Assembly: GCF_022869805.1 (NCBI RefSeq)
Contig: NZ_CP094974.1
Location: forward strand, 3,472,001 to 3,536,000
From: Halosolutus halophilus
GTDB taxonomy: Archaea; Halobacteriota; Halobacteria; Halobacteriales; Natrialbaceae
Direction: 5' to 3'
DNA length: 64,000 bases
Part shown: positions 1-64,000 of the stretch, in pieces
Position numbering within the stretch: position 1 is the first letter of the stretch
Layout: every line of letters starts with the position of its first letter
Program-made: the position numbers and the translations under genes
Notes under the pieces: model-generated
What the model was told of the DNA's origin: nothing
The model's input: only the letters and a program-made list of their open reading frames with translations
The model's database searches: none

Positions 1-466
1 CGACCGCGATTCCGAGTTCTGCGAGCGTGTCCACGGCGTAGTAGCCGAACCCGACGAGGTAGAAGGCCGTCGCGAACACCAGCCCGAACCACAGCGAGAG
101 GCCGACGACGGCTCCCGCAAGCGTGCCCAGACCGCGCGAAATGAAGTAGTAGCCGCCGCCACTCTTGGGCATCGCCGTCGCGAGTTCGGAGGTCGGCAAC
201 GCGACGAGCAGGGCGACGACGGCCCCGATCGAGAACGAGACTGCTGCGGCAGGACCGGCCCGACCGGCCGCGAGCCCGGGGAAGACGAAGATACCGGCCC
301 CGATCATCGTCCCGATTCCGATCGCGAGTCCGCCGGTGAGACCGAGCGTCCGCTCGAGTTCCGACTCGTCGGTGATCGTCGCGTCGTCCGTCTCGACGGT
401 CGGTTCGACGACGGGAGCCTCGCCTTCGACGTTCGTCCCCTCGCTCACCGACGACTCGCCGCTCAT
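1..466 (-). CDS. APC-family amino-acid permease, N-terminal part (cut by window edge)
   Basis: The first 155 residues of an integral membrane transporter are present; the rest lies left of base 1. An acidic tail of about 40 residues precedes a glycine-rich first membrane helix ([19 protein letters not shown]), which is the classic TM1 substrate-binding turn of APC amino-acid permeases. A second helix follows ([20 protein letters not shown]), then the conserved [15 protein letters not shown] region and a third helix. Amino-acid uptake through the cytoplasmic membrane is inferred from the family; the substrate cannot be told. The ATG at 466 is preceded by an AT-rich GTAAACATAAC stretch about 30 bp upstream, fitting a TATA box. 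Confidence 0.88.
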
Positions 467-657
467 AGTTACTCTCTCTCTCGCAACGCCAGTTATGTTT
501 ACCGAGTGTTCACACGGCCCGGATCGACGGGGCTTCGGGACTCCCACGGCACCGATCGTCCCGTGGAACCGATCGATCGGCCTCCGCACCGTCGGGAGCC
601 GATCGGATCCCGTGACCGCTATCGCGACATCGCCGTCGACGGGAGCGACCGTTCGGG

Positions 658-1803
658 CTAGTCACAGTCGATCGTCGCCGCAATCTCGACGACCGGTTCG
701 GCGACGTCCGGACTCGAGACCTCGTAACTCAGGCCGCCACAGTTCCAGAAGACGCTCTCGATGCGACCGTCGCGATAGTAGCCGTCGTGACCGTTGATAT
801 CGACGCGTTCGAGGACGTCCTCGTTGAACGATTGCTCGTCGCGGACACTCACGTACAGTTCCCGTTCGGTCCACTCCGGATCGAGATACCACAGCGTCGT
901 CGTCGTCACGTCCGGCATCTCGACCACCGTGACCCGATCGAGTTCGTACGGCTCCGGAAGGTCGGGCTCCGGGAGATCGTACGGGGCGACGGCTTCGGCG
1001 GCAGCGGGCGAGTCGTAGATTCCCTCGGGTTCGAGCCCGGTTTCGGTGACGGTCGCGTCGGCCGGCGGCTCGTACTGGAAGACCCCGTCGTCGAGGTCGC
1101 CGTCGATCGTCACCTCCTCGAAGGCGGCGGTCAGGCTGTGGAGTTCGGTGTTTCCGGCGGTGACCGCGTTCCGTTCCTTGACCGGGTACCGCTCCTCGTC
1201 GGTGACGTAGAGCCGCCGGGTCACCTCGGCGTCGTCGAGTTCCTCCTGTGGAACCTCTTCCAGCGGGATGACGTACCTCGTGTCCCCCACGAGGACGTCG
1301 ATCGAGCGCTTGACGTCCGCGTCGGCCGGTGGCGCGACCTCGATCGCGTGTGTCTTCCGCCCGGCGACGGTTTCGGTCCCGTCGTACGTGAGACAGCACT
1401 CCTCGAGGAAGTTCTCGAGAACGAGCCGTACCCGATCGGCGAACACCCGGTGTGGGTGGTGACGTTTGGTGACTTCGTTCGCGCCCGGCTCGTACTCCCA
1501 CGTGACCGGACGGGTCGTCACCGAGACAGCTCCCGGCGAAACCGTGGTGTTCGTCGCGTCGAGCACTTCGAGCCGCTTTTTCGCCGGTGGCCGCTCGTAG
1601 ACGCGTTCGGTCCGCTTCATCCCTCCATCGTCGGCGGTGGCGGTGACGGTCCGGCGACCAGCGATCGAGTCGACGCCGGTACGCGTCTCGATGGCGTCGC
1701 GAATCAGATCTTCGGGTTCGGGATCGACGCTGCGCTCGACGGTGGTCGAACAGCCGGCAAGCGCAACGGCCGCGCCGACTGCGAGCAACCGACGGCGGTT
1801 CAT
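658..1803 (-). CDS. Tat-exported lipoprotein, LolA/outer-membrane-lipoprotein-sorting-like
   Basis: A 381-residue secreted lipoprotein. The N-terminus has a twin-arginine-type basic start (MNRRRLL), a hydrophobic core and a lipobox LAGC with Cys18, so the mature protein should be anchored outside the membrane, as usual for haloarchaeal Tat lipoproteins. The body (about residues 35-240) resembles the beta-rich LolA/LppX-like fold seen in archaeal proteins annotated as lipoprotein-sorting proteins: a tyrosine/arginine-rich strand region, the paired cysteines EECC, and a GRKTHAIEV strand. The C-terminal 120 residues are a second domain of unknown role. A TATA-like CTTATAACC lies at about 1827-1833, 27 bp before the ATG, so the mRNA is probably leaderless. 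The ligand is unknown. Confidence 0.75.
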
Positions 1804-1904
1804 GGAGGGTGATATTCACGATCGGTTATAAGTTAGTTGTTTTCACGATCGGCCGTGATGCAGGCTGGTCGTTTCGGGACGGCTCGTTCGAGTCGGGCAG
1901 TCGC

Positions 1905-2234
1905 TCAAAACAGGAGCCCGCCGAGCGGCACGTCCTCGTCGGGTTCGACGAGGACCGGATACTCGTCTTCGTCGGGGACGCCGACGGTCAGCGCCTCGGA
2001 TTTGAACCCGGCGATCCGGACCGAGCCGAGGTTCGTCGCGCAGAGGACCTGCCGCCCCACGAGGTCCGCGGGGTCGTAGTGGTGATCCAGTTGGGCGGCG
2101 GACTGGATCTCCCCGAACTCGTCGCCCAGATCGATCCAGAGCTTGGTCATCTTCGGCTTGTTCGCCTCAGGGAACGACTCGGCCTCGAGCACTTCTCCCA
2201 CGCGGATCTCGACGTCGAACGGATTCTCGACCAT
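1905..2234 (-). CDS. CsaA-like tRNA-binding domain protein
   Basis: A small 109-residue protein made of a single OB-fold tRNA-binding domain, the same module found in CsaA and at the C-terminus of methionyl-tRNA synthetase. It has the family pattern: IRVGEVLEAESFPEANKPKMTKLWIDLG near the start, then LVGRQVLCATNLG and IAGFKSEALTVG, ending in a conserved VPLGGLLF-type C-terminus. Full length for the CsaA group. It probably binds tRNA or acts as a small export chaperone, as proposed for CsaA; the archaeal role is not settled. It sits 50 bp downstream of the luciferase-like gene on the same strand, with its own TATA-like TCTTTTCCC about 29 bp before the ATG. Confidence 0.85.
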   Translation of the reverse strand: MVENPFDVEIRVGEVLEAESFPEANKPKMTKLWIDLGDEFGEIQSAAQLDHHYDPADLVGRQVLCATNLGSVRIAGFKSEALTVGVPDEDEYPVLVEPDEDVPLGGLLF

Positions 2235-2284
2235 GTTCCCCGATATCGATTGGGACGGGAAAAGATCGTTCGGGTGACGGCGAG

Positions 2285-3256
2285 TTAGTCGAGCAGACCG
2301 TCGACCAGCAGCGATAGGCTCTGGTCGCCGTCAGCCGTCGTGTCGGGAATCGCGAGCATGAACGTCTCGATCCCGACGTCGACGTACTCGTCGAGTCGCT
2401 CCCGGATCTCCGCCGGCGTCCCCGTCGGCGCCGACTCGACGTAGCCCGAGAGGAAGAACTCGCGGGGGTCGCTCGGTTCGTCGGGCAGGTACTCTGCTCT
2501 GAACCGCTCCCGTTTCTCCTCGGCCGCGTCGGTCGTCTCGCCGACGAAGGCGAACAGTTCGGCGGACTTGTCGATCTCTTCGAACCGCCGCGCGTCGCAG
2601 TAGTCGCCCAGCACGTCGAGTTTCTCCGCGAACCCCTCGGGCTCGAGGGTGCCGTAGTTCCAGCCGTCGGCCAGTTCGGCGGTGTACCGGAGGGTGAACT
2701 CCTCTCCCCCGCCACCCACCCAGATCGGCGGGTGCGGGTCCTGCACCGGCCGGGGCTCGCAGAACGCGTCCGCGAGGTCGACGTCGAGATACTCGCCCTC
2801 GTGACTGTACGTCTCGTTCGTCCACAGCCCTCGCAGTATCACGATCGTTTCGGCGAGTCGTCGTATCCGCTCCGCCGGAGGGTCCCGAAACTCGTAGCCG
2901 AAGCGCTCGTACTCGTCGGCGTACCATCCCGCCCCGAGACCGAGGTCGAGACGCCCGTCGCTGACGTGATCGACCGTCGTCGCCATCTTGGCCAGCAGCG
3001 CGGGATGTCGGTACGATTGGCTCGTGACCAGCGTGCCGACGCGGACTCGATCGGTCGCTTCGGCGATCGCAGCCAGGGTCGTCCAGCACTCGTGAGCGCC
3101 GCGACGAGGGTCGCCGATCCACGACTGGAAGTGATCCTCGAGCCACACCGCGTCGTAGCCCCGGGTCTCGGCTTCGATCGCGACGTCGCGAACCGTTCCA
3201 ACGTCGGCGCCGTACTGGGGGAGGATGACGCCGACGTCGGCACCGAGCCCGCTCAT
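2285..3256 (-). CDS. LLM-class (luciferase-like) F420/flavin-dependent oxidoreductase
   Basis: 323 residues with the TIM-barrel architecture of the luciferase-like monooxygenase / F420-dependent reductase superfamily. Family landmarks are AVWLEDHFQSW near residue 40, VRVGTLVTSQSYRHPALLAKM around 75-95, and LDLGLGAGWYADEYERFGYEF around 105-125. Haloarchaea make coenzyme F420 and have many such paralogues; the substrate cannot be read from the sequence. Its ATG overlaps the thiD stop codon by 4 bp (ATGA), so the two genes are translationally coupled in one operon. A role in coenzyme or thiamine-precursor chemistry is possible but only by association. Confidence 0.85.
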   Translation of the reverse strand: MSGLGADVGVILPQYGADVGTVRDVAIEAETRGYDAVWLEDHFQSWIGDPRRGAHECWTTLAAIAEATDRVRVGTLVTSQSYRHPALLAKMATTVDHVSDGRLDLGLGAGWYADEYERFGYEFRDPPAERIRRLAETIVILRGLWTNETYSHEGEYLDVDLADAFCEPRPVQDPHPPIWVGGGGEEFTLRYTAELADGWNYGTLEPEGFAEKLDVLGDYCDARRFEEIDKSAELFAFVGETTDAAEEKRERFRAEYLPDEPSDPREFFLSGYVESAPTGTPAEIRERLDEYVDVGIETFMLAIPDTTADGDQSLSLLVDGLLD

Positions 3257-4065
3257 TCGCCCGCGTCCTCTGTTACGGAGTGGTTGACCGCGCCGGGACC
3301 CCGGCCGACGTCGTAGTGGTGCTCGATCGCGCGGGCGAGGAAGTCAGTCGCGCCCTCGACGGCGGTGTCGAGTTCCTCGCCACGGGCCAGTCGGGCCGCG
3401 ACGGCGGCCGCGAGCGTACACCCAGAGCCGTGCGTCGCATCGGTGTCGACGCGATCGTGTTCGAACGTCGTCGCGTCGTCGGCCGTCACGAGCACGTCCC
3501 GTACCGTCTCGCCGGGGACGTGGCCGCCCTTGACCAGCGCGGCGTCGGCACCCATCTCGAGGAGTGCGTCGCCCGCTTCGCGCGCGCTCGATCGATCCTC
3601 GACCGCGATGCCGGTCAGAACGTCTGCCTCGTCCGTGTTCGGCGTGACGACCGTCGCCTCGGCGATCAGGTCCTCGTAGGCCCGTTCGGCCTCGGGTTCG
3701 AGCAGCCGATCGCCGGACGTCGCGACCATGACGGGGTCGACGATCAGCGGGAACTCGAACCGGGTTGCGTAGTCGGCCACCGTCTCGACGATCTCGGTCG
3801 TCGCGAGCATCCCGGTCTTGGCCGCGCCGACCGCGAAGTCGTCCGTGACCGCGTCGATCTGGGCCGCGACCTCCGCGACCGGCAGCACGAACGAGGATTC
3901 GACGCCGCGGGTGTGCTGGGCGGTGACGGCGGTGATCGCCGACGTGCCGTAGACTCCGTGGGTCGCCATCGTCGCGAGGTCCGCCTGGATCCCGGCCCCG
4001 CCGCCGGAGTCGCTGCCCGCGATCGTCAGCGCTACGGGACGCGTTTCGGGTACTGGCGTCTTCAT
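3253..4065 (-). CDS. thiD: Hydroxymethylpyrimidine/phosphomethylpyrimidine kinase
   Basis: A 270-residue ribokinase-fold kinase that phosphorylates HMP and HMP-P in thiamine biosynthesis. Diagnostic motifs are [21 protein letters not shown] at the N-terminus, [14 protein letters not shown], the central [27 protein letters not shown], and the C-terminal anion hole/catalytic loop [14 protein letters not shown]. The reading frame is open a further 36 codons upstream, but the ATG at 4065 begins right before the conserved fold and lies about 25 bp from a TATA-like TTTGTATAACC (about 4082-4092), so a leaderless start there is preferred. Many archaeal ThiD proteins carry a fused ThiN domain; this one ends at the kinase domain. 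It heads a two-gene operon with the luciferase-like gene. Confidence 0.93.
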
Positions 4066-4198
4066 GGACGAGAATATTCGGCGGTTATACAAAGCAGTGA
4101 TGGTCCGATCAATGACCGAAGCCACGATTCCGGATCGAACTCGCGAACACGTCGATCGGCACAGTAGTTTCAAGTCGCCGTAGCGCGATCGTCGCCCC

Positions 4199-5086
4199 GT
4201 GACCGATCTCGATCCCGACGTCGAACTCGTTCCCGGGACCGACGACGTCTACCGCGTCGACGGTCGGATGTTCCACCAGGCCGGCCAGCTCGCCGTCTAC
4301 CTTCTGGACACACCGCAGCCGGCGCTGATCGATACCGGGACGGCGAACACCACGCCGGACGCCGTCCTCGCCGCGCTGGACGAACTCGACATCGATCGCG
4401 CGGACCTCGCGCACCTGATCCCGACGCACGTCCACCTCGACCACGCGGGCGGCACGGGCGAACTGGCGGCCGCGTGCCCGAACGCCACCGTCCACTGTCA
4501 CGAGCGCGGGATCGACTACCTCACCGACCCGGACCTGCTCGAGAAGCTGAAACGGGGCGTCGAGAAGGCCATCGGCATGCCGGAACCGTACGGCGACCCC
4601 GACCTCGTCCCCGCCGATCGGGCCCGGGCGCTCGGCGACGGCGATTCGATCGACCTCGGCGATCGATCGCTCTCGGTCCACGACGCGCCGGGTCACGCAC
4701 CACACCAGGCCGCGTTCTTCGACGAGACGACGGGGGTGCTGTTCACCGCCGATGCCGCGGGGATGCTGTTCGACGGCGACGTCTATCCGACGACCCAGCC
4801 GCCGAGTTTCGACCTCGAAGACGCCGTCGCAACCGTCGAGCGGTTGCAGACCCTCGAACCGGCCGTGAACTGCTACCCACACTTCGGGGTCGCATCCGAC
4901 GCGATGGCTCGGCTCGAGACCTACGAGCGCACGCTCCCGGGGTGGGTCGAAGCGGTCGAAGACGCCGCCCAGCGGCTCGACACGGACGATCCGATCGCGA
5001 TCGCCAACGAACTCCGATCGGAGTGGGGCAGCGTGGGACTCGAGGGCGACGTCGCCGGCGTGCTGAAGTACCTGGAAGAGTCGTAA
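4199..5086 (+). CDS. MBL-fold metallo-hydrolase (glyoxalase II-like)
   Basis: 295 residues of metallo-beta-lactamase fold. The metal-binding HxHxDH motif is HVHLDH at residues 77-82; later ligands are the aspartate in LFTADAAG and the histidine in YPHFG, with an additional DAPGHAPHQ strand. It resembles glyoxalase II/quinoprotein-type MBL hydrolases, but the substrate cannot be assigned. The start is a GTG with a weak TTTCAAG box about 28 bp upstream, so leaderless translation is likely. It is divergent from thiD and convergent with the HypE-like gene (26 bp gap). Confidence 0.85.
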   Translation: MTDLDPDVELVPGTDDVYRVDGRMFHQAGQLAVYLLDTPQPALIDTGTANTTPDAVLAALDELDIDRADLAHLIPTHVHLDHAGGTGELAAACPNATVHCHERGIDYLTDPDLLEKLKRGVEKAIGMPEPYGDPDLVPADRARALGDGDSIDLGDRSLSVHDAPGHAPHQAAFFDETTGVLFTADAAGMLFDGDVYPTTQPPSFDLEDAVATVERLQTLEPAVNCYPHFGVASDAMARLETYERTLPGWVEAVEDAAQRLDTDDPIAIANELRSEWGSVGLEGDVAGVLKYLEES

Positions 5087-5112
5087 CGTCGGCGTACCCG
5101 GAGCGAAGACCG

Positions 5113-6198
5113 TTACTCGCCCGCGAGTTCGGCGTAGGCCGCCCACGACGGGTCGACGCCCGGGTGTTCGAGCCGATCGCCGTCGACGAGCACCTCCCCG
5201 CCGGCGTCCGCGTCTCCGCGGTCGTCCGGTACGTCTTTCCCCCCGTCCGGGATCGACTCGACGCGTCCGATCTCGGCTGCGACCGTTCCCCGATCCTCGA
5301 GGGCGGCGAGCACGTCGTCCACGCCGTCGGGGTCGACCGCGATCACGAGCGAGCCGCAGCTGGTCGCCGCCCAGGGGTCCATCTCGAGGGCGTCACACAC
5401 CTCGCGAACGCCGGGTCGCATCGGGACCGGATCGCGATCGATCGCGAACCGTACGCCGGCACCGTCGGCCATCTCGTTGAGCGCGCCGGCGAGTCCGCCC
5501 TCGGTGACGTCGTGCACGGCCGTCACGGGACCCGCGGCCGCGGCGGCGAGGGCGTCGCGGACGGCGTACACCTCGTCGAGTCGATCCTGGGCGGCCGCGA
5601 TCACGTCGTCCGGGAGGTCGAGTTGCTCCGGGAAGAGCGTGCTCAGGAGGCCGACGGCCTCGACGGCGGGGCCGGTCGTCAGGACGAGTCGATCGCCCTC
5701 GCGGGCCCCGTCCGGCCGGACGACGGCGTCGTGGTCGCCGACGCCCATCGCGGTCGCCGCGCCGACCCACGGGTAGGACGAATCCGAGTAGCGGGCCGTG
5801 TGGCCCGTGACGATCGCCACGCCGAGGGCCGCACATTCCGCGTGGATCGCCTCCCAGACCGTCGCGAACTCGTCGTCGGTCATCGCCTCGGGGAGGGTAA
5901 AACAGATCGAGAGGTGCGAGGGGGAGACGCCGCTGACGGCCACGTCGGCGAGGATCAGATCCAGCGCGAACCGGGCCGCCCGCTCGAACCCGATCGATGG
6001 CAGGATCGACACCGGGTCGGTCGCGGTCACCAGCGCCTGCCCGCCGATATCGAGGACGCCGAAGTCGACGCCGTGGCTGGGACCGAGGCGGACGTCGCTG
6101 CGATCCGCGCCGAGGTTCGGCGCGACGTGACGGTCGAAGAAGGTCCGATCGATCTTGCCGAGGTCGCTCACACGCGAAGGGTTTCGTCGATCGATCAT
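5113..6198 (-). CDS. AIR synthase-related (HypE/PurM-fold) protein
   Basis: 361 residues of the PurM/HypE/ThiL superfamily, which bind ATP at a dimer interface and activate carboxyl or amide groups. Visible landmarks are the N-terminal glycine/aspartate region (DVRLGPSHGVDFGVLDIGG), the aspartate-rich strand TATDPVS, ILADVAVSG, IVTGHTARY, and the C-terminal VHDVTEGGLAGALNEMA signature. No other hydrogenase-maturation gene is nearby, so a HypE role is unlikely; haloarchaea carry several of these as AIR synthase-like proteins of unknown substrate. An alternative GTG start lies at 6171 (VSDLGK), directly before the conserved region. It is divergent from the aldolase gene. Confidence 0.85.
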   Translation of the reverse strand: MIDRRNPSRVSDLGKIDRTFFDRHVAPNLGADRSDVRLGPSHGVDFGVLDIGGQALVTATDPVSILPSIGFERAARFALDLILADVAVSGVSPSHLSICFTLPEAMTDDEFATVWEAIHAECAALGVAIVTGHTARYSDSSYPWVGAATAMGVGDHDAVVRPDGAREGDRLVLTTGPAVEAVGLLSTLFPEQLDLPDDVIAAAQDRLDEVYAVRDALAAAAAGPVTAVHDVTEGGLAGALNEMADGAGVRFAIDRDPVPMRPGVREVCDALEMDPWAATSCGSLVIAVDPDGVDDVLAALEDRGTVAAEIGRVESIPDGGKDVPDDRGDADAGGEVLVDGDRLEHPGVDPSWAAYAELAGE

Positions 6199-6275
6199 GA
6201 GTGTGCTGGTCCCGTCGCCAGCGTCGCCGGATCGATTCCCACTCGCCTTTACCCACCGCCGTCGTAGCCGCGGCC

Positions 6276-7145
6276 ATGCACGGAACCGGAGTGCCGATCG
6301 TCACGCCGTTCGACGAGTCGGGATCGATCGACGAGTCGACGCTGACCGACCTCGTCCGCTGGCTCGAAGGCGCCGGAATCGACTTCCTCGTCCCCTGTGG
6401 CTCGACCGGCGAAGCGCCGCTGTTGACGCCCGACGAACGCGTACGGCTCGTCGAGATCGTCTCCGAGGCGACGGATCTCCCCGTGGTCGCGGGAACGGGT
6501 CACGAGGGGTTCGACCCGACGCTCGAGACGACCGTACGCGCCGCGGAGGCGGGAGCCGACGCTGCGCTCGTCGTCACGCCGTCGTACTACGGGTCGGACG
6601 ACGAGGTACTCGCCGCGTACTACCGCGACCTCGCCGACGCGTCGCCGATCCCGATCTACCTCTACAGCGTCCCCAAGTTCACCGACCGCGCGCTCTCGCC
6701 GGATACGGCTGCGGCGCTCGCGACTCACGACGACATCGCGGGAATCAAGGATTCCAGCGGGAGCCTCGAATCGCTCCAGCGACTCGTCCGCCTGACCCGC
6801 GGCGAGGAGTTTTCGGTCCTGGTCGGGAGCGGCAGCGTCTACGCGGCCGGCCTCGCGATCGGTGCCGACGGCGGCGTGCTCGCCGTGGCGAACGTCGCAC
6901 CCGAACGGGCGAGCGCGATCTACCGCGCCCACCGGGACGATCGCGCCGCGGAGGCACGATCGCGCAACATGGACCTGGTCGAACTCAACCGGGCCGTGAC
7001 GGCCCGCTACGGCGTCCCCGGCGTGAAGGCCGCGCTCTCGCTCCGCGAACGGCCCGTCGGGACGCCCCGGCGACCGCTTCGCCCGCTCGACGACGCGGCC
7101 GTCGCCGACCTCGAATCGGTTCTCGCGGAGACGATCGAGGGGTAG
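6276..7145 (+). CDS. DapA-family class I aldolase (dihydrodipicolinate synthase / KDG aldolase type)
   Basis: 289-residue (beta/alpha)8 aldolase of the DHDPS/NAL family. CGSTGE at 41-46 is the substrate carboxylate/Thr-Tyr loop, Tyr130 sits in IYLYSVP, and the Schiff-base lysine is Lys158 in GIKDSSG. These fit pyruvate-dependent aldol chemistry: lysine biosynthesis (DapA), 2-keto-3-deoxygluconate aldolase or N-acetylneuraminate lyase. No dapB or sugar genes adjoin, so the exact substrate is open. The frame is open upstream of 6276 but that part is Arg-rich and not family-like; ATG 6276 begins the conserved MHGTGVPIVTPF. It is divergent from the AIR synthase-like gene. Confidence 0.9.
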   Translation: MHGTGVPIVTPFDESGSIDESTLTDLVRWLEGAGIDFLVPCGSTGEAPLLTPDERVRLVEIVSEATDLPVVAGTGHEGFDPTLETTVRAAEAGADAALVVTPSYYGSDDEVLAAYYRDLADASPIPIYLYSVPKFTDRALSPDTAAALATHDDIAGIKDSSGSLESLQRLVRLTRGEEFSVLVGSGSVYAAGLAIGADGGVLAVANVAPERASAIYRAHRDDRAAEARSRNMDLVELNRAVTARYGVPGVKAALSLRERPVGTPRRPLRPLDDAAVADLESVLAETIEG

Positions 7146-7206
7146 TCGATCGCCCGGCCGCGGAATCGATCACCCGACGTCCACCCGATCGTCCGTCACG
7201 ATTCGG

Positions 7207-7239
7207 TCGCCCCGTCACGTCCCGATCGCCCCGTCACGT
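7207..7239. repeat. Two direct 14-bp repeats upstream of the transporter
   Basis: TCGCCCCGTCACGT occurs at 7207-7220 and again at 7226-7239, a 19-bp period, about 90-120 bp before the transporter ATG. Closer to the gene, GAAAACGAT is repeated at about 7267 and 7288 (21-bp spacing). Paired repeats at about two helical turns can be operators, but no regulator is identified. Confidence 0.4.
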
Positions 7240-7325
7240 AACCGATTCCCCCGACGTATCCGGGAAACGAAAACGATACTGGTTTCTGAAAACGATGAAG
7301 TGGTCACCGGACATAGCGGTGGTAG

Positions 7326-8423
7326 ATGGCGTACTCGCCCCGTTTGGAGCCCGGTTCGGCGATCGAATTTTCGACGACCGAACTGACGGGAGCGCTAGGT
7401 GATTCGGTTACGGTCCTCCCGTTGCTGGTGGCGCTCGCCGCGACGACGACCGTCTCGCTCCCGCACGTCCTCGTGGGGTTCGGCGTCTTCCAGATCGTCT
7501 GGGGCCTTCACTACGGCCTGCCGCTGTCCGTCGAGCCGATGAAGGCGCTGGTCGGGCTGGCGATCGTCGGCTCGCTCTCCTATCCCGAACTGGCCGCCGC
7601 GGGACTGCTCGCCGGCGGGGTATTGCTCTCGATCGGCCGTCTCGGCCTCGTCGATCGGCTCCAGCGGGTCGTCGGCGAACCTGTCGTTCGCGGCGTCCAG
7701 TTCGCCGTCGCGTTGCTGTTGCTCCAGGCCGCGATCGGACTCTCGCTGGAGAACGTCCCGATCGCCGCGGCTGGGCTCGCGATCGTCGCCACGCTCGCGC
7801 TCGCGGGCTATCGCCAGTCGAGCGTCCTGGTCGTCCTCGGGCTCGGGGGCCTCGCCGCGGTCGCCACGACCGGCGTTCCGACGCCGACGGTCCCGCGGGC
7901 CACCCTCTTCCCGGCCGGAACGCCGACGCTCAACGCGGCTGCACTCGAGGGCACCGTCGCCCAGCTGGGGATGACGATCGGCAACGCGGCAATCGCGACG
8001 GCGCTGCTCTGCGGGGATCTCTACGACCGGGACGTCTCGGCCGACGCCCTCTCTCAGAGCATGGGCGTCACCTGCCTGGCGGCGATCCCGATCGGCGGCA
8101 TCCCGATGTGCCACGGCAGCGGCGGCCTCGCGGGCAAGTACGCCTTCGGCGCTCGTACTGGCGGTGCGAACGTCCTGCTGGGCGTAGGCTACCTCGCGCT
8201 CGCGCTGGTCGCCGCGGGGGCTCTCCTCGCGGCGTTCCCGCTCGCGCTGCTCGGCGTCCTGCTCGTGGTCGTCGCCCTCGAACTCGGCCGGGCCGCGTTC
8301 GACCCCGTCAGCGATGCGCAATCGATCGCCCTCGTCGCCGGTGTCGGCCTCGTCGGCGTCGTCGTCAACGTCGGGGTCGCGTTCGGGCTCGGCGCCGTGG
8401 CGTTCTGGCTGCTCGATCGATAG
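7326..8423 (+). CDS. MOT1-type putative molybdate/sulfate transporter
   Basis: 365 residues, almost entirely hydrophobic, with about ten membrane segments. The MOT1 signature is clear: an N-terminal ELTGALGDSVTVLPLLVAL helix and the second conserved motif around residue 257, GGIPMCHGSGGLAGKYAFG, which in plant and bacterial MOT1 proteins lines the molybdate path. The role is therefore high-affinity molybdate (or sulfate) uptake at the cytoplasmic membrane, for molybdopterin enzymes. It stands alone on its strand. Direct repeats upstream might be a metal-responsive operator, but nothing in the window confirms that. It contains a CTAG, otherwise very rare in this window. Confidence 0.88.
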   Translation: MAYSPRLEPGSAIEFSTTELTGALGDSVTVLPLLVALAATTTVSLPHVLVGFGVFQIVWGLHYGLPLSVEPMKALVGLAIVGSLSYPELAAAGLLAGGVLLSIGRLGLVDRLQRVVGEPVVRGVQFAVALLLLQAAIGLSLENVPIAAAGLAIVATLALAGYRQSSVLVVLGLGGLAAVATTGVPTPTVPRATLFPAGTPTLNAAALEGTVAQLGMTIGNAAIATALLCGDLYDRDVSADALSQSMGVTCLAAIPIGGIPMCHGSGGLAGKYAFGARTGGANVLLGVGYLALALVAAGALLAAFPLALLGVLLVVVALELGRAAFDPVSDAQSIALVAGVGLVGVVVNVGVAFGLGAVAFWLLDR

Positions 8424-8491
8424 CCGTCTCCGGCGACCACGGCGCTGCGAGACGGACGGTCTTTTTCACCCCGCGCGTCCAACCACCGCCG

Positions 8492-8599
8492 ATGACCGCG
8501 AGCTGGAGCGACCTGTTCGATCGGAGCCGCGAGTACGACGTCGACCTCGAGGCCGTCCGGGAGGCGTGCGACGAACTGGAGGATGGAATCGATGGCTGA
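8492..8599 (+). CDS. 35-residue mini-protein preceding the PIN-like gene
   Basis: A short ORF, MTASWSDLFDRSREYDVDLE and on to GIDG, strongly acidic and predicted helical. Support for coding: a TATA-like TCTTTTTCACC at about 8459-8469 lies 27 bp before its ATG, so this ATG would be the leaderless start of the transcript. It overlaps the next gene by 8 bp and contains that gene's Shine-Dalgarno (GGAGG, 8578-8582). No function is known. A small acidic antitoxin-like partner of the PIN-like protein, or simply a coupling leader peptide, are both possible. Confidence 0.6.
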   Translation: MTASWSDLFDRSREYDVDLEAVREACDELEDGIDG

Positions 8600-9065
8600 G
8601 GGGTCGAACGCGGCCCGCGTCGTGGCCGACGCGGACGTGCTGGCGGCCGACCTGCTCGTCGGCGGGGCGGCCCGCGAGGCACTCGATCACGTTCGCCGCC
8701 ACTCCTGGGTCGAACTCGTCGCGAGCGACTCGCTGCTCGATCGGACGGAACGCGTCGTCGCGCGGCTCGCCGACCCGGACCTCGCGGCCGCCCATCGGGA
8801 CCGTCTCGCAGCCGATCGGATCGCGGTCGATCACCCGGAGGAGGATCACCCGGCGCTGGCCTCGGCCTACCAGGGCAACGCGGCCCATCTGCTCTCCTAC
8901 GACGAACGCCTCCGGTCGGCGAAAGCCGGCCTCTCCCTCCAACCCCGGGTGTCCGTCAGCGTCCGGCCGCCGGACGCGTTCGCCCAGCTGTTCGATCCCG
9001 AAAGTCTCTACGAGGCCGTCGAGGGTGGCTCGTATCCGGGGCCCGATCGGGATCCGCGGGCATGA
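8592..9065 (+). CDS. PIN-like domain protein (haloarchaeal, uncharacterised)
   Basis: 157 residues. The start VVADADVLAADLL, with Asp13, Asp15 and Asp20 after a beta strand, is the typical opening of PIN-domain ribonucleases. It is followed by alternating helices, ASDSLLDRTE, and a late SYDERLRSA strand with another acidic residue; the C-terminus is RPPDAFAQLFDPE. This suggests a PIN or PIN-derived fold, so RNA cleavage is an inference. The ATG at 8592 is chosen over 8583 because a GGAGG lies 9 bp before it. It is translated from the same transcript as the 35-residue ORF (8-bp overlap) and converges on arsM with a 9-bp gap. Confidence 0.7.
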   Translation: MAEGSNAARVVADADVLAADLLVGGAAREALDHVRRHSWVELVASDSLLDRTERVVARLADPDLAAAHRDRLAADRIAVDHPEEDHPALASAYQGNAAHLLSYDERLRSAKAGLSLQPRVSVSVRPPDAFAQLFDPESLYEAVEGGSYPGPDRDPRA

Positions 9066-9074
9066 TCGGCACCG

Positions 9075-9887
9075 TCACTCGGCCTCCGGTTTCCGCGCTT
9101 CGATCCGTGCGGAGACGATCGGCAGGTCGTCGGTCCACTCGCCCTCGATCGTGATCGAGACGTCGACGAAGCCCGCGTCGTCGAGCCAGCGGTCCATCTC
9201 GTCGATCGTCGCAGCACCGCCCACGCAGGCGGTGACGGCCTCGGGATTCTCCCGGACTTCGTCGGGAAGCGGCTCGGTCGCGACGAGGTCCGATATCGCG
9301 AGCCTGCCGCCGGGTCGAAGCACCCGGAACGCCTCCGCGAGCACCCGCGGCTTCTCGGGCGAGAGGTTGACGACGCAGTTCGAGATGATCGCGTCGATCG
9401 TCCCGTCCGCGACCGGCAGGTGCTCGATCTCGCCGAGCCGAAACTCGACGTTCTCGAGGTCGCTCTCGCGGGCGTTCGCCCGGGCCTTCTCGAGCATCTC
9501 GGGCGTCATGTCGACGCCGATCGCGCGTCCCTCGGGGCCGACCTCGCGCGCCGCGAGGAAGCAGTCGAACCCGCCGCCTGAGCCGAGGTCGAGTACCGTC
9601 TCGCCGACCTCAAGGTTCGAGATCGCGATCGGGTTCCCACAGCCCAGTCCGAGATTTGCGTCGTCGGGAGTCCCCTCGAGATCGGTCGCGTCGTAGCCGA
9701 TCGAGCGGGCCCGATCGCTGGCCGTCTCGTCGGCCTCGATGGTGGTGTCGTCCGTGCCACAGCAGTCGCAGTCGGTACTCGCGATCGACCCGTACTCATC
9801 GCGGACGGTCGATCGGCGGGTCGTCGGGTCGGTATCGGTCGGTGTCGTCTCGTCCGTCGTCGGTGCGGTCGGTGTCTCGTCTGTCAT
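9075..9887 (-). CDS. arsM: Arsenite S-adenosylmethionine methyltransferase
   Basis: 270 residues with a Rossmann SAM-binding motif LDLGSGGGFD at 99-108. The three cysteines that hold As(III) in ArsM enzymes are visible: Cys83 (LGLGCGNP), Cys171 (ISNCVVNLSP) and Cys221 (TACVGGA). An extra CDCC cluster sits at about 40-43. It methylates arsenite to methylated, partly volatile forms in the cytoplasm. The N-terminal 30 residues are Thr/Pro/Asp-rich and low complexity. It lies 45 bp downstream of arsR on the same strand, so the pair is a small arsenic-responsive operon; no arsenite pump or arsenate reductase is nearby. Confidence 0.95.
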   Translation of the reverse strand: MTDETPTAPTTDETTPTDTDPTTRRSTVRDEYGSIASTDCDCCGTDDTTIEADETASDRARSIGYDATDLEGTPDDANLGLGCGNPIAISNLEVGETVLDLGSGGGFDCFLAAREVGPEGRAIGVDMTPEMLEKARANARESDLENVEFRLGEIEHLPVADGTIDAIISNCVVNLSPEKPRVLAEAFRVLRPGGRLAISDLVATEPLPDEVRENPEAVTACVGGAATIDEMDRWLDDAGFVDVSITIEGEWTDDLPIVSARIEARKPEAE

Positions 9888-9932
9888 CGTGTTGGTGTCC
9901 GTGTGTCGTTCGTCGTCGGTACAGGTTCGCCG

Positions 9933-10322
9933 TCAGTCGTCGTCCGGAACGTCCACGGCCGCGGCGACGTCGAGCAACTCGAAGACCGCGGTGTCGGCGA
10001 TCCGGTAGTACGTCCATCGGCCCTTCTTTCGGCTCTTGACCAGGCCGGCCTCACGGAGCGTCCGGAGGTGCGTCGCAACCGTCGACTGCGGTGCGTCGAG
10101 GACGACCTGCAACTCGCAGACGCACCGCTCGCCGTCGCGGAGCGCTTCGAGGATCCGGACCCGGTGTTCGTTCGCGAGCGCGCCGTAGACCGCCGTTTGC
10201 GTCTCGACTCGCTCCGCGTCCGATCGCAACCCCTCGAGATCCGCGACGGGGTCCGCCACGTCGTCGCGCAGTTGTTCGACCGTGCAACAGGCGTCCGCGA
10301 GGTGGTCATCGTCCGACGACAT
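9933..10322 (-). CDS. arsR: ArsR-family arsenic-responsive repressor
   Basis: 129-residue winged-helix regulator. The sensor loop ERCVCEL (Cys67, Cys69) is the classical ELCVCDL As(III)/Sb(III) motif in the DNA-recognition region, with extra N-terminal Cys12-Cys13. The HTH (APQSTVATHLRTLREAGLV) and wing (KKGRWTYYRI) follow. It should bind its own promoter and release it when arsenite binds. The ATG at 10322 is preferred to a TTG five codons upstream because a TATA-like AAAATACAG is centred about 26 bp before it. It heads the arsR-arsM operon. Confidence 0.94.
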   Translation of the reverse strand: MSSDDDHLADACCTVEQLRDDVADPVADLEGLRSDAERVETQTAVYGALANEHRVRILEALRDGERCVCELQVVLDAPQSTVATHLRTLREAGLVKSRKKGRWTYYRIADTAVFELLDVAAAVDVPDDD

Positions 10323-10337
10323 ATCGGGTTTTCCCAA

Positions 10338-10502
10338 TCTGTATTTTCGACGTCGTGCAGCTATTCGTCATCTCGTGTCTCCACGTCCCACATCGAGATA
10401 CTCCGATATAAGTCTAGGGTTGCGCTCCACGCCCTCGAATAATCCACCTACTGGTTAGAATCGGCGGGACCTCCGGAATGATCAGATCGAGAAATTACGA
10501 TA
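10338..10502. promoter_or_regulatory. arsR promoter and a second right-facing TATA-like box
   Basis: Reading left, AAAATACAG at about 10344-10352 is the TATA box for arsR. Reading right, GATATAAGTC near 10407 is also a good TATA box with a CTAG just after it, yet the DNA to its right holds no gene on that strand, only the convergent rdgB. It could be chance or drive a short antisense RNA. Confidence 0.5.
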
Positions 10503-11099
10503 TCAGTCGTGGCGATCGGCGTACCACTCCACGAACTCGGCCAGCGCCCGGCCCCGGTGTGAAATCGCGTTCTTCTCCGCGGTGCTCATCTCGGCCATCG
10601 TCTGGCCGTTGTACTCGAAGATCGGATCGTAACCGAACCCGCCTTCGCCGCGCGGCGCGACGAGCGTGCCGGCGACCGATCCCGCGAACGTCTCGACGCC
10701 GACGGCTGGTGCGTCGCTCTCCGCGTCGCTCGAGGTCCGTGGGACCTCGCTCCCCGCGTAGGCCAGTACCGTCCGAAATCGCGCCCGTCGGTTCTCTTCC
10801 CCCTTCGCCAGTCGCCAGAGTCGATCGACCCCGACCGTCTCTTCGACGTACGCCGAGTACGGACCGGGGAAGCCACCGAGCGCGTCGACGAACAGACCCG
10901 CGTCGTCGACGAGGACCGGGTCCTCGCCCCCGAGCGCCTCGAACGCCTCGCGTGCGCCGTGGGCCGCGATGTCCGCGAGCGAGTCGCTCTGGATCTCGGT
11001 GTAGTCGTACGCGACCTGTTCGACGTCGTCGATCCCGTCGAGATACTCGCGCGCTTCCTCGACCTTGCCCTCGTTTCCCGTGACGAAGCGGATGGTCAT
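10503..11099 (-). CDS. rdgB: XTP/dITP diphosphatase (HAM1/RdgB)
   Basis: 198 residues of the Ham1/RdgB family, which hydrolyses non-canonical purine nucleotides (ITP, dITP, XTP) to keep them out of nucleic acids. Motifs: VTGNEGKVEEA at the start (triphosphate loop), VDDAGLFVDALGGFPGPYSA around 75-95, and the C-terminal GFGYDPIF, then SHRGRALAEF. A spacer enriched in Ser/Asp (about residues 130-142) is typical of haloarchaeal loops. The open frame extends far upstream, but ATG 11099 starts the family exactly and has a TATA-like GATTTTGCC about 29 bp before it. Confidence 0.94.
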   Translation of the reverse strand: MTIRFVTGNEGKVEEAREYLDGIDDVEQVAYDYTEIQSDSLADIAAHGAREAFEALGGEDPVLVDDAGLFVDALGGFPGPYSAYVEETVGVDRLWRLAKGEENRRARFRTVLAYAGSEVPRTSSDAESDAPAVGVETFAGSVAGTLVAPRGEGGFGYDPIFEYNGQTMAEMSTAEKNAISHRGRALAEFVEWYADRHD

Positions 11100-11207
11100 G
11101 TACGACTGGCCGGCCGGCGGTGGCAAAATCCCGTCGGTTAGCTCGCGGCGCTTCCGGCACCGGTCGGCGACGCACGGAAGTGCTCTGCCCGCCAACCCTG
11201 CTGCAGT

Positions 11208-11465
11208 GTGACCGCACCCCACGATCGGATCCACGCGAGAAAACCCACTCAGGACACCGCCCGGTGGTCGATCGGGACGATCGAACGGATCGACGACCGG
11301 GACGGCCACTGCGTGGTCGCCGTCCGGACCGCGGCCGGGGAGACGATCGAACTCGTCGTCACGGCCGCGGTCCGAGACCTGGTCCTGCGTAGGCTGGATC
11401 TCGACGGGGACGCGTCCCCGGTCGGCGAACGGGTCTGGTATCGCAAACACGGCGGTCGGGCGTAG
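11208..11465 (+). CDS. Small hypothetical protein (beta-rich)
   Basis: 85 residues from a GTG start. The pattern TARWSIGTIERIDDRDGHCV, AVRTAAGETIELVVT and VGERVWYRKHGG suggests a small beta-barrel such as a PRC- or SH3-like fold. No catalytic motif is visible. It lies between convergent and divergent neighbours: rdgB starts on the other strand about 110 bp to its left. Composition fits the genome, so it is likely real, but function is unknown. Confidence 0.55.
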   Translation: MTAPHDRIHARKPTQDTARWSIGTIERIDDRDGHCVVAVRTAAGETIELVVTAAVRDLVLRRLDLDGDASPVGERVWYRKHGGRA

Positions 11466-11554
11466 AGACGGCGATCGAACGCACGGACAGCAGTCGGGCG
11501 GCGGGACGGCGATCGGATGACTCGACCGCTGTCGGGCCGGTTCCCGGTTCGCGC

Positions 11555-12205
11555 TCACAACTCGAGTTCGCCCATCACCGTCGCCTCGGCCTTCCGGAGG
11601 TGTTCGGCGGCCGTCCCCGGTGCACAGTCCAGTTCCGCCGCCACGTCCTCGACGCTCGCCGATCGCGGCACGTCGAAGTACCCCAGGTCGCGAGCGACCC
11701 GGAGCGCTTCGCGCTGGCGGGCAGTGAGCGCCCCGATGACAGCGTCGCCGCCGTCGTACTCGCCGACTCCGTCGACGGTCGGCTCGATCCCATCGGGGAT
11801 CTGTGCCAGCGATCGCTTGAGGTCGTCGGACTCGCCGGCGACGGAAAAGCGGACCGACCAGTCCGATCGGTACTCGAGCGGCGGGAGCGGAACGAGACTC
11901 CCCTGCGAGAACGTGTCGATCAACTGGCTGCCGACGTCGTCGGGGACGTCGCGGACGTAGACCGAGAACGATCGGTCACCCGTCCGGGTGAGGTCGTACG
12001 ATTCGACGCCGCCGAACTCCGTGAGGGCGGTCTCGTATACGTCGGGGTCGCCCACGACGTGAAAGATGAACGCGTGCTCGTCGGCACCGGAGAAGTTCCC
12101 GTGGACCATCCGATAGTCCCCGAAGGCGTCGTGATCCGAGACGAACCGGCGCATCGGATGGACCGTCTCGGCGTCGTGCCGGAGGGTGAGCCGAACGGCC
12201 TTCAT
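11555..12205 (-). CDS. HTH_10 (bacterio-opsin activator-type) transcriptional regulator
   Basis: 216 residues. The C-terminal 55 residues are the haloarchaeal HTH_10 domain: LTARQREALRVARDLGYFDVPRSAS, then VEDVAAELDCAPGTAAEHLRKAEATVM. The N-terminal 150 residues are an alpha/beta sensor domain without recognisable ligand motifs, including FVSDHDAFGDYRMVHGNF. Such proteins (Bat, DmsR-like) activate nearby genes. It is divergent from the orphan nuoCD and shares an 83-bp promoter region with it, so nuoCD is its most obvious target by inference. A TATTTATA box 26 bp before the ATG suggests leaderless expression. Confidence 0.88.
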   Translation of the reverse strand: MKAVRLTLRHDAETVHPMRRFVSDHDAFGDYRMVHGNFSGADEHAFIFHVVGDPDVYETALTEFGGVESYDLTRTGDRSFSVYVRDVPDDVGSQLIDTFSQGSLVPLPPLEYRSDWSVRFSVAGESDDLKRSLAQIPDGIEPTVDGVGEYDGGDAVIGALTARQREALRVARDLGYFDVPRSASVEDVAAELDCAPGTAAEHLRKAEATVMGELEL

Positions 12206-12225
12206 GGCCGTACGGTTCAGGAGGG

Positions 12226-12236
12226 TGATATAAATA
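12226..12236. promoter_or_regulatory. Shared bidirectional TATA element
   Basis: GATATAAATAG lies midway in the 83-bp gap between the HTH_10 gene and nuoCD. Read left it is TATTTATA centred 26 bp before the regulator ATG. Read right it is TATAAATA about 57 bp before the nuoCD ATG, implying a 5' leader of roughly 30 nt there. A single element could serve both directions. Confidence 0.6.
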
Positions 12237-12288
12237 GCCTAGCGCGTGGCGCAGTAGCGACTCGCCCGTCCTGTCCCAACAGAGGGGT

Positions 12289-13950
12289 ATGGCCGCACAC
12301 TCGTCGCTCGAGGAGTCGCCCGGGGGATCGGGCACCGATCGCCCGGTCGCGGACGTGGTCGCCGAGTACGCGATCGATCGTGACGACCACCTGAACGCGC
12401 CCGGCTTCGTCGTCCGCCCGGACGAGGTCCAGGCGGCGCTGACCGCGCTCCGGGACGAGGCCGGGTTCGACCACTGTGCCTGCGTCACGGCCCAGCAGTA
12501 CCCCGATCGGTTCGAGACGATCTACCACCTGCGATCCTACGCCGATCCGACCCGCGAGGTGAGCGTCGTCGTCCAGACACCGATCGACGACCCGGTGGGC
12601 GAGTCGGCCGCGCCGGTGTATCCGACGGCGAACTGGCACGAGCGGGAGGCTTACGACCTCGTCGGGATCGAGTACGAGGGCCACCCCGACCTGCGACGGA
12701 TCCTGTTGCCCGAGACGTGGCAGGGCCACCCGCTCTCGCTCGGGTACGATCAGGATCAGCCACAGGTCGTCACCCTCTCCGAGCACGCGAACCCGATCGC
12801 CGGCGACGAGCGCGACCCCGAGTCCGACACGATGTTTCTCAACATTGGTCCGCATCACCCCTCGACTCACGGCGTGCTCCACGTCGAGACTGTCCTGGAC
12901 GGGGAAACCGTGGTCGACGTCGACCCGGACATCGGCTACATCCACCGCTGCGAGGAGCAACTGTGTCAGCAGGGCACCTACCGTCACCAGATCATGCCCT
13001 ACCCCGATCGCTGGGACTGGGTGTCCGCCGGCCTGCTGAACGAGTGGGCCTACGCTCGCGCCGCCGAGGACCTGGCCGATATCGAGGTCCCCGAGTACGC
13101 GCAGGTCGTCCGGACGATGGGCGCGGAGCTCTCCCGGATGGCCGCCCACTTCATCGCACTCGGCACCTACGCGCTGGACGTCGTCGGGGAGTTCACCGCG
13201 ACCTTCCAGTACGCCATGCGCGATCGGGAACTCGTGCTCGACCTCCTGGAGGACCTGACCGGCCAGCGGATGATGTTCAACTACTTCCGGCTGGGCGGGG
13301 TCGTGTGGGACCTGCCGGAGCCGCGCGAGGAGTTCCTCACCGGAGTCCGGGACGTCCTCGACGGGCTCCCCGCGAAGATCGACGAGTACCACGACCTGCT
13401 CGTCACGAACGAGGTCTTCCAGCACCGGTGCGTCGACACCGGCGTCCTCGATCCGGAGACGGCCAGACGGTACGGCTGTACCGGGCCGGTCGCGCGGGGC
13501 TCCGGGATCGACTACGATCTCCGGCGCGACGACCCCTACGGCTACTACTCCGACCTCGAGTGGAACGTCGTCACCGAACCGGACGGCGACAACTACGCGC
13601 GGGTGCTCGTCCGCATGGGGGAACTCGAGGAGTCCGCGAGGATCGTCGCCCAGTGCTGTGCCCTCCTCGAGACCTGGCCCAGCGACGATCGGGAGATCCA
13701 GGCCAATGTCCCGCGGACGCTCAAACCCGACGCCGACGCCGAGATCTATCGTGCGGTCGAGGGGGCCAAGGGCGAACTCGGGATCTACGTCCGGTCGGAC
13801 GGGACCGACACGCCCGCCCGGTTCAAGATCCGCAGCCCCTGTTTCTCGAACCTCTCGGTCCTTCCCGAGATCGTCCGCGGGGAGTACGTCGCGGACCTGA
13901 TCGCGGCGATCGGAAGCCTGGACTGCATCATGGGCGAAGTCGATCGGTAG
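12289..13950 (+). CDS. nuoCD: Orphan NuoCD fusion (complex I 30/49-kDa subunits; NADH-quinone oxidoreductase subunit D)
   Basis: 553 residues with both modules of the fused subunit. The NuoC-like part has WHEREAYDLVGIEYEGHPDL and LLPETWQGHPL (116-149). The NuoD-like part starts near 183 with NIGPHHPSTHGVLHVE, including the quinone-site histidines, then GYIHRCEEQLCQQGTYRHQ, GQRMMFNYFRLGGVVWD, RGSGIDYDLRRDDPYGYY and the C-terminal FSNLSVLPEI and GSLDCIMGEVDR. It is essentially full length. The normal haloarchaeal copy sits in a nuoABCDHIJKLMN operon; here no other complex I gene is adjacent, and the neighbours are an HTH_10 regulator and a sugar-type oxidoreductase. It is probably a second paralogue that could replace the main subunit under some condition. 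Confidence 0.93.
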   Translation: MAAHSSLEESPGGSGTDRPVADVVAEYAIDRDDHLNAPGFVVRPDEVQAALTALRDEAGFDHCACVTAQQYPDRFETIYHLRSYADPTREVSVVVQTPIDDPVGESAAPVYPTANWHEREAYDLVGIEYEGHPDLRRILLPETWQGHPLSLGYDQDQPQVVTLSEHANPIAGDERDPESDTMFLNIGPHHPSTHGVLHVETVLDGETVVDVDPDIGYIHRCEEQLCQQGTYRHQIMPYPDRWDWVSAGLLNEWAYARAAEDLADIEVPEYAQVVRTMGAELSRMAAHFIALGTYALDVVGEFTATFQYAMRDRELVLDLLEDLTGQRMMFNYFRLGGVVWDLPEPREEFLTGVRDVLDGLPAKIDEYHDLLVTNEVFQHRCVDTGVLDPETARRYGCTGPVARGSGIDYDLRRDDPYGYYSDLEWNVVTEPDGDNYARVLVRMGELEESARIVAQCCALLETWPSDDREIQANVPRTLKPDADAEIYRAVEGAKGELGIYVRSDGTDTPARFKIRSPCFSNLSVLPEIVRGEYVADLIAAIGSLDCIMGEVDR

Positions 13951-14047
13951 TCCCCCGGTCGACCGACGAGGCCGCGACCGTCGACGGTGCCTGGGGAGTC
14001 GCCGCCACGCATACTTCTTTCACCGATGGGAGATATTTACTCGATGT

Positions 14048-15127
14048 ATGAGTAATGCAGACGATCGCGTCCGCCTGGGCGTCGTCGGACTCGGGTTCAT
14101 GGGACAGACGCACGCCGCCAACGCCGAGGCGTTCGGCCACGAGGTCGTCGCCGGTGCCGACCTCGTCGCCGAGACGCGCACGGAGTTCGCGGAGACGTAC
14201 GACGCGCGGACCTACGAGGAGTTCGCGGAGATGTACGACGGCGAAAATCTGGACGCCGTCGCGGTCTCGACGCCGAACACGTTCCACGAGGAGGCGGTCG
14301 TCGCGGCGCTCGAACGCGGCTACGACGTCTTCTGTGAGAAACCCCTCGCGGACGACCTCGAGAGCGCCGAGCGGATCGCCGCCGCGGCCGCGGAGGCCGA
14401 CGGCTTCTGCGCGGTGAACTTCCACAACCGCGTCTCGACGGCCGCCGAGGTGTTCGCGGACTACCGCGCCGAGGGCTACTTCGGCGAGATCACCCACGTC
14501 GACGCGAACTACGTCCGTCGCCGCGGCATCCCCGGCGTCGGTTCGTGGTTCACCAGCGAGGAACTGGCCGGCGGCGGTGCCGTCGTCGACATCGGCGTCC
14601 ACGCGATCGACTTCGCGCTCTACCTGCTGGGGTATCCCGAGGTCGAGGAGGTCTTCGCCGTCACCCGGACCGAGTTCGGTCAGCGCGACGACTACGTGGA
14701 TCCCGGCGACTGGTACGACGAAACCGAGGAGGCGGTGTTCGACGTCGAGGACTCGGCGACGGCGATGATCCGCTGTGCGGACGATCGGACGATCTCGCTC
14801 GAGGTTACGTGGGCCGCCAATCAGGCCGAGACGACCGACTTCGTCGTCCGCGGGACCGAAGCCGGTGCCGAACTGGAACTCGGCGGCGAGGCGCTCACGA
14901 TGTTCCGCAGCGGCACGCAGGGCACCGATCACAACCTCGATGCGACGCTGACCGAGGGATCGATCGACCACGCCGGCTGGGAGGGCAGCGATAGGCGATT
15001 CCTCGAGGCCGTAGCTTCCGGCGAACCACACGAACTCGGTACCGTCGATCAGGCGCTGACCGTCCAGCGCGTGATGGACGCCATCTATCGCTCCGCCGAG
15101 CGGGGAACGTCCGTCTCGATCGACTGA
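14048..15127 (+). CDS. Gfo/Idh/MocA-family NAD(P)-dependent oxidoreductase
   Basis: 359 residues. The N-terminal Rossmann fold starts LGVVGLGFMGQTHAANAEAF, with the family EKPLADDLESA motif at about 97-107 (EKP lysine) and the C-terminal alpha/beta domain containing GGGAVVDIGVHAIDFALYLLG, where the histidine is a usual catalytic residue. Such enzymes oxidise sugars, inositol or related polyols with NAD(P)+. The substrate cannot be deduced. It follows the orphan nuoCD by 97 bp on the same strand. Confidence 0.92.
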   Translation: MSNADDRVRLGVVGLGFMGQTHAANAEAFGHEVVAGADLVAETRTEFAETYDARTYEEFAEMYDGENLDAVAVSTPNTFHEEAVVAALERGYDVFCEKPLADDLESAERIAAAAAEADGFCAVNFHNRVSTAAEVFADYRAEGYFGEITHVDANYVRRRGIPGVGSWFTSEELAGGGAVVDIGVHAIDFALYLLGYPEVEEVFAVTRTEFGQRDDYVDPGDWYDETEEAVFDVEDSATAMIRCADDRTISLEVTWAANQAETTDFVVRGTEAGAELELGGEALTMFRSGTQGTDHNLDATLTEGSIDHAGWEGSDRRFLEAVASGEPHELGTVDQALTVQRVMDAIYRSAERGTSVSID

Positions 15128-15202
15128 TTCGGCTTCCGTGCGGTCGGAACCGGAGTCCCCAACCGGCTAGCTTTTACTCGCCGCCGGTTCAGCATCCGGT
15201 AG

Positions 15203-16036
15203 ATGAGCGACGGCCCACACATCCTGCTGACCAACGACGACGGCATCGACGCGCCCGGCCTCCGCGCGCTGGCCGACGAACTCTCGTCGATCGGCACGGT
15301 CCGGGTGCTCGCGCCCGCGGACAACCGGAGCGCGGTCGGTCGGTCGCTCACGTACGGTCGGACCGCGGGCGAGGACGACGAACCCGCGATCGGATTCGAG
15401 AACGCCCAGTTCTCGAGTCCGGTCCCCCACGCCGACCACGACCTCGGCTACGCGATCGACGGGACGCCCTGCGATTGCGTCGTCGTCGGACTGGGAGCAC
15501 TCGATCCCGAACCCGACGTCGTCGTCGCCGGCTGTAACCCGGGTGCGAACCTCGGGGCGTACGTTCTCTCCCGATCGGGGACCGTCAGCGCCGCGATGGA
15601 GGCCGCGTTTCTCGACACGCCGTCGGTCGCCGTCTCGATGGATACGCTCGGCCACGACGGAGATCTCACTCCCGGGTCGTTCGCGGAACCGGCCGCGCTG
15701 GCGGCCGACCTCGTCGAGTACGCACTCGAGCACGACGTCTTCGAGCGCGTCGACTATTTCAACGTCAACACGCCGGGGCCACACCGCGAGACGACCGCCG
15801 TCGAACTCACGCGCCCGTCAACCGTCTACGAGATGGACGGTAGCGTCGAGAACGGCGAGTTCCGACTCCACAACCGGCTCTGGGAGCAGATGGCCGACGG
15901 ATCGATCCCCGACGAACCCGGGACCGATCGCCGGGCGATCCTCGCCGATCGGACCAGCATCTCGCCGCTGTCGGTGCCGTACCGATCGACGGCCCACGAG
16001 GCGCTCGATCGATTCGTGGACGAGTATCCGGCTTGA
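15203..16036 (+). CDS. surE: 5'-nucleotidase SurE
   Basis: 277 residues of the SurE phosphatase family, which removes phosphate from nucleoside 5'-monophosphates using a divalent metal. ILLTNDDGIDAPGLRAL gives the metal-binding Asp12-Asp13, then LAPADNRSAVGRSLT, IDGTPCDCVVVGL, VVAGCNPGANLG and SGTVSAAMEAAFLDTPSVAVS. Domain order and length are typical. A TATA-like GCTTTTACTCG about 27 bp before the ATG supports this start. Confidence 0.95.
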   Translation: MSDGPHILLTNDDGIDAPGLRALADELSSIGTVRVLAPADNRSAVGRSLTYGRTAGEDDEPAIGFENAQFSSPVPHADHDLGYAIDGTPCDCVVVGLGALDPEPDVVVAGCNPGANLGAYVLSRSGTVSAAMEAAFLDTPSVAVSMDTLGHDGDLTPGSFAEPAALAADLVEYALEHDVFERVDYFNVNTPGPHRETTAVELTRPSTVYEMDGSVENGEFRLHNRLWEQMADGSIPDEPGTDRRAILADRTSISPLSVPYRSTAHEALDRFVDEYPA

Positions 16037-16233
16037 GTCGTCCCGCTACTGTGACAGCCGGCGGGGCCTGAATACGCACGCTGTCCATGCGTCTCCAACC
16101 GCGAGCGGAGCGATTCGAGACGTTCGTGCCGGTGTCAAAAACGAGCCGCGACGTGCGACTGCGCTGCCGTACACGGCGGCCACGGTCGTTCGAACAAAAA
16201 TCGCGATCGGCGACCGCGACGTGCGGCGGCGAT

Positions 16234-16521
16234 TCAGTCGCCGCTCTCGTCGTCGACGATGACCTCGACCGGTTCGTCGTCGGTATCTTCGGTGCTCCCG
16301 CCCGTATCCTGTTCTTGCTGCCAGAGGAGCGCGCCGGCGACGAGAACGACGACCCAAGATCGCCAGTTGGCGAGGTTCAGGGTGTAGCCGACGCCGAAGG
16401 GTTTCTCGACGAGCATTCCTTCCCCGGGCCGCCAGTACGAGGAGAGCATCCGGCCGATGCTGGGTCGTTCGAAGTTGTACGGCACCCCGAGAATCTCACC
16501 GGAAGTGGGCTTGTCTGCCAT
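16234..16521 (-). CDS. Small membrane protein, DUF5808-like
   Basis: 95 residues. The first half, GVPYNFERPSIGRML followed by a tryptophan/proline motif and EKPFGVGYTLNLANW, matches my memory of the DUF5808 family found in archaea and bacteria. It is followed by one membrane helix (WVVVLVAGALLW) and a highly acidic tail. The role is unknown. The 197-bp stretch between surE and this gene shows nothing I can identify. Confidence 0.7.
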   Translation of the reverse strand: MADKPTSGEILGVPYNFERPSIGRMLSSYWRPGEGMLVEKPFGVGYTLNLANWRSWVVVLVAGALLWQQEQDTGGSTEDTDDEPVEVIVDDESGD

Positions 16522-16600
16522 AGGCGAACGTACGGCCTCCCCCGATAAGAGTATTGTGTGCCCGTCTCGATCCCGGAAATTGTTCAGTCCCAGTTCCTGA

Positions 16601-17278
16601 TCACTCCCCCGGGTCGGCCCCGACGTCCGCGTCGGCGGTCGCTGCAGTATCGGTCACGCCTTCGAGTGCCGCCTCGAGACCCACGGCGAGTCCGGTCTCC
16701 ATCGTCTCGAGTGCCATACTCGGCTCGCCGTCGGCCCTCGCAGCCGCTTGTGCGTGCGAGAACGGGACGTGGACGAACCCGGCCCGAAAGTCGTGATCGG
16801 TCGTCTCGACGAGGTGACGTGCTGCGTACAACAGGTTGTTACAGAGGTGCGTCCCGGCGTCGGTCGAGAGCTGCGTCGGTACGCCCGCCTCCTGCATCGC
16901 CTCCGTCATCTCTCGTACCGGCAGCGTCGCGAAGTACGCGTCCGGCCCGTCGTCGACGACGGGGTCGTCGACGACTTCCCGATCGGCGTTGTCCGGAACC
17001 CCGGACCCGGACGTATCCCGAAGATTGATCCCGACCCGTTCGATCGTGAGGGTGCGTCTGCCGGCCGCCAGTCCGAGCGCACAGACGATCTCGGGGTCGT
17101 GTTCCGCCACGGCGGCCTCGAGTTGCGGTGTCGCCCGATCGAACGCGACGGGGAGTTCCCGGCCGACGACCGTCCCCGATCCGACGTCGGTGCCGTCGAG
17201 TCGCGTCGCGAGCCGAAGTGCGGGATTCGTCTCGAAGTCGCCGAACGGTTCGTACCCCGTAAGCAGGACGTCGCTCAT
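16601..17278 (-). CDS. pcp: Pyroglutamyl-peptidase I
   Basis: 225-residue cysteine peptidase of family C15, which removes N-terminal pyroglutamate from peptides in the cytoplasm. The catalytic triad is visible: Glu80 (TIERVGINLRD), Cys146 (DAGTHLCNNLLY) and His170 (FVHVPFSH). The opening LLTGYEPFGDFETNPA is the family N-terminus. The frame is open 56 codons upstream, but ATG 17278 starts the conserved fold. The C-terminal tail (last 20 residues) is Thr/Asp/Ala-rich and probably disordered. Confidence 0.94.
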   Translation of the reverse strand: MSDVLLTGYEPFGDFETNPALRLATRLDGTDVGSGTVVGRELPVAFDRATPQLEAAVAEHDPEIVCALGLAAGRRTLTIERVGINLRDTSGSGVPDNADREVVDDPVVDDGPDAYFATLPVREMTEAMQEAGVPTQLSTDAGTHLCNNLLYAARHLVETTDHDFRAGFVHVPFSHAQAAARADGEPSMALETMETGLAVGLEAALEGVTDTAATADADVGADPGE

Positions 17279-17495
17279 CGATCTGATCTGGTTCAGTCCG
17301 GACAAGAGTGTCCCGGTTTCCGATCGATGGCGACCGACCCCACGCGACCGACCCTCCGGGTCGCGATCGAGTTCGGCGGCTACTGCGAAGACGGTCCCAC
17401 TGCACGGAATACCCGTCCACACACCCGTTAAAATAGTAACCCTCACTCGACGGTTCGGAGATGGCTATTTACGCGGGGCTCTCGTACGTATCTCG

Positions 17496-17672
17496 ATGGA
17501 ATCCGAGCTTACGTGTCCGAACTGTGAAACGACTATCGAATCGAAAGCACAACTTACGGAGGGTCACGAGGTGACCGAACTCGGGTTCGACGGGAAGAAT
17601 ATCAGCCTCTACGGGAATCGAAATCTGTTCCTCTGTAAGAACTGCAAACGGCCGCTGGGAATCCCAAAATAA
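17496..17672 (+). CDS. 58-residue zinc-ribbon protein
   Basis: A micro-protein with two CxxC knuckles, CPNCETTIE near the start and CKNCKRPLG near the end, spaced like a treble-clef or zinc-ribbon finger. Small zinc-finger proteins of 40-60 residues are abundant in haloarchaea and often act as regulators; the target here is unknown. A TATA-like GCTATTTACGC lies about 28 bp before the ATG, so it is probably expressed from a leaderless mRNA. It is convergent with the downstream HTH_10 gene. Confidence 0.75.
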   Translation: MESELTCPNCETTIESKAQLTEGHEVTELGFDGKNISLYGNRNLFLCKNCKRPLGIPK

Positions 17673-17739
17673 CCCCGGTTGACCACCGCCGCCGTACGAA
17701 ACGGCCCGATTCTCGCGAATAGCGGCACTCGATCGATCG

Positions 17740-18396
17740 TCACCCGTCGAACAGGGCCGCGATCAGGTTCGACTCCCCCTTCTGGAGGTGTTCCGCCGCC
17801 GTCGCGGTCCCGCAGTCCAGTTCGCGGGCGATGTCGTCGATCGTCGCCTCGCGCGGGACGTCGTAGTACCCGATCGCCAGTGCGGTCTCGATCGCCTCGC
17901 GCTGGCGGGGAGAGAGGCGACCGACCGCGCTCTCGGGGGCGACGGTCTCGCCGCCGACCGCCTCGACGGTGACGTCGACGCCGTCGGGAACGCCATCGAT
18001 CGCGGCCTGAGTGTCCCGCTCGGAACCGATGATCGTGTAGGTGTTGCTCCCGTCGTCGTTGCACTCGATCGGCGGGACCGTCATCAGGCTTCCCCGCGTG
18101 AAGTTCTCGAACAGGGATCGTGCGGCCGACGAGACCGTCCCCTCGAAAAAACAGTGACACTCCCGGTCCGTGATCGGGAGGATCTCGTACTCGTGGACGT
18201 TTTCGCGCCGCTCCAGTTCGGTCTCGAACCGCCGGTAGTCGCCGCGGAGCCACAGCAGGAACGCCGACGGCGGCGTCGCGACGTTCCAGTTGCAGATCTC
18301 GACCCGATCGAGGTACGCGGCACCGCCCGCGAGCAGTCGATAGATCGGCGGAGCGTACTCGCCGGCGGGAGCGAGCGTGATGCGAACGCGTTTCAT
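17740..18396 (-). CDS. HTH_10 (bacterio-opsin activator-type) transcriptional regulator
   Basis: 218 residues. The C-terminal HTH_10 domain reads LSPRQREAIETALAIGYYDV, then DIARELDCGTATAAEHLQKGESNLI. The N-terminal part is an alpha/beta sensor region with no named domain, containing Cys residues (ECHCFF) that could sense redox or metal. The ATG at 18396 is chosen from the start of the conserved fold. It faces away from the DUF2892 gene across a 97-bp gap that holds a perfect dyad (18443-18457), a plausible operator. Confidence 0.86.
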   Translation of the reverse strand: MKRVRITLAPAGEYAPPIYRLLAGGAAYLDRVEICNWNVATPPSAFLLWLRGDYRRFETELERRENVHEYEILPITDRECHCFFEGTVSSAARSLFENFTRGSLMTVPPIECNDDGSNTYTIIGSERDTQAAIDGVPDGVDVTVEAVGGETVAPESAVGRLSPRQREAIETALAIGYYDVPREATIDDIARELDCGTATAAEHLQKGESNLIAALFDG

Positions 18397-18442
18397 CGAT
18401 CCCTTTCGATCGGGACGATCACCGCGCTCCGTAATAAACGGG

Positions 18443-18457
18443 GCCGAAATATTCGGC
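18443..18457. promoter_or_regulatory. Perfect dyad GCCGAA-ATA-TTCGGC, candidate operator
   Basis: A 6+3+6 bp inverted repeat in the divergent gap between the HTH_10 regulator (starts 18396) and the DUF2892 gene (starts 18494). Its position between two promoters fits a regulator-binding site; binding itself is inferred. Confidence 0.5.
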
Positions 18458-18493
18458 TCAAACGGTTCCTCCGATACCACCGTCCGAACGCGT

Positions 18494-18715
18494 ATGCAGC
18501 AAAACGTCGGCCGATACGATCGCATCGTTCGTGGCGTTCTCGGCATCTGGCTCGTCGTCGTCGCACTCGCGGCCTACCAGGACGACGAACGCGAGCGGGC
18601 GGCGATCGCGGGGATAGCCGGCCTCGGTTTACTCAATAACGCGTTGCTCGGATTCTGCGGCGGAAACTACCTGTTCGGCGTCGATACGACGGGCGAGTCC
18701 TGCTCCGCGGCGTGA
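18494..18715 (+). CDS. DUF2892 (YgaP-like) small membrane protein
   Basis: 73 residues with the DUF2892 layout: MQQNVGRYDRIVRGVLGIWL at the start, two membrane helices (VVVALAAY and AGIAGLGLLNNALLGFC) and a C-terminal GGNYLFGVDT. In bacteria DUF2892 often accompanies rhodanese domains, but here it is free-standing. Localisation in the cytoplasmic membrane is certain from hydrophobicity; function is unknown. Its stop codon abuts that of the kae1-bud32 gene head-to-head (TGATCA). Confidence 0.8.
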   Translation: MQQNVGRYDRIVRGVLGIWLVVVALAAYQDDERERAAIAGIAGLGLLNNALLGFCGGNYLFGVDTTGESCSAA

Positions 18716-20362
18716 TCACGCGTCGTCGACGTATCGCCCGCGACCCTCGACCTCCCGGAGGCGATCGAGAACTCCCTCGTCGCCGACCTCGCGATAGCCC
18801 TCGCGGACCGCCTCGCGAAGGGGGCCGGGATCGGCCGCCGTGCCGACGAGACTCTGATCGAAGACGTGGAGATCCATCGCGTAGTCCTCGACGTGATCGG
18901 AGTGGTAGCCGAGGCCGAAGTCGATGAGGTACGTGCGGTCCGAATTCACTCTGACGTTCCGCGTGGTCGGATCGCCGTGGACGAACCCCGCCCGGTGGAG
19001 CACTGCCAGGTACCGGCCGACGTCACGGACCCGATCGGCCGCGGCGGCCGCGTCGCTCGCTCGGACGATCGCCCGGAGGTCCCGATCGCCGACGTACTCG
19101 AGTTCGAGGCGCGATTCGCGTGGATCGACGTCCGAGAGTACCGGCGTCGGCACGCCCTCCCTGCGGGCCTGACTCGTGAGGCGGGCCTCGATGCGGGTTC
19201 GTTCCCGGCGGAGTCGATCGTCGAGAGCGGGGTGACGGTAGGTCTTGGCTTCGCGTCGTTTCGTCACCCGGCCCGCCTCGGGATCGAGATCGACGATCGC
19301 TTCGGCGCCCTGCAGGGGGCCGTCGCCGCGACCGGCGGCGAGTTCCGGTTCGTCCGTCCGCCAGGTAACTGGGACCTGGTCGGGCCGGAAGTCCGGATCG
19401 ACCCGGGAGTCCTCGATCGCGAGCGTATCGCCCGCGTCGTACATCTTCGCGCCGAGGACGGCGATCATGCCCGCGTTGTCCCGCAGAAATCGCGGTTCGG
19501 GTGCGTGGAACTCGGCCCCGCGTCGTGCGCACATCTCTCGGAGCATCTCCCGGAGTCGCGCGTTCTGCCCGACGCCACCTCCGAGGACGAGTTCGTCGCT
19601 GCCGGTCAGCGAGAGCGCCCGCTCGGAGACCTCGGTGAGCATCCCGAAGATCGTCTCCTGTAGCGAGTAACAGATGTCCTCGACCGGAACCCCGTCGTCG
19701 TACCGCCCCTTGGCTGCGCTCATGATCCCCGAGAAAGAGAAGTCCATCCCCTTGACGACGTAGGGGAGGTCGACGTACTCGCCGTCTTTCGCCGCGTCCT
19801 CGACCTTCGGCCCGCCGGGGTGTGACCAGCCGACGTGGCGGGTAAACTTGTCGATCGCGTTGCCGACGCCGGTGTCCATCGTCTCCCCGAGGACGCGATA
19901 GCGGCCGTTCCGGTAGGCCAGCAGGTGCGCGTTCGCGCCGCTCGCGTTCAGACAGACCGGCGAGTCGAAGCCGGCGGCGTGGCGACCGATCTCGAGGTGG
20001 GCGACCATGTGGTTCACCCCGACCAGTGGGACGTCGAGGGTCTGACTCAGCGCCCGCGCGGCCGTCCCGACCACGCGCAGACAGGGGCCGAGTCCGGGAC
20101 CGCGGGAGAAGGCGACGGCATCGACCGGGGGTTCGGTTCCCGATCGATCGCCGGTCTCGCGGGCGCGATCGAGCGCCGTCTCGACGACGCGGGGAATCGC
20201 GTCGTGCATGTGTTCGGCGGCTTCGCGGGGGTGAATGCCGCCGCTCTCTGGCTGGTACGCGTCGCTCTCGATGAATACGTCATCGGTCTCGGTATCGTAG
20301 ACGGCCGCGCTGGCCGCCCAGGCGGTACCCTCGATCCCGAGTACCCGAATACCAGTGCTCAC
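18716..20362 (-). CDS. kae1-bud32: Fused Kae1-Bud32: tRNA threonylcarbamoyladenosine synthesis protein
   Basis: 548 residues with two parts of the KEOPS complex. Residues 1 to about 330 are Kae1/TsaD (ASKHA fold): GIEGTAWAASAAVYD, the metal-ligand motif HMVAHLEIG with His118 and His122, LNASGANAHLLAY, and GGVGQNARLREML. From about 355 onwards comes the Bud32 small kinase: VTKRREAKTYRHPALD, the catalytic loop FVHGDPTTRNV and the metal-binding LIDFGLGYHS. Together they transfer threonylcarbamoyl to A37 of ANN-decoding tRNAs. The fusion is common in Halobacteria and Methanosarcina/Methanocaldococcus-type archaea. It lies downstream of rps24e-rps27ae on the same strand, separated by 174 bp of hairpin-rich DNA. 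Confidence 0.96.
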   Translation of the reverse strand: MSTGIRVLGIEGTAWAASAAVYDTETDDVFIESDAYQPESGGIHPREAAEHMHDAIPRVVETALDRARETGDRSGTEPPVDAVAFSRGPGLGPCLRVVGTAARALSQTLDVPLVGVNHMVAHLEIGRHAAGFDSPVCLNASGANAHLLAYRNGRYRVLGETMDTGVGNAIDKFTRHVGWSHPGGPKVEDAAKDGEYVDLPYVVKGMDFSFSGIMSAAKGRYDDGVPVEDICYSLQETIFGMLTEVSERALSLTGSDELVLGGGVGQNARLREMLREMCARRGAEFHAPEPRFLRDNAGMIAVLGAKMYDAGDTLAIEDSRVDPDFRPDQVPVTWRTDEPELAAGRGDGPLQGAEAIVDLDPEAGRVTKRREAKTYRHPALDDRLRRERTRIEARLTSQARREGVPTPVLSDVDPRESRLELEYVGDRDLRAIVRASDAAAAADRVRDVGRYLAVLHRAGFVHGDPTTRNVRVNSDRTYLIDFGLGYHSDHVEDYAMDLHVFDQSLVGTAADPGPLREAVREGYREVGDEGVLDRLREVEGRGRYVDDA

Positions 20363-20536
20363 AGTTTGTAGTTATCGCCCGGAGTGGTGCTCACGGGCCG
20401 GTTTACGGGGCGTCGCGCCGGCAACCGCTTCCCGGACGCGTTTCCCGAGGCCTCTCGCTGCGCCGGATGCCTCGCCGCTCACGGCGTTCGCCGTTCGCTT
20501 TTCCACGATGCGTCTCGCTCCGCTCGCCGCATCGCC
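20363..20536. repeat. Hairpin-rich GC spacer between rps27ae and kae1-bud32
   Basis: 174 bp with several short inverted repeats, among them CGATGCG (20506-20512) pairing with CGCATCG (20528-20534) over a 15-nt loop just after the rps27ae stop, and GAGGC/GCCTC arms around 20449-20474. GAGCG/CGCTC-type motifs recur. It could be a transcription-end or processing region or a decayed palindromic repeat; no gene is visible in it. Confidence 0.45.
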
Positions 20537-20671
20537 TTACTCCCACTCGGTGTAGCCGCACTTGCCGCAGTGGGTCCGATCGCCGTGGTCGGCGAGGAAG
20601 GCGTCGCCACAGCGGGGGCACTGTTCGCGCGCCGTGGTACCGTCCTCGTTGTAGAGTTCGTAGCGCGCCAT
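20537..20671 (-). CDS. rps27ae: 30S ribosomal protein S27ae
   Basis: 44-residue ribosomal zinc-finger protein: [20 protein letters not shown], then [20 protein letters not shown] and TEWE. The four zinc ligands are the CPRC and CGKC pairs. Short length is normal for archaeal S27ae (no ubiquitin moiety). The start codon immediately follows the rps24e stop with no gap, so the two are co-transcribed and co-translated. Confidence 0.95.
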
Positions 20672-20992
20672 CTATGCTTCCTCCGGTTCGGCTTCTGCCT
20701 CGCTCTCTTCCTCGACGCCGATCTTGTTGCGCTCGAGCATGTGGTCCTGCTCGACCTCGCGGGCGGAGTCGGCCGTGTCGTAAACCTTCGCCTGGCCGAC
20801 CGTCTTGCGCATCCCGAACTTGGTATCGAGTTTCCGGATGACGACCTCGGCGGCGTCCTTGTTCAGCTTCGCAGCGAGACTGTCGCGAACCTGCAGGCGC
20901 GAGGGCGTCGCGTCCTCGTGGATCAGTTCGAATGTAACGTCCGTTCGATGCAACATGGGGTTCTCCTCCTCGGAGATGATGTCGACGTCCAT
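20672..20992 (-). CDS. rps24e: 30S ribosomal protein S24e
   Basis: 106-residue small-subunit protein. MDVDIISEEENPMLHRTDVT at the start, the TPSRLQVRDSLAAKLN helix and the KLDTKFGMRKTVGQAKVYDT strand are characteristic. The C-terminus is a Glu/Ala-rich acidic tail typical of haloarchaeal ribosomal proteins. A TATA-like CCTTTTAGGCG is about 40 bp upstream, implying a short 5' leader. It leads the rps24e-rps27ae operon. Confidence 0.96.
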   Translation of the reverse strand: MDVDIISEEENPMLHRTDVTFELIHEDATPSRLQVRDSLAAKLNKDAAEVVIRKLDTKFGMRKTVGQAKVYDTADSAREVEQDHMLERNKIGVEEESEAEAEPEEA

Positions 20993-21193
20993 GATATCAC
21001 TCAGTTACCCTACTATCCCCGTGTAGCGCCTAAAAGGATTTCGAAGCCGGGGGGCGTCACCACCCACCGTCCTGCCCCGTTCCTCGATCGAGCGTCTCCC
21101 GTCGACGGGCGACGGCGGAATACCGGTCGGATGTCCGGAAATACAGGCGTTTCGCGTAATTCCTTTACCTTCGTACGGCTCGTCCGTGCTAGC

Positions 21194-21442
21194 ATGGACA
21201 CAGAATCGATCGTCTTCGGCGGCTTACTCGGTACCCAGCTCGTCGGGTCACTGGTGCTCGTCCTCGGGTTCTTTCTGCAGGGCGTGGGCCCGCTGGTGGC
21301 CGTCGGCGGGTTCCTCATCCTCGCCAGCGTCGTCGGCCTGGCACTCACCGCGACGCTCGTCGACGAGGACGACCACACGATCCACGTCCCCGATCGGCGC
21401 GAGGGGTGGCTCTCGGGCCTCGGGCGCGACTCGGAGCGGTAA
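21194..21442 (+). CDS. Small two-helix membrane protein
   Basis: 82 residues with two membrane helices (FGGLLGTQLVGSLVLVLGFF and GPLVAVGGFLILASVVGLAL) and a basic/acidic C-terminal tail. No family recognised. A TATA-like CCTTTACCTT lies 27 bp before the ATG, and a rare CTAG lies 1 bp before it (21189-21192). The 278 bp after it, up to the beta-propeller gene, contain nothing identifiable. Confidence 0.65.
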   Translation: MDTESIVFGGLLGTQLVGSLVLVLGFFLQGVGPLVAVGGFLILASVVGLALTATLVDEDDHTIHVPDRREGWLSGLGRDSER

Positions 21443-21720
21443 CGCCCCCTTCACCGGGTATCGCTGGTTCTCTCGCTGCTCGAAGCACGGTTGTGACCCG
21501 GTTTGATTGTCGCGATTCGATTGGTCTCCGGACGAGGCCAGTCCGACGGCCGACCCCGGCGAGACGATTCGAGCGAACTCCACATCCGGTCAGAACCGAC
21601 CGAGACGGGATTGTTCCTCGCGACCCCCGTTGGGGACCGTTCCGAGCAGCCTGCTCGTCGCTCCCGTTCACGCGGTCGCAGTCGTCGCGGTTCTCGACCG
21701 ACGGCACGTCGGTGGCTGAA

Positions 21721-22770
21721 TCACCCGGACAGCACCACCAACCCCCGCGGCGTCAGCCTCTCGAGGTCGTCGCCCCAGGCGATCGGGACGCGGTCCCAGC
21801 GATCGCCGAAGTCGTCGGTGACGAATAGTCCGCGATTGGTCACCCCGTACACGACGCCGTTCTCGCCGGTCGTATCGAAGACGGTCCTGGCGACTCCCTC
21901 GCCCGTCGGCACTCCGCGCCCGTCGAGACGCTCCCAGTCGGCGTCGGCACCGTCCCGCCGGTAGACGTAGGAGTCGGCCCGCTCGGCCGCGTGGGCCGTC
22001 CGGGCACCGCTGGCACTCGAGACCAGCACGCGATCGGGGTCGCCGGGATCGGGGACGACGCTCCAGCAGTAGCGGTGATCGAGTCCGGCCTGTGGATGAC
22101 GCCAGGTTTCGCCCCCGTCGTCGCTCTCGGCGTAGCCGTCGCCCGCCGCGGCGTAGATCCGCCCCTCCCGATCGGGGTGGATAGCGAGACTGTGGTTGTC
22201 CCGACGCGATCCGGGGGGCCGTTCCCGCCACGTCTCGCCCCCGTCGGTACTGTAGACGAACGCGCCAGCCTCGATGCCGACGGCGAGCCGATCGGGATCG
22301 AAGGGGTCCACCTCGAGCCAGCGCACGTGGTGGGTGTGTGGCCGGGGCGGGAAGTACCACTCCGACGCGGACGGCAGGTCGGTCAGGCCGTCGAGGTGGA
22401 TCCAGGAGTCCCCGCCGTCCGTCGACCGGTAGATCCGACTGGGTTCGGTGCCCGCGTAGACGACGTCCGGATCGTGGGGACTGATCGCCAGCGACATCAC
22501 GGCGGTGTCCCCGGGCGTCTCGTCCCCGTCGGCCGCGGGTTCGTTCCCGACGAAATCGGTTTCGAGCCGATCGAACGATTCCCCACCGTCGGTACTCCGG
22601 ACGAGTCCGTTCTCGAACGTCCCGACGAACACCCGGTCCGGCATCGTGGGGGCGGCCGCGACGCACTCGAGGTCGTGGCCCTGGAGTGCCGTCGACGTCT
22701 CCCACTCGTCGGTCCCGTCCCCCTCGCAGACGAGGAGTCGGTCTCGCATCGCGACGTAGCCGATCGTCAT
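21721..22770 (-). CDS. BNR/Asp-box beta-propeller protein
   Basis: 349 residues built of WD40/sortilin-like propeller blades, each with an Asp-box: STDGGESFDRL, STDGGDSWIHL, STDGGETWRER and SDDGGETWRHP. Such propellers are found in sialidases, photosystem-II stability factor (HCF136/Ycf48) and sortilin; no sialidase arginine triad is evident. No signal peptide is seen, so it is probably cytoplasmic. The ATG at 22770 is preferred to a GTG three codons upstream. A histidine-rich segment (RPHTHHVRWLEVDPFDP) sits mid-protein. Function unknown. Confidence 0.8.
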   Translation of the reverse strand: MTIGYVAMRDRLLVCEGDGTDEWETSTALQGHDLECVAAAPTMPDRVFVGTFENGLVRSTDGGESFDRLETDFVGNEPAADGDETPGDTAVMSLAISPHDPDVVYAGTEPSRIYRSTDGGDSWIHLDGLTDLPSASEWYFPPRPHTHHVRWLEVDPFDPDRLAVGIEAGAFVYSTDGGETWRERPPGSRRDNHSLAIHPDREGRIYAAAGDGYAESDDGGETWRHPQAGLDHRYCWSVVPDPGDPDRVLVSSASGARTAHAAERADSYVYRRDGADADWERLDGRGVPTGEGVARTVFDTTGENGVVYGVTNRGLFVTDDFGDRWDRVPIAWGDDLERLTPRGLVVLSG

Positions 22771-22820
22771 ACCTGCCACTACGGTGCCAGCGGGGAGAAA
22801 CGTTGTCCCGGCCGATCGAG

Positions 22821-24389
22821 TCAGTCGGTCACCCGTTCGGCGAGCGTCGATTTGTCGATCTTCTGCGTCGCCGTCCGCGGGAACTCGTCGACGAAGACGA
22901 TCCGTCGCGGTTTCTGGTAGTCGGCCATCTCGACGGTCGACTCCCAGTACTCGAGTACGTCGTCCTCGGTGAGATCCTCGTCGGGGACGATCGCTGCCGT
23001 GACGGCCTCGCCCCAGCGCTCGTGTGGCGTCCCGAAGACGGCGACGGCCGCGATCTCGTCCATCCCTTGGAGGACGTCTTCGACGGCGCTCGGGGCGACG
23101 TTCTCACCGCCGGTGACGATCATGTCGTCGACCCGATCGACGTAGTACAGCCGTCCGTCGTCGTCCTGCCTGACGACGTCGCCGGTCCGTAGCCACCGTC
23201 CGGAAGTCCCGTCTTCCGACTCCTCAGTCGCTTCGCTCCTGGGGACGTCATCGGTGAACGCCGCCGCCGTCCGCTCCGGATCGTTCCAGTAGCGGGGCAT
23301 GATGACGTCTCCCCGCAGGAGGAGTTCACCGGGTTCTCCGGGGTCGACCGGCTCGGTGCCGCCGATCTCGACGACGTCGGCTTCGACGGCCTGCGTCGGC
23401 CGCCCCATGAGACCCGGTTCCGGCTCCGTTCCCGGATCGAAGGTCACGCTCAGGCCCGTATTCTCCGTCTGTCCGTAGTAGTTCAACAGCGCGTCGACGT
23501 CGAACGCGTCGCCGAACCGCTCGAGTGCCGGGCCCGGCGCGGGGGCACCGCCGTAGAAGGCGATCCGGAGCGACGACGTGTCGTACGCGTGCGCCTCGTC
23601 GGTGTTGAGCGCGTCGATCATCATCGTGGGGATGAGGCCGGTGACGGTCGCGCTGGTCTCCTCGACGAGCCGCGCCCAGTCGGTCGCGTCCCAGCCGCGC
23701 TGGACGACGACGGTGCCGCCGGCGAGTAGCGCCGGGATGGCACACCCGTACAGGCCGCCGACGTGGAACAGGGGGACCGGCGCGAGGACGACGTCCGTCT
23801 CGTCCAGTCCGTAAAACGTGATGCCGACGTCGACCTGCGCCGAGACGTTCCGGTGGGTCTGGACGACGCCCTTCGGTCGGCCCGTCGTCCCGGAGGTGTA
23901 CATGACGACGGCCGTCTCGTCGTCGAGTCGCCGGACCGTCTCGGGGGCGTCCGTCGCCGGCGGGAACGCCGCCGGATCGAATCGTCTCACGTCGTCGGCC
24001 GTCACGATGGCATCCTCCTCGAGCGCCTCGATCCGATCGACGAGTTGCCGGCTCTCGTCGGCGAACGCCTCGCTCGTGACCAGCGCCGACGGGTCGAGGT
24101 CAGAGAGCGTGTACTCGAGTTCGTCGAGCCCGAATCGGGCGTTCAGCGGCGTTCCCACGCGTCCGGCACGCCAGATTCCGAGGACGACGGGGAGATACGC
24201 GGGCTCGTCCGGAAGGTAGATCGCGACGCGTCCGCCGTCCTGGACCGTTGCGTCGACCCAGGCGGCGACCTGTCTCGCCTGCTGATCGAGCTCTTCGTAA
24301 CTGATCCCGTCCCCGGAACCGGGCCCCGAAACCGCCGTTTTCGTCGGTGATTTCGTCGCGACGTGTTCGAAGTGATCGTAGACGTTCAT
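22821..24389 (-). CDS. Acyl-CoA synthetase (AMP-forming, class I adenylate-forming)
   Basis: 522 residues. The phosphate-binding motif A3 is MYTSGTTGRPKG (163-174); the adenylation motif YGQTENTG, the hinge LRTGDVVRQDDDGRLYYVDR and the C-terminal catalytic lysine in PRTATQKIDKSTL are all present. The enzyme activates a carboxylic acid as an acyl-adenylate and transfers it to CoA. The N-terminus keeps the short-chain FadD/long-chain layout. The divergent enoyl-CoA hydratase 105 bp away suggests fatty or aromatic acid degradation. The chain length specificity cannot be read. A TATA-like TACTTATCGG is about 27 bp before the ATG. Confidence 0.92.
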   Translation of the reverse strand: MNVYDHFEHVATKSPTKTAVSGPGSGDGISYEELDQQARQVAAWVDATVQDGGRVAIYLPDEPAYLPVVLGIWRAGRVGTPLNARFGLDELEYTLSDLDPSALVTSEAFADESRQLVDRIEALEEDAIVTADDVRRFDPAAFPPATDAPETVRRLDDETAVVMYTSGTTGRPKGVVQTHRNVSAQVDVGITFYGLDETDVVLAPVPLFHVGGLYGCAIPALLAGGTVVVQRGWDATDWARLVEETSATVTGLIPTMMIDALNTDEAHAYDTSSLRIAFYGGAPAPGPALERFGDAFDVDALLNYYGQTENTGLSVTFDPGTEPEPGLMGRPTQAVEADVVEIGGTEPVDPGEPGELLLRGDVIMPRYWNDPERTAAAFTDDVPRSEATEESEDGTSGRWLRTGDVVRQDDDGRLYYVDRVDDMIVTGGENVAPSAVEDVLQGMDEIAAVAVFGTPHERWGEAVTAAIVPDEDLTEDDVLEYWESTVEMADYQKPRRIVFVDEFPRTATQKIDKSTLAERVTD

Positions 24390-24443
24390 GTGTGATTCGC
24401 CAACAGGATACCCGATAAGTACGAGGGTGGTTTTCGGGATCGA

Positions 24444-24463
24444 GATAGTGGCAAAAAACTATC
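24444..24463. promoter_or_regulatory. Inverted repeat GATAGT-8-ACTATC, candidate operator
   Basis: Perfect 6-bp arms at 24444-24449 and 24458-24463, in the divergent gap between the acyl-CoA ligase and the enoyl-CoA hydratase, in an otherwise GC-rich region. It overlaps the A-rich stretch that may be the hydratase promoter. A common operator for both lipid genes is plausible. Confidence 0.45.
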
Positions 24464-24494
24464 ATTGATGGAGGGTGCCGTGGGAGTGGCTTCC

Positions 24495-25322
24495 ATGACC
24501 GACGAGGTCCTGTACGAAACCGACGGCCGAATCGCGCACGTCACGTTGAACCGACCCGATCGATTCAACGCGATCACCGAGTCGATGCCCGGGGCGCTCG
24601 CTGCGGCCATCGATCGCGCCGAAGCGGACGACGAGGTCCGGGTAATCGTGCTGGAGGGGGCCGGTGAGGCGTTTTGCTCCGGGTACGATCTCGAACTGTT
24701 CGCCGAACGACCCCGTCCGGTCCCCGGCAGCCAGGAGATGCCGTGGGATCCGATGGCGGACTATCGACTCATGAAGGGATTCACGGAGAACTACATGCGA
24801 ATATGGCACAGTCACACGCCGGTGATCTGTAAAATCGACGGTCCGGCGGTCGCCGGGGGATCGGACATCGCCCTCTGTGCCGACGTGGTCCTGATGAGCG
24901 AGGACGCGACGATCGGGTATCCGCCGGCGCGGGTGTGGGGGTGTCCGACCACGATGCTGTGGGTCTATCGACTCGGGCCCGGTGACGCCAAGCGGATGCT
25001 CCTGACCGGTGACCTGATCGACGGCATCGAGGCAGAGCGCATGGGTCTTATCCATCGTGCCTACCCCGACGACGAACTGGACGACGCCGTCGCAGCCCTC
25101 GCGAAGCGAGTCGCCGGCATCCCGGCGAATCAGCTGATGATGCAGAAACTCGCCGTCAACACGGCCTACGAAAACATGGGTCTCGAGACGAGTCAGACGC
25201 TGGCGACCATTTTCGACGGGATGGCACGACACACGCCCGAAGGGATCGCGTTCAAGGACCGCTGTGAAGAGGTCGGGTTCGAGCAAGCCGTTCGAGAGCG
25301 CGATCGGGGCGACCTGTTCTGA
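24495..25322 (+). CDS. Enoyl-CoA hydratase/isomerase (crotonase fold)
   Basis: 275 residues. Crotonase motifs: VILEGAGEAFCSGYDLELFAE type oxyanion strand (AFCSGYDL), IDGPAVAGGSDIALCADVVL for the second oxyanion NH and the helix, and YPPARVWGCPTTM, LTGDLIDGIEAERMGLIHR. Catalytic acid residues are not unequivocal, so hydratase versus isomerase is open. The ATG at 24495 starts the family (DEVLYETDGRIAHVTLN); an in-frame start 9-10 codons upstream is possible. It is divergent from an acyl-CoA synthetase, so the pair probably works on the same acyl-CoA. Confidence 0.88.
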   Translation: MTDEVLYETDGRIAHVTLNRPDRFNAITESMPGALAAAIDRAEADDEVRVIVLEGAGEAFCSGYDLELFAERPRPVPGSQEMPWDPMADYRLMKGFTENYMRIWHSHTPVICKIDGPAVAGGSDIALCADVVLMSEDATIGYPPARVWGCPTTMLWVYRLGPGDAKRMLLTGDLIDGIEAERMGLIHRAYPDDELDDAVAALAKRVAGIPANQLMMQKLAVNTAYENMGLETSQTLATIFDGMARHTPEGIAFKDRCEEVGFEQAVRERDRGDLF

Positions 25323-25461
25323 GCGCGAACCTTCGAGACGATCGTCTCGGAGAAGCCACGTCGATCCCATTCGCCGGGCGGTAGACGATCTGTAGGCCGC
25401 CGACAAGGCACGGATCCGAGACCGATTGGGCCGATCGGTCGCCGGTACCTGACCGGGTCGA

Positions 25462-26994
25462 TCAGTCGTCGTCCGAGGTCGTGATATCGGCCGAGAGGCC
25501 CTGGGCCATCTCGATCTCTTTCGAGTTGTTCATCGTCCACGCGGTGCGCTCGGTGACGGCCTCGATCGCTTCACGTGCGCTCGGGTAGCCGTTGCCGGAC
25601 TTCTTGACGCCGCCGAAGGGCAACTGGACCTCCGCGCCGATGCAGGGCAGGTTCGCGTACGCCAGGCCGAGGTCGGCGTGATCGCGGAAGTAGTTGATCT
25701 GGCGATAGTCCTCCGAGATGATCGCGCCGGCCAGTCCGTAGGGGGTGTCGTTGTGAATCTCGACGGCGTCCTCGATGTCACCCGAGTACTTCAGGAGGGC
25801 GACGTGGGGGCCGAAACACTCCTCTTTGAGACAGCGCAGGTCCGTGTCGTAGTCGATCTCGTAGACGAACGGGCCGACCCAGTGGCCCTCGCTGTGGCCG
25901 TCGGGGATCTCCGCGTCGTCGAGTTCCGCTCGATCGACGAGCACCTCGGCACCCTCGTCCCGTGCCAACTGGTTGTGACGATGGATCTTTTCGACGTGGT
26001 CGGCCTCGATCGCGGGCCCCATGAACGTATCCTCCTGCAGAGGATTGCCGACGGCGACCTTCTCGGCGACGTCGACGTACCGTTCCTTGAACTCGTCGTA
26101 GACGTCCTCGTGAACGATCAGCCGTTCGGAGGAGACGCAGCGCTGGCCGGTCGTCTTGAAACTCGACATCACCGCGGAATGAACCGCGATGTCGAGGTCC
26201 GCTTCTTCGGTGATGACGATGCCGTTCTTGCCGCCCATCTCGCAGGCCGCGAGTTTGCCGGGTTCGCCGCCGACCTTGCTCGCGATCTCGTGGCCCACTT
26301 CGGCCGAGCCAGTAAAGAGGACCGTATCCACACGACCGTCGTCGGTGATCGCCGCGCCAGCGCCGCCGAAGCCCTGTACCATGTTGAACACGCCGTCCGG
26401 GATCCCTGCGTCGTCCATCATCTCGGCGATGATCTGGCCGCACCACGGCGTCTGTTCGGCGGGTTTCCAGACGACCGTGTTCCCCTCGACGAGCGCGATC
26501 GCCATGTGCCAGAACGGAATCGCGACCGGGAAGTTCCACGGCGTGATGCAACCGATGACCCCACGCGGTTTGCGCCGCATGTAGGCGTCTTTGCTCCCGA
26601 TTTCGCTCGGAACCACGTCGCCGTGGGGGTGGCGAGCGTTGCCCGCCGCCCACTCGACCATGTGGTACGCCTCGATGACGTCCGCGCGCCCTTCGCTGAT
26701 CTCCTTGCCACACTCCTTCGTGACGATTTCGGCGAGTTCCTCGGTGCGATCGCGGAGTTCGTGGTAGATGTCCCAGAGGTACTCCGCTCGATCGATGTAC
26801 GACAGTTCGCGCCACTCCTCGAAGGCACCTTCGGCGGCTTCGAGGGCGGCGTCGACGTCCGACTCGGTGCCCTGCTGGAACCGCGCGAGTTCCTCGCCGG
26901 TCGCCGGGTTCTCACTCGCGAAGGTCTCGGTACCGGTACCGTCGATCCACTCGCCGCCGATGTGATGACCGTACACCTGCTGTTGCTGACTCAT
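25462..26994 (-). CDS. Aldehyde dehydrogenase, likely delta-1-pyrroline-5-carboxylate dehydrogenase
   Basis: 510-residue NAD(P)-dependent aldehyde dehydrogenase. Asn154 (TPWNFP), Glu252 (ACEMGGKNG) and the nucleophile Cys286 (TTGQRCVSSE) are in place; ECFGPHVALL and GLAGAIISED follow. Linking it to proline catabolism rests on context: a proline dehydrogenase gene lies 0.9 kb away, with an HTH_10 regulator between them, and the sequence is of the P5CDH/ALDH type. It would oxidise glutamate-gamma-semialdehyde to glutamate. The open frame runs upstream, but ATG 26994 follows a TATA box (GTTATTCTATCC) by 27 bp. Confidence 0.85.
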   Translation of the reverse strand: MSQQQQVYGHHIGGEWIDGTGTETFASENPATGEELARFQQGTESDVDAALEAAEGAFEEWRELSYIDRAEYLWDIYHELRDRTEELAEIVTKECGKEISEGRADVIEAYHMVEWAAGNARHPHGDVVPSEIGSKDAYMRRKPRGVIGCITPWNFPVAIPFWHMAIALVEGNTVVWKPAEQTPWCGQIIAEMMDDAGIPDGVFNMVQGFGGAGAAITDDGRVDTVLFTGSAEVGHEIASKVGGEPGKLAACEMGGKNGIVITEEADLDIAVHSAVMSSFKTTGQRCVSSERLIVHEDVYDEFKERYVDVAEKVAVGNPLQEDTFMGPAIEADHVEKIHRHNQLARDEGAEVLVDRAELDDAEIPDGHSEGHWVGPFVYEIDYDTDLRCLKEECFGPHVALLKYSGDIEDAVEIHNDTPYGLAGAIISEDYRQINYFRDHADLGLAYANLPCIGAEVQLPFGGVKKSGNGYPSAREAIEAVTERTAWTMNNSKEIEMAQGLSADITTSDDD

Positions 26995-27086
26995 GGACGG
27001 CGGTTCTACCGTCGGGATAGAATAACGCAACCCGCCCATGGGAGGGTGGTGATCCGTGAAACGAGAACTATTTGGTTCGCCACTGA

Positions 27087-27827
27087 ATGACAGCGAACGT
27101 GAGCCGACCACTTCAGGGAACGCGGCTGACACTCGAGCTGTGGCATCCGAACTGCTGGGCGATCGAATCGACCGATCGGGTCGGCGGCGGAATTCTCGCA
27201 CACGCGATTTACAATGCACCGACGGCGGAGGACCAGCCGGTCAACGGGCTGTTCACCGCGTTCGGCGAGACGACGGCCGAGGTCGAGGCGTTGCTCGACG
27301 AGATCCGCGAGTCGCCGCTGGCAGGCGAGGTGCTCGAACTCCAGGAACGGTTCGGGCGACGGCAATCGGCCTCGCTCCCGGGGAACGTCGTCACCGAGTT
27401 TTTCCTCGAGTACGATCCCCGGGACATGATCTGTCCGACGCTGCTCGAGCACGGCTTCATCCACAGCGCGCCCGTTCGAATCGAGGGGGGACAGGAGTAC
27501 TGGGAGGTCTGTTTCCCCGGCGATCGGGACGAGATCGAGACCGCGATCGACGGCGTCTGCGACGCCGGCGGCGCGGAGGTCTCGGTCGAGACCATCACGA
27601 GCAGGCCGCCGGGGGAATCCGAGCGCAAACGCCGAATGGATTCGCTCACCAGTACCCAGCGGCAAGTGTTCGAACTCGCGCGCGATCGGGGGTACTACCA
27701 GTGGCCCCGCGGCGTCTCGACCCGCGAACTCGCCGCCGAACTCGACATCTCGAAGACGACCTTGCTCGACCACCTGCGAAAGGCCGAGTCGAAACTCCTC
27801 GATCCCGACGACGTCGCCCCCGAGTGA
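27087..27827 (+). CDS. HTH_10 (bacterio-opsin activator-type) regulator, likely of proline catabolism
   Basis: 246 residues. The C-terminal HTH_10 domain is LTSTQRQVFELARDRGYYQW, then ELAAELDISKTTLLDHLRKAESKLL. The N-terminal 180 residues are an uncharacterised sensor domain starting RLTLELWHPNCWAIE. It sits between the P5C dehydrogenase gene (divergent, 92 bp) and the proline dehydrogenase gene (convergent, 28 bp), so it is the natural activator of proline use; a PutR-like role is known for such HTH_10 proteins in haloarchaea. The TATA-like CTATTT is 28 bp before a GTG at 27099, so that codon, four residues in, may be the real leaderless start. Confidence 0.87.
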   Translation: MTANVSRPLQGTRLTLELWHPNCWAIESTDRVGGGILAHAIYNAPTAEDQPVNGLFTAFGETTAEVEALLDEIRESPLAGEVLELQERFGRRQSASLPGNVVTEFFLEYDPRDMICPTLLEHGFIHSAPVRIEGGQEYWEVCFPGDRDEIETAIDGVCDAGGAEVSVETITSRPPGESERKRRMDSLTSTQRQVFELARDRGYYQWPRGVSTRELAAELDISKTTLLDHLRKAESKLLDPDDVAPE

Positions 27828-27855
27828 CCCGGTGCGGGACGCCAGCACCGACTGG

Positions 27856-28689
27856 TCAGCTAACGATCGCTCGGAGGGCGAACAGCGCGTTCTCCTTGCG
27901 TTCGCGGATGCGGCGGTAGAAGTACGACAGCCACTTCCCTCCGTAGGGGACGTACTGGTAGACGTCGTACTCCGCGGCGAGTTCGTGCTGGGCGTCCTCG
28001 CGAACGCCCATGAGCAACTGGAACTCGAAGGGCGTGTCGTGCTCAGCGGCGAGGCCTTCGACGTACTCGATCACGTCCGGGTCGTGGCTGCCGACCGCGA
28101 TCCCGTCGTCGAACGTCTCGAAGGCGGTCGCGAGCAGGTCGCGGTACGCCTCGTTCACCCGCGCCTTCTTCTTGTAGGCGACGCGTCCCGGTTCGTCGTA
28201 CGCGCCCTTGACGAAGCGCACCTTGCCGGGGACGTCGGCCAGTCGCTCGACGTCCTCGGGCGTTCGCTTCAGGTTCGCCTGGATGCAGACACCGACGTTC
28301 CCGTCGGTTTCCCGCGCGTGGTGCTCGAACGCGTCGAGCGTGACGTCGGTCGTCGTGTAATCTTCCATGTCGATCCAGACGAAAACGTCGTGCTCGACGC
28401 CCGCGTCGACGATTCGTTCGAGGTGGGTCCGGAAGACCTCGTCACCGACGTCGAGGCCGATCTGCGACGGTTTCACCGAGATACAGCAGTCGAGTCCGGC
28501 GTCGTCGATCGCCTCGACGAGTTCGACGTAGGCGTCGGCGTCTGCGGCCGCGTCCGCCGGATCGTCGTAGTGTTCGCCGAGCAGATTCAGAATGCCCGCG
28601 ATACCGTCATCGTTGAGGTCGGCGACGTGCGACAGCGCCCCCGACCGCTCTTCGGCGGCGACGAAATTGTTCGCAATTGGGAGGAGCAT
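27856..28689 (-). CDS. Proline dehydrogenase
   Basis: 277-residue FAD-dependent TIM-barrel of the PutA/ProDH family, oxidising proline to pyrroline-5-carboxylate. Landmarks: LDCCISVKPSQIGLDVG, WIDMEDYTTTDVTLD, IQANLKRTPEDV, RFVKGAYDEPG (the catalytic-site strand), and the C-terminal YVPYGGKWLSYFYRRIRER where the Arg pair binds the proline carboxylate. Length matches monofunctional archaeal/bacterial enzymes. The ATG at 28689 is chosen because it starts the family and has a TATA-like CGTTTACC 27 bp upstream. It shares the cluster with P5C dehydrogenase and the HTH_10 regulator. Confidence 0.95.
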   Translation of the reverse strand: MLLPIANNFVAAEERSGALSHVADLNDDGIAGILNLLGEHYDDPADAAADADAYVELVEAIDDAGLDCCISVKPSQIGLDVGDEVFRTHLERIVDAGVEHDVFVWIDMEDYTTTDVTLDAFEHHARETDGNVGVCIQANLKRTPEDVERLADVPGKVRFVKGAYDEPGRVAYKKKARVNEAYRDLLATAFETFDDGIAVGSHDPDVIEYVEGLAAEHDTPFEFQLLMGVREDAQHELAAEYDVYQYVPYGGKWLSYFYRRIRERKENALFALRAIVS

Positions 28690-28928
28690 AGCCGGAAGGT
28701 TGGACGGAAACGGGGTAAACGGACACCCGACCATAGACGCCCGACCGGACCGCGGCGGCCGTCGGCACACTCGCTCGCCCGCGGCAAACCCTCGATCGTG
28801 GGCCTCGTGACGCCCGATCGCTCGGCGAACGGGATCGATCCTGACCCGGCACCGAGGGGTCCAGCGGCCGGGCTGACCATGGTCGGTGGTGGTACTAACC
28901 GGGGAACTTCCCAATCCAACGAACAGCT

Positions 28929-30173
28929 ATGGCGGACGATGACACACCACTACAGAATCGAAGAGACGTCCTGACGTTCGGCAGTGCCCTGGGGGTGGCG
29001 GCACTGGCCGGCTGCGTCGGGACGACTGACGAAGAGGGCGACGGAAACGGAGACTCTGACACCTACACGATCGGGATGATCGACTCGCTGTCCGGGTCGC
29101 TGGCCGACTTCGGTGAGCGAAACCAGCGTGCCAAAGACCTGGCGATCGATCACATCAACGAGATCGGCGTCAAGGATCGGGACCTCGATATTATCGTCGA
29201 GGACTCCGAAGGTGACGTTCAACAGGGCGTTTCGGCGGCACAGAAACTGGTCAACCAGAACAGCGTTCCGTTCGTCATCGGGGCGGTCGGCTCGGGCGTG
29301 TCGGTGTCCATCTACGAGAGCGTCATTCAGGGGACCGACGTCGTCCAGTTGAGCCAGAACTCGACCGGACTCAGCCTGACCGACCACCCCGGACTGCTCC
29401 GGATGTCACCCAGCGGACGAACGCAATCGATCGCGCTTGCGGACATCATCAGCGAAGACGGCTACGACGAGGTCGCAGTGACCTACAACAACGACGAGTT
29501 CGGTGAGAGCCTGTTCGACGCCTTCGAAGACGCCTACGAGGGGGACATCGTCTACGATAGCGCCCACGACGGTGAACAGGCGTCGTACACCAGCCTCGTC
29601 TCCGAGATGAACAACTCCGGTGCGGAGGCCTGGCTCTGTATCACCTACCAGCAGGAGTTCGCGACGATGGTCACGAACATGTACGAGAACGGGTACGAGG
29701 CCCAGCTGTACGGGGCCGACTCCAACCGTGGTGACACCGTGCTCGAGGGGACGCCCGAAGGCAGCATGGACGGGATGAAACTCGTCGAACCGGCAGCGCC
29801 GAAAGGCCAGGAGAACTACGAGGAGTTCGCCGCGGCCTTCGAAGACGAGTACGACGAGGCGCCGACGGCCTGGTCCGCGTTCGCGTACGACTGCGTGGTC
29901 ACTGCGGCGCTCTCGATCCAGGCTGCCGACGAGTTTACCGGCGAGGCGCTCGGCGACGTCGTTCGCGACGTCACCCGCCCCGAGGGCGAGAAGGTCTTCA
30001 CCTACGAGGAAGCCCGCGAGATTCTCGCCGACGGTGGCTCACCCGCGGATATCAATTATCAGGGAGTGAGCGGCCCGATCGACTTCGACGAGAACGGCGA
30101 TCCGCGGGGCAGTCTCGTGGTGATGGAAGTCCAGGACCACGATTACGTCTCGATCGAGTTCCGGGAATCGTAA
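28929..30173 (+). CDS. livK: Branched-chain amino-acid ABC transporter, substrate-binding lipoprotein
   Basis: 414 residues. The signal is twin-arginine plus lipobox (RRDVLTFGSALGVAALAGC, Cys28), then an acidic linker, then a periplasmic-binding type I fold: YTIGMIDSLSGSLADFGERN, VVQLSQNSTGLSLTDHPGL, and AWSAFAYDCVVTAALSI. It is anchored outside the membrane and catches leucine/isoleucine/valine or related amides for the livHMGF partners. First gene of a five-gene operon on the + strand; the 238-bp gap before it is shared with proline dehydrogenase. Confidence 0.93.
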   Translation: MADDDTPLQNRRDVLTFGSALGVAALAGCVGTTDEEGDGNGDSDTYTIGMIDSLSGSLADFGERNQRAKDLAIDHINEIGVKDRDLDIIVEDSEGDVQQGVSAAQKLVNQNSVPFVIGAVGSGVSVSIYESVIQGTDVVQLSQNSTGLSLTDHPGLLRMSPSGRTQSIALADIISEDGYDEVAVTYNNDEFGESLFDAFEDAYEGDIVYDSAHDGEQASYTSLVSEMNNSGAEAWLCITYQQEFATMVTNMYENGYEAQLYGADSNRGDTVLEGTPEGSMDGMKLVEPAAPKGQENYEEFAAAFEDEYDEAPTAWSAFAYDCVVTAALSIQAADEFTGEALGDVVRDVTRPEGEKVFTYEEAREILADGGSPADINYQGVSGPIDFDENGDPRGSLVVMEVQDHDYVSIEFRES

Positions 30174-30188
30174 TCGGTCTTCCCTACA

Positions 30189-31115
30189 ATGTCTATTATC
30201 GAATACGCTGCCAACGGACTGGTATACAGTAGCATCATCGTACTCGGGAGCATCGGCCTCTCGCTGATCTACAGTATCGCCGGCTTCGCGAACTTCGCGC
30301 ACGGTGATACGATGACCGTCGGCGCATATGCCACGCTGGTCGCGTTCGGCGTCGTCGGCGGCGTCGGGTTCAGCGTCCTCGGATTGCCGATGGGCTTCTT
30401 CCTCGCGATGCTAATCGGGATCGCCGTCGCCGCCGTCGTCGCGGTCGTCACCGAAAAGATCGTCTACGAACCCCTGGACATCGGCTCGATCGGCCTGCTG
30501 ATCACGTCGATCGGGGTCGCGTTCGTCTACCGCGCACTGATCCGGATGGGGTTCGGCGCGGACGCGATCCAGTACGACGTCGGCACGCTCCGGCCCATCG
30601 AGGCGCTGCTCCCCTACGGGATCCGGATGACCCAGCACGACGTCGCGATCGTCATCTCGGCCGCCGTGCTCGTGACCGGACTGCACGTCCTGTTACAACA
30701 CACCGACCTGGGGCGGAAAATGCGCGCGATGGCCGACAACCCGGATCTCGCGCGCGCAAGCGGGATTCGAACGTACCGCATCAAGCTCTGGTCGTGGATC
30801 ATCGGCGCGGGCCTTGCCGGGTCCGGCGGAGCGTTCCTCGGCCTGTTCAACTTCCTCGAGCCCCGGATGGGCTTTAACGTCCTGCTGGTCATCTTCGCCG
30901 CCGTGATCCTCGGCGGGATCGGCTCCGTCTACGGCGCGATGCTCGGCGGGTTCCTCATCGGGATGGTCGTCGAGATGATGCCGCTGTTTACCGATCTCGG
31001 CATCCCGATCGGCATCGAGTACGCCGAGGCGGTCGCGTTCCTGATCATGGTCGCCGTGTTGCTCATGCGGCCGACCGGGATCGCCGGCGACGCCATCGAC
31101 GGGGAGGGAGTGTAA
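30189..31115 (+). CDS. livH: Branched-chain amino-acid ABC transporter permease LivH
   Basis: 308-residue membrane protein with about eight helices of the LivH type. SLIYSIAGFANFAHGDTMTV near the N-terminus is the conserved permease strand; the coupling helix region DNPDLARASGIRTYRIKLWSW contacts the ATPase. It follows livK by 15 bp and livM starts one base after its stop. Confidence 0.94.
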   Translation: MSIIEYAANGLVYSSIIVLGSIGLSLIYSIAGFANFAHGDTMTVGAYATLVAFGVVGGVGFSVLGLPMGFFLAMLIGIAVAAVVAVVTEKIVYEPLDIGSIGLLITSIGVAFVYRALIRMGFGADAIQYDVGTLRPIEALLPYGIRMTQHDVAIVISAAVLVTGLHVLLQHTDLGRKMRAMADNPDLARASGIRTYRIKLWSWIIGAGLAGSGGAFLGLFNFLEPRMGFNVLLVIFAAVILGGIGSVYGAMLGGFLIGMVVEMMPLFTDLGIPIGIEYAEAVAFLIMVAVLLMRPTGIAGDAIDGEGV

Positions 31116-31116
31116 C

Positions 31117-32304
31117 ATGGGCGCACTCACCGACCCGCGCGGCTACTGGGACGACCTGACGATCACGGAGCAGGGCGTCACGGCTGCCATCGGCCTGATC
31201 GTACTGTCACTCGTCCTCCTCTTGCTCACCGGCGCGCTCGGTGCGTCGTACTTCCTCTTCCTGTTCGGACTGGCGGGGATGTACGCGCTCCTCTCGTTCG
31301 GACTGAACTCTCAGTGGGGGTTTACCGGCCTGATTAACTTCAGCGTCGCCGCCTTCTTCGGGCTCGGTGCCTACGGCGCGGCCCTGATGACCGCCAGCAA
31401 CTCGCCGCTCGGGGGCGAGTTCAACCCCGTGTTCGGCCTGCTCGTCGGGCTGGTGCTCGCAGCGGTGATCGCGGTGGCGATCGGAATCCCGACGTTACGA
31501 CTGCGTGCGGATTACCTCGCGATCGCGACCCTCGGACTGGCGGAAGTCATTCGCCTGTTCACGATCAACGAACGCCAGTTGACCAACGGGAGCGCCGGCC
31601 TCCGGGGAATCCCGACGTTCTTCGAGGAGTGGCCAGTGCTGGGAACCGTCCCGGACGTGATGCCGGCCATCGAGATCGAACTCCTCCCCGGGTCGCCGGT
31701 CGTACTCGGCCTGTCGTTCTGGCAGCAACTGCTCAACGTCGCGTTGCTGCTCGTCTTCCTCGGCGGTACCTTCGCAATCCTCCGGCGGGCCCAGCGATCG
31801 CCGTGGGGCCGACTGCTCCGGACGATCCGATCGGACGAGGACCTCGCGAAGGCGCTGGGGAAGAACACGTACTCGTACAAGATGCAGTCGTTCGTCCTCG
31901 GCAGCCTCATCATGGCGCTTGCAGGCGTCTTCTTCGCGCACCTGAACCTCGTGGTTACGCCGGACCAACTCGATCCGATCACGACGTTCTACGTCTGGGT
32001 CGCCGTGATCCTCGGAGGCAGCGGTTCGAACCGCGGGGCGTTGCTCGGCGGCTTCGTCGTGGTGGCCATCCGGGAAGGGTCCCGGTTCGTCAACGAAATC
32101 AGCGTGATTCCCGATTTCCTCGGAGGCGCCCCGCTCAGGCTGCTCGCGATCGGGCTCCTGATCATCCTCGTCATGCGGTTCCGGCCGCAGGGAATCCTGC
32201 CGCCGCAGCGGGAACTGATCTGGCCGAGCGCGATCGACGACGCCGCGCCGTCCCGACCCGATCGGGGCGTGCGCGACTCGAAAGGAGGTGGCACTGATGA
32301 CTGA
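31117..32304 (+). CDS. livM: Branched-chain amino-acid ABC transporter permease LivM
   Basis: 395 residues with the LivM permease layout: an N-terminal soluble stretch, YALLSFGLNSQWGFTGLINF, ADYLAIATLGLAEVIRL and the ATPase-contact region IRSDEDLAKALGKNTYSYK. Its last codons contain the strong Shine-Dalgarno of livG (GGAGGTG, 32284-32290) and its stop overlaps the livG ATG by 8 bp (32297-32304), so the two are coupled. Confidence 0.94.
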   Translation: MGALTDPRGYWDDLTITEQGVTAAIGLIVLSLVLLLLTGALGASYFLFLFGLAGMYALLSFGLNSQWGFTGLINFSVAAFFGLGAYGAALMTASNSPLGGEFNPVFGLLVGLVLAAVIAVAIGIPTLRLRADYLAIATLGLAEVIRLFTINERQLTNGSAGLRGIPTFFEEWPVLGTVPDVMPAIEIELLPGSPVVLGLSFWQQLLNVALLLVFLGGTFAILRRAQRSPWGRLLRTIRSDEDLAKALGKNTYSYKMQSFVLGSLIMALAGVFFAHLNLVVTPDQLDPITTFYVWVAVILGGSGSNRGALLGGFVVVAIREGSRFVNEISVIPDFLGGAPLRLLAIGLLIILVMRFRPQGILPPQRELIWPSAIDDAAPSRPDRGVRDSKGGGTDD

Positions 32305-33145
32305 TCTACTCGAAGAGACGCGATCGACCGACGAAGCGGACGCGAGTGCGGTTCAGACGAACGCCGACATGTCGAAAAACGACGTCGTGCTCCGGGTCGA
32401 GGATCTCCAGAAGTCCTTCGGCGCGCTCGTCGCGACCGACCACGCGACGTTCGAGGTCGAACGCGGGACGATCACTGGCCTGATCGGTCCCAACGGTGCC
32501 GGCAAGTCGACGCTGTTCAACCTCATCTCCGGCTTCTACGAGCCGGACGGCGGTGCCGTCACGGTCAACGGAACCGACGTGACCGGAGCCGAACCCTACG
32601 AAGTCGCCGAACACGGGCTCATCCGAACGTTCCAGACCCCGCGCAAACTCGAGGGGATGACCGTCCGGGAGGCGATGCTCGTCGGACCACAGGACCAGCC
32701 CGGCGAATCGTTCGTCAAACTGTTCACCGATCCCGGAACGGTTGCGGAACACGAGCAGCAGAACCTCGACGACGTCGAACGCATCCTCGCGGAGTTCGAG
32801 ATCGATCACCTGGCGACCCAGCCCGCGACGGACCTCTCGGGCGGCCAGATGAAACTGGTCGAACTGGCCCGCGCGATGCTCGCCGAGCCGGAGATCCTCC
32901 TGCTCGACGAACCCGTCGCGGGGGTCAACCCGACGCTCAGGAACAAGCTCGCCGAGCAGGTTCGTCGGCTCAACGAACAGGGCACGACCTTCCTGCTCAT
33001 CGAACACGACATGGAGTTCGTCATGGACCTCGCCGATCCGGTCGTCGTCCTCGATCGGGGCAGCGTCCTGACCGAAGGTCCGCCGCACGCGATCCAGTCG
33101 GATACGCGCGTCATCGACGCGTACCTCGGAGGTGGTGGCGCGTGA
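32297..33145 (+). CDS. livG: Branched-chain amino-acid ABC transporter ATP-binding protein LivG
   Basis: 282 residues. Walker A (GPNGAGKST), Q-loop region, signature (LSGGQMKLVELARAML), Walker B (ILLLDEPVAGVNP) and H-loop (FLLIEHDMEFV) are all present, with the LivG-specific TFQTPRKLEGMTV. The ATG at 32297 is set by the GGAGGTG seven bases upstream. An in-frame ATG 27 codons in (MSKNDVVLRVEDL) starts the conserved domain and is an alternative. It energises transport together with LivF. Confidence 0.94.
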   Translation: MTDLLEETRSTDEADASAVQTNADMSKNDVVLRVEDLQKSFGALVATDHATFEVERGTITGLIGPNGAGKSTLFNLISGFYEPDGGAVTVNGTDVTGAEPYEVAEHGLIRTFQTPRKLEGMTVREAMLVGPQDQPGESFVKLFTDPGTVAEHEQQNLDDVERILAEFEIDHLATQPATDLSGGQMKLVELARAMLAEPEILLLDEPVAGVNPTLRNKLAEQVRRLNEQGTTFLLIEHDMEFVMDLADPVVVLDRGSVLTEGPPHAIQSDTRVIDAYLGGGGA

Positions 33146-33855
33146 GCGCCGACCACGTCCTCGAACTGGACGGCGTCGACAGCGGCTACGGCGAGGTGCA
33201 GGTGCTCGACGATTGTACGCTCCACCTCGACCCGGGCGAGATCGTCTGCCTGATCGGCCCGAACGGTGCCGGCAAGTCGACCGTCCTCAAGACGGCCTTC
33301 GGCATGCTGACGCCGTGGAACGGTCGCGTCCGCTACCACGACGACGACATCGGCGGAATGGCGCCCGAGGACATCGTCCGGGAGGGAATCGGCTTCGTCC
33401 CTCAGACGGAGAACGTCTTCGGCTCGCTCACCATCGAAGAGAACCTTCGCATGGGCGGCGTCGCACGCGACGCCGCCCTCGAACCGGTCCTCGAGACGCT
33501 GTACGATCGGTTCCCGCTGCTCGACGAGAAGCGCTCGGCGAAGGCGCGGAACCTCTCCGGCGGCCAGCGGCAGGTGCTCGCCCTGGCCCGCGCGCTGGTG
33601 ATGGAACCCGACGTACTCCTGATCGACGAACCCTCCGCGGGCCTCGCACCGAACACCGCCGACGACGTGTTCGCGGACGTCCAGGAGGTCAACGCGATGG
33701 ACACGGCGATCCTGATGGTCGAACAGAACGCCAAGAAGGGGCTGGGAATCTCCGATCGGGGCTACGTCCTCGATCAGGGGACGGTCCGGTTCGAGGACGA
33801 GGCCGACGCCCTGCTGGACAACGAGGAAGTATCGAAGCTGTACCTCGGCGGCTGA
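33142..33855 (+). CDS. livF: Branched-chain amino-acid ABC transporter ATP-binding protein LivF
   Basis: 237-residue ATPase partner of LivG. Walker A (GPNGAGKST), the signature NLSGGQRQVLALARALV, Walker B (VLLIDEPSAGLAP) and a switch segment (MVEQNAKKG) are in order. The GTG start overlaps the livG stop by 4 bp. It is the last gene of the operon; a 13-bp dyad (33879-33891) lies 24 bp after the stop. Confidence 0.94.
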   Translation: MSADHVLELDGVDSGYGEVQVLDDCTLHLDPGEIVCLIGPNGAGKSTVLKTAFGMLTPWNGRVRYHDDDIGGMAPEDIVREGIGFVPQTENVFGSLTIEENLRMGGVARDAALEPVLETLYDRFPLLDEKRSAKARNLSGGQRQVLALARALVMEPDVLLIDEPSAGLAPNTADDVFADVQEVNAMDTAILMVEQNAKKGLGISDRGYVLDQGTVRFEDEADALLDNEEVSKLYLGG

Positions 33856-34059
33856 CGGCGGCCGCAGCGGGAGCGATCGACCGTCACGGTCGTCCGTTCC
33901 GTCGTCGCGAGCGATCGACTCTTTTGAAACTATCGAGCTGAACGCGTCGGTGCGATGGGGCAGCGGAGGGTCGCAGTCGCGACTCGGACCGCGAAAACCG
34001 GGACCCGTCGACGAAATCGTCGCGGGTGCTATGGGAGGGGTCGCGATCGGATCGCGATG

Positions 34060-34185
34060 TTAGTCCGCGCCCGCACGCTCGCCCCAGCCGCAGGCGGGGC
34101 ACGTGAGGCGGTCGCCGGCGGCGGTCATCGTGGTTCCACACTTCAGACAGCCGGTCGCGTCGAGTGATGCGTTTCGGTCGGTCAT
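34060..34185 (-). CDS. 41-residue zinc-ribbon protein
   Basis: A micro-protein: MTDRNASLDATGCLKCGTTM, then TAAGDRLTCPACGWGERAGA. Two CxxC pairs (CLKC, CPAC) 13 residues apart form a zinc ribbon. It is similar in kind to other haloarchaeal micro-zinc-fingers, and it sits between livF and uvrA on the minus strand. The overlapping plus-strand frames are Arg/Gly-rich and look non-coding. Function is unknown. Confidence 0.65.
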   Translation of the reverse strand: MTDRNASLDATGCLKCGTTMTAAGDRLTCPACGWGERAGAD

Positions 34186-34331
34186 TTGGGGGTGGCCACC
34201 CGCGGCGATCCCCGGGCGGCGCTACTGAGAGTCAGTCGTCCGACGGGCATAAGCACTGCACCCACCATGGACGTGATCAGACCGATCGCTCGCGGCGGCT
34301 GGAGCAACTCGAGAGGAGACCAGACGGGGGT

Positions 34332-37295
<2,964 letters not shown>

Positions 37296-37495
37296 GGTCT
37301 GCTCGCGGAACCGATATGTGCGGGTGGTCGATTCGGTGCTCGATCCATCGTGGTTGCGTCAGTGGCCGAACGGACTTAACGAGTCTGAATGACCAATACC
37401 GTGGCGTATGATAACACGACCCTTCACCGGGCGATACTGCTGCCGATAGCCGCCCGGTCCCAACTGACTTCGGGGTCCAGCCCTAATGCACCGGT

Positions 37496-37999
37496 ATGAC
37501 TAGCGATCCGGGGCCCTCGCTGACCGTCGCGGAGTTCGTCGAGTACTGTCGGACGCAGGCCGGCCTCCTCTCCGGGCACGTCGAACGGATGGGTGACGAG
37601 GCCAGGGCCCTGCTCGACGAGATCGACGCGGAGATGGCCGAAATCCGATCGCGCCTCGATGGAGGGGCCACCGACGTCGGGGGCACTGCGGGGCCGTCGA
37701 CGGCGGCCCGGCCGAACGAGCGCGAGGTCGACCTCGAGTCGATCGAGGAACTGGAGCGCGATCTCTCGGAGAAACAGACGCTCGTCGACGCCAAGCAGGC
37801 CCGGATGCAGGCGTTCCAGGACCTCGCCGCCGGCTACACCGAACTCGCCGAACAACTCCAGAACGAGGTCGAGGACGGCCAGGAGGCGCTGACGCGAGTC
37901 GTCGAGTTCGAGGCGGACCGCGACGCGCCGGCCTACTTCGAGGAGCGCCAGACGCTGTGCGAGGCCGCGATCGAAGCGGATTCGTCCGACCGGAAGTGA
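37496..37999 (+). CDS. Coiled-coil hypothetical protein
   Basis: 167 residues, strongly acidic and almost wholly helical with heptad-like patterns (EARALLDEIDAEMAEIRSRL, and LESIEELERDLSEKQTLVDAKQ). A Gly/Pro-rich linker splits two coiled-coil segments. No family recognised. ATG at 37496 is 200 bp from the uvrA start on the opposite strand. Confidence 0.6.
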   Translation: MTSDPGPSLTVAEFVEYCRTQAGLLSGHVERMGDEARALLDEIDAEMAEIRSRLDGGATDVGGTAGPSTAARPNEREVDLESIEELERDLSEKQTLVDAKQARMQAFQDLAAGYTELAEQLQNEVEDGQEALTRVVEFEADRDAPAYFEERQTLCEAAIEADSSDRK

Positions 38000-38186
38000 C
38001 GATCGGCGCCCCGGGACGCTGGTCCGGCCTCGTCCCCTGGTTCTCCGATCTCGACGTCGTTCCACGACCCCGACCGCCCGGCGAACGCCGCCGGTCGCTC
38101 GATCGCGATCTCGCGCCGACCGCGTCACGCGTCGCCCCTGTGAGCGCGGGGGATCGCTTATTTTGCTTCGGCGAGAGCTAGTGCGT

Positions 38187-38351
38187 ATGTCCCTCACGAC
38201 CCACAGGTGCACCTGTGGTGCAACCCTCCAGTTCCGTCAGGATATCCGTAAAGAAGGGGCCGGCGTCTACCCGACCTGGAAGTGCAAGGACTGCGGCACG
38301 CCGGTTCCCGGCAAAACCGCCGAGAAGCTCAGACACCAGCATCCGTCGTGA
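38187..38351 (+). CDS. 54-residue zinc-finger protein
   Basis: Micro-protein with HRCTCG near the N-terminus and CKDCG later, a likely zinc ribbon. A TATA-like GCTTATTTTGC lies 27 bp before ATG 38187, and a rare CTAG lies 6 bp before it. Function unknown. It converges with the UspA gene (19-bp gap). Confidence 0.72.
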   Translation: MSLTTHRCTCGATLQFRQDIRKEGAGVYPTWKCKDCGTPVPGKTAEKLRHQHPS

Positions 38352-38370
38352 CGATCGTGACGACTGCCCC

Positions 38371-39204
38371 TCAGCCGTCGGTGGCCGCGCGCACCGTCAA
38401 CACCGGGACCGTCGCCGTCCGCAGGACGCGTTCCGTGACGCTTCCGATGAGGAGTCGATCGATTCCGCTTCGGCCGTGGGTCCCCATCACGAGCAGCGCC
38501 GCATCCTGTTCGTCCGCGTAGCTCCGAATCGTTCGATCCGTCGATCCGTACCGGACCGCAGTCACCGCATCGATGCCCGCCTCGTCGGCCATCGCGACAC
38601 CGTCGTCGATGATCCGCCGTGCAGCACTCTCGAGTCGATCGAGCCTGAGGTCGGTGCGCTCGTCGATCCCCGCCGGCGTCACGTCGACGACCGAGAGGAG
38701 GTGGACGGTCGCGTCGTGGTGGCGAGCGATCTCCAGAGCCCGCTCGAGCGCGGCGTCGGCGTGGGTGCTGCCGTCGATCGGAACCACGATCGTCTCGAAC
38801 GGATACCGTCGCTCGACCTCGGGAGCGCCTCGGACGACGAGGACCGGGACTTCGGCGTCGCGGACGACCGCTTCCGTCACACTCCCGAGCAGGAGTCGGC
38901 CGACGCCGCGCCGTCCCCGCGTCCCCATCACGATCGCGTCGACGTCCCGGGTCGCGGCGTACTCGAGGATCGTGTCCCGCGGTTCGCCGGTGTGAATCTC
39001 GTCGATAACGGGCGCACCGGCGTCGCCCGCCCACTCGCGACCCTCGGCGATCGGCCCTTCGACGTCACCCGGATCGGCGTCCGGATCGATCACGTGCAAG
39101 ACGTGGACGGTCACGTCCTCCGCGGCCGCGATCTCGCCGGCGTACTCGAGCGCCGCGTTCGCCGGGCCGCTCCCGTCGGTCGGAACGAGGATCCGTTCGA
39201 ACAT
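38371..39204 (-). CDS. Tandem-domain universal stress protein (UspA)
   Basis: 277 residues with two complete UspA domains. Each has the ATP-binding signature: GTRGRRGVGRLLLGSVTE in the first and GTHGRSGIDRLLIGSVTE in the second. Domain starts are ILVPTDGSGPANAALEYA and IVVPIDGSTHADAALERA. Such proteins bind ATP and are induced by stress; the exact output is unknown. One of five usp genes between 38 and 51.5 kb. Confidence 0.93.
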   Translation of the reverse strand: MFERILVPTDGSGPANAALEYAGEIAAAEDVTVHVLHVIDPDADPGDVEGPIAEGREWAGDAGAPVIDEIHTGEPRDTILEYAATRDVDAIVMGTRGRRGVGRLLLGSVTEAVVRDAEVPVLVVRGAPEVERRYPFETIVVPIDGSTHADAALERALEIARHHDATVHLLSVVDVTPAGIDERTDLRLDRLESAARRIIDDGVAMADEAGIDAVTAVRYGSTDRTIRSYADEQDAALLVMGTHGRSGIDRLLIGSVTERVLRTATVPVLTVRAATDG

Positions 39205-39295
39205 ATGCTCCCCTCATCGCACAGCGACTTACACCTATGCGACAGTTCCCGATCAGTGGGACTTCGACTGCGCACGCGAGGCCGGTCAGTCGCCC

Positions 39296-40411
39296 TCACG
39301 CCGCTCGAAGCGCCTCGAGCAGCGCGTCGACGTCGGCCCGCGTATTGACCGCGTGGAGCGAGACGCGAACGGCCGCCGGATCGGGCAACGATCGCACGAC
39401 GATCCCCCCGTCGGCGAGGCGCTCGACGATCGCCTCGGGGTCGTCGACGGCGATCGTCACGAGGCCGCTCTCCGGGGGTCGAGGGCTCAGTAACCGGTCC
39501 TCGGGGAGCCCGTCCGCGAGCCGGTTCGTGAGCGCGTCGATCCGGCCCGCGATCGTCCCGATGCCGATTTCCTCGACGATGTCGATCGCCTCCATCAGGC
39601 CGGCGTGGGCGACGGGACTCGTCGTCCCGACCTCGAACCGCCGTGCACCCGGCTCGTAGCGGAAGTCGCCAGCGTTCGCGTCGACGACGCTGCGGTAGCC
39701 GATCGCGGCTGGGGTCAGATCGGCAGCGACGTCCTCGTCGACGTAGCAAAAGCCCGACCCGAAGGGAGCGAGCAGCCACTTGTGACCCGACGCGGCCACG
39801 AAGTCCGCGTTCCACTCGCCGACGTCGACGGGGATCTGGCCGGGTCCCTGCACGGCGTCGACCAGCACCATCGCGCCGGCGTCGTGAGCGACGTCGACGA
39901 TCTCCGCGATCGGGAGCCGGGTTCCGTGGGTCCAGGTGAGCGAACTCACGCAGAGAAGCGTGGCGTCGTCCGCGGCCGCTTTCACGTCGTCGAGATCGAC
40001 GGTCCCGCGATCGGTTTCGAGCACCCGCACCTCGACCCCGTGCTCGCGTTCGAGGCGTTGCCACGGCAGGACGCCGGCTGGATGTTCGAGGTCGGTCCGG
40101 ACGACCACGTCGTCTTCGTCCCAGTCGATAGCCCCGGCGACCCGGTTGATGCCGTCAGTCGTACTCTCGGTCAGGGCGATTTCGGCCGGAGCAGCGCCGA
40201 GCAGGTCCGCGACGACGGCTCGGGCCTCCTCGTAGAAGTCGAACGCCGCGGGGTACATTCCCGTCTCCGTCGGTGACGCGTACTCGTGGTGCTCGAGCGC
40301 GGATTCCGCGGCTTCGACGACGCGACGCGGACTGGGGCCGCCGGCACCCCAGTTGCAGTAGATACCGTCATCGAGGGCGGGGATGGCCTCGCGAAGTTCC
40401 GTTGGGTCCAT
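39296..40411 (-). CDS. PLP-dependent aminotransferase class V-fold enzyme
   Basis: 371 residues of the fold-type I class V group (cysteine desulfurase/isopenicillin epimerase-like). Schiff-base Lys211 lies in ASGHKWLLAPFGSG, Asp185 in VDAVQGPG holds the PLP ring nitrogen and His110 stacks on PLP. The mobile cysteine loop of true IscS-type desulfurases is not obvious, so the activity may be aminotransferase, racemase or lyase. Confidence 0.88.
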   Translation of the reverse strand: MDPTELREAIPALDDGIYCNWGAGGPSPRRVVEAAESALEHHEYASPTETGMYPAAFDFYEEARAVVADLLGAAPAEIALTESTTDGINRVAGAIDWDEDDVVVRTDLEHPAGVLPWQRLEREHGVEVRVLETDRGTVDLDDVKAAADDATLLCVSSLTWTHGTRLPIAEIVDVAHDAGAMVLVDAVQGPGQIPVDVGEWNADFVAASGHKWLLAPFGSGFCYVDEDVAADLTPAAIGYRSVVDANAGDFRYEPGARRFEVGTTSPVAHAGLMEAIDIVEEIGIGTIAGRIDALTNRLADGLPEDRLLSPRPPESGLVTIAVDDPEAIVERLADGGIVVRSLPDPAAVRVSLHAVNTRADVDALLEALRAA

Positions 40412-40757
40412 ATTCCACCCGTTTGAGCCGCCCCGACATCGGTCTGACGATCATTCCAGGCCATCGAGACTGGGGCGGACGACCGCTGCGCCCGTCGCTG
40501 GCCGTCGAGCCCTGGCACGGATTCCCGCGAACGCGACGACGCTTCCACTGCCCACGCTGTTAACCCTCTTCTGCCACGGGATCGACCCGATACCCGACGG
40601 GCAGTACAGGTGAACGACGTAACGCTACGGATCGAAATCCGCTCGTCTACCCGGGCCCGTTCGAGAGAAGCGTGCTGAATACGGATACCGACCGACCGCT
40701 GCTGTCAGTTCGCGTGGTTCGAAGGGCCCCTGAGGAAGAAGCGACAGATCGTCGCGA
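40412..40757. other. Intergenic region, no gene recognised
   Basis: 346 bp between the PLP enzyme and a winged-helix gene. It contains scattered inverted repeats and a GAGAGAAGCGTGCTGAATAC stretch whose GTGCTGAA core recurs at about 41190. No ORF with good coding character is seen. Confidence 0.5.
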
Positions 40758-41063
40758 TTAGATCCAATCGCGGGGAAGTTCGTCTGCATGATCTTGCAGT
40801 AACTCGAGTAGCGGACGGATCTCTTCGAATGTAGGCCCCTTTGAGACGGAACGTGTTTCGCGGTCCCAGCGAACAAAGCCCGCATCCGCTAACGCGGGGA
40901 GATGCGTGTGCACCATCTCGCTTCGCAGGATCGCCAGCTCTTTCTCGCCGGTGTGAACTATCTCGGGGACGAGAACTTCGTCTTGCGGATTCCGGTCGAG
41001 GAGAGCCACTAGCAGTCGTCGGCGATGTTTATCCGCCAGCGCTGACAACATTTGGTCGAGCAT
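40758..41063 (-). CDS. Winged-helix regulator, DUF7344-like
   Basis: 101 residues. LSALADKHRRRLLVALLDR starts a winged helix, followed by MVHTHLPALADAGFVRWDRE, a typical recognition-helix and wing arrangement in haloarchaeal ArsR-like proteins. No sensing domain. Base composition is visibly lower in GC than the neighbours, in a patch of AT-rich DNA, which suggests acquisition. TATA-like boxes (TTGTAAAC and CGAATAATATC) precede the ATG. Confidence 0.75.
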   Translation of the reverse strand: MLDQMLSALADKHRRRLLVALLDRNPQDEVLVPEIVHTGEKELAILRSEMVHTHLPALADAGFVRWDRETRSVSKGPTFEEIRPLLELLQDHADELPRDWI

Positions 41064-41375
41064 ATCCAGATATTATTCGTCCGTTTACAAGAACGCCACC
41101 ATTGCTTTCAAAATAACTGTGCCAATAGCAAATAATCGAACACAGATCGGAAATATCGTTTCGAGTATCTAAATCGCAACCTGCGAGCGCTGTGCTGAAC
41201 GGCCGTCAACACGAACTGAATTTGCACTCTGTACTCGGCGCGACCGACGAGCAGTAGCCGTACCTGGGAGGAATCTCGACGGTCAGTTCGGGCGTTCAGC
41301 GATCGGCTGGGTCACGCCGAAGTCACCGGACGGTTCGGGTTTCGACGGGACTACTACCGGGGTTCAGCCGGACCA
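41064..41375. other. AT-rich intergenic region
   Basis: 312 bp with AT-rich segments around 41090-41170 (runs such as TTCAAAATAAC and GCAAATAATCG), unlike the high-GC surroundings. The left part holds the promoter of the winged-helix gene; the right part shows nothing recognisable. Confidence 0.5.
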
Positions 41376-42962
41376 CTACATCGGATTGATCGGGTGCTTC
41401 TTCGGCGGCCACGACTCCTCTCGCTCGGGGCCGTCCCGAGCGAGCGCCCGCAACAGTCGATCGCGGGTGTCGCGAGGATCGATCACGGCGTCGACGCCGA
41501 CCGCCTCGACGGCGCGGACGGGGCCGGTGCGATCGACGAACTCCTGGACGAGTTCCTCGCGTTTCGCGGCGGGATCGGCGGCCGCCTCGTAGACCTCGCG
41601 GTAGGCGACGTCGACGGCACCCTCGATGCCCATGGCGGCGATTTCGGCGGTCGGCCAGACGACGGTGAGGTCGTTGTCGGTCGACCGGCCGCCGCCCATC
41701 GCGACGTAGCCGTACCCGTAGCCCCGCCGGAGGACGACGTTCAGCGTCGGCACCGTCGCGCGGTTGAGTTCGAACGGGAGTTTCGCCGAGTGGCGGGCGA
41801 TCCCCTCGCGTTCGGAGTCCGGCCCCGGCAGGATCCCCGGCACGTCCGCGAGGAGCACGATCGGGAGGCCGAACGCGTCACAGACGCTCGCGAAGTGCGA
41901 AGCCTTGTCCGACGCGCCGGTGTCGATCGTCCCCGCCTTGATCCGGGGATTATTCGCGATGACGCCGACCGATCGACCGTCGAGGCGCGCGAAGCCGGTC
42001 ACGACGTTTCGCGCGAACTGGGGCCTGAGTTCGAAGAAGGAGTTCCGATCGACGAGTCCCTCGACGATCGCGTCGACGTCGTATCCCTTCTTCGGGTCGG
42101 CGGGCATCGCGTCTACGAGTCGGTCGACCGCTTGCGCCGTGGGCGGCGTCGGATCGTCGTCGATCGGCGGGGCCGCCTGTGCGTTCCGTGGCAGGTACGA
42201 GAGGTAGGTCCTGATCGCATCCAGACAGGCCTCGTCGTCCGCGACGGCGAGCGAGGCCATCCCCGTCTCGGCGGTCTGGAACCGTGCATCGCCGAGTTCT
42301 TCCTTGCTCAGGTCGGTTCCCAGCGCGGCCTCGACGAGCGACGGGCCGGCGACGCCCATCGTACTCGTCCCCTCGACCATCACCACGAAGTCGGACATCG
42401 CGGCCCAGTTCGTCGCGGCGGCGAAGCCCGGCCCCATCATCGCCGACACCGTCGGCACCCAGCCGGAGAGTTTCGTCTGGAGCGTGGTGAGTCCAGCGTC
42501 CCCCTGTGCGAACGGCCGGGCGTCCAGCCCCTCCTGGATCCGGTGGCCGCCGCCGTCGTGGAGCAAGACGACGGGATACCCCTGCTCCAAGGCGAGGTCC
42601 AGTACGCGCTTGAGTTTGTTCCCGCCGGTGTGGCCGATCGAGCCGCCCTCGACGGTGAAGTCGGTCGCGGCGACCGCCGCCGGTCGGCCGTCGATTTCGC
42701 CGATTCCGGTGACGATGCCGTCAGCCGGGGCGTCCTCCCGTTCCCAGTCGGCGGTCTCCGGCGTCGTCGGGGCCGGCGCCGCGAGTTTGCCGATCTCGTC
42801 GAAGGAGTCACAGAGGAAGTCGATCCGCTCGCGAGCCGTGAGTTTTCCCTGCTCGTGCTGGGCGGTGACGGCGGCGTCGCGGCCCTCGTCGTCGACCGCG
42901 CGTTTCTCGCGTTCGACGCGCTCGATCAGGTCCTCGACGCTCGCCTCGTGCCGATCGGTCAC
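41376..42962 (-). CDS. Acyl-CoA carboxylase, carboxyltransferase (PccB-type) subunit
   Basis: 528 residues, the biotin-dependent carboxyltransferase beta subunit of the crotonase-like ACC/PCC family. N-terminal GKLTARERIDFLCD, GGGHRIQEG, MMGPGFAAATNWAAMSDFVVMVEGTSTMGVAGPSLV, the acyl-CoA-site NNPRIKAGTID, and C-terminal PPKKHPINPM are all as in this family. It would transfer CO2 from carboxybiotin to an acyl-CoA; the biotin carboxylase and carrier are not in this window. The GTG start overlaps the stop of the 31-residue ORF by 4 bp, with GGGTGA 8 bp upstream as Shine-Dalgarno. Confidence 0.93.
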   Translation of the reverse strand: MTDRHEASVEDLIERVEREKRAVDDEGRDAAVTAQHEQGKLTARERIDFLCDSFDEIGKLAAPAPTTPETADWEREDAPADGIVTGIGEIDGRPAAVAATDFTVEGGSIGHTGGNKLKRVLDLALEQGYPVVLLHDGGGHRIQEGLDARPFAQGDAGLTTLQTKLSGWVPTVSAMMGPGFAAATNWAAMSDFVVMVEGTSTMGVAGPSLVEAALGTDLSKEELGDARFQTAETGMASLAVADDEACLDAIRTYLSYLPRNAQAAPPIDDDPTPPTAQAVDRLVDAMPADPKKGYDVDAIVEGLVDRNSFFELRPQFARNVVTGFARLDGRSVGVIANNPRIKAGTIDTGASDKASHFASVCDAFGLPIVLLADVPGILPGPDSEREGIARHSAKLPFELNRATVPTLNVVLRRGYGYGYVAMGGGRSTDNDLTVVWPTAEIAAMGIEGAVDVAYREVYEAAADPAAKREELVQEFVDRTGPVRAVEAVGVDAVIDPRDTRDRLLRALARDGPEREESWPPKKHPINPM

Positions 42963-43054
42963 CGCCGCTCACCCATCGACTCGGGGGCGATCGTCGCGTC
43001 GGTATCGTCCGCCGGGTCCGCTGTATCGCCGTGTGCCCGAGACCACTGGCCCAT
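42959..43054 (-). CDS. 31-residue leaderless mini-ORF upstream of the carboxyltransferase
   Basis: MGQWSRAHGDTADPADDTDA, then TIAPESMGERR. Its ATG lies exactly 27-28 bp from a strong TATA box, so the transcript should begin at this codon; the ribosome then reaches the carboxyltransferase GTG, whose Shine-Dalgarno lies inside the mini-ORF. Whether the peptide has a role of its own or only couples translation is unknown. Confidence 0.6.
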   Translation of the reverse strand: MGQWSRAHGDTADPADDTDATIAPESMGERR

Positions 43055-43077
43055 GCCACGCCATAACAAAACATTGG

Positions 43078-43085
43078 ATAATAAA
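43078..43085 (-). promoter_or_regulatory. TATA box (TTTATTAT) for the carboxyltransferase operon
   Basis: Minus-strand TTTATTAT centred at about 43081.5, 27.5 bp before the A of the mini-ORF ATG (43054). This spacing is diagnostic of leaderless transcription start in haloarchaea and supports translation of the mini-ORF. Confidence 0.75.
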
Positions 43086-43203
43086 TCCACGGTCCGGCTG
43101 AACGCTGGAAACCGCACGTCGGCTCTGGGAAACAGTGGCAACCGGGTGTCGCTGGCGTCGCCCCGACACCCGGGCTGGACGACGGCTCTCGTCCCGCCGA
43201 TCG

Positions 43204-43443
43204 TCAGATGGTATCGCGGAGGACGATCTCGTCGTCGATCGAGGCGAGCATGTCTTCGGTGACGACGTAGTCTTCCTCGTCTTCGCCCTCCACGCCGAGT
43301 TTCGCGAGCAGGTGTTCCGCGACGCTCGGGTTCGGATCGACTGCGGCCCGGTTCCGATCGACGCTCGCGACGATGCCGAGTTCCTTCCCTGCTGCGTCGA
43401 CGACCGTTTTCCCGACCGCGTCGTCGGTGAGTGTGGCTGTCAT
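43204..43443 (-). CDS. PRC-barrel-like protein
   Basis: 79 residues. MTATLTDDAVGKTVVDAAGK, ELGIVASVDRN and IDDEIVLRDTI match small haloarchaeal PRC-barrel proteins, a beta-barrel also found in RimM and photosystem assembly proteins. It likely binds RNA, protein or pigments; the role is unknown. It stands alone with an ordinary start. Confidence 0.78.
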   Translation of the reverse strand: MTATLTDDAVGKTVVDAAGKELGIVASVDRNRAAVDPNPSVAEHLLAKLGVEGEDEEDYVVTEDMLASIDDEIVLRDTI

Positions 43444-43581
43444 GTGGTCGTGCTACGACGACGGACGGCGTAACTGGAGGGCTTTCCCGTGCTTGCTCGG
43501 GGGCTGCACACGCGGCCCGGAGCTATTTGACCCGTGCCAGCGACAGTACTCTCGACGCCCGCCGACAGTCACAGAACCACC

Positions 43582-43731
43582 ATGACCCACACGATCGAAA
43601 TCAGCGACGACCTCAAGGAACGCATCGACAGCCACATCGAGGAGGACGAATCGTACGAGGAATTCATCGAGGAGTTGGTGTCGATCTACGAGACGGAAGG
43701 GGCGTTCCTCCAGGAAGGATACTCCGAGTGA
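43582..43731 (+). CDS. 49-residue ribbon-helix-helix-like protein
   Basis: MTHTIEISDDLKERIDSHIE, then EDESYEEFIEELVSIYETEG and AFLQEGYSE. A beta strand followed by two acidic helices is the shape of short RHH/antitoxin-type or DUF7557-like proteins. It lies between a PRC-barrel gene and a UspA gene on a compact + strand segment. No partner toxin is next to it. Function unknown. Confidence 0.65.
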   Translation: MTHTIEISDDLKERIDSHIEEDESYEEFIEELVSIYETEGAFLQEGYSE

Positions 43732-43865
43732 CGATCGAGACGGGATGGTCTTCGAGTGGCCGCAGTCGTCACGACCCCGACAGCGCATTTCGCGACGCCG
43801 TCCGCCCACGTCGATCGGTCCAATCGGGCGGTACACTCGAGTATCGTCCCCCCGTAGGGTCGACT

Positions 43866-44282
43866 ATGCACCTGCTGGTCGCGCTCGACGACTCGGAGCC
43901 GGGGTGGGCGGCACTCGAGTTCGCGTGTGCGGAGCACGGGGACGACCAGATCACGGTGGTCCACGCGATCGATCTCGCGGAGAGCGGCTACGGCGAGTTC
44001 GCTCACCTCGGCACGGACCAGATGCTCGAACGACGGGAAGAACACGCTGCGGCACTGTTCGAGGCGGCCCGGGATCGCGCGGAGGCACGCGGCTGTTCGA
44101 TCGAGACGGCGATCGTTCGCGGCCAGCCTGCGGACGCGATCGTCGACTACGCGAGCGAACACGCGGTCGATCGGATCGTCGTCGGCAGTCACGGCCGCAC
44201 GGGCGTCTCCCGCATCCTGCTGGGCAGCGTCGCCGAACAAATCGTCCGCCGGGCACACGTTCCCGTGACGATCGCTCGCTAA
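43866..44282 (+). CDS. Universal stress protein (UspA)
   Basis: 138-residue single UspA domain. MHLLVALDDSEPGWAALEFA starts the fold; the ATP-binding signature is GSHGRTGVSRILLGSVAE. It probably binds ATP as a dimer. Shares the window with four other usp genes. Confidence 0.92.
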   Translation: MHLLVALDDSEPGWAALEFACAEHGDDQITVVHAIDLAESGYGEFAHLGTDQMLERREEHAAALFEAARDRAEARGCSIETAIVRGQPADAIVDYASEHAVDRIVVGSHGRTGVSRILLGSVAEQIVRRAHVPVTIAR

Positions 44283-44376
44283 CGCGCGAAAAATGGTACG
44301 ATTACTTATGTATCAGTGAACTGTTACGCGGTCGCGACTGAATAAACTAATTAAGGTCCGAGACAGTCCCGTTCCT

Positions 44377-45621
44377 ATGAACAACCGCTACGATGTGGTC
44401 ATCGCCGGTGCAGGCCCCGCCGGTGCCCAGTGTGCTCGGGACCTCGCGGCACGGGGGTACGACGTCGTCGTCCTGGAGACCGAGTCGGAGGACGAGTTCC
44501 CGCGCCAGAGCAACAAGTCGACGGCGGGGACGTTCCCGTCGATGATGGCCGCGTTCGGGATTCCCGACGACGTGGTGATGCAGTACACCGACACGGTCGT
44601 CCTCGAGTCGCCGACCGAGCATTTCGTCCAGAAACAGCCCGGTGCCGTCCTCGAGTTCGCGGATTTCAAGCGGTACCTCGTCGCCGACGGCCGCGAGGAC
44701 GGGGCCGAGTATCGCTTCGACGCGCGAGTGGCCGCTCCGATCATGGAGAACGGCGAGATCGTCGGCGTCACCTACAACGGCGATCGGGAGGTCTACGGCG
44801 AGATCGTCGTCGACGCGACGGGGCCCGCTGCGCCGCTCGCGAAGAAACTCGACGTCGTCGACCTCAAGCACGAGAACCACGCGATCGGCATCGAGTACGA
44901 GTTCGAGGGCATCGACATCGACCGGCCCGGGTTCGCGGACCTCCACGACGCGATGATGCTCCGACTGGACCACGAACTCGCGCCCGGCGGCTACTCCTGG
45001 ATCTTCCATACCGGCGAGGATACGGCCAAGGTGGGCCTCTGTTACATCCGGAACGAACAGTACCACCAGTACGGCCGCGAGGACTTCAGTATCGACGACT
45101 ACCTGGACCACTGGATCGACACCGATCCGCGGTTCGAGAACGCGACGCGTCTCGACGGAAAGATGCACCGCGGCTCCGCGCACATCCAGATGCCCGGACA
45201 ACTCTACACCGATCGGTTCATGGCGATCGGCGACACCGTCCCGACGGTCGATCCGCTGTGGGGCGAGGGGATCCACAAGTGCATGAAGTCCGGCCGGATG
45301 GCGGCCGCTGCGGCCGACAGCTGTCTCAAACACGGCAACATCGAACCGACCGCCGAGAACCTCGAGGTCTACGAGACGCTCTGGCACCGGGACGTCGCGC
45401 CGAACGTGCGGGCCCGACTGCTGATGACGAAATTGCTCTATATCGCGCCGGACGAGCGGTACGACCGCCTGATGGCCGATCTGAACCGACTCGACGACGA
45501 CACGCTGGCGAAGGCGAACAAGGGAAACCCCGCCGCGATCGCAAAACTGCTCCACATCGACGATCTCCCGATGCTCGCGCGGTTCGCGAAGCAGGAGTTC
45601 AGCGTCGGCGACCTCCTGTAG
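44377..45621 (+). CDS. Geranylgeranyl reductase-like FAD flavoprotein
   Basis: 414 residues of the geranylgeranyl reductase (GGR) family. FAD motif GAGPAG at 11-16, VVLETESEDEFPRQSNKST in the second strand, and the FAD-contact DTVPTVDPLWGEGIHKCMKSG (IGDTVPTVDPLWGEGIH). In archaea GGR saturates the isoprenoid chains of ether lipids or other prenyl groups. Haloarchaea have several paralogues and the true lipid substrate of this one is unknown. A TATA-like AACTAATTAAGG lies 27 bp before the ATG. Confidence 0.88.
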   Translation: MNNRYDVVIAGAGPAGAQCARDLAARGYDVVVLETESEDEFPRQSNKSTAGTFPSMMAAFGIPDDVVMQYTDTVVLESPTEHFVQKQPGAVLEFADFKRYLVADGREDGAEYRFDARVAAPIMENGEIVGVTYNGDREVYGEIVVDATGPAAPLAKKLDVVDLKHENHAIGIEYEFEGIDIDRPGFADLHDAMMLRLDHELAPGGYSWIFHTGEDTAKVGLCYIRNEQYHQYGREDFSIDDYLDHWIDTDPRFENATRLDGKMHRGSAHIQMPGQLYTDRFMAIGDTVPTVDPLWGEGIHKCMKSGRMAAAAADSCLKHGNIEPTAENLEVYETLWHRDVAPNVRARLLMTKLLYIAPDERYDRLMADLNRLDDDTLAKANKGNPAAIAKLLHIDDLPMLARFAKQEFSVGDLL

Positions 45622-45704
45622 AGACACGATCCCAGTCGATACGTTCGAACGATACGTCGCGCAGAGCAGGAGGTTTCTCGGTACTGGCGGTCGTACGTCC
45701 GCCG

Positions 45705-46145
45705 ATGTTCGATACTATCCTCGTTCCGACGGACGGCAGCGACTACGCCGCGGCCGCCGTCGAGGACGGATTCGAGCTCGCCGCCGTCCACGACGCGGCG
45801 GTGCACGTGCTCTGTGTCGCCGACGTCGGGCCGCTCGGCGCGCTTCGCCTGCCGGGTGACGCGGCGAGTGCCGAAGCGGCGATTCGACAACAGGCCCGGG
45901 AAACCGTCGACGGCGCGCTCGATCGCGCGCCGGCCGACCTCGACGTGACCGGGACCGTACGCGAGGGGCCGCCGGAGTCCGAAATCCTCGACTACGCCCG
46001 GGAGATCGACGCCGATCTCGTCGCGATGGGGACCCGCGGCCGCGGCGGCGTCCACCGGATGGCGGTCGGGAGCGTGACGGATCACGTCGTCCGGTTCGGC
46101 GACGTTCCGGTGTTCGTCGCGACCACGAACGAGGAGTCGCCCTGA
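45705..46145 (+). CDS. Universal stress protein (UspA)
   Basis: 146-residue UspA domain starting MFDTILVPTDGSDYAAAAVEDG and with the signature GTRGRGGVHRMAVGSVTD. It follows the GGR-like gene by 83 bp on the same strand. Output and ligand beyond ATP are unknown. Confidence 0.92.
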   Translation: MFDTILVPTDGSDYAAAAVEDGFELAAVHDAAVHVLCVADVGPLGALRLPGDAASAEAAIRQQARETVDGALDRAPADLDVTGTVREGPPESEILDYAREIDADLVAMGTRGRGGVHRMAVGSVTDHVVRFGDVPVFVATTNEESP

Positions 46146-46173
46146 TCGTCGCGATCGATCGACGAGCGGCCGA

Positions 46174-46587
46174 TCAGTCGGCGGTGACGATCCTGTTGAT
46201 CGCCGCCGTGCGCCGGCCGATCGCCCAGCCGAGCAACGCGAGGCCGACGTAGGTTCCGATCCCCGGAAGGACGTACGCCTCGGCGATCAACTCCGGCGTG
46301 AGCCCGAACGAATCCAGCGCGAGCGCGAACAACACGGAGAGGAGAAAGAGTGCGAGGCCGACGTCGCCGATCCGCATGTTCGGCATCGCCTCGGGACTGG
46401 CCCGCAGTCGCCCGGCCGCGTAGAACACGAGCGCGAACGTCGTCCAGCCGACCACCAGGGCCAGGCCTGTCGTGAACGGCTCGTCGGGATAGTATCTCGG
46501 CAGTATCGAGAGGTGAATTATCAGCGTGGCGAGCGCCGAACTGCCGAGGAGGACGACGAGGGCCAGCGAGTGTCGGTCCGACGCCAT
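46174..46587 (-). CDS. Four-helix membrane protein, uncharacterised
   Basis: 137 residues with four hydrophobic segments (SLALVVLLGSSALATLIIHL, FTTGLALVVGWTTFALVFYA, IGDVGLALFLLSVLFALALD, and GIGTYVGLALLGWAIG). No signature recognised. It converges with the UspA gene (28-bp gap). The 168 bp beyond its start contain two copies of CGATCGTTTCGTC (46671-46683 and 46699-46711) and no gene. Confidence 0.6.
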   Translation of the reverse strand: MASDRHSLALVVLLGSSALATLIIHLSILPRYYPDEPFTTGLALVVGWTTFALVFYAAGRLRASPEAMPNMRIGDVGLALFLLSVLFALALDSFGLTPELIAEAYVLPGIGTYVGLALLGWAIGRRTAAINRIVTAD

Positions 46588-46755
46588 TGTCGATCGTGAC
46601 GGCCGCGACGACCGTTAACCTGCTGGAACAGTCCCCGGTGTCCGCCGACGCCGGATCGATCGCTCGCGTTCGATCGTTTCGTCCGCTCCCGATCGTCACG
46701 ATCGTTTCGTCGGTCACGGTCGCTCCGATCGTCGCGTCCGTTCCCGGCCGCTCGC

Positions 46756-47376
46756 TCACGCCTCGAGAAGGTCGGCCGTCCGCACTACCGTCGCGAACTC
46801 GCCGTCGAGGTGGGCGAGGGCCGTCCGGTGGACCGTCTCCGCGTCGAACGTCTCGCCGTCGAACGTCCGATCGAAGGAGGCGGTCGCGTCGGCGACGAGG
46901 TAGACGTCGAACCCGCGATTTTCGGCCATCCGAGTCGTCGTCGACACGCAGTGGTCCGTCGTCAGGCCCGCGAGGACGAGGGTCTCACAGCCCCGATCGC
47001 GGAGCCACGATTCGAGGGGCGTGTCGACGAACGCCCCGTTGACCGACTTCTCGACCGTCGGCTCGTCCTCGAGCGGTTCGGTTTCCGGTTTGAACGCGTA
47101 CCCCGGCCGATCGGGACGCAGCGGCGAGTCCGGTTCGGTCGAGGCGTGACGGACGTGGACGACGGGCCGATCGGTCTCCCGCCACCGGGCCAGGAGTGCC
47201 GCGGCGCGCCCCTCCGCGTCGGGGTTGTTCCGGGTGCCCCACGCGTCGTCGTCGAACCCTCGCTGGAAGTCGATCAGCACGAGGACGGCGTCGTCCGGGA
47301 GCGCCAGGTCGTCGTCGTGGGCCGGTTCCCGTGGCCCGTCGTCGCGTGCGGGTGTACCGTCGGATTCGTGAGTCAT
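46756..47376 (-). CDS. Isochorismatase-family cysteine hydrolase
   Basis: 206 residues with the family triad Asp36 (VLIDFQRGF), Lys110 (VEKSVNGAF) and Cys143 ([13 protein letters not shown]). It belongs to the nicotinamidase/isochorismatase group, which hydrolyses amides or similar bonds; the substrate is not predictable. The start (ATG 47376) overlaps the stop of the upstream YqcI/YcgG-like gene by 4 bp, so they are co-translated. The N-terminal 25 residues are disordered and acidic. Confidence 0.9.
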
Positions 47377-48191
47377 GGAAGTCGAGCCGCCGGCTTCGGG
47401 TGGTGTCGCGTGATCGTGATCGGGCACTCCGCGGGGGCCTGCGCGTCGTCCTCCGAGAGCATGTACTGGGGCCACTCGCGATCGCCCTCGACGCCCCAGT
47501 CGCCGAGGTCGGCGTGGGGACAGACGCCGTCGTACCCCTCGAGGCGGTCCTGGATGACCTCGCGGGCCCGCTGGCCCGCCTCGGTGTCGGCCGTCACGTC
47601 CATGCGCTCGAACAGTTCGCGGGGCTGGAACGTGATCTCGAGGCCGATCGGACAGTAGCGGCTCTTTCGCTCCTCGTAGAACGGCGCGCGGCAGGTCGGA
47701 AACATCGGCTCGCCACCGAGACAGAACTCCCAGTAGGGATCGTCGGGGTCCGTCGGGATGTCCTCCGGCCAGGGTTCGGGGTCGTGGAGGTGCAGGGTCT
47801 GGAGAACGTGCCACAGCGCGTCGTGGTACTCCTCCTCGGAGAGGGGCTCTTCGGGCGGTCTGAAGAAGGTGACCAGCGACGCCCGCTCCGAGTGATCCCG
47901 GTAGACGTCGAGGTACTCGAGGATCCGATCGCGCAGCGTCAACAGCGCGTCGGCGTCCGACATCGACGGCACGGCGGTGTAGAGCGGATCCCCGTTCTGG
48001 ACGGATTCGACGCCGAAGAAACACGGGAACGGCGTGTCGTTTCGCTCGCCGAGCAGTCCGTCGCGAAACGACTCCCAGTGGGCGGCGACCCACTCCGGCG
48101 CCTCGCCCGATCGAACGCGCCGATCGAGGGTCTCCTGGTCCATCAGCGACTGGACTCCAGGCTCGTTCATCATCCGGCGGTTCGGACTCAT
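47373..48191 (-). CDS. YqcI/YcgG-family protein (FPC/CPF-motif)
   Basis: 272 residues. The YqcI/YcgG hallmarks are an N-terminal FPC motif (PFPCFFG, about 54-60) and a conserved [15 protein letters not shown] region, with [15 protein letters not shown] between. The family is widespread but of unknown activity and is often linked to redox or siderophore-type clusters. ATG 48191 is used; ATGs at 48173 and 48170 are equally likely starts. It precedes the isochorismatase gene with a 4-bp overlap, forming a two-gene operon. Confidence 0.8.
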
Positions 48192-48323
48192 CCCCAAGGA
48201 CGTTTTCGGTTCTGGACGGGGGCTACCCGGCTTCAGGACCCGTTTCGAATTCGACGATCGAACCACCGATCGGCGTCTTCCGATCGGGACCAGACGTTTC
48301 CCGCTCGCTTCCGTAACCCGGAT

Positions 48324-49562
48324 ATGACACTCCGAACGGACGTCCTCGTCGTCGGCGGCGGGGCCACGGGCGCCGGAATCGCACGCGATCTCGCACTGCG
48401 GGGCGTCGACGTCGTCCTCGTCGAGCGCGACGGCCTCTCCGGGGGGACCTCGAGTCGCTCGCACGGCTTGCTCCACAGCGGCGCGCGATACGCGCCGGGC
48501 GATCCGATCGGTGCCGAAGAGTGCATCCAGGAACGACGGATCCTGGGGGAGATCGCCGGCGCGTGCGTTCGCGACACCGGCGGCCTGTTCGTGGAACTGG
48601 CGGCGGACGATCCGGACTACTTCCGAGCCAAACACGACGCCTGCGTCGATATCGGTATCCCGGTAACGCTGCTGGACGGGGACGCGGCCCGCGATCGAGT
48701 GCCGGATCTCCCCCCGGACGTTCGGCGGGCGATGGCGGTTCCCGACGCCGTGATCTATCCGTCCCGCCTCGTCGCCGCGAACGCCGCTGACGCTCGCGAT
48801 CACGGCGCGCGGATCCTCACGCACACGCCCGTCGAGGAGATGCACGTCGCGGGCGACCGGGTCACCGGCGTTCGCGTCGGCGGCCGCGTCGACGACACGA
48901 TCGAGGCCGAGTACGTCGTCAACGCGGCCGGGGCGTGGGCCGGTCAGGTCGCCGCCATGGCGGACGTCGACGTCGAGATGCAACCCAACCGGGGCGTGAT
49001 GATCGCCGTCGACTACGGTGATCTCGGCCCGGTGCTCAACCGGAGTCGCGACCCCGGCGACGGCGACATCGTCGTCCCCCACGAGGACCAGGTCGTCCTC
49101 GGAACGACGAGCGTCGACGTGGCCGCTCCTGACGACTTCGAGACCGCCGACTGGGAACTCGATCGCGTCCGGGCGGAGTGTGCGAAGATGCTGCCGCCCG
49201 TCGCCGAGGCCGAGACAATCCGAACGTGGTGGGGCGTTCGTCCGCTCTACGCACCCGACGAGGCGGCCCGCGGCGGCCGGGGCATCTCTCGCGGGTTCTT
49301 CCTGCTCGATCACGAGGACGCGGGCGTCACCAACGTCGCGTCGATCGTCGGCGGGAAGTTGACGACCTACCGGGCGATGGCCGAGGCGACGGCGGACCTG
49401 GTTGCAGAGCGCCTCGGCGTCGACGACCCCTGCGTCACGGCCGATCGTCGCCTGCCCGGTGCGGACGATCCGAAGCGCCTCGACGAATTCGCCGCGACGT
49501 TCGACGCGGACGGCCCGTCGGACGCGGACGTGGTGTCCGGACCCGATCGGAACGGGTCGTAG
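48324..49562 (+). CDS. FAD-dependent glycerol-3-phosphate dehydrogenase-like (GlpA/GlpD), short form
   Basis: 412 residues. FAD motif GGGATGAGIARDLALRG at 11-27, GGTSSRSHGLLHSGARYAP (quinone/substrate strand), and C-terminal GGKLTTYRAMAEATADLVAERL are typical of G3P dehydrogenase. Haloarchaeal GlpA is normally near 570 residues with an iron-sulfur (BFD-like) C-terminal part; this protein ends right after the dehydrogenase domain. No glpB, glpC or glpK is near. It is likely a lone paralogue with a related substrate. Confidence 0.85.
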   Translation: MTLRTDVLVVGGGATGAGIARDLALRGVDVVLVERDGLSGGTSSRSHGLLHSGARYAPGDPIGAEECIQERRILGEIAGACVRDTGGLFVELAADDPDYFRAKHDACVDIGIPVTLLDGDAARDRVPDLPPDVRRAMAVPDAVIYPSRLVAANAADARDHGARILTHTPVEEMHVAGDRVTGVRVGGRVDDTIEAEYVVNAAGAWAGQVAAMADVDVEMQPNRGVMIAVDYGDLGPVLNRSRDPGDGDIVVPHEDQVVLGTTSVDVAAPDDFETADWELDRVRAECAKMLPPVAEAETIRTWWGVRPLYAPDEAARGGRGISRGFFLLDHEDAGVTNVASIVGGKLTTYRAMAEATADLVAERLGVDDPCVTADRRLPGADDPKRLDEFAATFDADGPSDADVVSGPDRNGS

Positions 49563-49579
49563 GGTTCTGCGGGGGCCGA

Positions 49580-50320
49580 TCAGACGTCTTCGGGTAACCA
49601 GCCGCCGTCGACCTCGACGTTCTCTCCGCTGATGTAGTCGCTGTCCGGATCGAGGAAGAAGTAGAGTGGCTGGACCAGATCCGCGAAGGACGCGGGCCGA
49701 TCGCGCGGCAGGTCGTCGGGGAACTCCGCGGAGTTTTCCACCACGTACGGCGAGATGGCGTTGACCGTGATCCCGTCGTCTTGAGTGTCCGCCGCGAGCA
49801 TCCGGGTGAACATCAACACGCCCGCCTTCGCCACGAAGTACGGGAAGTTCGTCGGGTCGACCAGCCCCTTCTCGCTCGAGGCGTAGCCGACGTTGACGAT
49901 CCGGCCGAACCCGTTCTCGCGCATGGCAGGCAGCGCTCGCTTCGAGCAGAGGTAGGTTCCGTTGAGGTTCGTCTCGAGTACCCGGTTCCAGGTGTCGAAC
50001 TCGAGGTCCTCCCAGTGGGCGGGTGCGAAGTCGCCGACGTTGTTCACGAGGACGTCGATCGATCCGAGTTCCGACTCGACGGCCGCGAAGAGGCCGTCGA
50101 CGCTCTCGGGGTCGGTGACGTCGCCCTGGACCGTCATCGCTTCGGCCGCGCCGCGCTCCCGTGCCCGCTCGGCGACGTCGCGAGCGGCGTCGGCGCTCGT
50201 GTGGTAGTGAACGGCCGTCTGCGCGCCGCAGTCGGCCGTCGCCAGCAGGAGTTCGCGACCGACGCCTTTCGCACTGCCCGTTACGAGTACCGTCCGTCCC
50301 TCGAGGTCGGGTCCGTCCAT
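49580..50320 (-). CDS. SDR-family oxidoreductase
   Basis: 246-residue short-chain dehydrogenase. TGSAKGVG at 14-21 binds NAD(P), NNVG at 93-96, Asn118, Ser148, Tyr161 and Lys165 (YFVAK) form the tetrad, and YISGENVEVDGGW closes the fold as in FabG-like enzymes. The frame is open for 200 more codons upstream but ATG 50320 matches the family start. It converges with the GlpA-like gene. Substrate unknown. Confidence 0.92.
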   Translation of the reverse strand: MDGPDLEGRTVLVTGSAKGVGRELLLATADCGAQTAVHYHTSADAARDVAERARERGAAEAMTVQGDVTDPESVDGLFAAVESELGSIDVLVNNVGDFAPAHWEDLEFDTWNRVLETNLNGTYLCSKRALPAMRENGFGRIVNVGYASSEKGLVDPTNFPYFVAKAGVLMFTRMLAADTQDDGITVNAISPYVVENSAEFPDDLPRDRPASFADLVQPLYFFLDPDSDYISGENVEVDGGWLPEDV

Positions 50321-50449
50321 ACGTCGACGACGGTGACTGTATGGAAAAATCACTCGGAATTCGCCACGAATCCGAGTATGTGTCCACTTCCCCACCGTTC
50401 TGATTTCAAAAGTCCGGAATTTAAGTAGGTCGCGGATCATTGTCGGGGT

Positions 50450-50905
50450 ATGACGCTGAATACTGTCCTGCTCGCCGTCGGACCGGGCGACGCCGATCGA
50501 ATCGACGAACTGGCCGAGGCCGTCATCGAGGTCGCGAAACCGGCAGACGCGACCGTTGCACTCGCCCACGTCTTCACCAGCAGCGAGTACGACGAGGTAG
50601 TGACGCGACTCGAGTTCGACGTCGAACACGACGAGATCGATCCCGACGAGGTCGCGATGCGACACTCGACGATCCGTGACCTGCAGACGATACTGGACGA
50701 CCACGACGTCGACTACGACACGCGCGGTGCCGTCGGCGAGCACGGCCCGACGATCGTCGACCTCGCGACCGACGTCGATGCGGATCGCGTGATAGTGGGT
50801 GGACGCCGCCGCTCGCCGACCGGAAAAGCGGTCTTCGGGTCCACGGCGCAGGAGGTCCTCCTGTCGGCACCGTGTCCGGTGACGTTCGTCCGGAGCGAGG
50901 AGTGA
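50450..50905 (+). CDS. Universal stress protein-like, degenerate ATP motif
   Basis: 151 residues of Usp fold ([40 protein letters not shown]). The G-x2-G-x9-G motif is altered to [15 protein letters not shown], so ATP binding may be lost. It has an AATTTAAGTAG TATA-like box 29 bp before the ATG and a near-identical partner at 51002-51466. Confidence 0.82.
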
Positions 50906-51001
50906 GCGATCGGAGAGGGACGGTCCCCGCCGGCGGTAAAAAACGGCGTAATACTGCAAGGACGAGAATACTTAAGCGGATGGCAGCGCCAACGTAGGGT
51001 T

Positions 51002-51466
51002 ATGGCGATCGATACTGTTCTGCTCGCAGTCGGTCCGATGGATACCGTACGCGCCGAGGACCTCGCCGACACGGTTCTCGAGGTCGCGGAACCGCTCGGC
51101 GCGAACGTCGTGATCGGACACGCCTTCACGGAAGACGAGTACGAGGAGTTCCGGGACGATCTCGGCTTCGAGGAACGCGTCGAGAACGTCGACCCGGACG
51201 CGGTCGCGGCCCGTCGGCCGCCCGTCGGCGATCTCGTGGAGATGTTCTCGGACGCGGGCGTCGAAACCGTGGTTCGCGGAGCGCTCGGCGAGATCAGCAC
51301 GGCGGTCGTCGATATGGCGATCGACGTCGACGCCGATCGGATGGTCGTCGGCGGCCGACGCCGATCGCCGGCGGAAAAGGCGGTACTCGGCTCGGTCTCC
51401 CAGGAGATCATCCTCCAGGCCCCCTGTCCGGTGACCTACTTCCGGGACCTGGACGTCATGGAGTAG
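51002..51466 (+). CDS. Universal stress protein-like, paralogue of 50450-50905
   Basis: 154 residues. [57 protein letters not shown]. The glycine pattern of ATP-binding Usp proteins is altered in the same way as in its left neighbour, and the two genes share promoter style (CTTAAG box about 29 bp before the ATG). They probably arose by tandem duplication. Confidence 0.82.
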   Translation: MAIDTVLLAVGPMDTVRAEDLADTVLEVAEPLGANVVIGHAFTEDEYEEFRDDLGFEERVENVDPDAVAARRPPVGDLVEMFSDAGVETVVRGALGEISTAVVDMAIDVDADRMVVGGRRRSPAEKAVLGSVSQEIILQAPCPVTYFRDLDVME

Positions 51467-51850
51467 TTCACGTCACCGACGATTCGACTCTCGTCCCCGT
51501 TTGGTGTCGGAGCGGCGGCCCCTGCCGGCCCGTCGCGGCCCGTCGTGACGACCGATACAATTCGGTCGTTTCGGGACGTCGAGACAGGAGGGATCCAGAG
51601 GGAAGCGGTGATCGTCGTCGATCGCCTCACGCCGGAGGCGTCGTGCGCGCCCTCGCTCACGAGAGCAGGTACGGACGCCCCGAACGCTCGACGAAGACGG
51701 CCCGTTCACGCACGCGACGGTAGCGCGAGCGAGTCGGCGTCGACGACCCCGTCCGACGTATCAGTATATAAGGGACCTCGTTTCTACTAGTTCGCGTATA
51801 GAAATACGTTTCAGCTGATGTTTATGGGCGGGTAGCGCCATCGTCACGCC
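51467..51850. promoter_or_regulatory. Intergenic region with two TATA boxes and a dyad before the MFS gene
   Basis: 384 bp without a convincing gene. A strong TATATAAGG at 51765-51773, then a dyad CGTAT-AGAA-ATACG (51795-51808), then GTTTATGG centred near 51822, about 28 bp before the MFS ATG. The nearer box fits leaderless transcription of the MFS gene; the stronger distal box has no gene placed right for it. A CTAG lies between (51787-51790). Confidence 0.6.
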
Positions 51851-53254
51851 ATGAGACGCATCCGTTCGCGGCTGCCGACGGTTCTCGGGGACTTGCGATC
51901 GAACCCCGCGTTTCTCCGACTGCTCGCGGGGCGACTGGTCACGAACGCCGGCGACAGCCTCTACTACATCGCCGCGATGTGGCTGGTCTTCGAGTTGACC
52001 GGATCGCCGCTGTACACCGGGATCGCCGGCTTTCTCGTGCGCGCGCCCTCTGCCCTCTCCTTTCTCACCGGCCCGCTCGTCGATCGGTGGTCGCTGCGGC
52101 GCGTCCTCGTCGGCACGCAACTGACGAACGGCGTGCTGGTGCTCGCGGTGCCGTTCGCAGCCTGGACCGGCCACCTCTCGGTGTGGGTCATCCTCGCCGT
52201 GCTTCCGGTCGTGACGCTCGTCAACCAGTTCGTCTATCCCGCACAGAACGCTGCGCTTCCACGGATGATCGAGGAGGAGAACCTCGCGAAGGCGAACTCG
52301 CTGCTGTCAGCGGCCTACCAGGGGGCCGATATGACGTTCAACGCCGCGAGCGGCGTTCTCATCGCCGTCGTCGGCGCAGTCACGCTGTTCCTGATCGACT
52401 CGGTCACGTTCGGCGTCGCACTCCTGTTGTTCGCCGGGGTCACGGTCCCGACCAGCGCCGACCTCGTCGACGTCGCGCCGGATACGACCGTCGATGATGC
52501 CGACGCCGACGCCCACGATGCGGCGGATACGACCGTCGACGACGCGGTGAGTTCCGGCGGCTACCTCGCGGACCTACGGGAGGGGTTCGCCTACGTCCGC
52601 GGTTCGTTGCTCGTCGTCCTGCTGATCGGCGTCGTCGTCGCGAACTTCGCCGCCGGCGCGTTGCTCGGCGTGTTACCCGCCTTCGCAGCAACGGTCGGCG
52701 GGCCGGACGCCTACGGGTTCCTGATGGCTGTCTACGCCGGGGGCACGCTCGCGGGGACGCTGCTCGCCTCGCGCGTGGACGATCGGCCGCTCGGCCGGTT
52801 CGCCGTCGTCAGTAACGTGCTCACGGGGATCCTGCTCGCCGTCGCACTCGCCCTCGCGTGGTTTCCCGCCACGATCGGGTTGTTCTTCCTCACGTTCGTT
52901 CCCGTCGGCGCGTTCAACGTGCTCTTCTTCACGATGCTCCAGTCGGCCGTCGACGACGACCTGCTGGGGCGGGTCTCCTCGCTGATCACGAGCGTCGCGA
53001 CCGTCGCGATCCCGGTCGGATCCGCAGTTGGCGGTGCCGTCGCTGGCGTCATCGGCAGCCGCTTCGTCATGTACTGGTGGGCCGTCGGCAACCTCTTTTT
53101 CGGCCTCTACGTCGCCGTTCGTCCCGGCCTGCGATCGCTGCCCCCCGCACCGGACATCACCGCGGATCTCCTCCAGGTAGGCACCCGGGCGGACGCCACC
53201 GCCGAGGGTACCGACGGGAGTACGGCGAGCGATACTCCCCGGGCCACCGACTGA
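51851..53254 (+). CDS. MFS transporter
   Basis: 467 residues with twelve membrane helices. LAGRLVTNAGDSLYYIAAMW begins TM1, and the signature-like GPLVDRWSLRRVLVGTQLTN follows in the 2-3 loop. The central loop (about 208-230) is an Asp/Ala/Thr linker in which DTTVDDA occurs twice. Efflux or uptake is not decidable; haloarchaeal members of this subgroup are often annotated as drug efflux. A possible regulatory dyad precedes it. Confidence 0.87.
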   Translation: MRRIRSRLPTVLGDLRSNPAFLRLLAGRLVTNAGDSLYYIAAMWLVFELTGSPLYTGIAGFLVRAPSALSFLTGPLVDRWSLRRVLVGTQLTNGVLVLAVPFAAWTGHLSVWVILAVLPVVTLVNQFVYPAQNAALPRMIEEENLAKANSLLSAAYQGADMTFNAASGVLIAVVGAVTLFLIDSVTFGVALLLFAGVTVPTSADLVDVAPDTTVDDADADAHDAADTTVDDAVSSGGYLADLREGFAYVRGSLLVVLLIGVVVANFAAGALLGVLPAFAATVGGPDAYGFLMAVYAGGTLAGTLLASRVDDRPLGRFAVVSNVLTGILLAVALALAWFPATIGLFFLTFVPVGAFNVLFFTMLQSAVDDDLLGRVSSLITSVATVAIPVGSAVGGAVAGVIGSRFVMYWWAVGNLFFGLYVAVRPGLRSLPPAPDITADLLQVGTRADATAEGTDGSTASDTPRATD

Positions 53255-53280
53255 TCGCCGCTCTCAGCGCCGCCGACGGA

Positions 53281-53321
53281 TCGCACATCACCGACTGATC
53301 GCACATCACCGACTGATCGCA
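53281..53321. repeat. Tandem 18-bp direct repeat
   Basis: TCGCACATCACCGACTGA at 53281-53298 and 53299-53316, with the next five bases beginning a third copy. CACCGACTGATCGC also occurs at the MFS gene end (53246-53259), so the repeat seems to have grown from the stop-codon region. Confidence 0.8.
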
Positions 53322-53399
53322 ACGGCCTCGCGCGTGCGATCCGTCATGTTCGTAGCCGTCCGCTCCGTCCACAGCCGATCGTCGTCCGCGGCCGATCGA

Positions 53400-53819
53400 T
53401 CACCGTCGATTCCCCCGGTCTTTCCACTCGCGTTCCTGTCGTCGTTCGCAGACGTGGCGTTCGCCGTCGGCGAGGTTACGGCGGACGCGGCGCTCGAGGG
53501 TGGTCGTCTCGGCCAGCAGGGTCTCCTGGAAGTTCTCGAGGACGTCGTAGGACCACCGGTCCTCGTCGACGACGCCGTGGGGGAGCAGGTCGGTCCTGAT
53601 CGCGTCCGCGAGCGCGTCGTGGCCGCTTTCCCTGAGCAGGTGTTCGGCCTCGAAGAGGTGGTCCATCCCGTGGCCGGTCGCGTGGTGGAACTCGATGAGA
53701 CAGCCCTGGGCACGCTGGACCCACTCGAGGCCCAGTTCGACCTCGTGGAGCGCCTCGAGTTCCGTCTCGGTGAGCGTCGGGTCCGGTTCGGACTCCGCGG
53801 GTGAGTCGTCGGTGGCCAT
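53400..53819 (-). CDS. Helical hypothetical protein with His/Glu-rich core
   Basis: 139 residues, predicted all-helical. Histidines and acids cluster: IEFHHATGHGMDHLFEAEHL (about 43-62). This could be a metal-binding four-helix bundle, by pattern only. No family recognised. Composition and start (ATG 53819) fit a real gene. Confidence 0.6.
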   Translation of the reverse strand: MATDDSPAESEPDPTLTETELEALHEVELGLEWVQRAQGCLIEFHHATGHGMDHLFEAEHLLRESGHDALADAIRTDLLPHGVVDEDRWSYDVLENFQETLLAETTTLERRVRRNLADGERHVCERRQEREWKDRGNRR

Positions 53820-53962
53820 ACGACGTACTATGTCACACTATAGCATACGTGTGTCGCCGGTTCGCACTCGTTCGGTTGCGCCGGGATTCCAGCCGACGGT
53901 GTACTCGCCCGCGAGTCAGGATCTGTTTAGTTAAGTACGGCGGCCGCAGTCCCCTAGGTAGC

Positions 53963-54940
53963 ATGGTCTACTATGCGGGCGTCGACCTCGGCGCGACGAA
54001 CGTGCGGGCCATCGTCGCCGAGGCCGACGGGACGACGATCGGTGCCAGTCGTCGGGCGACGCCGCGCGGTCCAACCGGGATCGACGTGACGGAAGGCGTC
54101 CTCCGAACGCTTCGCGAGGCGTGTGGCGACGCCGGCATCGCTCCCGAGTCGATCGCAGCCACGGGTATCGGCTCGATCGGCCCGTTCGACCTCGCGGAGG
54201 GCGCGGTGATCGATCCCGCCAACCTGCCCGACTCGATCGATCGCATCCCCCTGACCGGACCGATTGAACAGTTGATCGACAGCGACGACGTCTACCTCCA
54301 CAACGACACCACTGCCGGCGTCATCGGCGAGCGGTTCCACTCGGCCCGCAACCCCGACGACATGGTCTACGTCACGATCTCCTCGGGGATCGGGGCCGGC
54401 GTCTGCTGTGACGGCAATATCGTGAACGGCTGGGACGGCAACGCCGGCGAGGTCGGCCACTGCGTCGTCGATCCCCACGGCCGGCTCACCTGCGGGTGTG
54501 GCCGCGACGGTCACTGGGAAGCCTACTGTTCGGGCAACGCCATCCCCCACTACGCGCGACTGCTCGCCGAGGACGACCCGACCATCTCGACGGATCTCCC
54601 CCTCGAGGGACCGGACTTCACCGCGAAAGACGTCTTCGAGTTCGCGGGTGAGGACGAACTGGCCGACTACACGATCGAGCAGCTCGCCCACTGGAACGCG
54701 ATGGGCGTGACGAACGTGGTCCACGCGTTCGCGCCGATCGTCGTCTCCTTCGGCGGCGCGGTCGCACTCAACAACGAGGAGCTGGTCGTCGATCCGATCC
54801 GCGAACGGGTCTCCGAGATGGTGATGACGAACGTGCCCGAGATCCGCGTCACCGACCTCGGCGACGACGTCGTCCTCGAGGGAGCCCTCGCGAGCGCCCT
54901 GACCCAGGGGACTGGCGATCGACGACGGCTCGCGAACTGA
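53963..54940 (+). CDS. ROK-family glucokinase
   Basis: 325 residues. N-terminal GVDLGATNVRAIV (phosphate 1), catalytic Asp115 (HNDTTAGV), and the ROK metal-site region with His166 and CGCGRDGHWEAYCSG (177-191). In many ROK proteins the third zinc ligand is Cys; here a His occupies it. It probably phosphorylates glucose with ATP. Located alone; a TTTAGTTAAG box is about 31 bp before the ATG and a CTAG at 53954-53957 just before it. Confidence 0.9.
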   Translation: MVYYAGVDLGATNVRAIVAEADGTTIGASRRATPRGPTGIDVTEGVLRTLREACGDAGIAPESIAATGIGSIGPFDLAEGAVIDPANLPDSIDRIPLTGPIEQLIDSDDVYLHNDTTAGVIGERFHSARNPDDMVYVTISSGIGAGVCCDGNIVNGWDGNAGEVGHCVVDPHGRLTCGCGRDGHWEAYCSGNAIPHYARLLAEDDPTISTDLPLEGPDFTAKDVFEFAGEDELADYTIEQLAHWNAMGVTNVVHAFAPIVVSFGGAVALNNEELVVDPIRERVSEMVMTNVPEIRVTDLGDDVVLEGALASALTQGTGDRRRLAN

Positions 54941-55089
54941 GGGGGGTGCGATAGCGGCACGAAAAACGGCGGATGCGATAGCGACGCGGAATCCGAGCGG
55001 GAGCGATCGGCGTCATTCGACCGGCGACGACGGGTCCGATCGACGTGGTCCGGTCGCGAACGTTGCGCGCCGCCAGTCGCTGCCACCTC

Positions 55090-55097
55090 TTATTTAT
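55090..55097 (+). promoter_or_regulatory. TATA box (TTATTTAT) deciding a GTG start
   Basis: TTATTTAT centred at about 55093.5, 27 bp before a GTG at 55120. It argues that the LVIVD protein starts at that GTG rather than at an earlier in-frame codon. Confidence 0.75.
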
Positions 55098-55119
55098 CTT
55101 GACGGTGCGAACAGGGAGT

Positions 55120-56514
55120 GTGTACCGACGAGCCCTCCTCCGGCGCGGTACGATCGCCGGGGCGTCCCTGTCCGCCCTGCAGACGACGGCTGTATCGTCG
55201 ACTGCCGCGTCCGGAACGGACGCGGCCGAGTTCGAACCCCGTGGCCGCGTGTCCGTCGAGGGTGCTGCCGAAACGGCCGTCGACGACGACGGCGACGTCG
55301 CGTATCTCGCGGCGACGAACGGGTTCGTGACCGTCGACGTGGGCGACCCCGCCGACCCGTCCATCCTGGCGGAGGAGCGCCGGATCGAGGTCGACGACCG
55401 CCGACTGACCGAGATTCTCGACGTCACAGCCGACGGCGATCGGCTGGTCGTTCCCGGACCGGCGAACAGGAAGAGCGACGTCTTCGAGGGGTTCCTGCTG
55501 TACGACGTCAGCGACCCCGCCGATCCCGTCCGCGTCGGCGAGCCGTACGAGACCGGCTACCACATCCACAACTGCCATCTCGACGGTGACGTCCTCTACG
55601 TCGTCGCCAACGGGCCGGAAGAGGATCCCGAGATGCCCGACGGAAACCGGCTCGACGTCTACGACGTGAGCGACGACGAGGTGGACGCGATCGGTCGCTG
55701 GTCGCTGCTGGACCACGACCCCGAGTGGCGCGAGGTCTACTGGCTCGCCCGCTATCTTCACGACGTGTACGTCCACGACGGCGTCGCCTATCTCCCGTAC
55801 TGGAACGCCGGCACCTACCTGCTGGACGTCAGCGACCCGTCCGATCCCCAGTTCCGCTCGCGGGTGCGAGACACCGCCCTCGACGAACAGCGCACGATCG
55901 AGGACGCCATCGAGGCCCAGCAGGCCCTGCCGGGAAACGACCACTACGCGGCCGTCGACGACGCGGGCGACCTCATGGCGGTCGGCCGGGAGGCCTGGGC
56001 CACCGACGCCGACGACGCGGGCGGACCGGGTGGGATCGACCTCTACGACGTGACCGATACCGAAGCGCCGGAACGCGTCGCGACGATCGAACCCCCCGAG
56101 ACAGAGGACGCGAGCTATCGCGGCGGGGAGTGGACGACGTCTCACAACTTCGAACTCCGGAACGGCCACCTCTACTCGTCGTGGTACCAGGGCGGCCTGA
56201 AGGTCCACGACGTCTCCGACCCGGCCGATCCCGTCGAGCTTGTCTCGTGGGAGGACCGCGAGACCGCAGGCTTCTGGACGGCACGCGTCGCCGTCCCCGG
56301 CGAGACGATCGTCGCGAGCAGTACCCAGTTGATCCCCGGTGCAGATACCGAGGGCGCACTCTACACGTTCCCGATCGGCTCCGCCGACGAGGAGCGCGGG
56401 GACGACGATACCGCCGAGACGATCCCCGGATTCGCCGGCGTGGCGAGCCTCGCGGGACTCGCCGGCGGGCTCGCCGGGCTGAAGTGGTTGCGCCGCCGCG
56501 ACGCCCACGAGTGA
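55120..56514 (+). CDS. Secreted LVIVD-repeat beta-propeller with PGF-CTERM-like anchor
   Basis: 464 residues from a GTG start. N-terminal VYRRALLRRGTIAGASLSAL gives an export signal. The body is a series of LVIVD-type repeats: LLYDVSDPADPVRVG, TYLLDVSDPSDPQFRS, IDLYDVTDTEAPERVA and VHDVSDPADPVELV, forming a propeller. The end, IPGFAGVASLAGLAGGLAG followed by KWLRRRDAHE, resembles a PGF-CTERM sorting signal (archaeosortase A substrate). So it is probably a cell-surface protein. A start at 55045 is possible by frame but is less likely, because the TATA box lies inside that stretch. Confidence 0.85.
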   Translation: MYRRALLRRGTIAGASLSALQTTAVSSTAASGTDAAEFEPRGRVSVEGAAETAVDDDGDVAYLAATNGFVTVDVGDPADPSILAEERRIEVDDRRLTEILDVTADGDRLVVPGPANRKSDVFEGFLLYDVSDPADPVRVGEPYETGYHIHNCHLDGDVLYVVANGPEEDPEMPDGNRLDVYDVSDDEVDAIGRWSLLDHDPEWREVYWLARYLHDVYVHDGVAYLPYWNAGTYLLDVSDPSDPQFRSRVRDTALDEQRTIEDAIEAQQALPGNDHYAAVDDAGDLMAVGREAWATDADDAGGPGGIDLYDVTDTEAPERVATIEPPETEDASYRGGEWTTSHNFELRNGHLYSSWYQGGLKVHDVSDPADPVELVSWEDRETAGFWTARVAVPGETIVASSTQLIPGADTEGALYTFPIGSADEERGDDDTAETIPGFAGVASLAGLAGGLAGLKWLRRRDAHE

Positions 56515-56700
56515 GGGCTGGTCGGCACGCGTGATGGCCGACCGGCACCCGTAACGGGACGATCGATCGACGGCGGCGCGCTCGGGAACAGTGACGCCCG
56601 TCGATTCCGAATCGTCGACGCCGAGAATCCTTCGTGATCGATCCTGAACGTATGTCACCATGGACCAGACCTATTACTGCTCGATCCCTAGCCACGGCCA

Positions 56701-57066
56701 ATGACTGACTCCGACGACGGGACGCCGCTCAAGGAACGGGTCGAAACGTGGCTCGCACGCGAGATGCCCATCATCCAGATGCACGGCGGGACCAGCGCCG
56801 TCCGCAAGGCCGATCCGGAGACCGGCGAGGTCGTCGTCGAACTCGGCGGCGGCTGCAAGGGCTGTTCGGTCAGCGACGTGACGACGGGGAACATCGAGGC
56901 CGAACTCATCCAGTGGCCGGAGATCGACGATGTGACCATCCGGGTGCCCGACGCCCGCGAGAGCCTCGGCGGCCCCGACCAGGCCGAGTCCATCATGGGC
57001 ATCGATCGGACCGAGGGCGGCCGCGGCGACTGGGGTTCCTCGAACCCCGGGAAGGACCACCTCTGA
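56701..57066 (+). CDS. NifU C-terminal domain (Nfu) iron-sulfur protein
   Basis: 121 residues. The Nfu domain reads MHGGTSAVRKADPETGEVVV, ELGGGCKGCSVSD with the CxxC cluster ligands, and an EAELIQWPEIDDVTI helix. It carries or delivers [4Fe-4S] clusters. A TATA-like CCTATTACTG is about 28-30 bp before the ATG. The ACT-domain gene follows after 171 bp. Confidence 0.9.
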   Translation: MTDSDDGTPLKERVETWLAREMPIIQMHGGTSAVRKADPETGEVVVELGGGCKGCSVSDVTTGNIEAELIQWPEIDDVTIRVPDARESLGGPDQAESIMGIDRTEGGRGDWGSSNPGKDHL

Positions 57067-57160
57067 CCCGGCAGGCCCCGCTGGACCGATCGCGCTGTCG
57101 AACCGACACCGTCAGCCCGTATGCCGCTGGTTGACAGGGTCGGACAGTTTTGGGAAGTCC

Positions 57161-57174
57161 TATATCCTTTTACG
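57161..57174 (+). promoter_or_regulatory. Overlapping TATA boxes for the ACT-hom operon
   Basis: TATATCC (57161-57167) followed by CCTTTTACG (57166-57174). The second is centred about 27 bp before the ATG at 57198, making that codon the likely 5' end. Confidence 0.6.
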
Positions 57175-57197
57175 CGCCCATTACGGAGTCGTATACC

Positions 57198-57245
57198 ATG
57201 ACGACGTGTGGACGCCCGCAGGCAGGAGGTGTCGGCGATGGGTAA
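57198..57245 (+). CDS. 15-residue leaderless mini-ORF overlapping the ACT gene start
   Basis: MTTCGRPQAGGVGDG in another frame, ending at 57245 just past the ACT gene ATG (57238). Its ATG lies at the expected transcription start, and it contains the Shine-Dalgarno GGAGGTG (57225-57231) of the next gene. It may couple translation or act as an attenuator-like leader; too short to be sure it is translated. Confidence 0.4.
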   Translation: MTTCGRPQAGGVGDG

Positions 57246-57807
57246 CACCGCCGGCGCCGGGGACGAATCGGACGCGGACGCCGAAACCGACGGCGGTGTT
57301 CGCGCCTACACCGTCCGACTCGAACTCGTCGACGAGCCCGGCGAGTTGCTTCGCGCGCTCAAACCGATCTCGGACAACGGCGGGAACCTCCTCAGTATCC
57401 ACCACGAACGCGGGAACATCACACCTCGCGGGCACATCCCCGTCGAGGTCGACATGGAGTGTCCCCCCGATCGGTTCGACGACATCGTCGAGGGGCTGCG
57501 CGAGGCCGGCGTCAACGTCATCCAGGCCGGTGCCGAGCGCTACGGCGAGGAGATCAGCGTCGTCCTGGTCGGCCACCTCGTCGAAAACGATCTCTCGGAG
57601 ACGCTCTCGCGGATCGAAGACGAGGCCAGCGCCGTCGTGCTCGACCTCTCGCTGGCCGCGCCGGAGGGGACAGGCGGCGTCGCCAGCGCCCGGGTCCGAC
57701 TCGCGATCGACTCCGGGCGGACGACCGAGGCGCTGGCGTCGATCCGGTCGATCGGTTCGGAGAAGGACCTCGCGGTCGTCGAACCGCTGCTCGGAGGTGA
57801 TGCCTGA
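57238..57807 (+). CDS. ACT-domain regulatory protein
   Basis: 189 residues. An ACT domain opens with VRLELVDEPGELLRALKPIS, then GGNLLSIHHERGN, with a second ACT-like half in the C-terminal part. The ATG at 57238 is set by GGAGGTG seven bases upstream. ACT domains bind amino acids. Its stop overlaps the homoserine dehydrogenase start by one base (TGATG), so it very likely regulates that enzyme's feedback inhibition by threonine or an analogous end product. Confidence 0.88.
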   Translation: MGNTAGAGDESDADAETDGGVRAYTVRLELVDEPGELLRALKPISDNGGNLLSIHHERGNITPRGHIPVEVDMECPPDRFDDIVEGLREAGVNVIQAGAERYGEEISVVLVGHLVENDLSETLSRIEDEASAVVLDLSLAAPEGTGGVASARVRLAIDSGRTTEALASIRSIGSEKDLAVVEPLLGGDA

Positions 57808-58754
57808 TGCGACTCGCAATCCTGGGTGCCGGTGACGTCGGGCGATCCGTCGCCGACCTCGCCGGCGAGTACGGCCACGAGGTCGTCGCGATCGCGGATT
57901 CGACCGGCGCCTCGATCAACCCCGACGGGATCGACGTCGAACGCACCCTCGAGCGGAAAGGCGGCGGGTCCCCCGTCGGCACCGGCGACCCAGAGGACGT
58001 CTTCGAGACCGACTACGACGTCCTCGTCGAAGCGACCCCGACGACGCTGGGCGACGCCGAACCCGGATTCACGCACACGAAACGTGCACTCGAGGCCGAT
58101 CGGCACGTCGTCCTGGCGAACAAGGGCCCGGTCGCCGAGCGCTACGCGGAACTGCGGGCGCTCGAAGACGAGAGTGCGGGCTCGATCCGATTCGAGGCGA
58201 CCGTCGGGGGTGCGATCCCCGTCCTCTCGACGATCGAGGACTCGACGCCACACGCCGTGACGGCCGTCCGCGGGGTCCTCAACGGGACGGCGAACTTCAT
58301 CCTCACGCGGATGGCCGCCGAGGGACTCGACTACGAACACGTCCTCGCGGAGGCACAGGACCTGGGCGTCGCGGAGGCCGATCCGACGTTCGACGTCGAC
58401 GGCACCGACGCCGCGCTGAAGTTCGTCATCCTCGCGAACGTGCTGGCCGACGGCGGGTTCGCGCTCGACGACGCCGACGTCACGGGGATCCAGGACATCC
58501 CCGGCAGCGCACTCGACCTCGCGGCCGAGGACGGTCGGACGATCCGGCTCATCGGCGAGGCGACCCGCGACGGCGTCCGCGTCGGCCCGCGACTCGTCCC
58601 CGAGAACGGCGCGCTCGCGGTCACGGGCACGCGTAACATCGTCCAGATCGAGACGAAATACGCCGGCAGTCTCCACAACAGCGGGCGCGGTGCGGGCGGT
58701 CCGGAGACGGCCACCGCCGTGCTGTCGGACGTCGGTCGACTTCCGGAACTGTAG
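57807..58754 (+). CDS. hom: Homoserine dehydrogenase
   Basis: 315 residues. GAGDVGRS (7-14) binds NAD(P), EATPTTLGD and ANKGPVAERYAEL hold the aspartate-semialdehyde site, and GGAIPVLSTIED and GVLNGTANFILTRM are characteristic. It makes homoserine for threonine and methionine. Encoded with an ACT-domain protein in one operon; no ACT domain of its own is seen. Confidence 0.95.
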   Translation: MRLAILGAGDVGRSVADLAGEYGHEVVAIADSTGASINPDGIDVERTLERKGGGSPVGTGDPEDVFETDYDVLVEATPTTLGDAEPGFTHTKRALEADRHVVLANKGPVAERYAELRALEDESAGSIRFEATVGGAIPVLSTIEDSTPHAVTAVRGVLNGTANFILTRMAAEGLDYEHVLAEAQDLGVAEADPTFDVDGTDAALKFVILANVLADGGFALDDADVTGIQDIPGSALDLAAEDGRTIRLIGEATRDGVRVGPRLVPENGALAVTGTRNIVQIETKYAGSLHNSGRGAGGPETATAVLSDVGRLPEL

Positions 58755-59110
58755 GACGGCAGGCGGCTGCTCGTCGGATTTCTGCGATATCGTCTCGCAT
58801 CCGCGATTCTTCGTCGGTTCCGTCTCGCATCCGCGACTCCGTTCTCACGAGCGTTCGCCGCCGCGGTGGCGTTGGCGACCAGTGGGCAGACCGGTGGGGA
58901 GGGACAGGACGGGAGCAAAACGCCGGTCACTGACCGCGTTGTGTCGGACTCGATCGAGATCGATCGACGGACGGGCGGTTACCGAAACCGTGTGTATGTG
59001 ACACAAACCGCAAGAAGGCGTCGGGTTCGACTGAATACGCTTTCGAAATGGTTTTAACTGCAACGAGCAAAAGAGACCGATATAAGCGCCTCTGCGCGTG
59101 AGCTACAACA
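58755..59110 (+). promoter_or_regulatory. hom-EF1A intergenic region with two TATA boxes 28 bp apart
   Basis: 356 bp. The right end has TTTTAA centred near 59055 and TATAAG centred near 59083. The second is 28 bp before the EF-1 alpha ATG and probably gives a leaderless start, the first may be an alternative promoter. Purine-rich AAAAGAGACC next to the second box could be a BRE. Confidence 0.7.
58791..58836. repeat. Direct repeats of CGTCTCGCATCCGCGA (30-bp period)
   Basis: Identical 16-mers at 58791-58806 and 58821-58836, each preceded by a related TCGTCGG, in the gap after hom. No gene. May be a regulatory or decayed repeat. Confidence 0.75.
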
Positions 59111-60373
59111 ATGAGCGAACGACACCAGAACCTGGCCATCATCGGCCACGTTGACCACGGGAAGAGTACGCTCGTGGGACGCCTCCTCTACGAGACGGGG
59201 AGCGTACCAGAGCACGTCATCGAACAGCACCGCGAGGAAGCCGAAGAGAAGGGCAAGGGCGGCTTCGAGTTCGCCTACGTCATGGACAACCTCGCCGAAG
59301 AGCGCGAACGCGGTGTCACCATCGACATCGCCCACCAGGAGTTCTCGACCGACGAGTACGACTTCACCATCGTCGACTGTCCTGGTCACCGCGACTTCGT
59401 GAAGAACATGATCACGGGCGCATCCCAGGCGGACAACGCCGTCCTCGTCGTCGCCGCCGACGACGGTGTCGCGCCCCAGACCCAGGAACACGTCTTCCTG
59501 GCCCGCACCCTCGGTATCGACGAACTCATCATCGGCATCAACAAGATGGACATCGTCGACTACGAGGAGTCGACGTACGACGAGGTCGTCGACGAGGTCA
59601 CCCAGCTGCTCAAGCAGGTCCAGTTCAACACCGACGACGCCTCGTTCATCCCGATCTCGGCGTTCGAGGGCGACAACATCGCCGAGGAGTCCGACAACAC
59701 GCCGTGGTACGACGGCGAAATCCTGCTCGAGGCCCTGAACGACCTGCCGGAGCCGGAGCCGCCGACGGACGCGCCGCTTCGACTCCCGATCCAGGACGTC
59801 TACACGATTTCGGGCATCGGTACCGTCCCCGTCGGACGGATCGAGACCGGTGTCATGAACACCGGCGACGACGTCGTCTTCCAGCCGTCCGACGTGGGCG
59901 GCGAGGTCAAGACGATCGAGATGCACCACGAGGAAGTGCCGAAGGCCGAGCCCGGTGACAACGTCGGGTTCAACGTCCGCGGCATCGGCAAGGACGACAT
60001 CCGCCGCGGTGACGTCTGCGGTCCCGCCGACGACCCGCCGAGCGTCGCCGAGACGTTCCAGGCCCAGATCGTCGTCATGCAGCACCCCTCGGTCATCACG
60101 GCCGGTTACACGCCTGTCTTCCACGCCCACACGGCCCAGGTCGCCTGTACGATCGAGTCCATCGACAAGAAGATGGACCCCTCGAGCGGCGAGGTCGCCG
60201 AGGAGAACCCCGACTTCATCCAGTCGGGTGACGCTGCTGTGGTCACGATCCGACCGCAGAAGCCCCTCAGCATCGAGCCGTCCAGCGAGATCCCCGAACT
60301 CGGGAGCTTCGCCATCCGCGACATGGGTCAGACCATCGCGGCCGGCAAGGTCCTGAGCGTCGACGAGAAATAA
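59111..60373 (+). CDS. tef1a: Translation elongation factor EF-1 alpha (aEF1A)
   Basis: 420 residues. GTP-binding motifs GHVDHGKST (12-20), DCPGHRDF (89-96) and NKMD (144-147) are present; the [11 protein letters not shown] switch region and domains 2 and 3 follow. It delivers aminoacyl-tRNA to the ribosome. Codon use is among the most biased in the window, as expected for a highly expressed gene. rps10 starts right after its stop. Confidence 0.98.
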
Positions 60374-60682
60374 ATGCAGCAGGCACGCGTTCGACTCGCG
60401 GGCACGAGTCCAGACGACCTCGACGATATCTGCGACGACGTCCGCGAGATCGCGAACAACACCGGCGTCAACCTGAGCGGTCCCATCCCGCTGCCGACGA
60501 AGACCCTCGAGGTGCCGACCCGGAAGTCGCCTGACGGCGAGGGCACTGCCACGTGGGAGCACTGGGAGATGCGCGTCCACAAGCGCCTGATCGATCTGGA
60601 CGCCGACGAACGCGCACTCCGTCAGCTCATGCGCATCCAGGTGCCGAACGACGTCTCGATCGAGATCGTCCTCGAAGACTGA
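60374..60682 (+). CDS. rps10: 30S ribosomal protein S10
   Basis: 102 residues. [20 protein letters not shown] at the start, [20 protein letters not shown] and [19 protein letters not shown] are diagnostic. It follows EF-1 alpha with no gap, as in other haloarchaea (tef1a-rps10 operon). Confidence 0.97.
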
Positions 60683-60730
60683 CGATCGCGATCGCATCGA
60701 AGTGCGAGTTTTCGCTTTCTTCGGGTCCGA
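60683..60730 (+). terminator. T-rich tract after rps10, probable transcription end
   Basis: GAGTTTTCGCTTTCTTCGGG at about 60707-60726, a T-rich stretch just downstream of the highly expressed tef1a-rps10 operon. Archaeal terminators are often such T-runs; no stable hairpin is needed. Confidence 0.4.
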
Positions 60731-60927
60731 GCCGTAGCTGTGCGTTCGTCACTACCGTACAGTGGTGGGTCACGCAGTCACTGGTGCCACGACCACGAGC
60801 GCCCCGCGTCCACCGACTCGGCCCGTTCGTCACGATCGCAACGGTCTCACTCCGATCGTTGTGTAGTCGGACCACAGCCGGTCGTAAGCCGCGCAGACTT
60901 TTGTGGCTCGCCGCCCCATCGTTCGGT

Positions 60928-61626
60928 ATGTCCGAGCGATCGCCCTCGCGATCGGGGCGGAAGGGAGCGGAGCGGCCGAAGGAGAGTGGCTCGTCGACGG
61001 ATGCCGAGTCGAGTCCCATCCTCGAACTGCTCGCGGTCTTCGTCATCGTCTTCGTCGTGCAGGCGATCACCGCGTTCCTGGGGGCGATGGCCGGGCTCTT
61101 CGTCCTCGCGCCGCCGCTCGCGAACAACCCGTGGACGATCGTCACGAGCGTCTACGCCCACGACGGGGCCGGCCACCTGCTCTCGAACAGCGTCGCGCTC
61201 GTGCTCTTCGGGTGGCCCGTCGCGCGAGCGACTACCCGCATCCGGTTTCACACGTTCTTCCTCGTGGCGGGCGCGCTGGCGGGGGTCTCCCAGATCCTCG
61301 TCACCGGTGCGCTCGCCTCGCTCCCGATCGTCGCGGTCGCGCCGACTGGCAGCGTCCTCGGCGCGAGCGGCGCGGTCTTCGCCCTGCTCGGTTACCTGCT
61401 CGCCTCTAACCGGCTCTCCGACGCGTTCGCGTCGGTGATCGACGTGCCGGGCTGGGTGAGCCTCGCCGTCTTCCTCGTGCTCGCCGCGATCGTCACCCTG
61501 GCAACCGCCCAGCCCGGGGTCGCGCTTGTCGCGCACTTCACCGGCTTCCTGCTCGGGCTGATCGCCGGCCGCGCCGGGGCGCTCGAGTCGGGGTCGCGAG
61601 GTCGGGGCAAGCGGACTCGCGCCTGA
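60928..61626 (+). CDS. Rhomboid-family intramembrane serine protease
   Basis: 232 residues with six membrane helices. The nucleophile is Ser147 in GSVLGASGAVFALLG and the base is His203 in AHFTGFLLGLIAG. AGHLLSNSVALVLFG is the family L1-type helix. It cleaves substrates inside the membrane. ATG 60928 is chosen from a TATA-like GACTTTTGTGG about 29 bp upstream. The N-terminal 30 residues are basic and Ser-rich. Confidence 0.9.
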   Translation: MSERSPSRSGRKGAERPKESGSSTDAESSPILELLAVFVIVFVVQAITAFLGAMAGLFVLAPPLANNPWTIVTSVYAHDGAGHLLSNSVALVLFGWPVARATTRIRFHTFFLVAGALAGVSQILVTGALASLPIVAVAPTGSVLGASGAVFALLGYLLASNRLSDAFASVIDVPGWVSLAVFLVLAAIVTLATAQPGVALVAHFTGFLLGLIAGRAGALESGSRGRGKRTRA

Positions 61627-61730
61627 TCGGTGAGAGTGGGTTCGTGGGCTGGGCGATCGGGATGGGGGCGGTCCACACGCCATCCTCGAAACACAAGCTA
61701 CAAATAGAAACCGGGGTTAGGAACGTGCGA

Positions 61731-61802
61731 GGGCTCGTAGATCAGTGGCAGATCGCTTCCTTCGCAAGGAAGAGGCCCCGGGTTCAAATCCCGGCGAGTC
61801 CA
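61731..61802 (+). tRNA. tRNA-Ala (anticodon CGC)
   Basis: 72 nt that fold into a full cloverleaf: acceptor GGGCTCG/CGAGTCC with the G3-U70 pair that marks alanine tRNAs, D-stem GATC/GATC, anticodon stem CTTCC/GGAAG with loop TTCGCAA (anticodon CGC), T-stem CCGGG/CCCGG with loop TTCAAAT, discriminator A. CCA is not encoded. A TATA-like CTACAAATAG lies about 27 bp upstream. Its 3' half is a potential integration site for the element to the right. Confidence 0.97.
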
Positions 61803-61979
61803 CTCCGATTTTGCAACATTTCGAATTGTTCCGATAGTCGTTGTTGTAGCGCCTGAGGAGCAATTCTGCAGTCGTATGTCGAGCGTACAAACCCCTTCTC
61901 GAAATCGAGTGATTGAGGATGTGGGATTCGCATCCGCGCTGTCCTGCGATTTTACCGAAGGAATTCGGGGGTGGTCGGC

Positions 61980-62210
61980 GTGACGATCGCGCCGTGGTCG
62001 TCAGTCGATCGGTCGACGTGCCGTCACTGCGGAGCCCACGTCACCGATCGATTCCGGCGCGTCTTCGGTGACGATCGCGATCGGGCCCATCGCTGTAGCG
62101 AGTGCGATAGCTACCGCCGACTGAGCCGCGGGTCCGCTGCTGGCGTGGACGTCGAGATACTCGATCCGGAGACGTCGTCGGGACGTCACGGAGGGGAGGC
62201 AAATGCGTGA
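61980..62210 (+). CDS. Zinc-finger protein, DUF7563-like
   Basis: 76 residues. STCRHCGAHVTDRFRRVFGD, then HRCSECDSYRRLSRG: two CxxC pairs with an intervening VTDRFRRVFG motif, as I recall for the DUF7563 family of haloarchaea and their viruses. GTG 61980 is preferred over GTG 61971 because a TATTTT-like box (GATTTTACC at about 61949-61957) lies 27 bp before it. Overlaps the next ORF by 8 bp. Role unknown. Confidence 0.7.
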   Translation: MTIAPWSSVDRSTCRHCGAHVTDRFRRVFGDDRDRAHRCSECDSYRRLSRGSAAGVDVEILDPETSSGRHGGEANA

Positions 62211-62472
62211 CGGGGCGTTCGTCCCGGCGAATCGGCTGTACGATGTCGAAACCGGGACGCCCATAGCCCACCCAGTGACGCAAGCGACGGACGAGCAAGT
62301 TCGTCGTGCCGTCGAGAATCCGAACGAATCGACGGCTCGTTACACACGCGGGCAGGGTGGGGATAAGTTACATACGACAACGTTTAACAACACTCGAAAA
62401 GGGGCACCATTTCGACTGGAAAACGGCTGTCACACGGCTGATTCCGTCAACGGGAGCGGGGGGTCGCGATGA
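62203..62472 (+). CDS. Hypothetical protein of the element
   Basis: 89 residues, MRDGAFVPANRLYDVETGTP and so on, without recognised motif. The ATG overlaps the preceding gene by 8 bp and the end overlaps the next by 4 bp, so it is in the same operon. Its second half (about 62340-62440) is in lower-GC, less protein-like sequence, so the C-terminus is less certain. Confidence 0.5.
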   Translation: MRDGAFVPANRLYDVETGTPIAHPVTQATDEQVRRAVENPNESTARYTRGQGGDKLHTTTFNNTRKGAPFRLENGCHTADSVNGSGGSR

Positions 62473-62588
62473 GTCGTCTCGTCGAGTCCGACGAGTGCGA
62501 GCGCTGCGGCGATCGCGTCGACGCGCTTCGCCGACTGTGTGCTGACTGTACGCGCGACGTCCGCGACGCGCGGGAGGGTCCGCTATGA
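62469..62588 (+). CDS. 39-residue zinc-finger micro-protein
   Basis: MSRLVESDECERCGDRVDAL, then RRLCADCTRDVRDAREGPL. CERC and CADC form a zinc ribbon. The start overlaps the previous stop by 4 bp and its stop overlaps the next ATG (ATGA), placing it in a tightly coupled operon. Role unknown; plausibly a DNA/RNA-binding accessory of the element. Confidence 0.65.
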   Translation: MSRLVESDECERCGDRVDALRRLCADCTRDVRDAREGPL

Positions 62589-62899
62589 GTTCGCGGACGT
62601 CGGAACTCGAGAGACCGAAGGCCAGCGGCGACGATCGCGACCTCGAGGCGGAACTCGCGAGCGCGAGTGCGGGCCACGTCGGCATTCCTGTCGACGCGAT
62701 TTGCGTGGGTTGTGGGCGTATTCGCGTCAAGCGGGCTGGTCTCGAGGAGATAGGCCAGCACCTGCAGGTCGACCCAATGACAATCGAGGTTCGCCACCTT
62801 GAGTCATTCAAACACGTCTGTCACCCGTGCGGGAGCGCGACGTGGTGGAACCCAGTGGCGGTGCTGACCGGCCTGCTCGACCGCGAGCGAGGTGAGTAG
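62585..62899 (+). CDS. Zinc-finger protein of the element
   Basis: 104 residues. After an acidic N-terminus, ICVGCGRIRVKRAG and HVCHPCGSATWWNP supply two CxxC pairs around a helix, a larger zinc-binding fold of the type common in haloviruses. The next gene's GTG follows its stop by 2 bp, with GAGGTGAG as Shine-Dalgarno at 62889-62896. Confidence 0.65.
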   Translation: MSSRTSELERPKASGDDRDLEAELASASAGHVGIPVDAICVGCGRIRVKRAGLEEIGQHLQVDPMTIEVRHLESFKHVCHPCGSATWWNPVAVLTGLLDRERGE

Positions 62900-62901
62900 C
62901 G

Positions 62902-63756
62902 GTGCTGCAAGTAGCGACGACACCGCACGAGATCGAGGGCCGCTGGAAGTGGCCCGACTGGGATCGCGGTCCGTACGACGCGCTCTCGTCGGTCATGCTC
63001 GGCCCGCCGTTCGAGGGATACCTCGAACTGAGTACCGAAGTCGACGGCGAGCCGTGGTGGCTCGAGGTGAGCTATAGCAAGTCCGGGTTCGCGCCGCGAC
63101 TGTCGGACGGGATCAACGCCGAACGGCTGTACGAGTGGGACATCGTGGGCCGTGGGCGAAACGAAAAGAAGGCGTCGTTCAACATCTCTCCGCGGTTTCC
63201 GAACATGCGCCACTGGGAGACCGACGAACCAGTGCAGCTTCCTTGGGAGAATCAGGTCGGCGAGACCGAAGGCGTCGACGTCGAGTACCACACGAGCAAC
63301 ATCGAAGCCGAACGAGGCCTCGAGTTGCTGCCGGAGTTCTTCGCGGCGATCTTCGACGAGGCAAACGAGCGCGTTCATCCGGAGTACTTCCGAAGCGATC
63401 CGCACCCGACGAGCACGATGTGGGCGTACGAGCGGTACGTCCGGATCAGGCGCGAATGGGCGCAAAAGCTCTCGTCGGCCGGTGTTCTCCAGAAGATCGC
63501 GCTCTACCTATCGGACCTGGAGGGTGTCAAGGCCGAGTTGCACATCGACAACACGGAGGTGATGAACCACCAGAACCGCCTCTTCCTCGAGCCGTCGTCG
63601 GTGACCGAACTCCTGCCGGGCCACACCTACGGCCGCAAATTCGAGATCTACCAGCTGAAGGACCCGGACGCGGTGTCGAAGGACCACCCGTCGTACCACC
63701 CGAAGGTCGAGGTACTGGTCAACAAGAAAATGAACGGCGGTCAGGCGTGGGCGTAG
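62902..63756 (+). CDS. Virus/plasmid-type protein (DUF7845-like), ending at an in-frame TAG
   Basis: 284 residues from a GTG with a good Shine-Dalgarno. SNIEAERGLELLPEFFAAIF, YERYVRIRREWAQKL, and YHPKVEVLVNKKMNGGQAWA match my memory of the DUF7845 family, proteins of about 400 residues in haloarchaeal proviruses and plasmids. The TAG at 63754 falls inside what looks like a conserved stretch: the frame stays open after it with clear protein-like sequence. The full gene is probably one interrupted ORF; whether it is a broken gene or read-through cannot be told here. Function unknown. Confidence 0.65.
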   Translation: MLQVATTPHEIEGRWKWPDWDRGPYDALSSVMLGPPFEGYLELSTEVDGEPWWLEVSYSKSGFAPRLSDGINAERLYEWDIVGRGRNEKKASFNISPRFPNMRHWETDEPVQLPWENQVGETEGVDVEYHTSNIEAERGLELLPEFFAAIFDEANERVHPEYFRSDPHPTSTMWAYERYVRIRREWAQKLSSAGVLQKIALYLSDLEGVKAELHIDNTEVMNHQNRLFLEPSSVTELLPGHTYGRKFEIYQLKDPDAVSKDHPSYHPKVEVLVNKKMNGGQAWA

Positions 63757-64000
63757 GCCGATCGTCACGAAGTGACCGAACAGATCGACGAGACGCTGTT
63801 GAACGCGCTTCACTGGGAAGACATCCCGCTGGCCCCGGACGGCAACGGCGTCTACGTTGCGGACGATCACTTCGATGCGGTTGCCCGAGAGGAGGCGGTC
63901 GAACTGTACGAGGATCCGACGCCGCGCCTCGAAGCGAAGACGGACCACCTGTTGATGACGACGCTGCGGGACATGGGCGAGACCGCTCGCGACGTCACGG
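63757..64000 (+). pseudogene. Continuation of the DUF7845-like frame after TAG (runs off the window)
   Basis: Same frame as 62902-63756: ADRHEVTEQIDETLLNALHW, then GVYVADDHFDAVAREEAVEL and onwards. TGG GCC GAT CGT would give WADR, matching a conserved Trp position as I recall it, so the TAG probably replaces a Trp codon. A separate gene starting at GTG 63772 is the alternative, but no Shine-Dalgarno precedes it. The end lies beyond base 64000. Confidence 0.5.

Follow-up and report, generated by a model that had tools for sequence, protein, structure and literature searches.

Organization of the locus

The window (the whole stretch of DNA that was analyzed, 64,000 nucleotides; G000:C1:3472001-3536000, in a genome of 5.06 Mb) carries two overlapping genes on its forward (+) strand, preceded by a TATA-like element of a putative leaderless promoter (8460 to 8468). 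The first gene is a mini-ORF (8492 to 8599, with ATG at 8492 and the stop TGA at 8597 to 8599) for a microprotein of 35 aa and net charge -9, in which a conserved motif of W5, L8, F9, and R11 is followed by a predicted second helix. The second (8592 to 9065) encodes a 157-aa PIN-fold protein of the family DUF7384 (PF24109). The two share 8 nt (8592 to 8599, of the ATGNNTGA type), the PIN frame being +1 relative to the mini-ORF, and a GGAGG Shine-Dalgarno (SD) sequence for the PIN gene lies within the mini-ORF at 8578 to 8582, 9 nt before the ATG at 8592. The mechanical first start of the PIN gene is an in-frame ATG at 8583, but this ATG abuts the GGAGG. Within the TATA-like element, a T run at 8462 to 8466 spans -30 to -26 from the mini-ORF start. 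The original prediction had described an acidic 35-residue ORF at 8492 with a TATA-like box upstream, an 8-nt overlap, and a GGAGG carried for the next gene, and all of these are borne out, with a recurrence across loci (see below) well beyond chance.

Convergent with the pair, a SAM methyltransferase gene (Methyltransf_31; 9075 to 9887, - strand) adjoins an ArsR-type regulator (9933 to 10337, - strand); these two (9075 to 10337) look like an arsenite methyltransferase with its repressor.

Homologous loci and counting

Comparisons were made over 150 loci. Eighty of these (the named loci, L097 to L176) were the top 80 of 173 hits to a pattern that lies within the C-terminal tail of DUF7384, and the conservation of the tail among them is therefore built in. 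Selection of the other 70 took no account of the tail; they comprise the 30 best matches among relatives, 20 picked from the other 23 places in the relatives, and 20 from the Halobacteria sample. Dropping duplicates L097, L141, L156, and L170 before counting left 146 unique loci. The microprotein profile was built from the 70 loci, and its matches among these are partly by construction; its independent test is the set of 80 named loci, less 4 duplicates of seed loci. Start codons of both genes were chosen by rule, that of the PIN gene being the nearest ATG or else GTG.

DUF7384 has a predicted PIN fold and a largely conserved acidic quartet

The 157-aa protein is a clear member of PF24109 (249.3 bits against a cut-off of 27; E = 1.8e-74) and also matches PIN_3, at 22.4 bits, under that model's cut-off of 27. 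Its best matches elsewhere were at E = 0.14 in NCBIfam (the PIN family model TIGR00305), E = 0.024 in PADLOC, and E = 0.51 in PHROGs, and the PIN profile searched against PDB sequences gave at best E = 0.74, to a heterodisulfide reductase. AlphaFold modeled the window PIN protein alone with a mean pLDDT of 90.3 and a pTM of 0.86. When this protein and a whole natural fusion (see below) were used as queries for structure comparison, the nearest solved structures were PIN proteins, many of them VapC toxins, and the PIN part gave best Z scores of 9.6 (to VapC4 of P. horikoshii) and 9.4 (to an M. tuberculosis toxin); Foldseek E-values were never under 0.001. By model and structure search, then, DUF7384 has a PIN fold, in agreement with its first description as PIN-like. 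The archaeal PIN structures AF0591 (1o4w) and that from P. horikoshii (5h4g) have the same fold, with a sequence identity to DUF7384 of about 13 to 17 percent in structural alignments. We know of no microprotein partner for either of them.

VapC toxins share the acidic residues D, E, D, and D/N (PMC7180214). The candidate counterparts in the window protein, at positions that we assigned ourselves and not by superposition, are putative ligands D13 (8628 to 8630), E53 (8748 to 8750), D85 (8844 to 8846), and D104 (8901 to 8903), in that order. Among the 146 loci, D13 is kept in 141, E53 in 115, D85 in 145, and D104 in 135, with N in 3 more; a further acidic residue, D20, is present in all 146. 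Because D13 is replaced in five loci (A in 3, G in 1, and S in 1, with L004 and L017 among them) and position 53 is not E in 31, some members of the family may be noncatalytic. About as conserved as the acidic residues are R35, H37, W39, and the Y148-P-G-P-D tail, the last by construction in the 80 named loci. In the window this tail runs from L139 to R156 (9006 to 9059), contains the motif Y-P-G-P-D-R-D-P-R, and is of a kind absent from the PIN proteins that have no microprotein.

The substitutions at D13 and position 53, and the strength of conservation outside the quartet, would also suit a complex that serves as a PIN-fold RNA-binding or scaffold protein and has no nuclease activity. We regard this as improbable in view of how rarely D85 changes, of the 138 loci with D or N at position 104, and of the invariance of D20. 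DUF7384 is probably an endoribonuclease.

A conserved microprotein accompanies DUF7384

A microdomain with the pattern W-x-x-L-F is found directly upstream of DUF7384, or fused to it in frame, in 144 of the 146 unique loci (108 separate, 36 fused, and 2 with none); before duplicate removal, the profile search gave 148 of 150 loci (111 with a separate ORF, 37 fused, and 2 with none). All 80 named loci have it (52 separate and 28 fused), with a lowest profile score of 19.3 bits (L140), and scores are at most 2.1 bits in the loci of f2, the family without the microprotein. Reading of the upstream DNA revealed a W/F-x-x-L-F peptide in 68 of the 70 loci, while a single-sequence search detected the microprotein in 26 of 61 relatives, every time close upstream of DUF7384. 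The 12 Haloferax loci other than that of H. volcanii all have a separate mini-ORF. The original prediction had mentioned a similar pair in other haloarchaea, and these counts confirm it. In an aligned-family search of 26 genomes, with at most 150 of up to 222 candidates per genome scored, there was no sign among the matches listed that the microdomain is reused elsewhere in the genome, the best place outside the DUF7384 locus having E = 0.004.

The separate form has a median length of 34 aa (range, 30 to 58; 94 of 108 are no longer than 40 aa) and a median net charge of -6. Across the 144 aligned microproteins, 126 have W and 18 have F at position 5, L8 is present in 139, R11 in 132, and position 9 is F without exception; at position 30, the window's microprotein has E against R in 124. 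Nonsynonymous change is suppressed, with pN below pS in 116 of 118 close pairs that are not independent of one another (mean pS, 0.334; mean pN, 0.104), and with 37, 48, and 113 differences at codon positions 1, 2, and 3 in 19 independent pairs. Judged by this pattern of substitution, the frame is under purifying selection, and we infer that the mini-ORF is translated. The original prediction had named a protein that is not a PIN fold, or a mini-ORF poorly conserved or frameshifted in relatives, as grounds for its own dismissal; what we find is a modeled PIN fold and a mini-ORF that is conserved in frame.

No significant match to the window microprotein was obtained in Pfam, NCBIfam, PADLOC, or PHROGs (best PHROGs E = 0.042; nothing in PADLOC). 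Thirty-seven microproteins searched against NCBIfam gave no match and against Pfam no significant one, three models being hit by one member each, at best with E = 0.012 (RHH_4, ribbon-helix-helix), and the microprotein profile found only chance-level matches among PDB sequences (best E = 0.31, the HTH-type repressor DasR). This is a conserved gene of 30 to 58 codons that curated family libraries have missed.

A leaderless first ORF in tight overlap with the next gene could in principle be a leader peptide, which would solely regulate translation of the PIN gene and whose product would have no function. The conservation of W/F-x-x-L-F, with F9 in every aligned sequence, and a pN well below pS are not what such a peptide would show, and the same domain is kept in the fusions and has a confident predicted fold (see below). 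We give this explanation almost no credence.

Start signals and overlap point to coupled translation

The 108 separate loci have, as a profile, the marks of a leaderless transcript, namely, a TATA-like box about 26 to 30 nt before the mini-ORF start, a -10 WW, and almost never an SD. The frequency of T reaches 0.79 and 0.81 at -27 and -26 from the mini-ORF start, and A+T peaks at -11/-10. One of TTTT, TTTA, or TATA occurs at -34 to -20 in 67 of the 108 loci and at -60 to -46 in none. GGAG or GAGG precedes the PIN start in 86 of 108 loci, versus the mini-ORF start in 4. Both TTWT, a motif that the element in the window fits, and the -10 WW are elements proposed for haloarchaeal promoters, and 72 percent of protein-coding transcripts were leaderless in H. 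volcanii (PMC4983044). The transcript would start at or next to the mini-ORF ATG, and the proposal of a leaderless mini-ORF is supported in the wider set of loci. In the fused loci, the promoter is less uniform than in the separate ones, since the TTTT/TTTA/TATA motif is present in only 6 of 36, with A+T at 0.81 at -26. A scan for sigma-70 promoters and terminators returned nothing, as expected for an archaeon. Short palindromes in the window lie inside the mini-ORF (8526 to 8555), and the only one to reach the promoter is one arm of a 10-nt pair separated by 87 nt.

Of the 108 separate loci, 85 have an overlap of exactly 8 nt and 8 have one of 4 nt; overlaps of 11, 14, and 17 nt also occur, and two loci have a gap. 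In H. volcanii, coupling by re-initiation has been measured for genes with short overlaps, and such overlaps are especially frequent among subunits of heteromeric complexes, the commonest coupled overlaps being 4 and 1 nt (PMC10666635). The DUF7384 pair differs from those coupled genes in that 8 nt is the rule and 4 nt the exception.

It is conceivable that the overlap is instead a programmed +1 frameshift site and that the true product is always a fusion, as the +1 position of the PIN frame and the existence of fused forms in 36 of 146 unique loci would allow. Every one of the 108 separate loci, by contrast, has a PIN start codon by our rule, in 86 with an SD before it, and the variety of overlaps fits re-initiation rather than a fixed slip site, making frameshifting a very improbable account.

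Natural fusions and a structural model of the microdomain

The 36 unique fusions are mostly in Haloferacaceae (Halorubrum, Halobellus, Halobaculum, Halohasta, and others) and are also seen in the window's own family, f1 (L017 and L029), and in f3 (L058 and L068). The linker between the two parts has a median length of 27 and a median charge of -8 by a crude pattern rule, which does not work for L068, at least. In a quick tree made from the PIN part, the fused and separate states require at least 12 changes, at least 3 of them on well-supported branches, versus 32 for shuffled labels, a rough count given that 68 of 142 inner branches are weak. Because of these repeated changes, fusion or fission has probably happened more than once.

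We modeled one fusion, that of Halobellus rarus (L114), with AlphaFold (mean pLDDT, 93.3; pTM, 0.89). The microdomain is predicted to form two helices (residues 4 to 14 and 18 to 37), with pLDDT values of 97 to 98 over residues 1 to 30 and 84 over residues 31 to 40; the linker has values of 58 to 71. The PF24109 match covers residues 61 to 213 only, which places the microdomain outside the family. The microdomain makes up about 17 percent of the residues; its placement appears fairly confident, since a pTM of 0.89 would otherwise be hard to reach, and the model suggests that the microdomain docks on the PIN domain. Block 111 to 120 and the tail have pLDDT values of 94 to 97 in the fusion model, versus 72 and 88 to 89, respectively, in the PIN-only model, a difference that is suggestive only, as it is confounded by the different query and by alignment depth (80 versus 39 rows, chosen from eligible loci plus the window). 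A test for covariation between the chains, with an effective number of sequences of about 14, yielded no pair that exceeded the highest value from 20 shuffles.

One lineage lacks both the microprotein and the tail

DUF7384 is present in three of the four f2 genomes searched. None of the three has the microprotein by profile, and in each DUF7384 ends about 19 residues short and has no YPGPD tail. The f2 genomes are small and incomplete, and the three loci have 43 to 44 percent G+C versus 62 to 68 in three others measured. Microprotein and tail occur together in 68 of the 70 loci whose selection did not depend on the tail, and both are missing from the other 2. Such joint presence and absence suggests a single structural unit made up of the two, although the absence comes from a single lineage with incomplete genomes.

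DUF7384 is a core gene in a stable chromosomal context

DUF7384 was found in 53 of 61 relatives. Of 292 Halobacteria genomes sampled, 283 have a match, 282 of them over the cut-off; nine have no match (G044 to G047, G059, G063, G092, G114, and G124), and G039 has a weak partial one only. Five of the nine genomes without the gene are about 2 Mb in size, and within one genus (g63), some members keep the gene while others are without it. Apparent second copies in four genomes (G184, G186, G187, and G292) were rejected, being weak partial matches in other long frames (one of them, in G292, narrowly passing the cut-off at 27.4 bits) or, for G187, a fragment of the gene already counted. A sample of 148 genomes from the phylum contained 21 with a match (20 over the cut-off), all from the window's order, and among 14 control genomes only Haloferax volcanii carries DUF7384. 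A search of 72,556 plasmid and 50,697 phage records, an uncounted part of them haloarchaeal, returned no match. As a yardstick, the number of PF01850 PIN matches in each of 21 relatives ranges from 1 to 15, PIN proteins that are not toxins included. DUF7384 is, then, a haloarchaeal core gene, usually in single copy.

Neighboring genes were clustered as mechanical ORFs within 4 kb on each side of the 80 named loci, and names apply only to clusters whose representative matches Pfam. Downstream and on the opposite strand, a Ham1-type NTP pyrophosphatase is found in 50 loci, DUF5808 in 38, TsaD (Kae1-Bud32-like) in 25, and ribosomal protein S24e in 12; in L098, the convergent Ham1/DUF5808/TsaD/S24e block lies 1.3 to 4.3 kb downstream. 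Upstream, a TrkA-type gene occurs in 35 of the 80. The context of the pair is stable and chromosomal, not mobile.

The original prediction had offered the two genes as a possible toxin-antitoxin-like pair. In such a pair, free DUF7384 would be a toxic VapC-like RNase, and the microprotein would block it as a minimal antitoxin that has no separate DNA-binding part. The formal likeness to type II VapBC systems stands: a PIN fold whose nearest solved structures include many VapC toxins, the acidic residues, and a small acidic protein encoded first by an overlapping gene. Such an antitoxin would also have models to follow: the antitoxins of VapC interfere with the binding of metal, and HipS, a split N-terminal domain that acts as an antitoxin, keeps an inhibitory reading alive (PMC7180214 for both). 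One of the 37 microproteins has a weak, nonsignificant match to the ribbon-helix-helix model RHH_4. A partner of 35 aa, on the other hand, would hardly be large enough to hold a DNA-binding domain as well as a part that binds the toxin, and PADLOC produced nothing for the microprotein and only E = 0.024 for the PIN protein. It is the toxin-antitoxin character that our results do not support. The patchy, multicopy, mobile distribution expected of VapBC is not that of DUF7384, a core gene usually present once per genome, with a partner of 30 to 58 aa, no plasmid or phage match, and 36 natural in-frame fusions. We therefore make no claim of VapBC membership, for which fold, gene order, and acidic residues fit and distribution does not, and we consider a toxin-antitoxin-like pair unlikely.

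A probable two-part PIN protein

We think it fairly probable that the mini-ORF and DUF7384 together encode a split, translationally coupled, two-part PIN protein of the haloarchaeal core. The bihelical microprotein would be its small subunit and the PIN-fold protein, probably a metal-dependent endoribonuclease, its large one. From a leaderless mRNA starting at or next to the mini-ORF ATG, a ribosome would make the microprotein, terminate at the TGA that overlaps the next ATG, and re-initiate with the help of the GGAGG inside the mini-ORF, which would supply the two chains in matched (1:1) amounts. The microprotein would then dock on the PIN domain by its W-x-x-L-F face, with the neighborhood of the conserved C-terminal tail and of the helix that follows D104 as the likeliest site, and stabilize or gate the active-site side. 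Several lineages have this domain joined to the PIN part in frame by an acidic linker, which would mean that docking in cis is enough. In our judgment, the pair works like a heteromeric protein with a split-off domain, and its role would be a housekeeping one.

A more specific version of the two-part protein, which we put forward tentatively and which may well prove wrong, is that a haloarchaea-wide core endoribonuclease is a split enzyme whose active-site side is completed by the YPGPD tail together with an obligate, cotranslationally supplied microprotein of 30 to 40 residues. Part of this version is that the tail is found only in lineages with the microprotein. If it is true, it would add a family of RNA-processing enzymes and one of microproteins, and we found no description of either.

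Two known systems offer partial precedents. In HipBST, a domain that is N-terminal in one protein (HipA) occurs elsewhere as a separate small upstream protein, HipS (PMC7180214); the enzyme there is a kinase and not a PIN protein, HipS has about 100 aa, and a third protein is present. The composite PIN endonuclease SMG5-SMG6 is an earlier case in which a partner completes a PIN nuclease (PMC12923823); the partner there is a second PIN domain rather than a 35-residue hairpin.

The pair had been described at the outset as one with no function assigned, and the literature searched contained no mention of DUF7384 and no account of the microprotein-DUF7384 pair. Nor did we find literature on HVO_1890 to HVO_1894, H. 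volcanii locus tags tentatively guessed for the pair region from gene order. A paper on archaeal fusion and fission families mentions neither DUF7384 nor a PIN domain in its main text (PMC11237513). A domain of unknown function carried by nearly all sampled haloarchaea becomes a testable two-part PIN protein, and Haloferax volcanii, which carries DUF7384, is a tractable host. Naturally split and naturally fused versions of one protein should be useful for understanding why genes split and how microproteins control nucleases.

Two further observations concern individual loci. The fusion at L139 (L139:3803-4591) and some other Halorubrum fusions have Asp/His-rich C-terminal extensions beyond the YPGPD tail, with a repeated DADQHP in L139. 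Two genes upstream of the pair in the window is a DHDPS-family gene (6201 to 7145, + strand), and a similar DHDPS-type gene, identified by eye, lies directly upstream of the PIN gene in two f2 genomes (L057 and L067), perhaps a trace of an old gene order.
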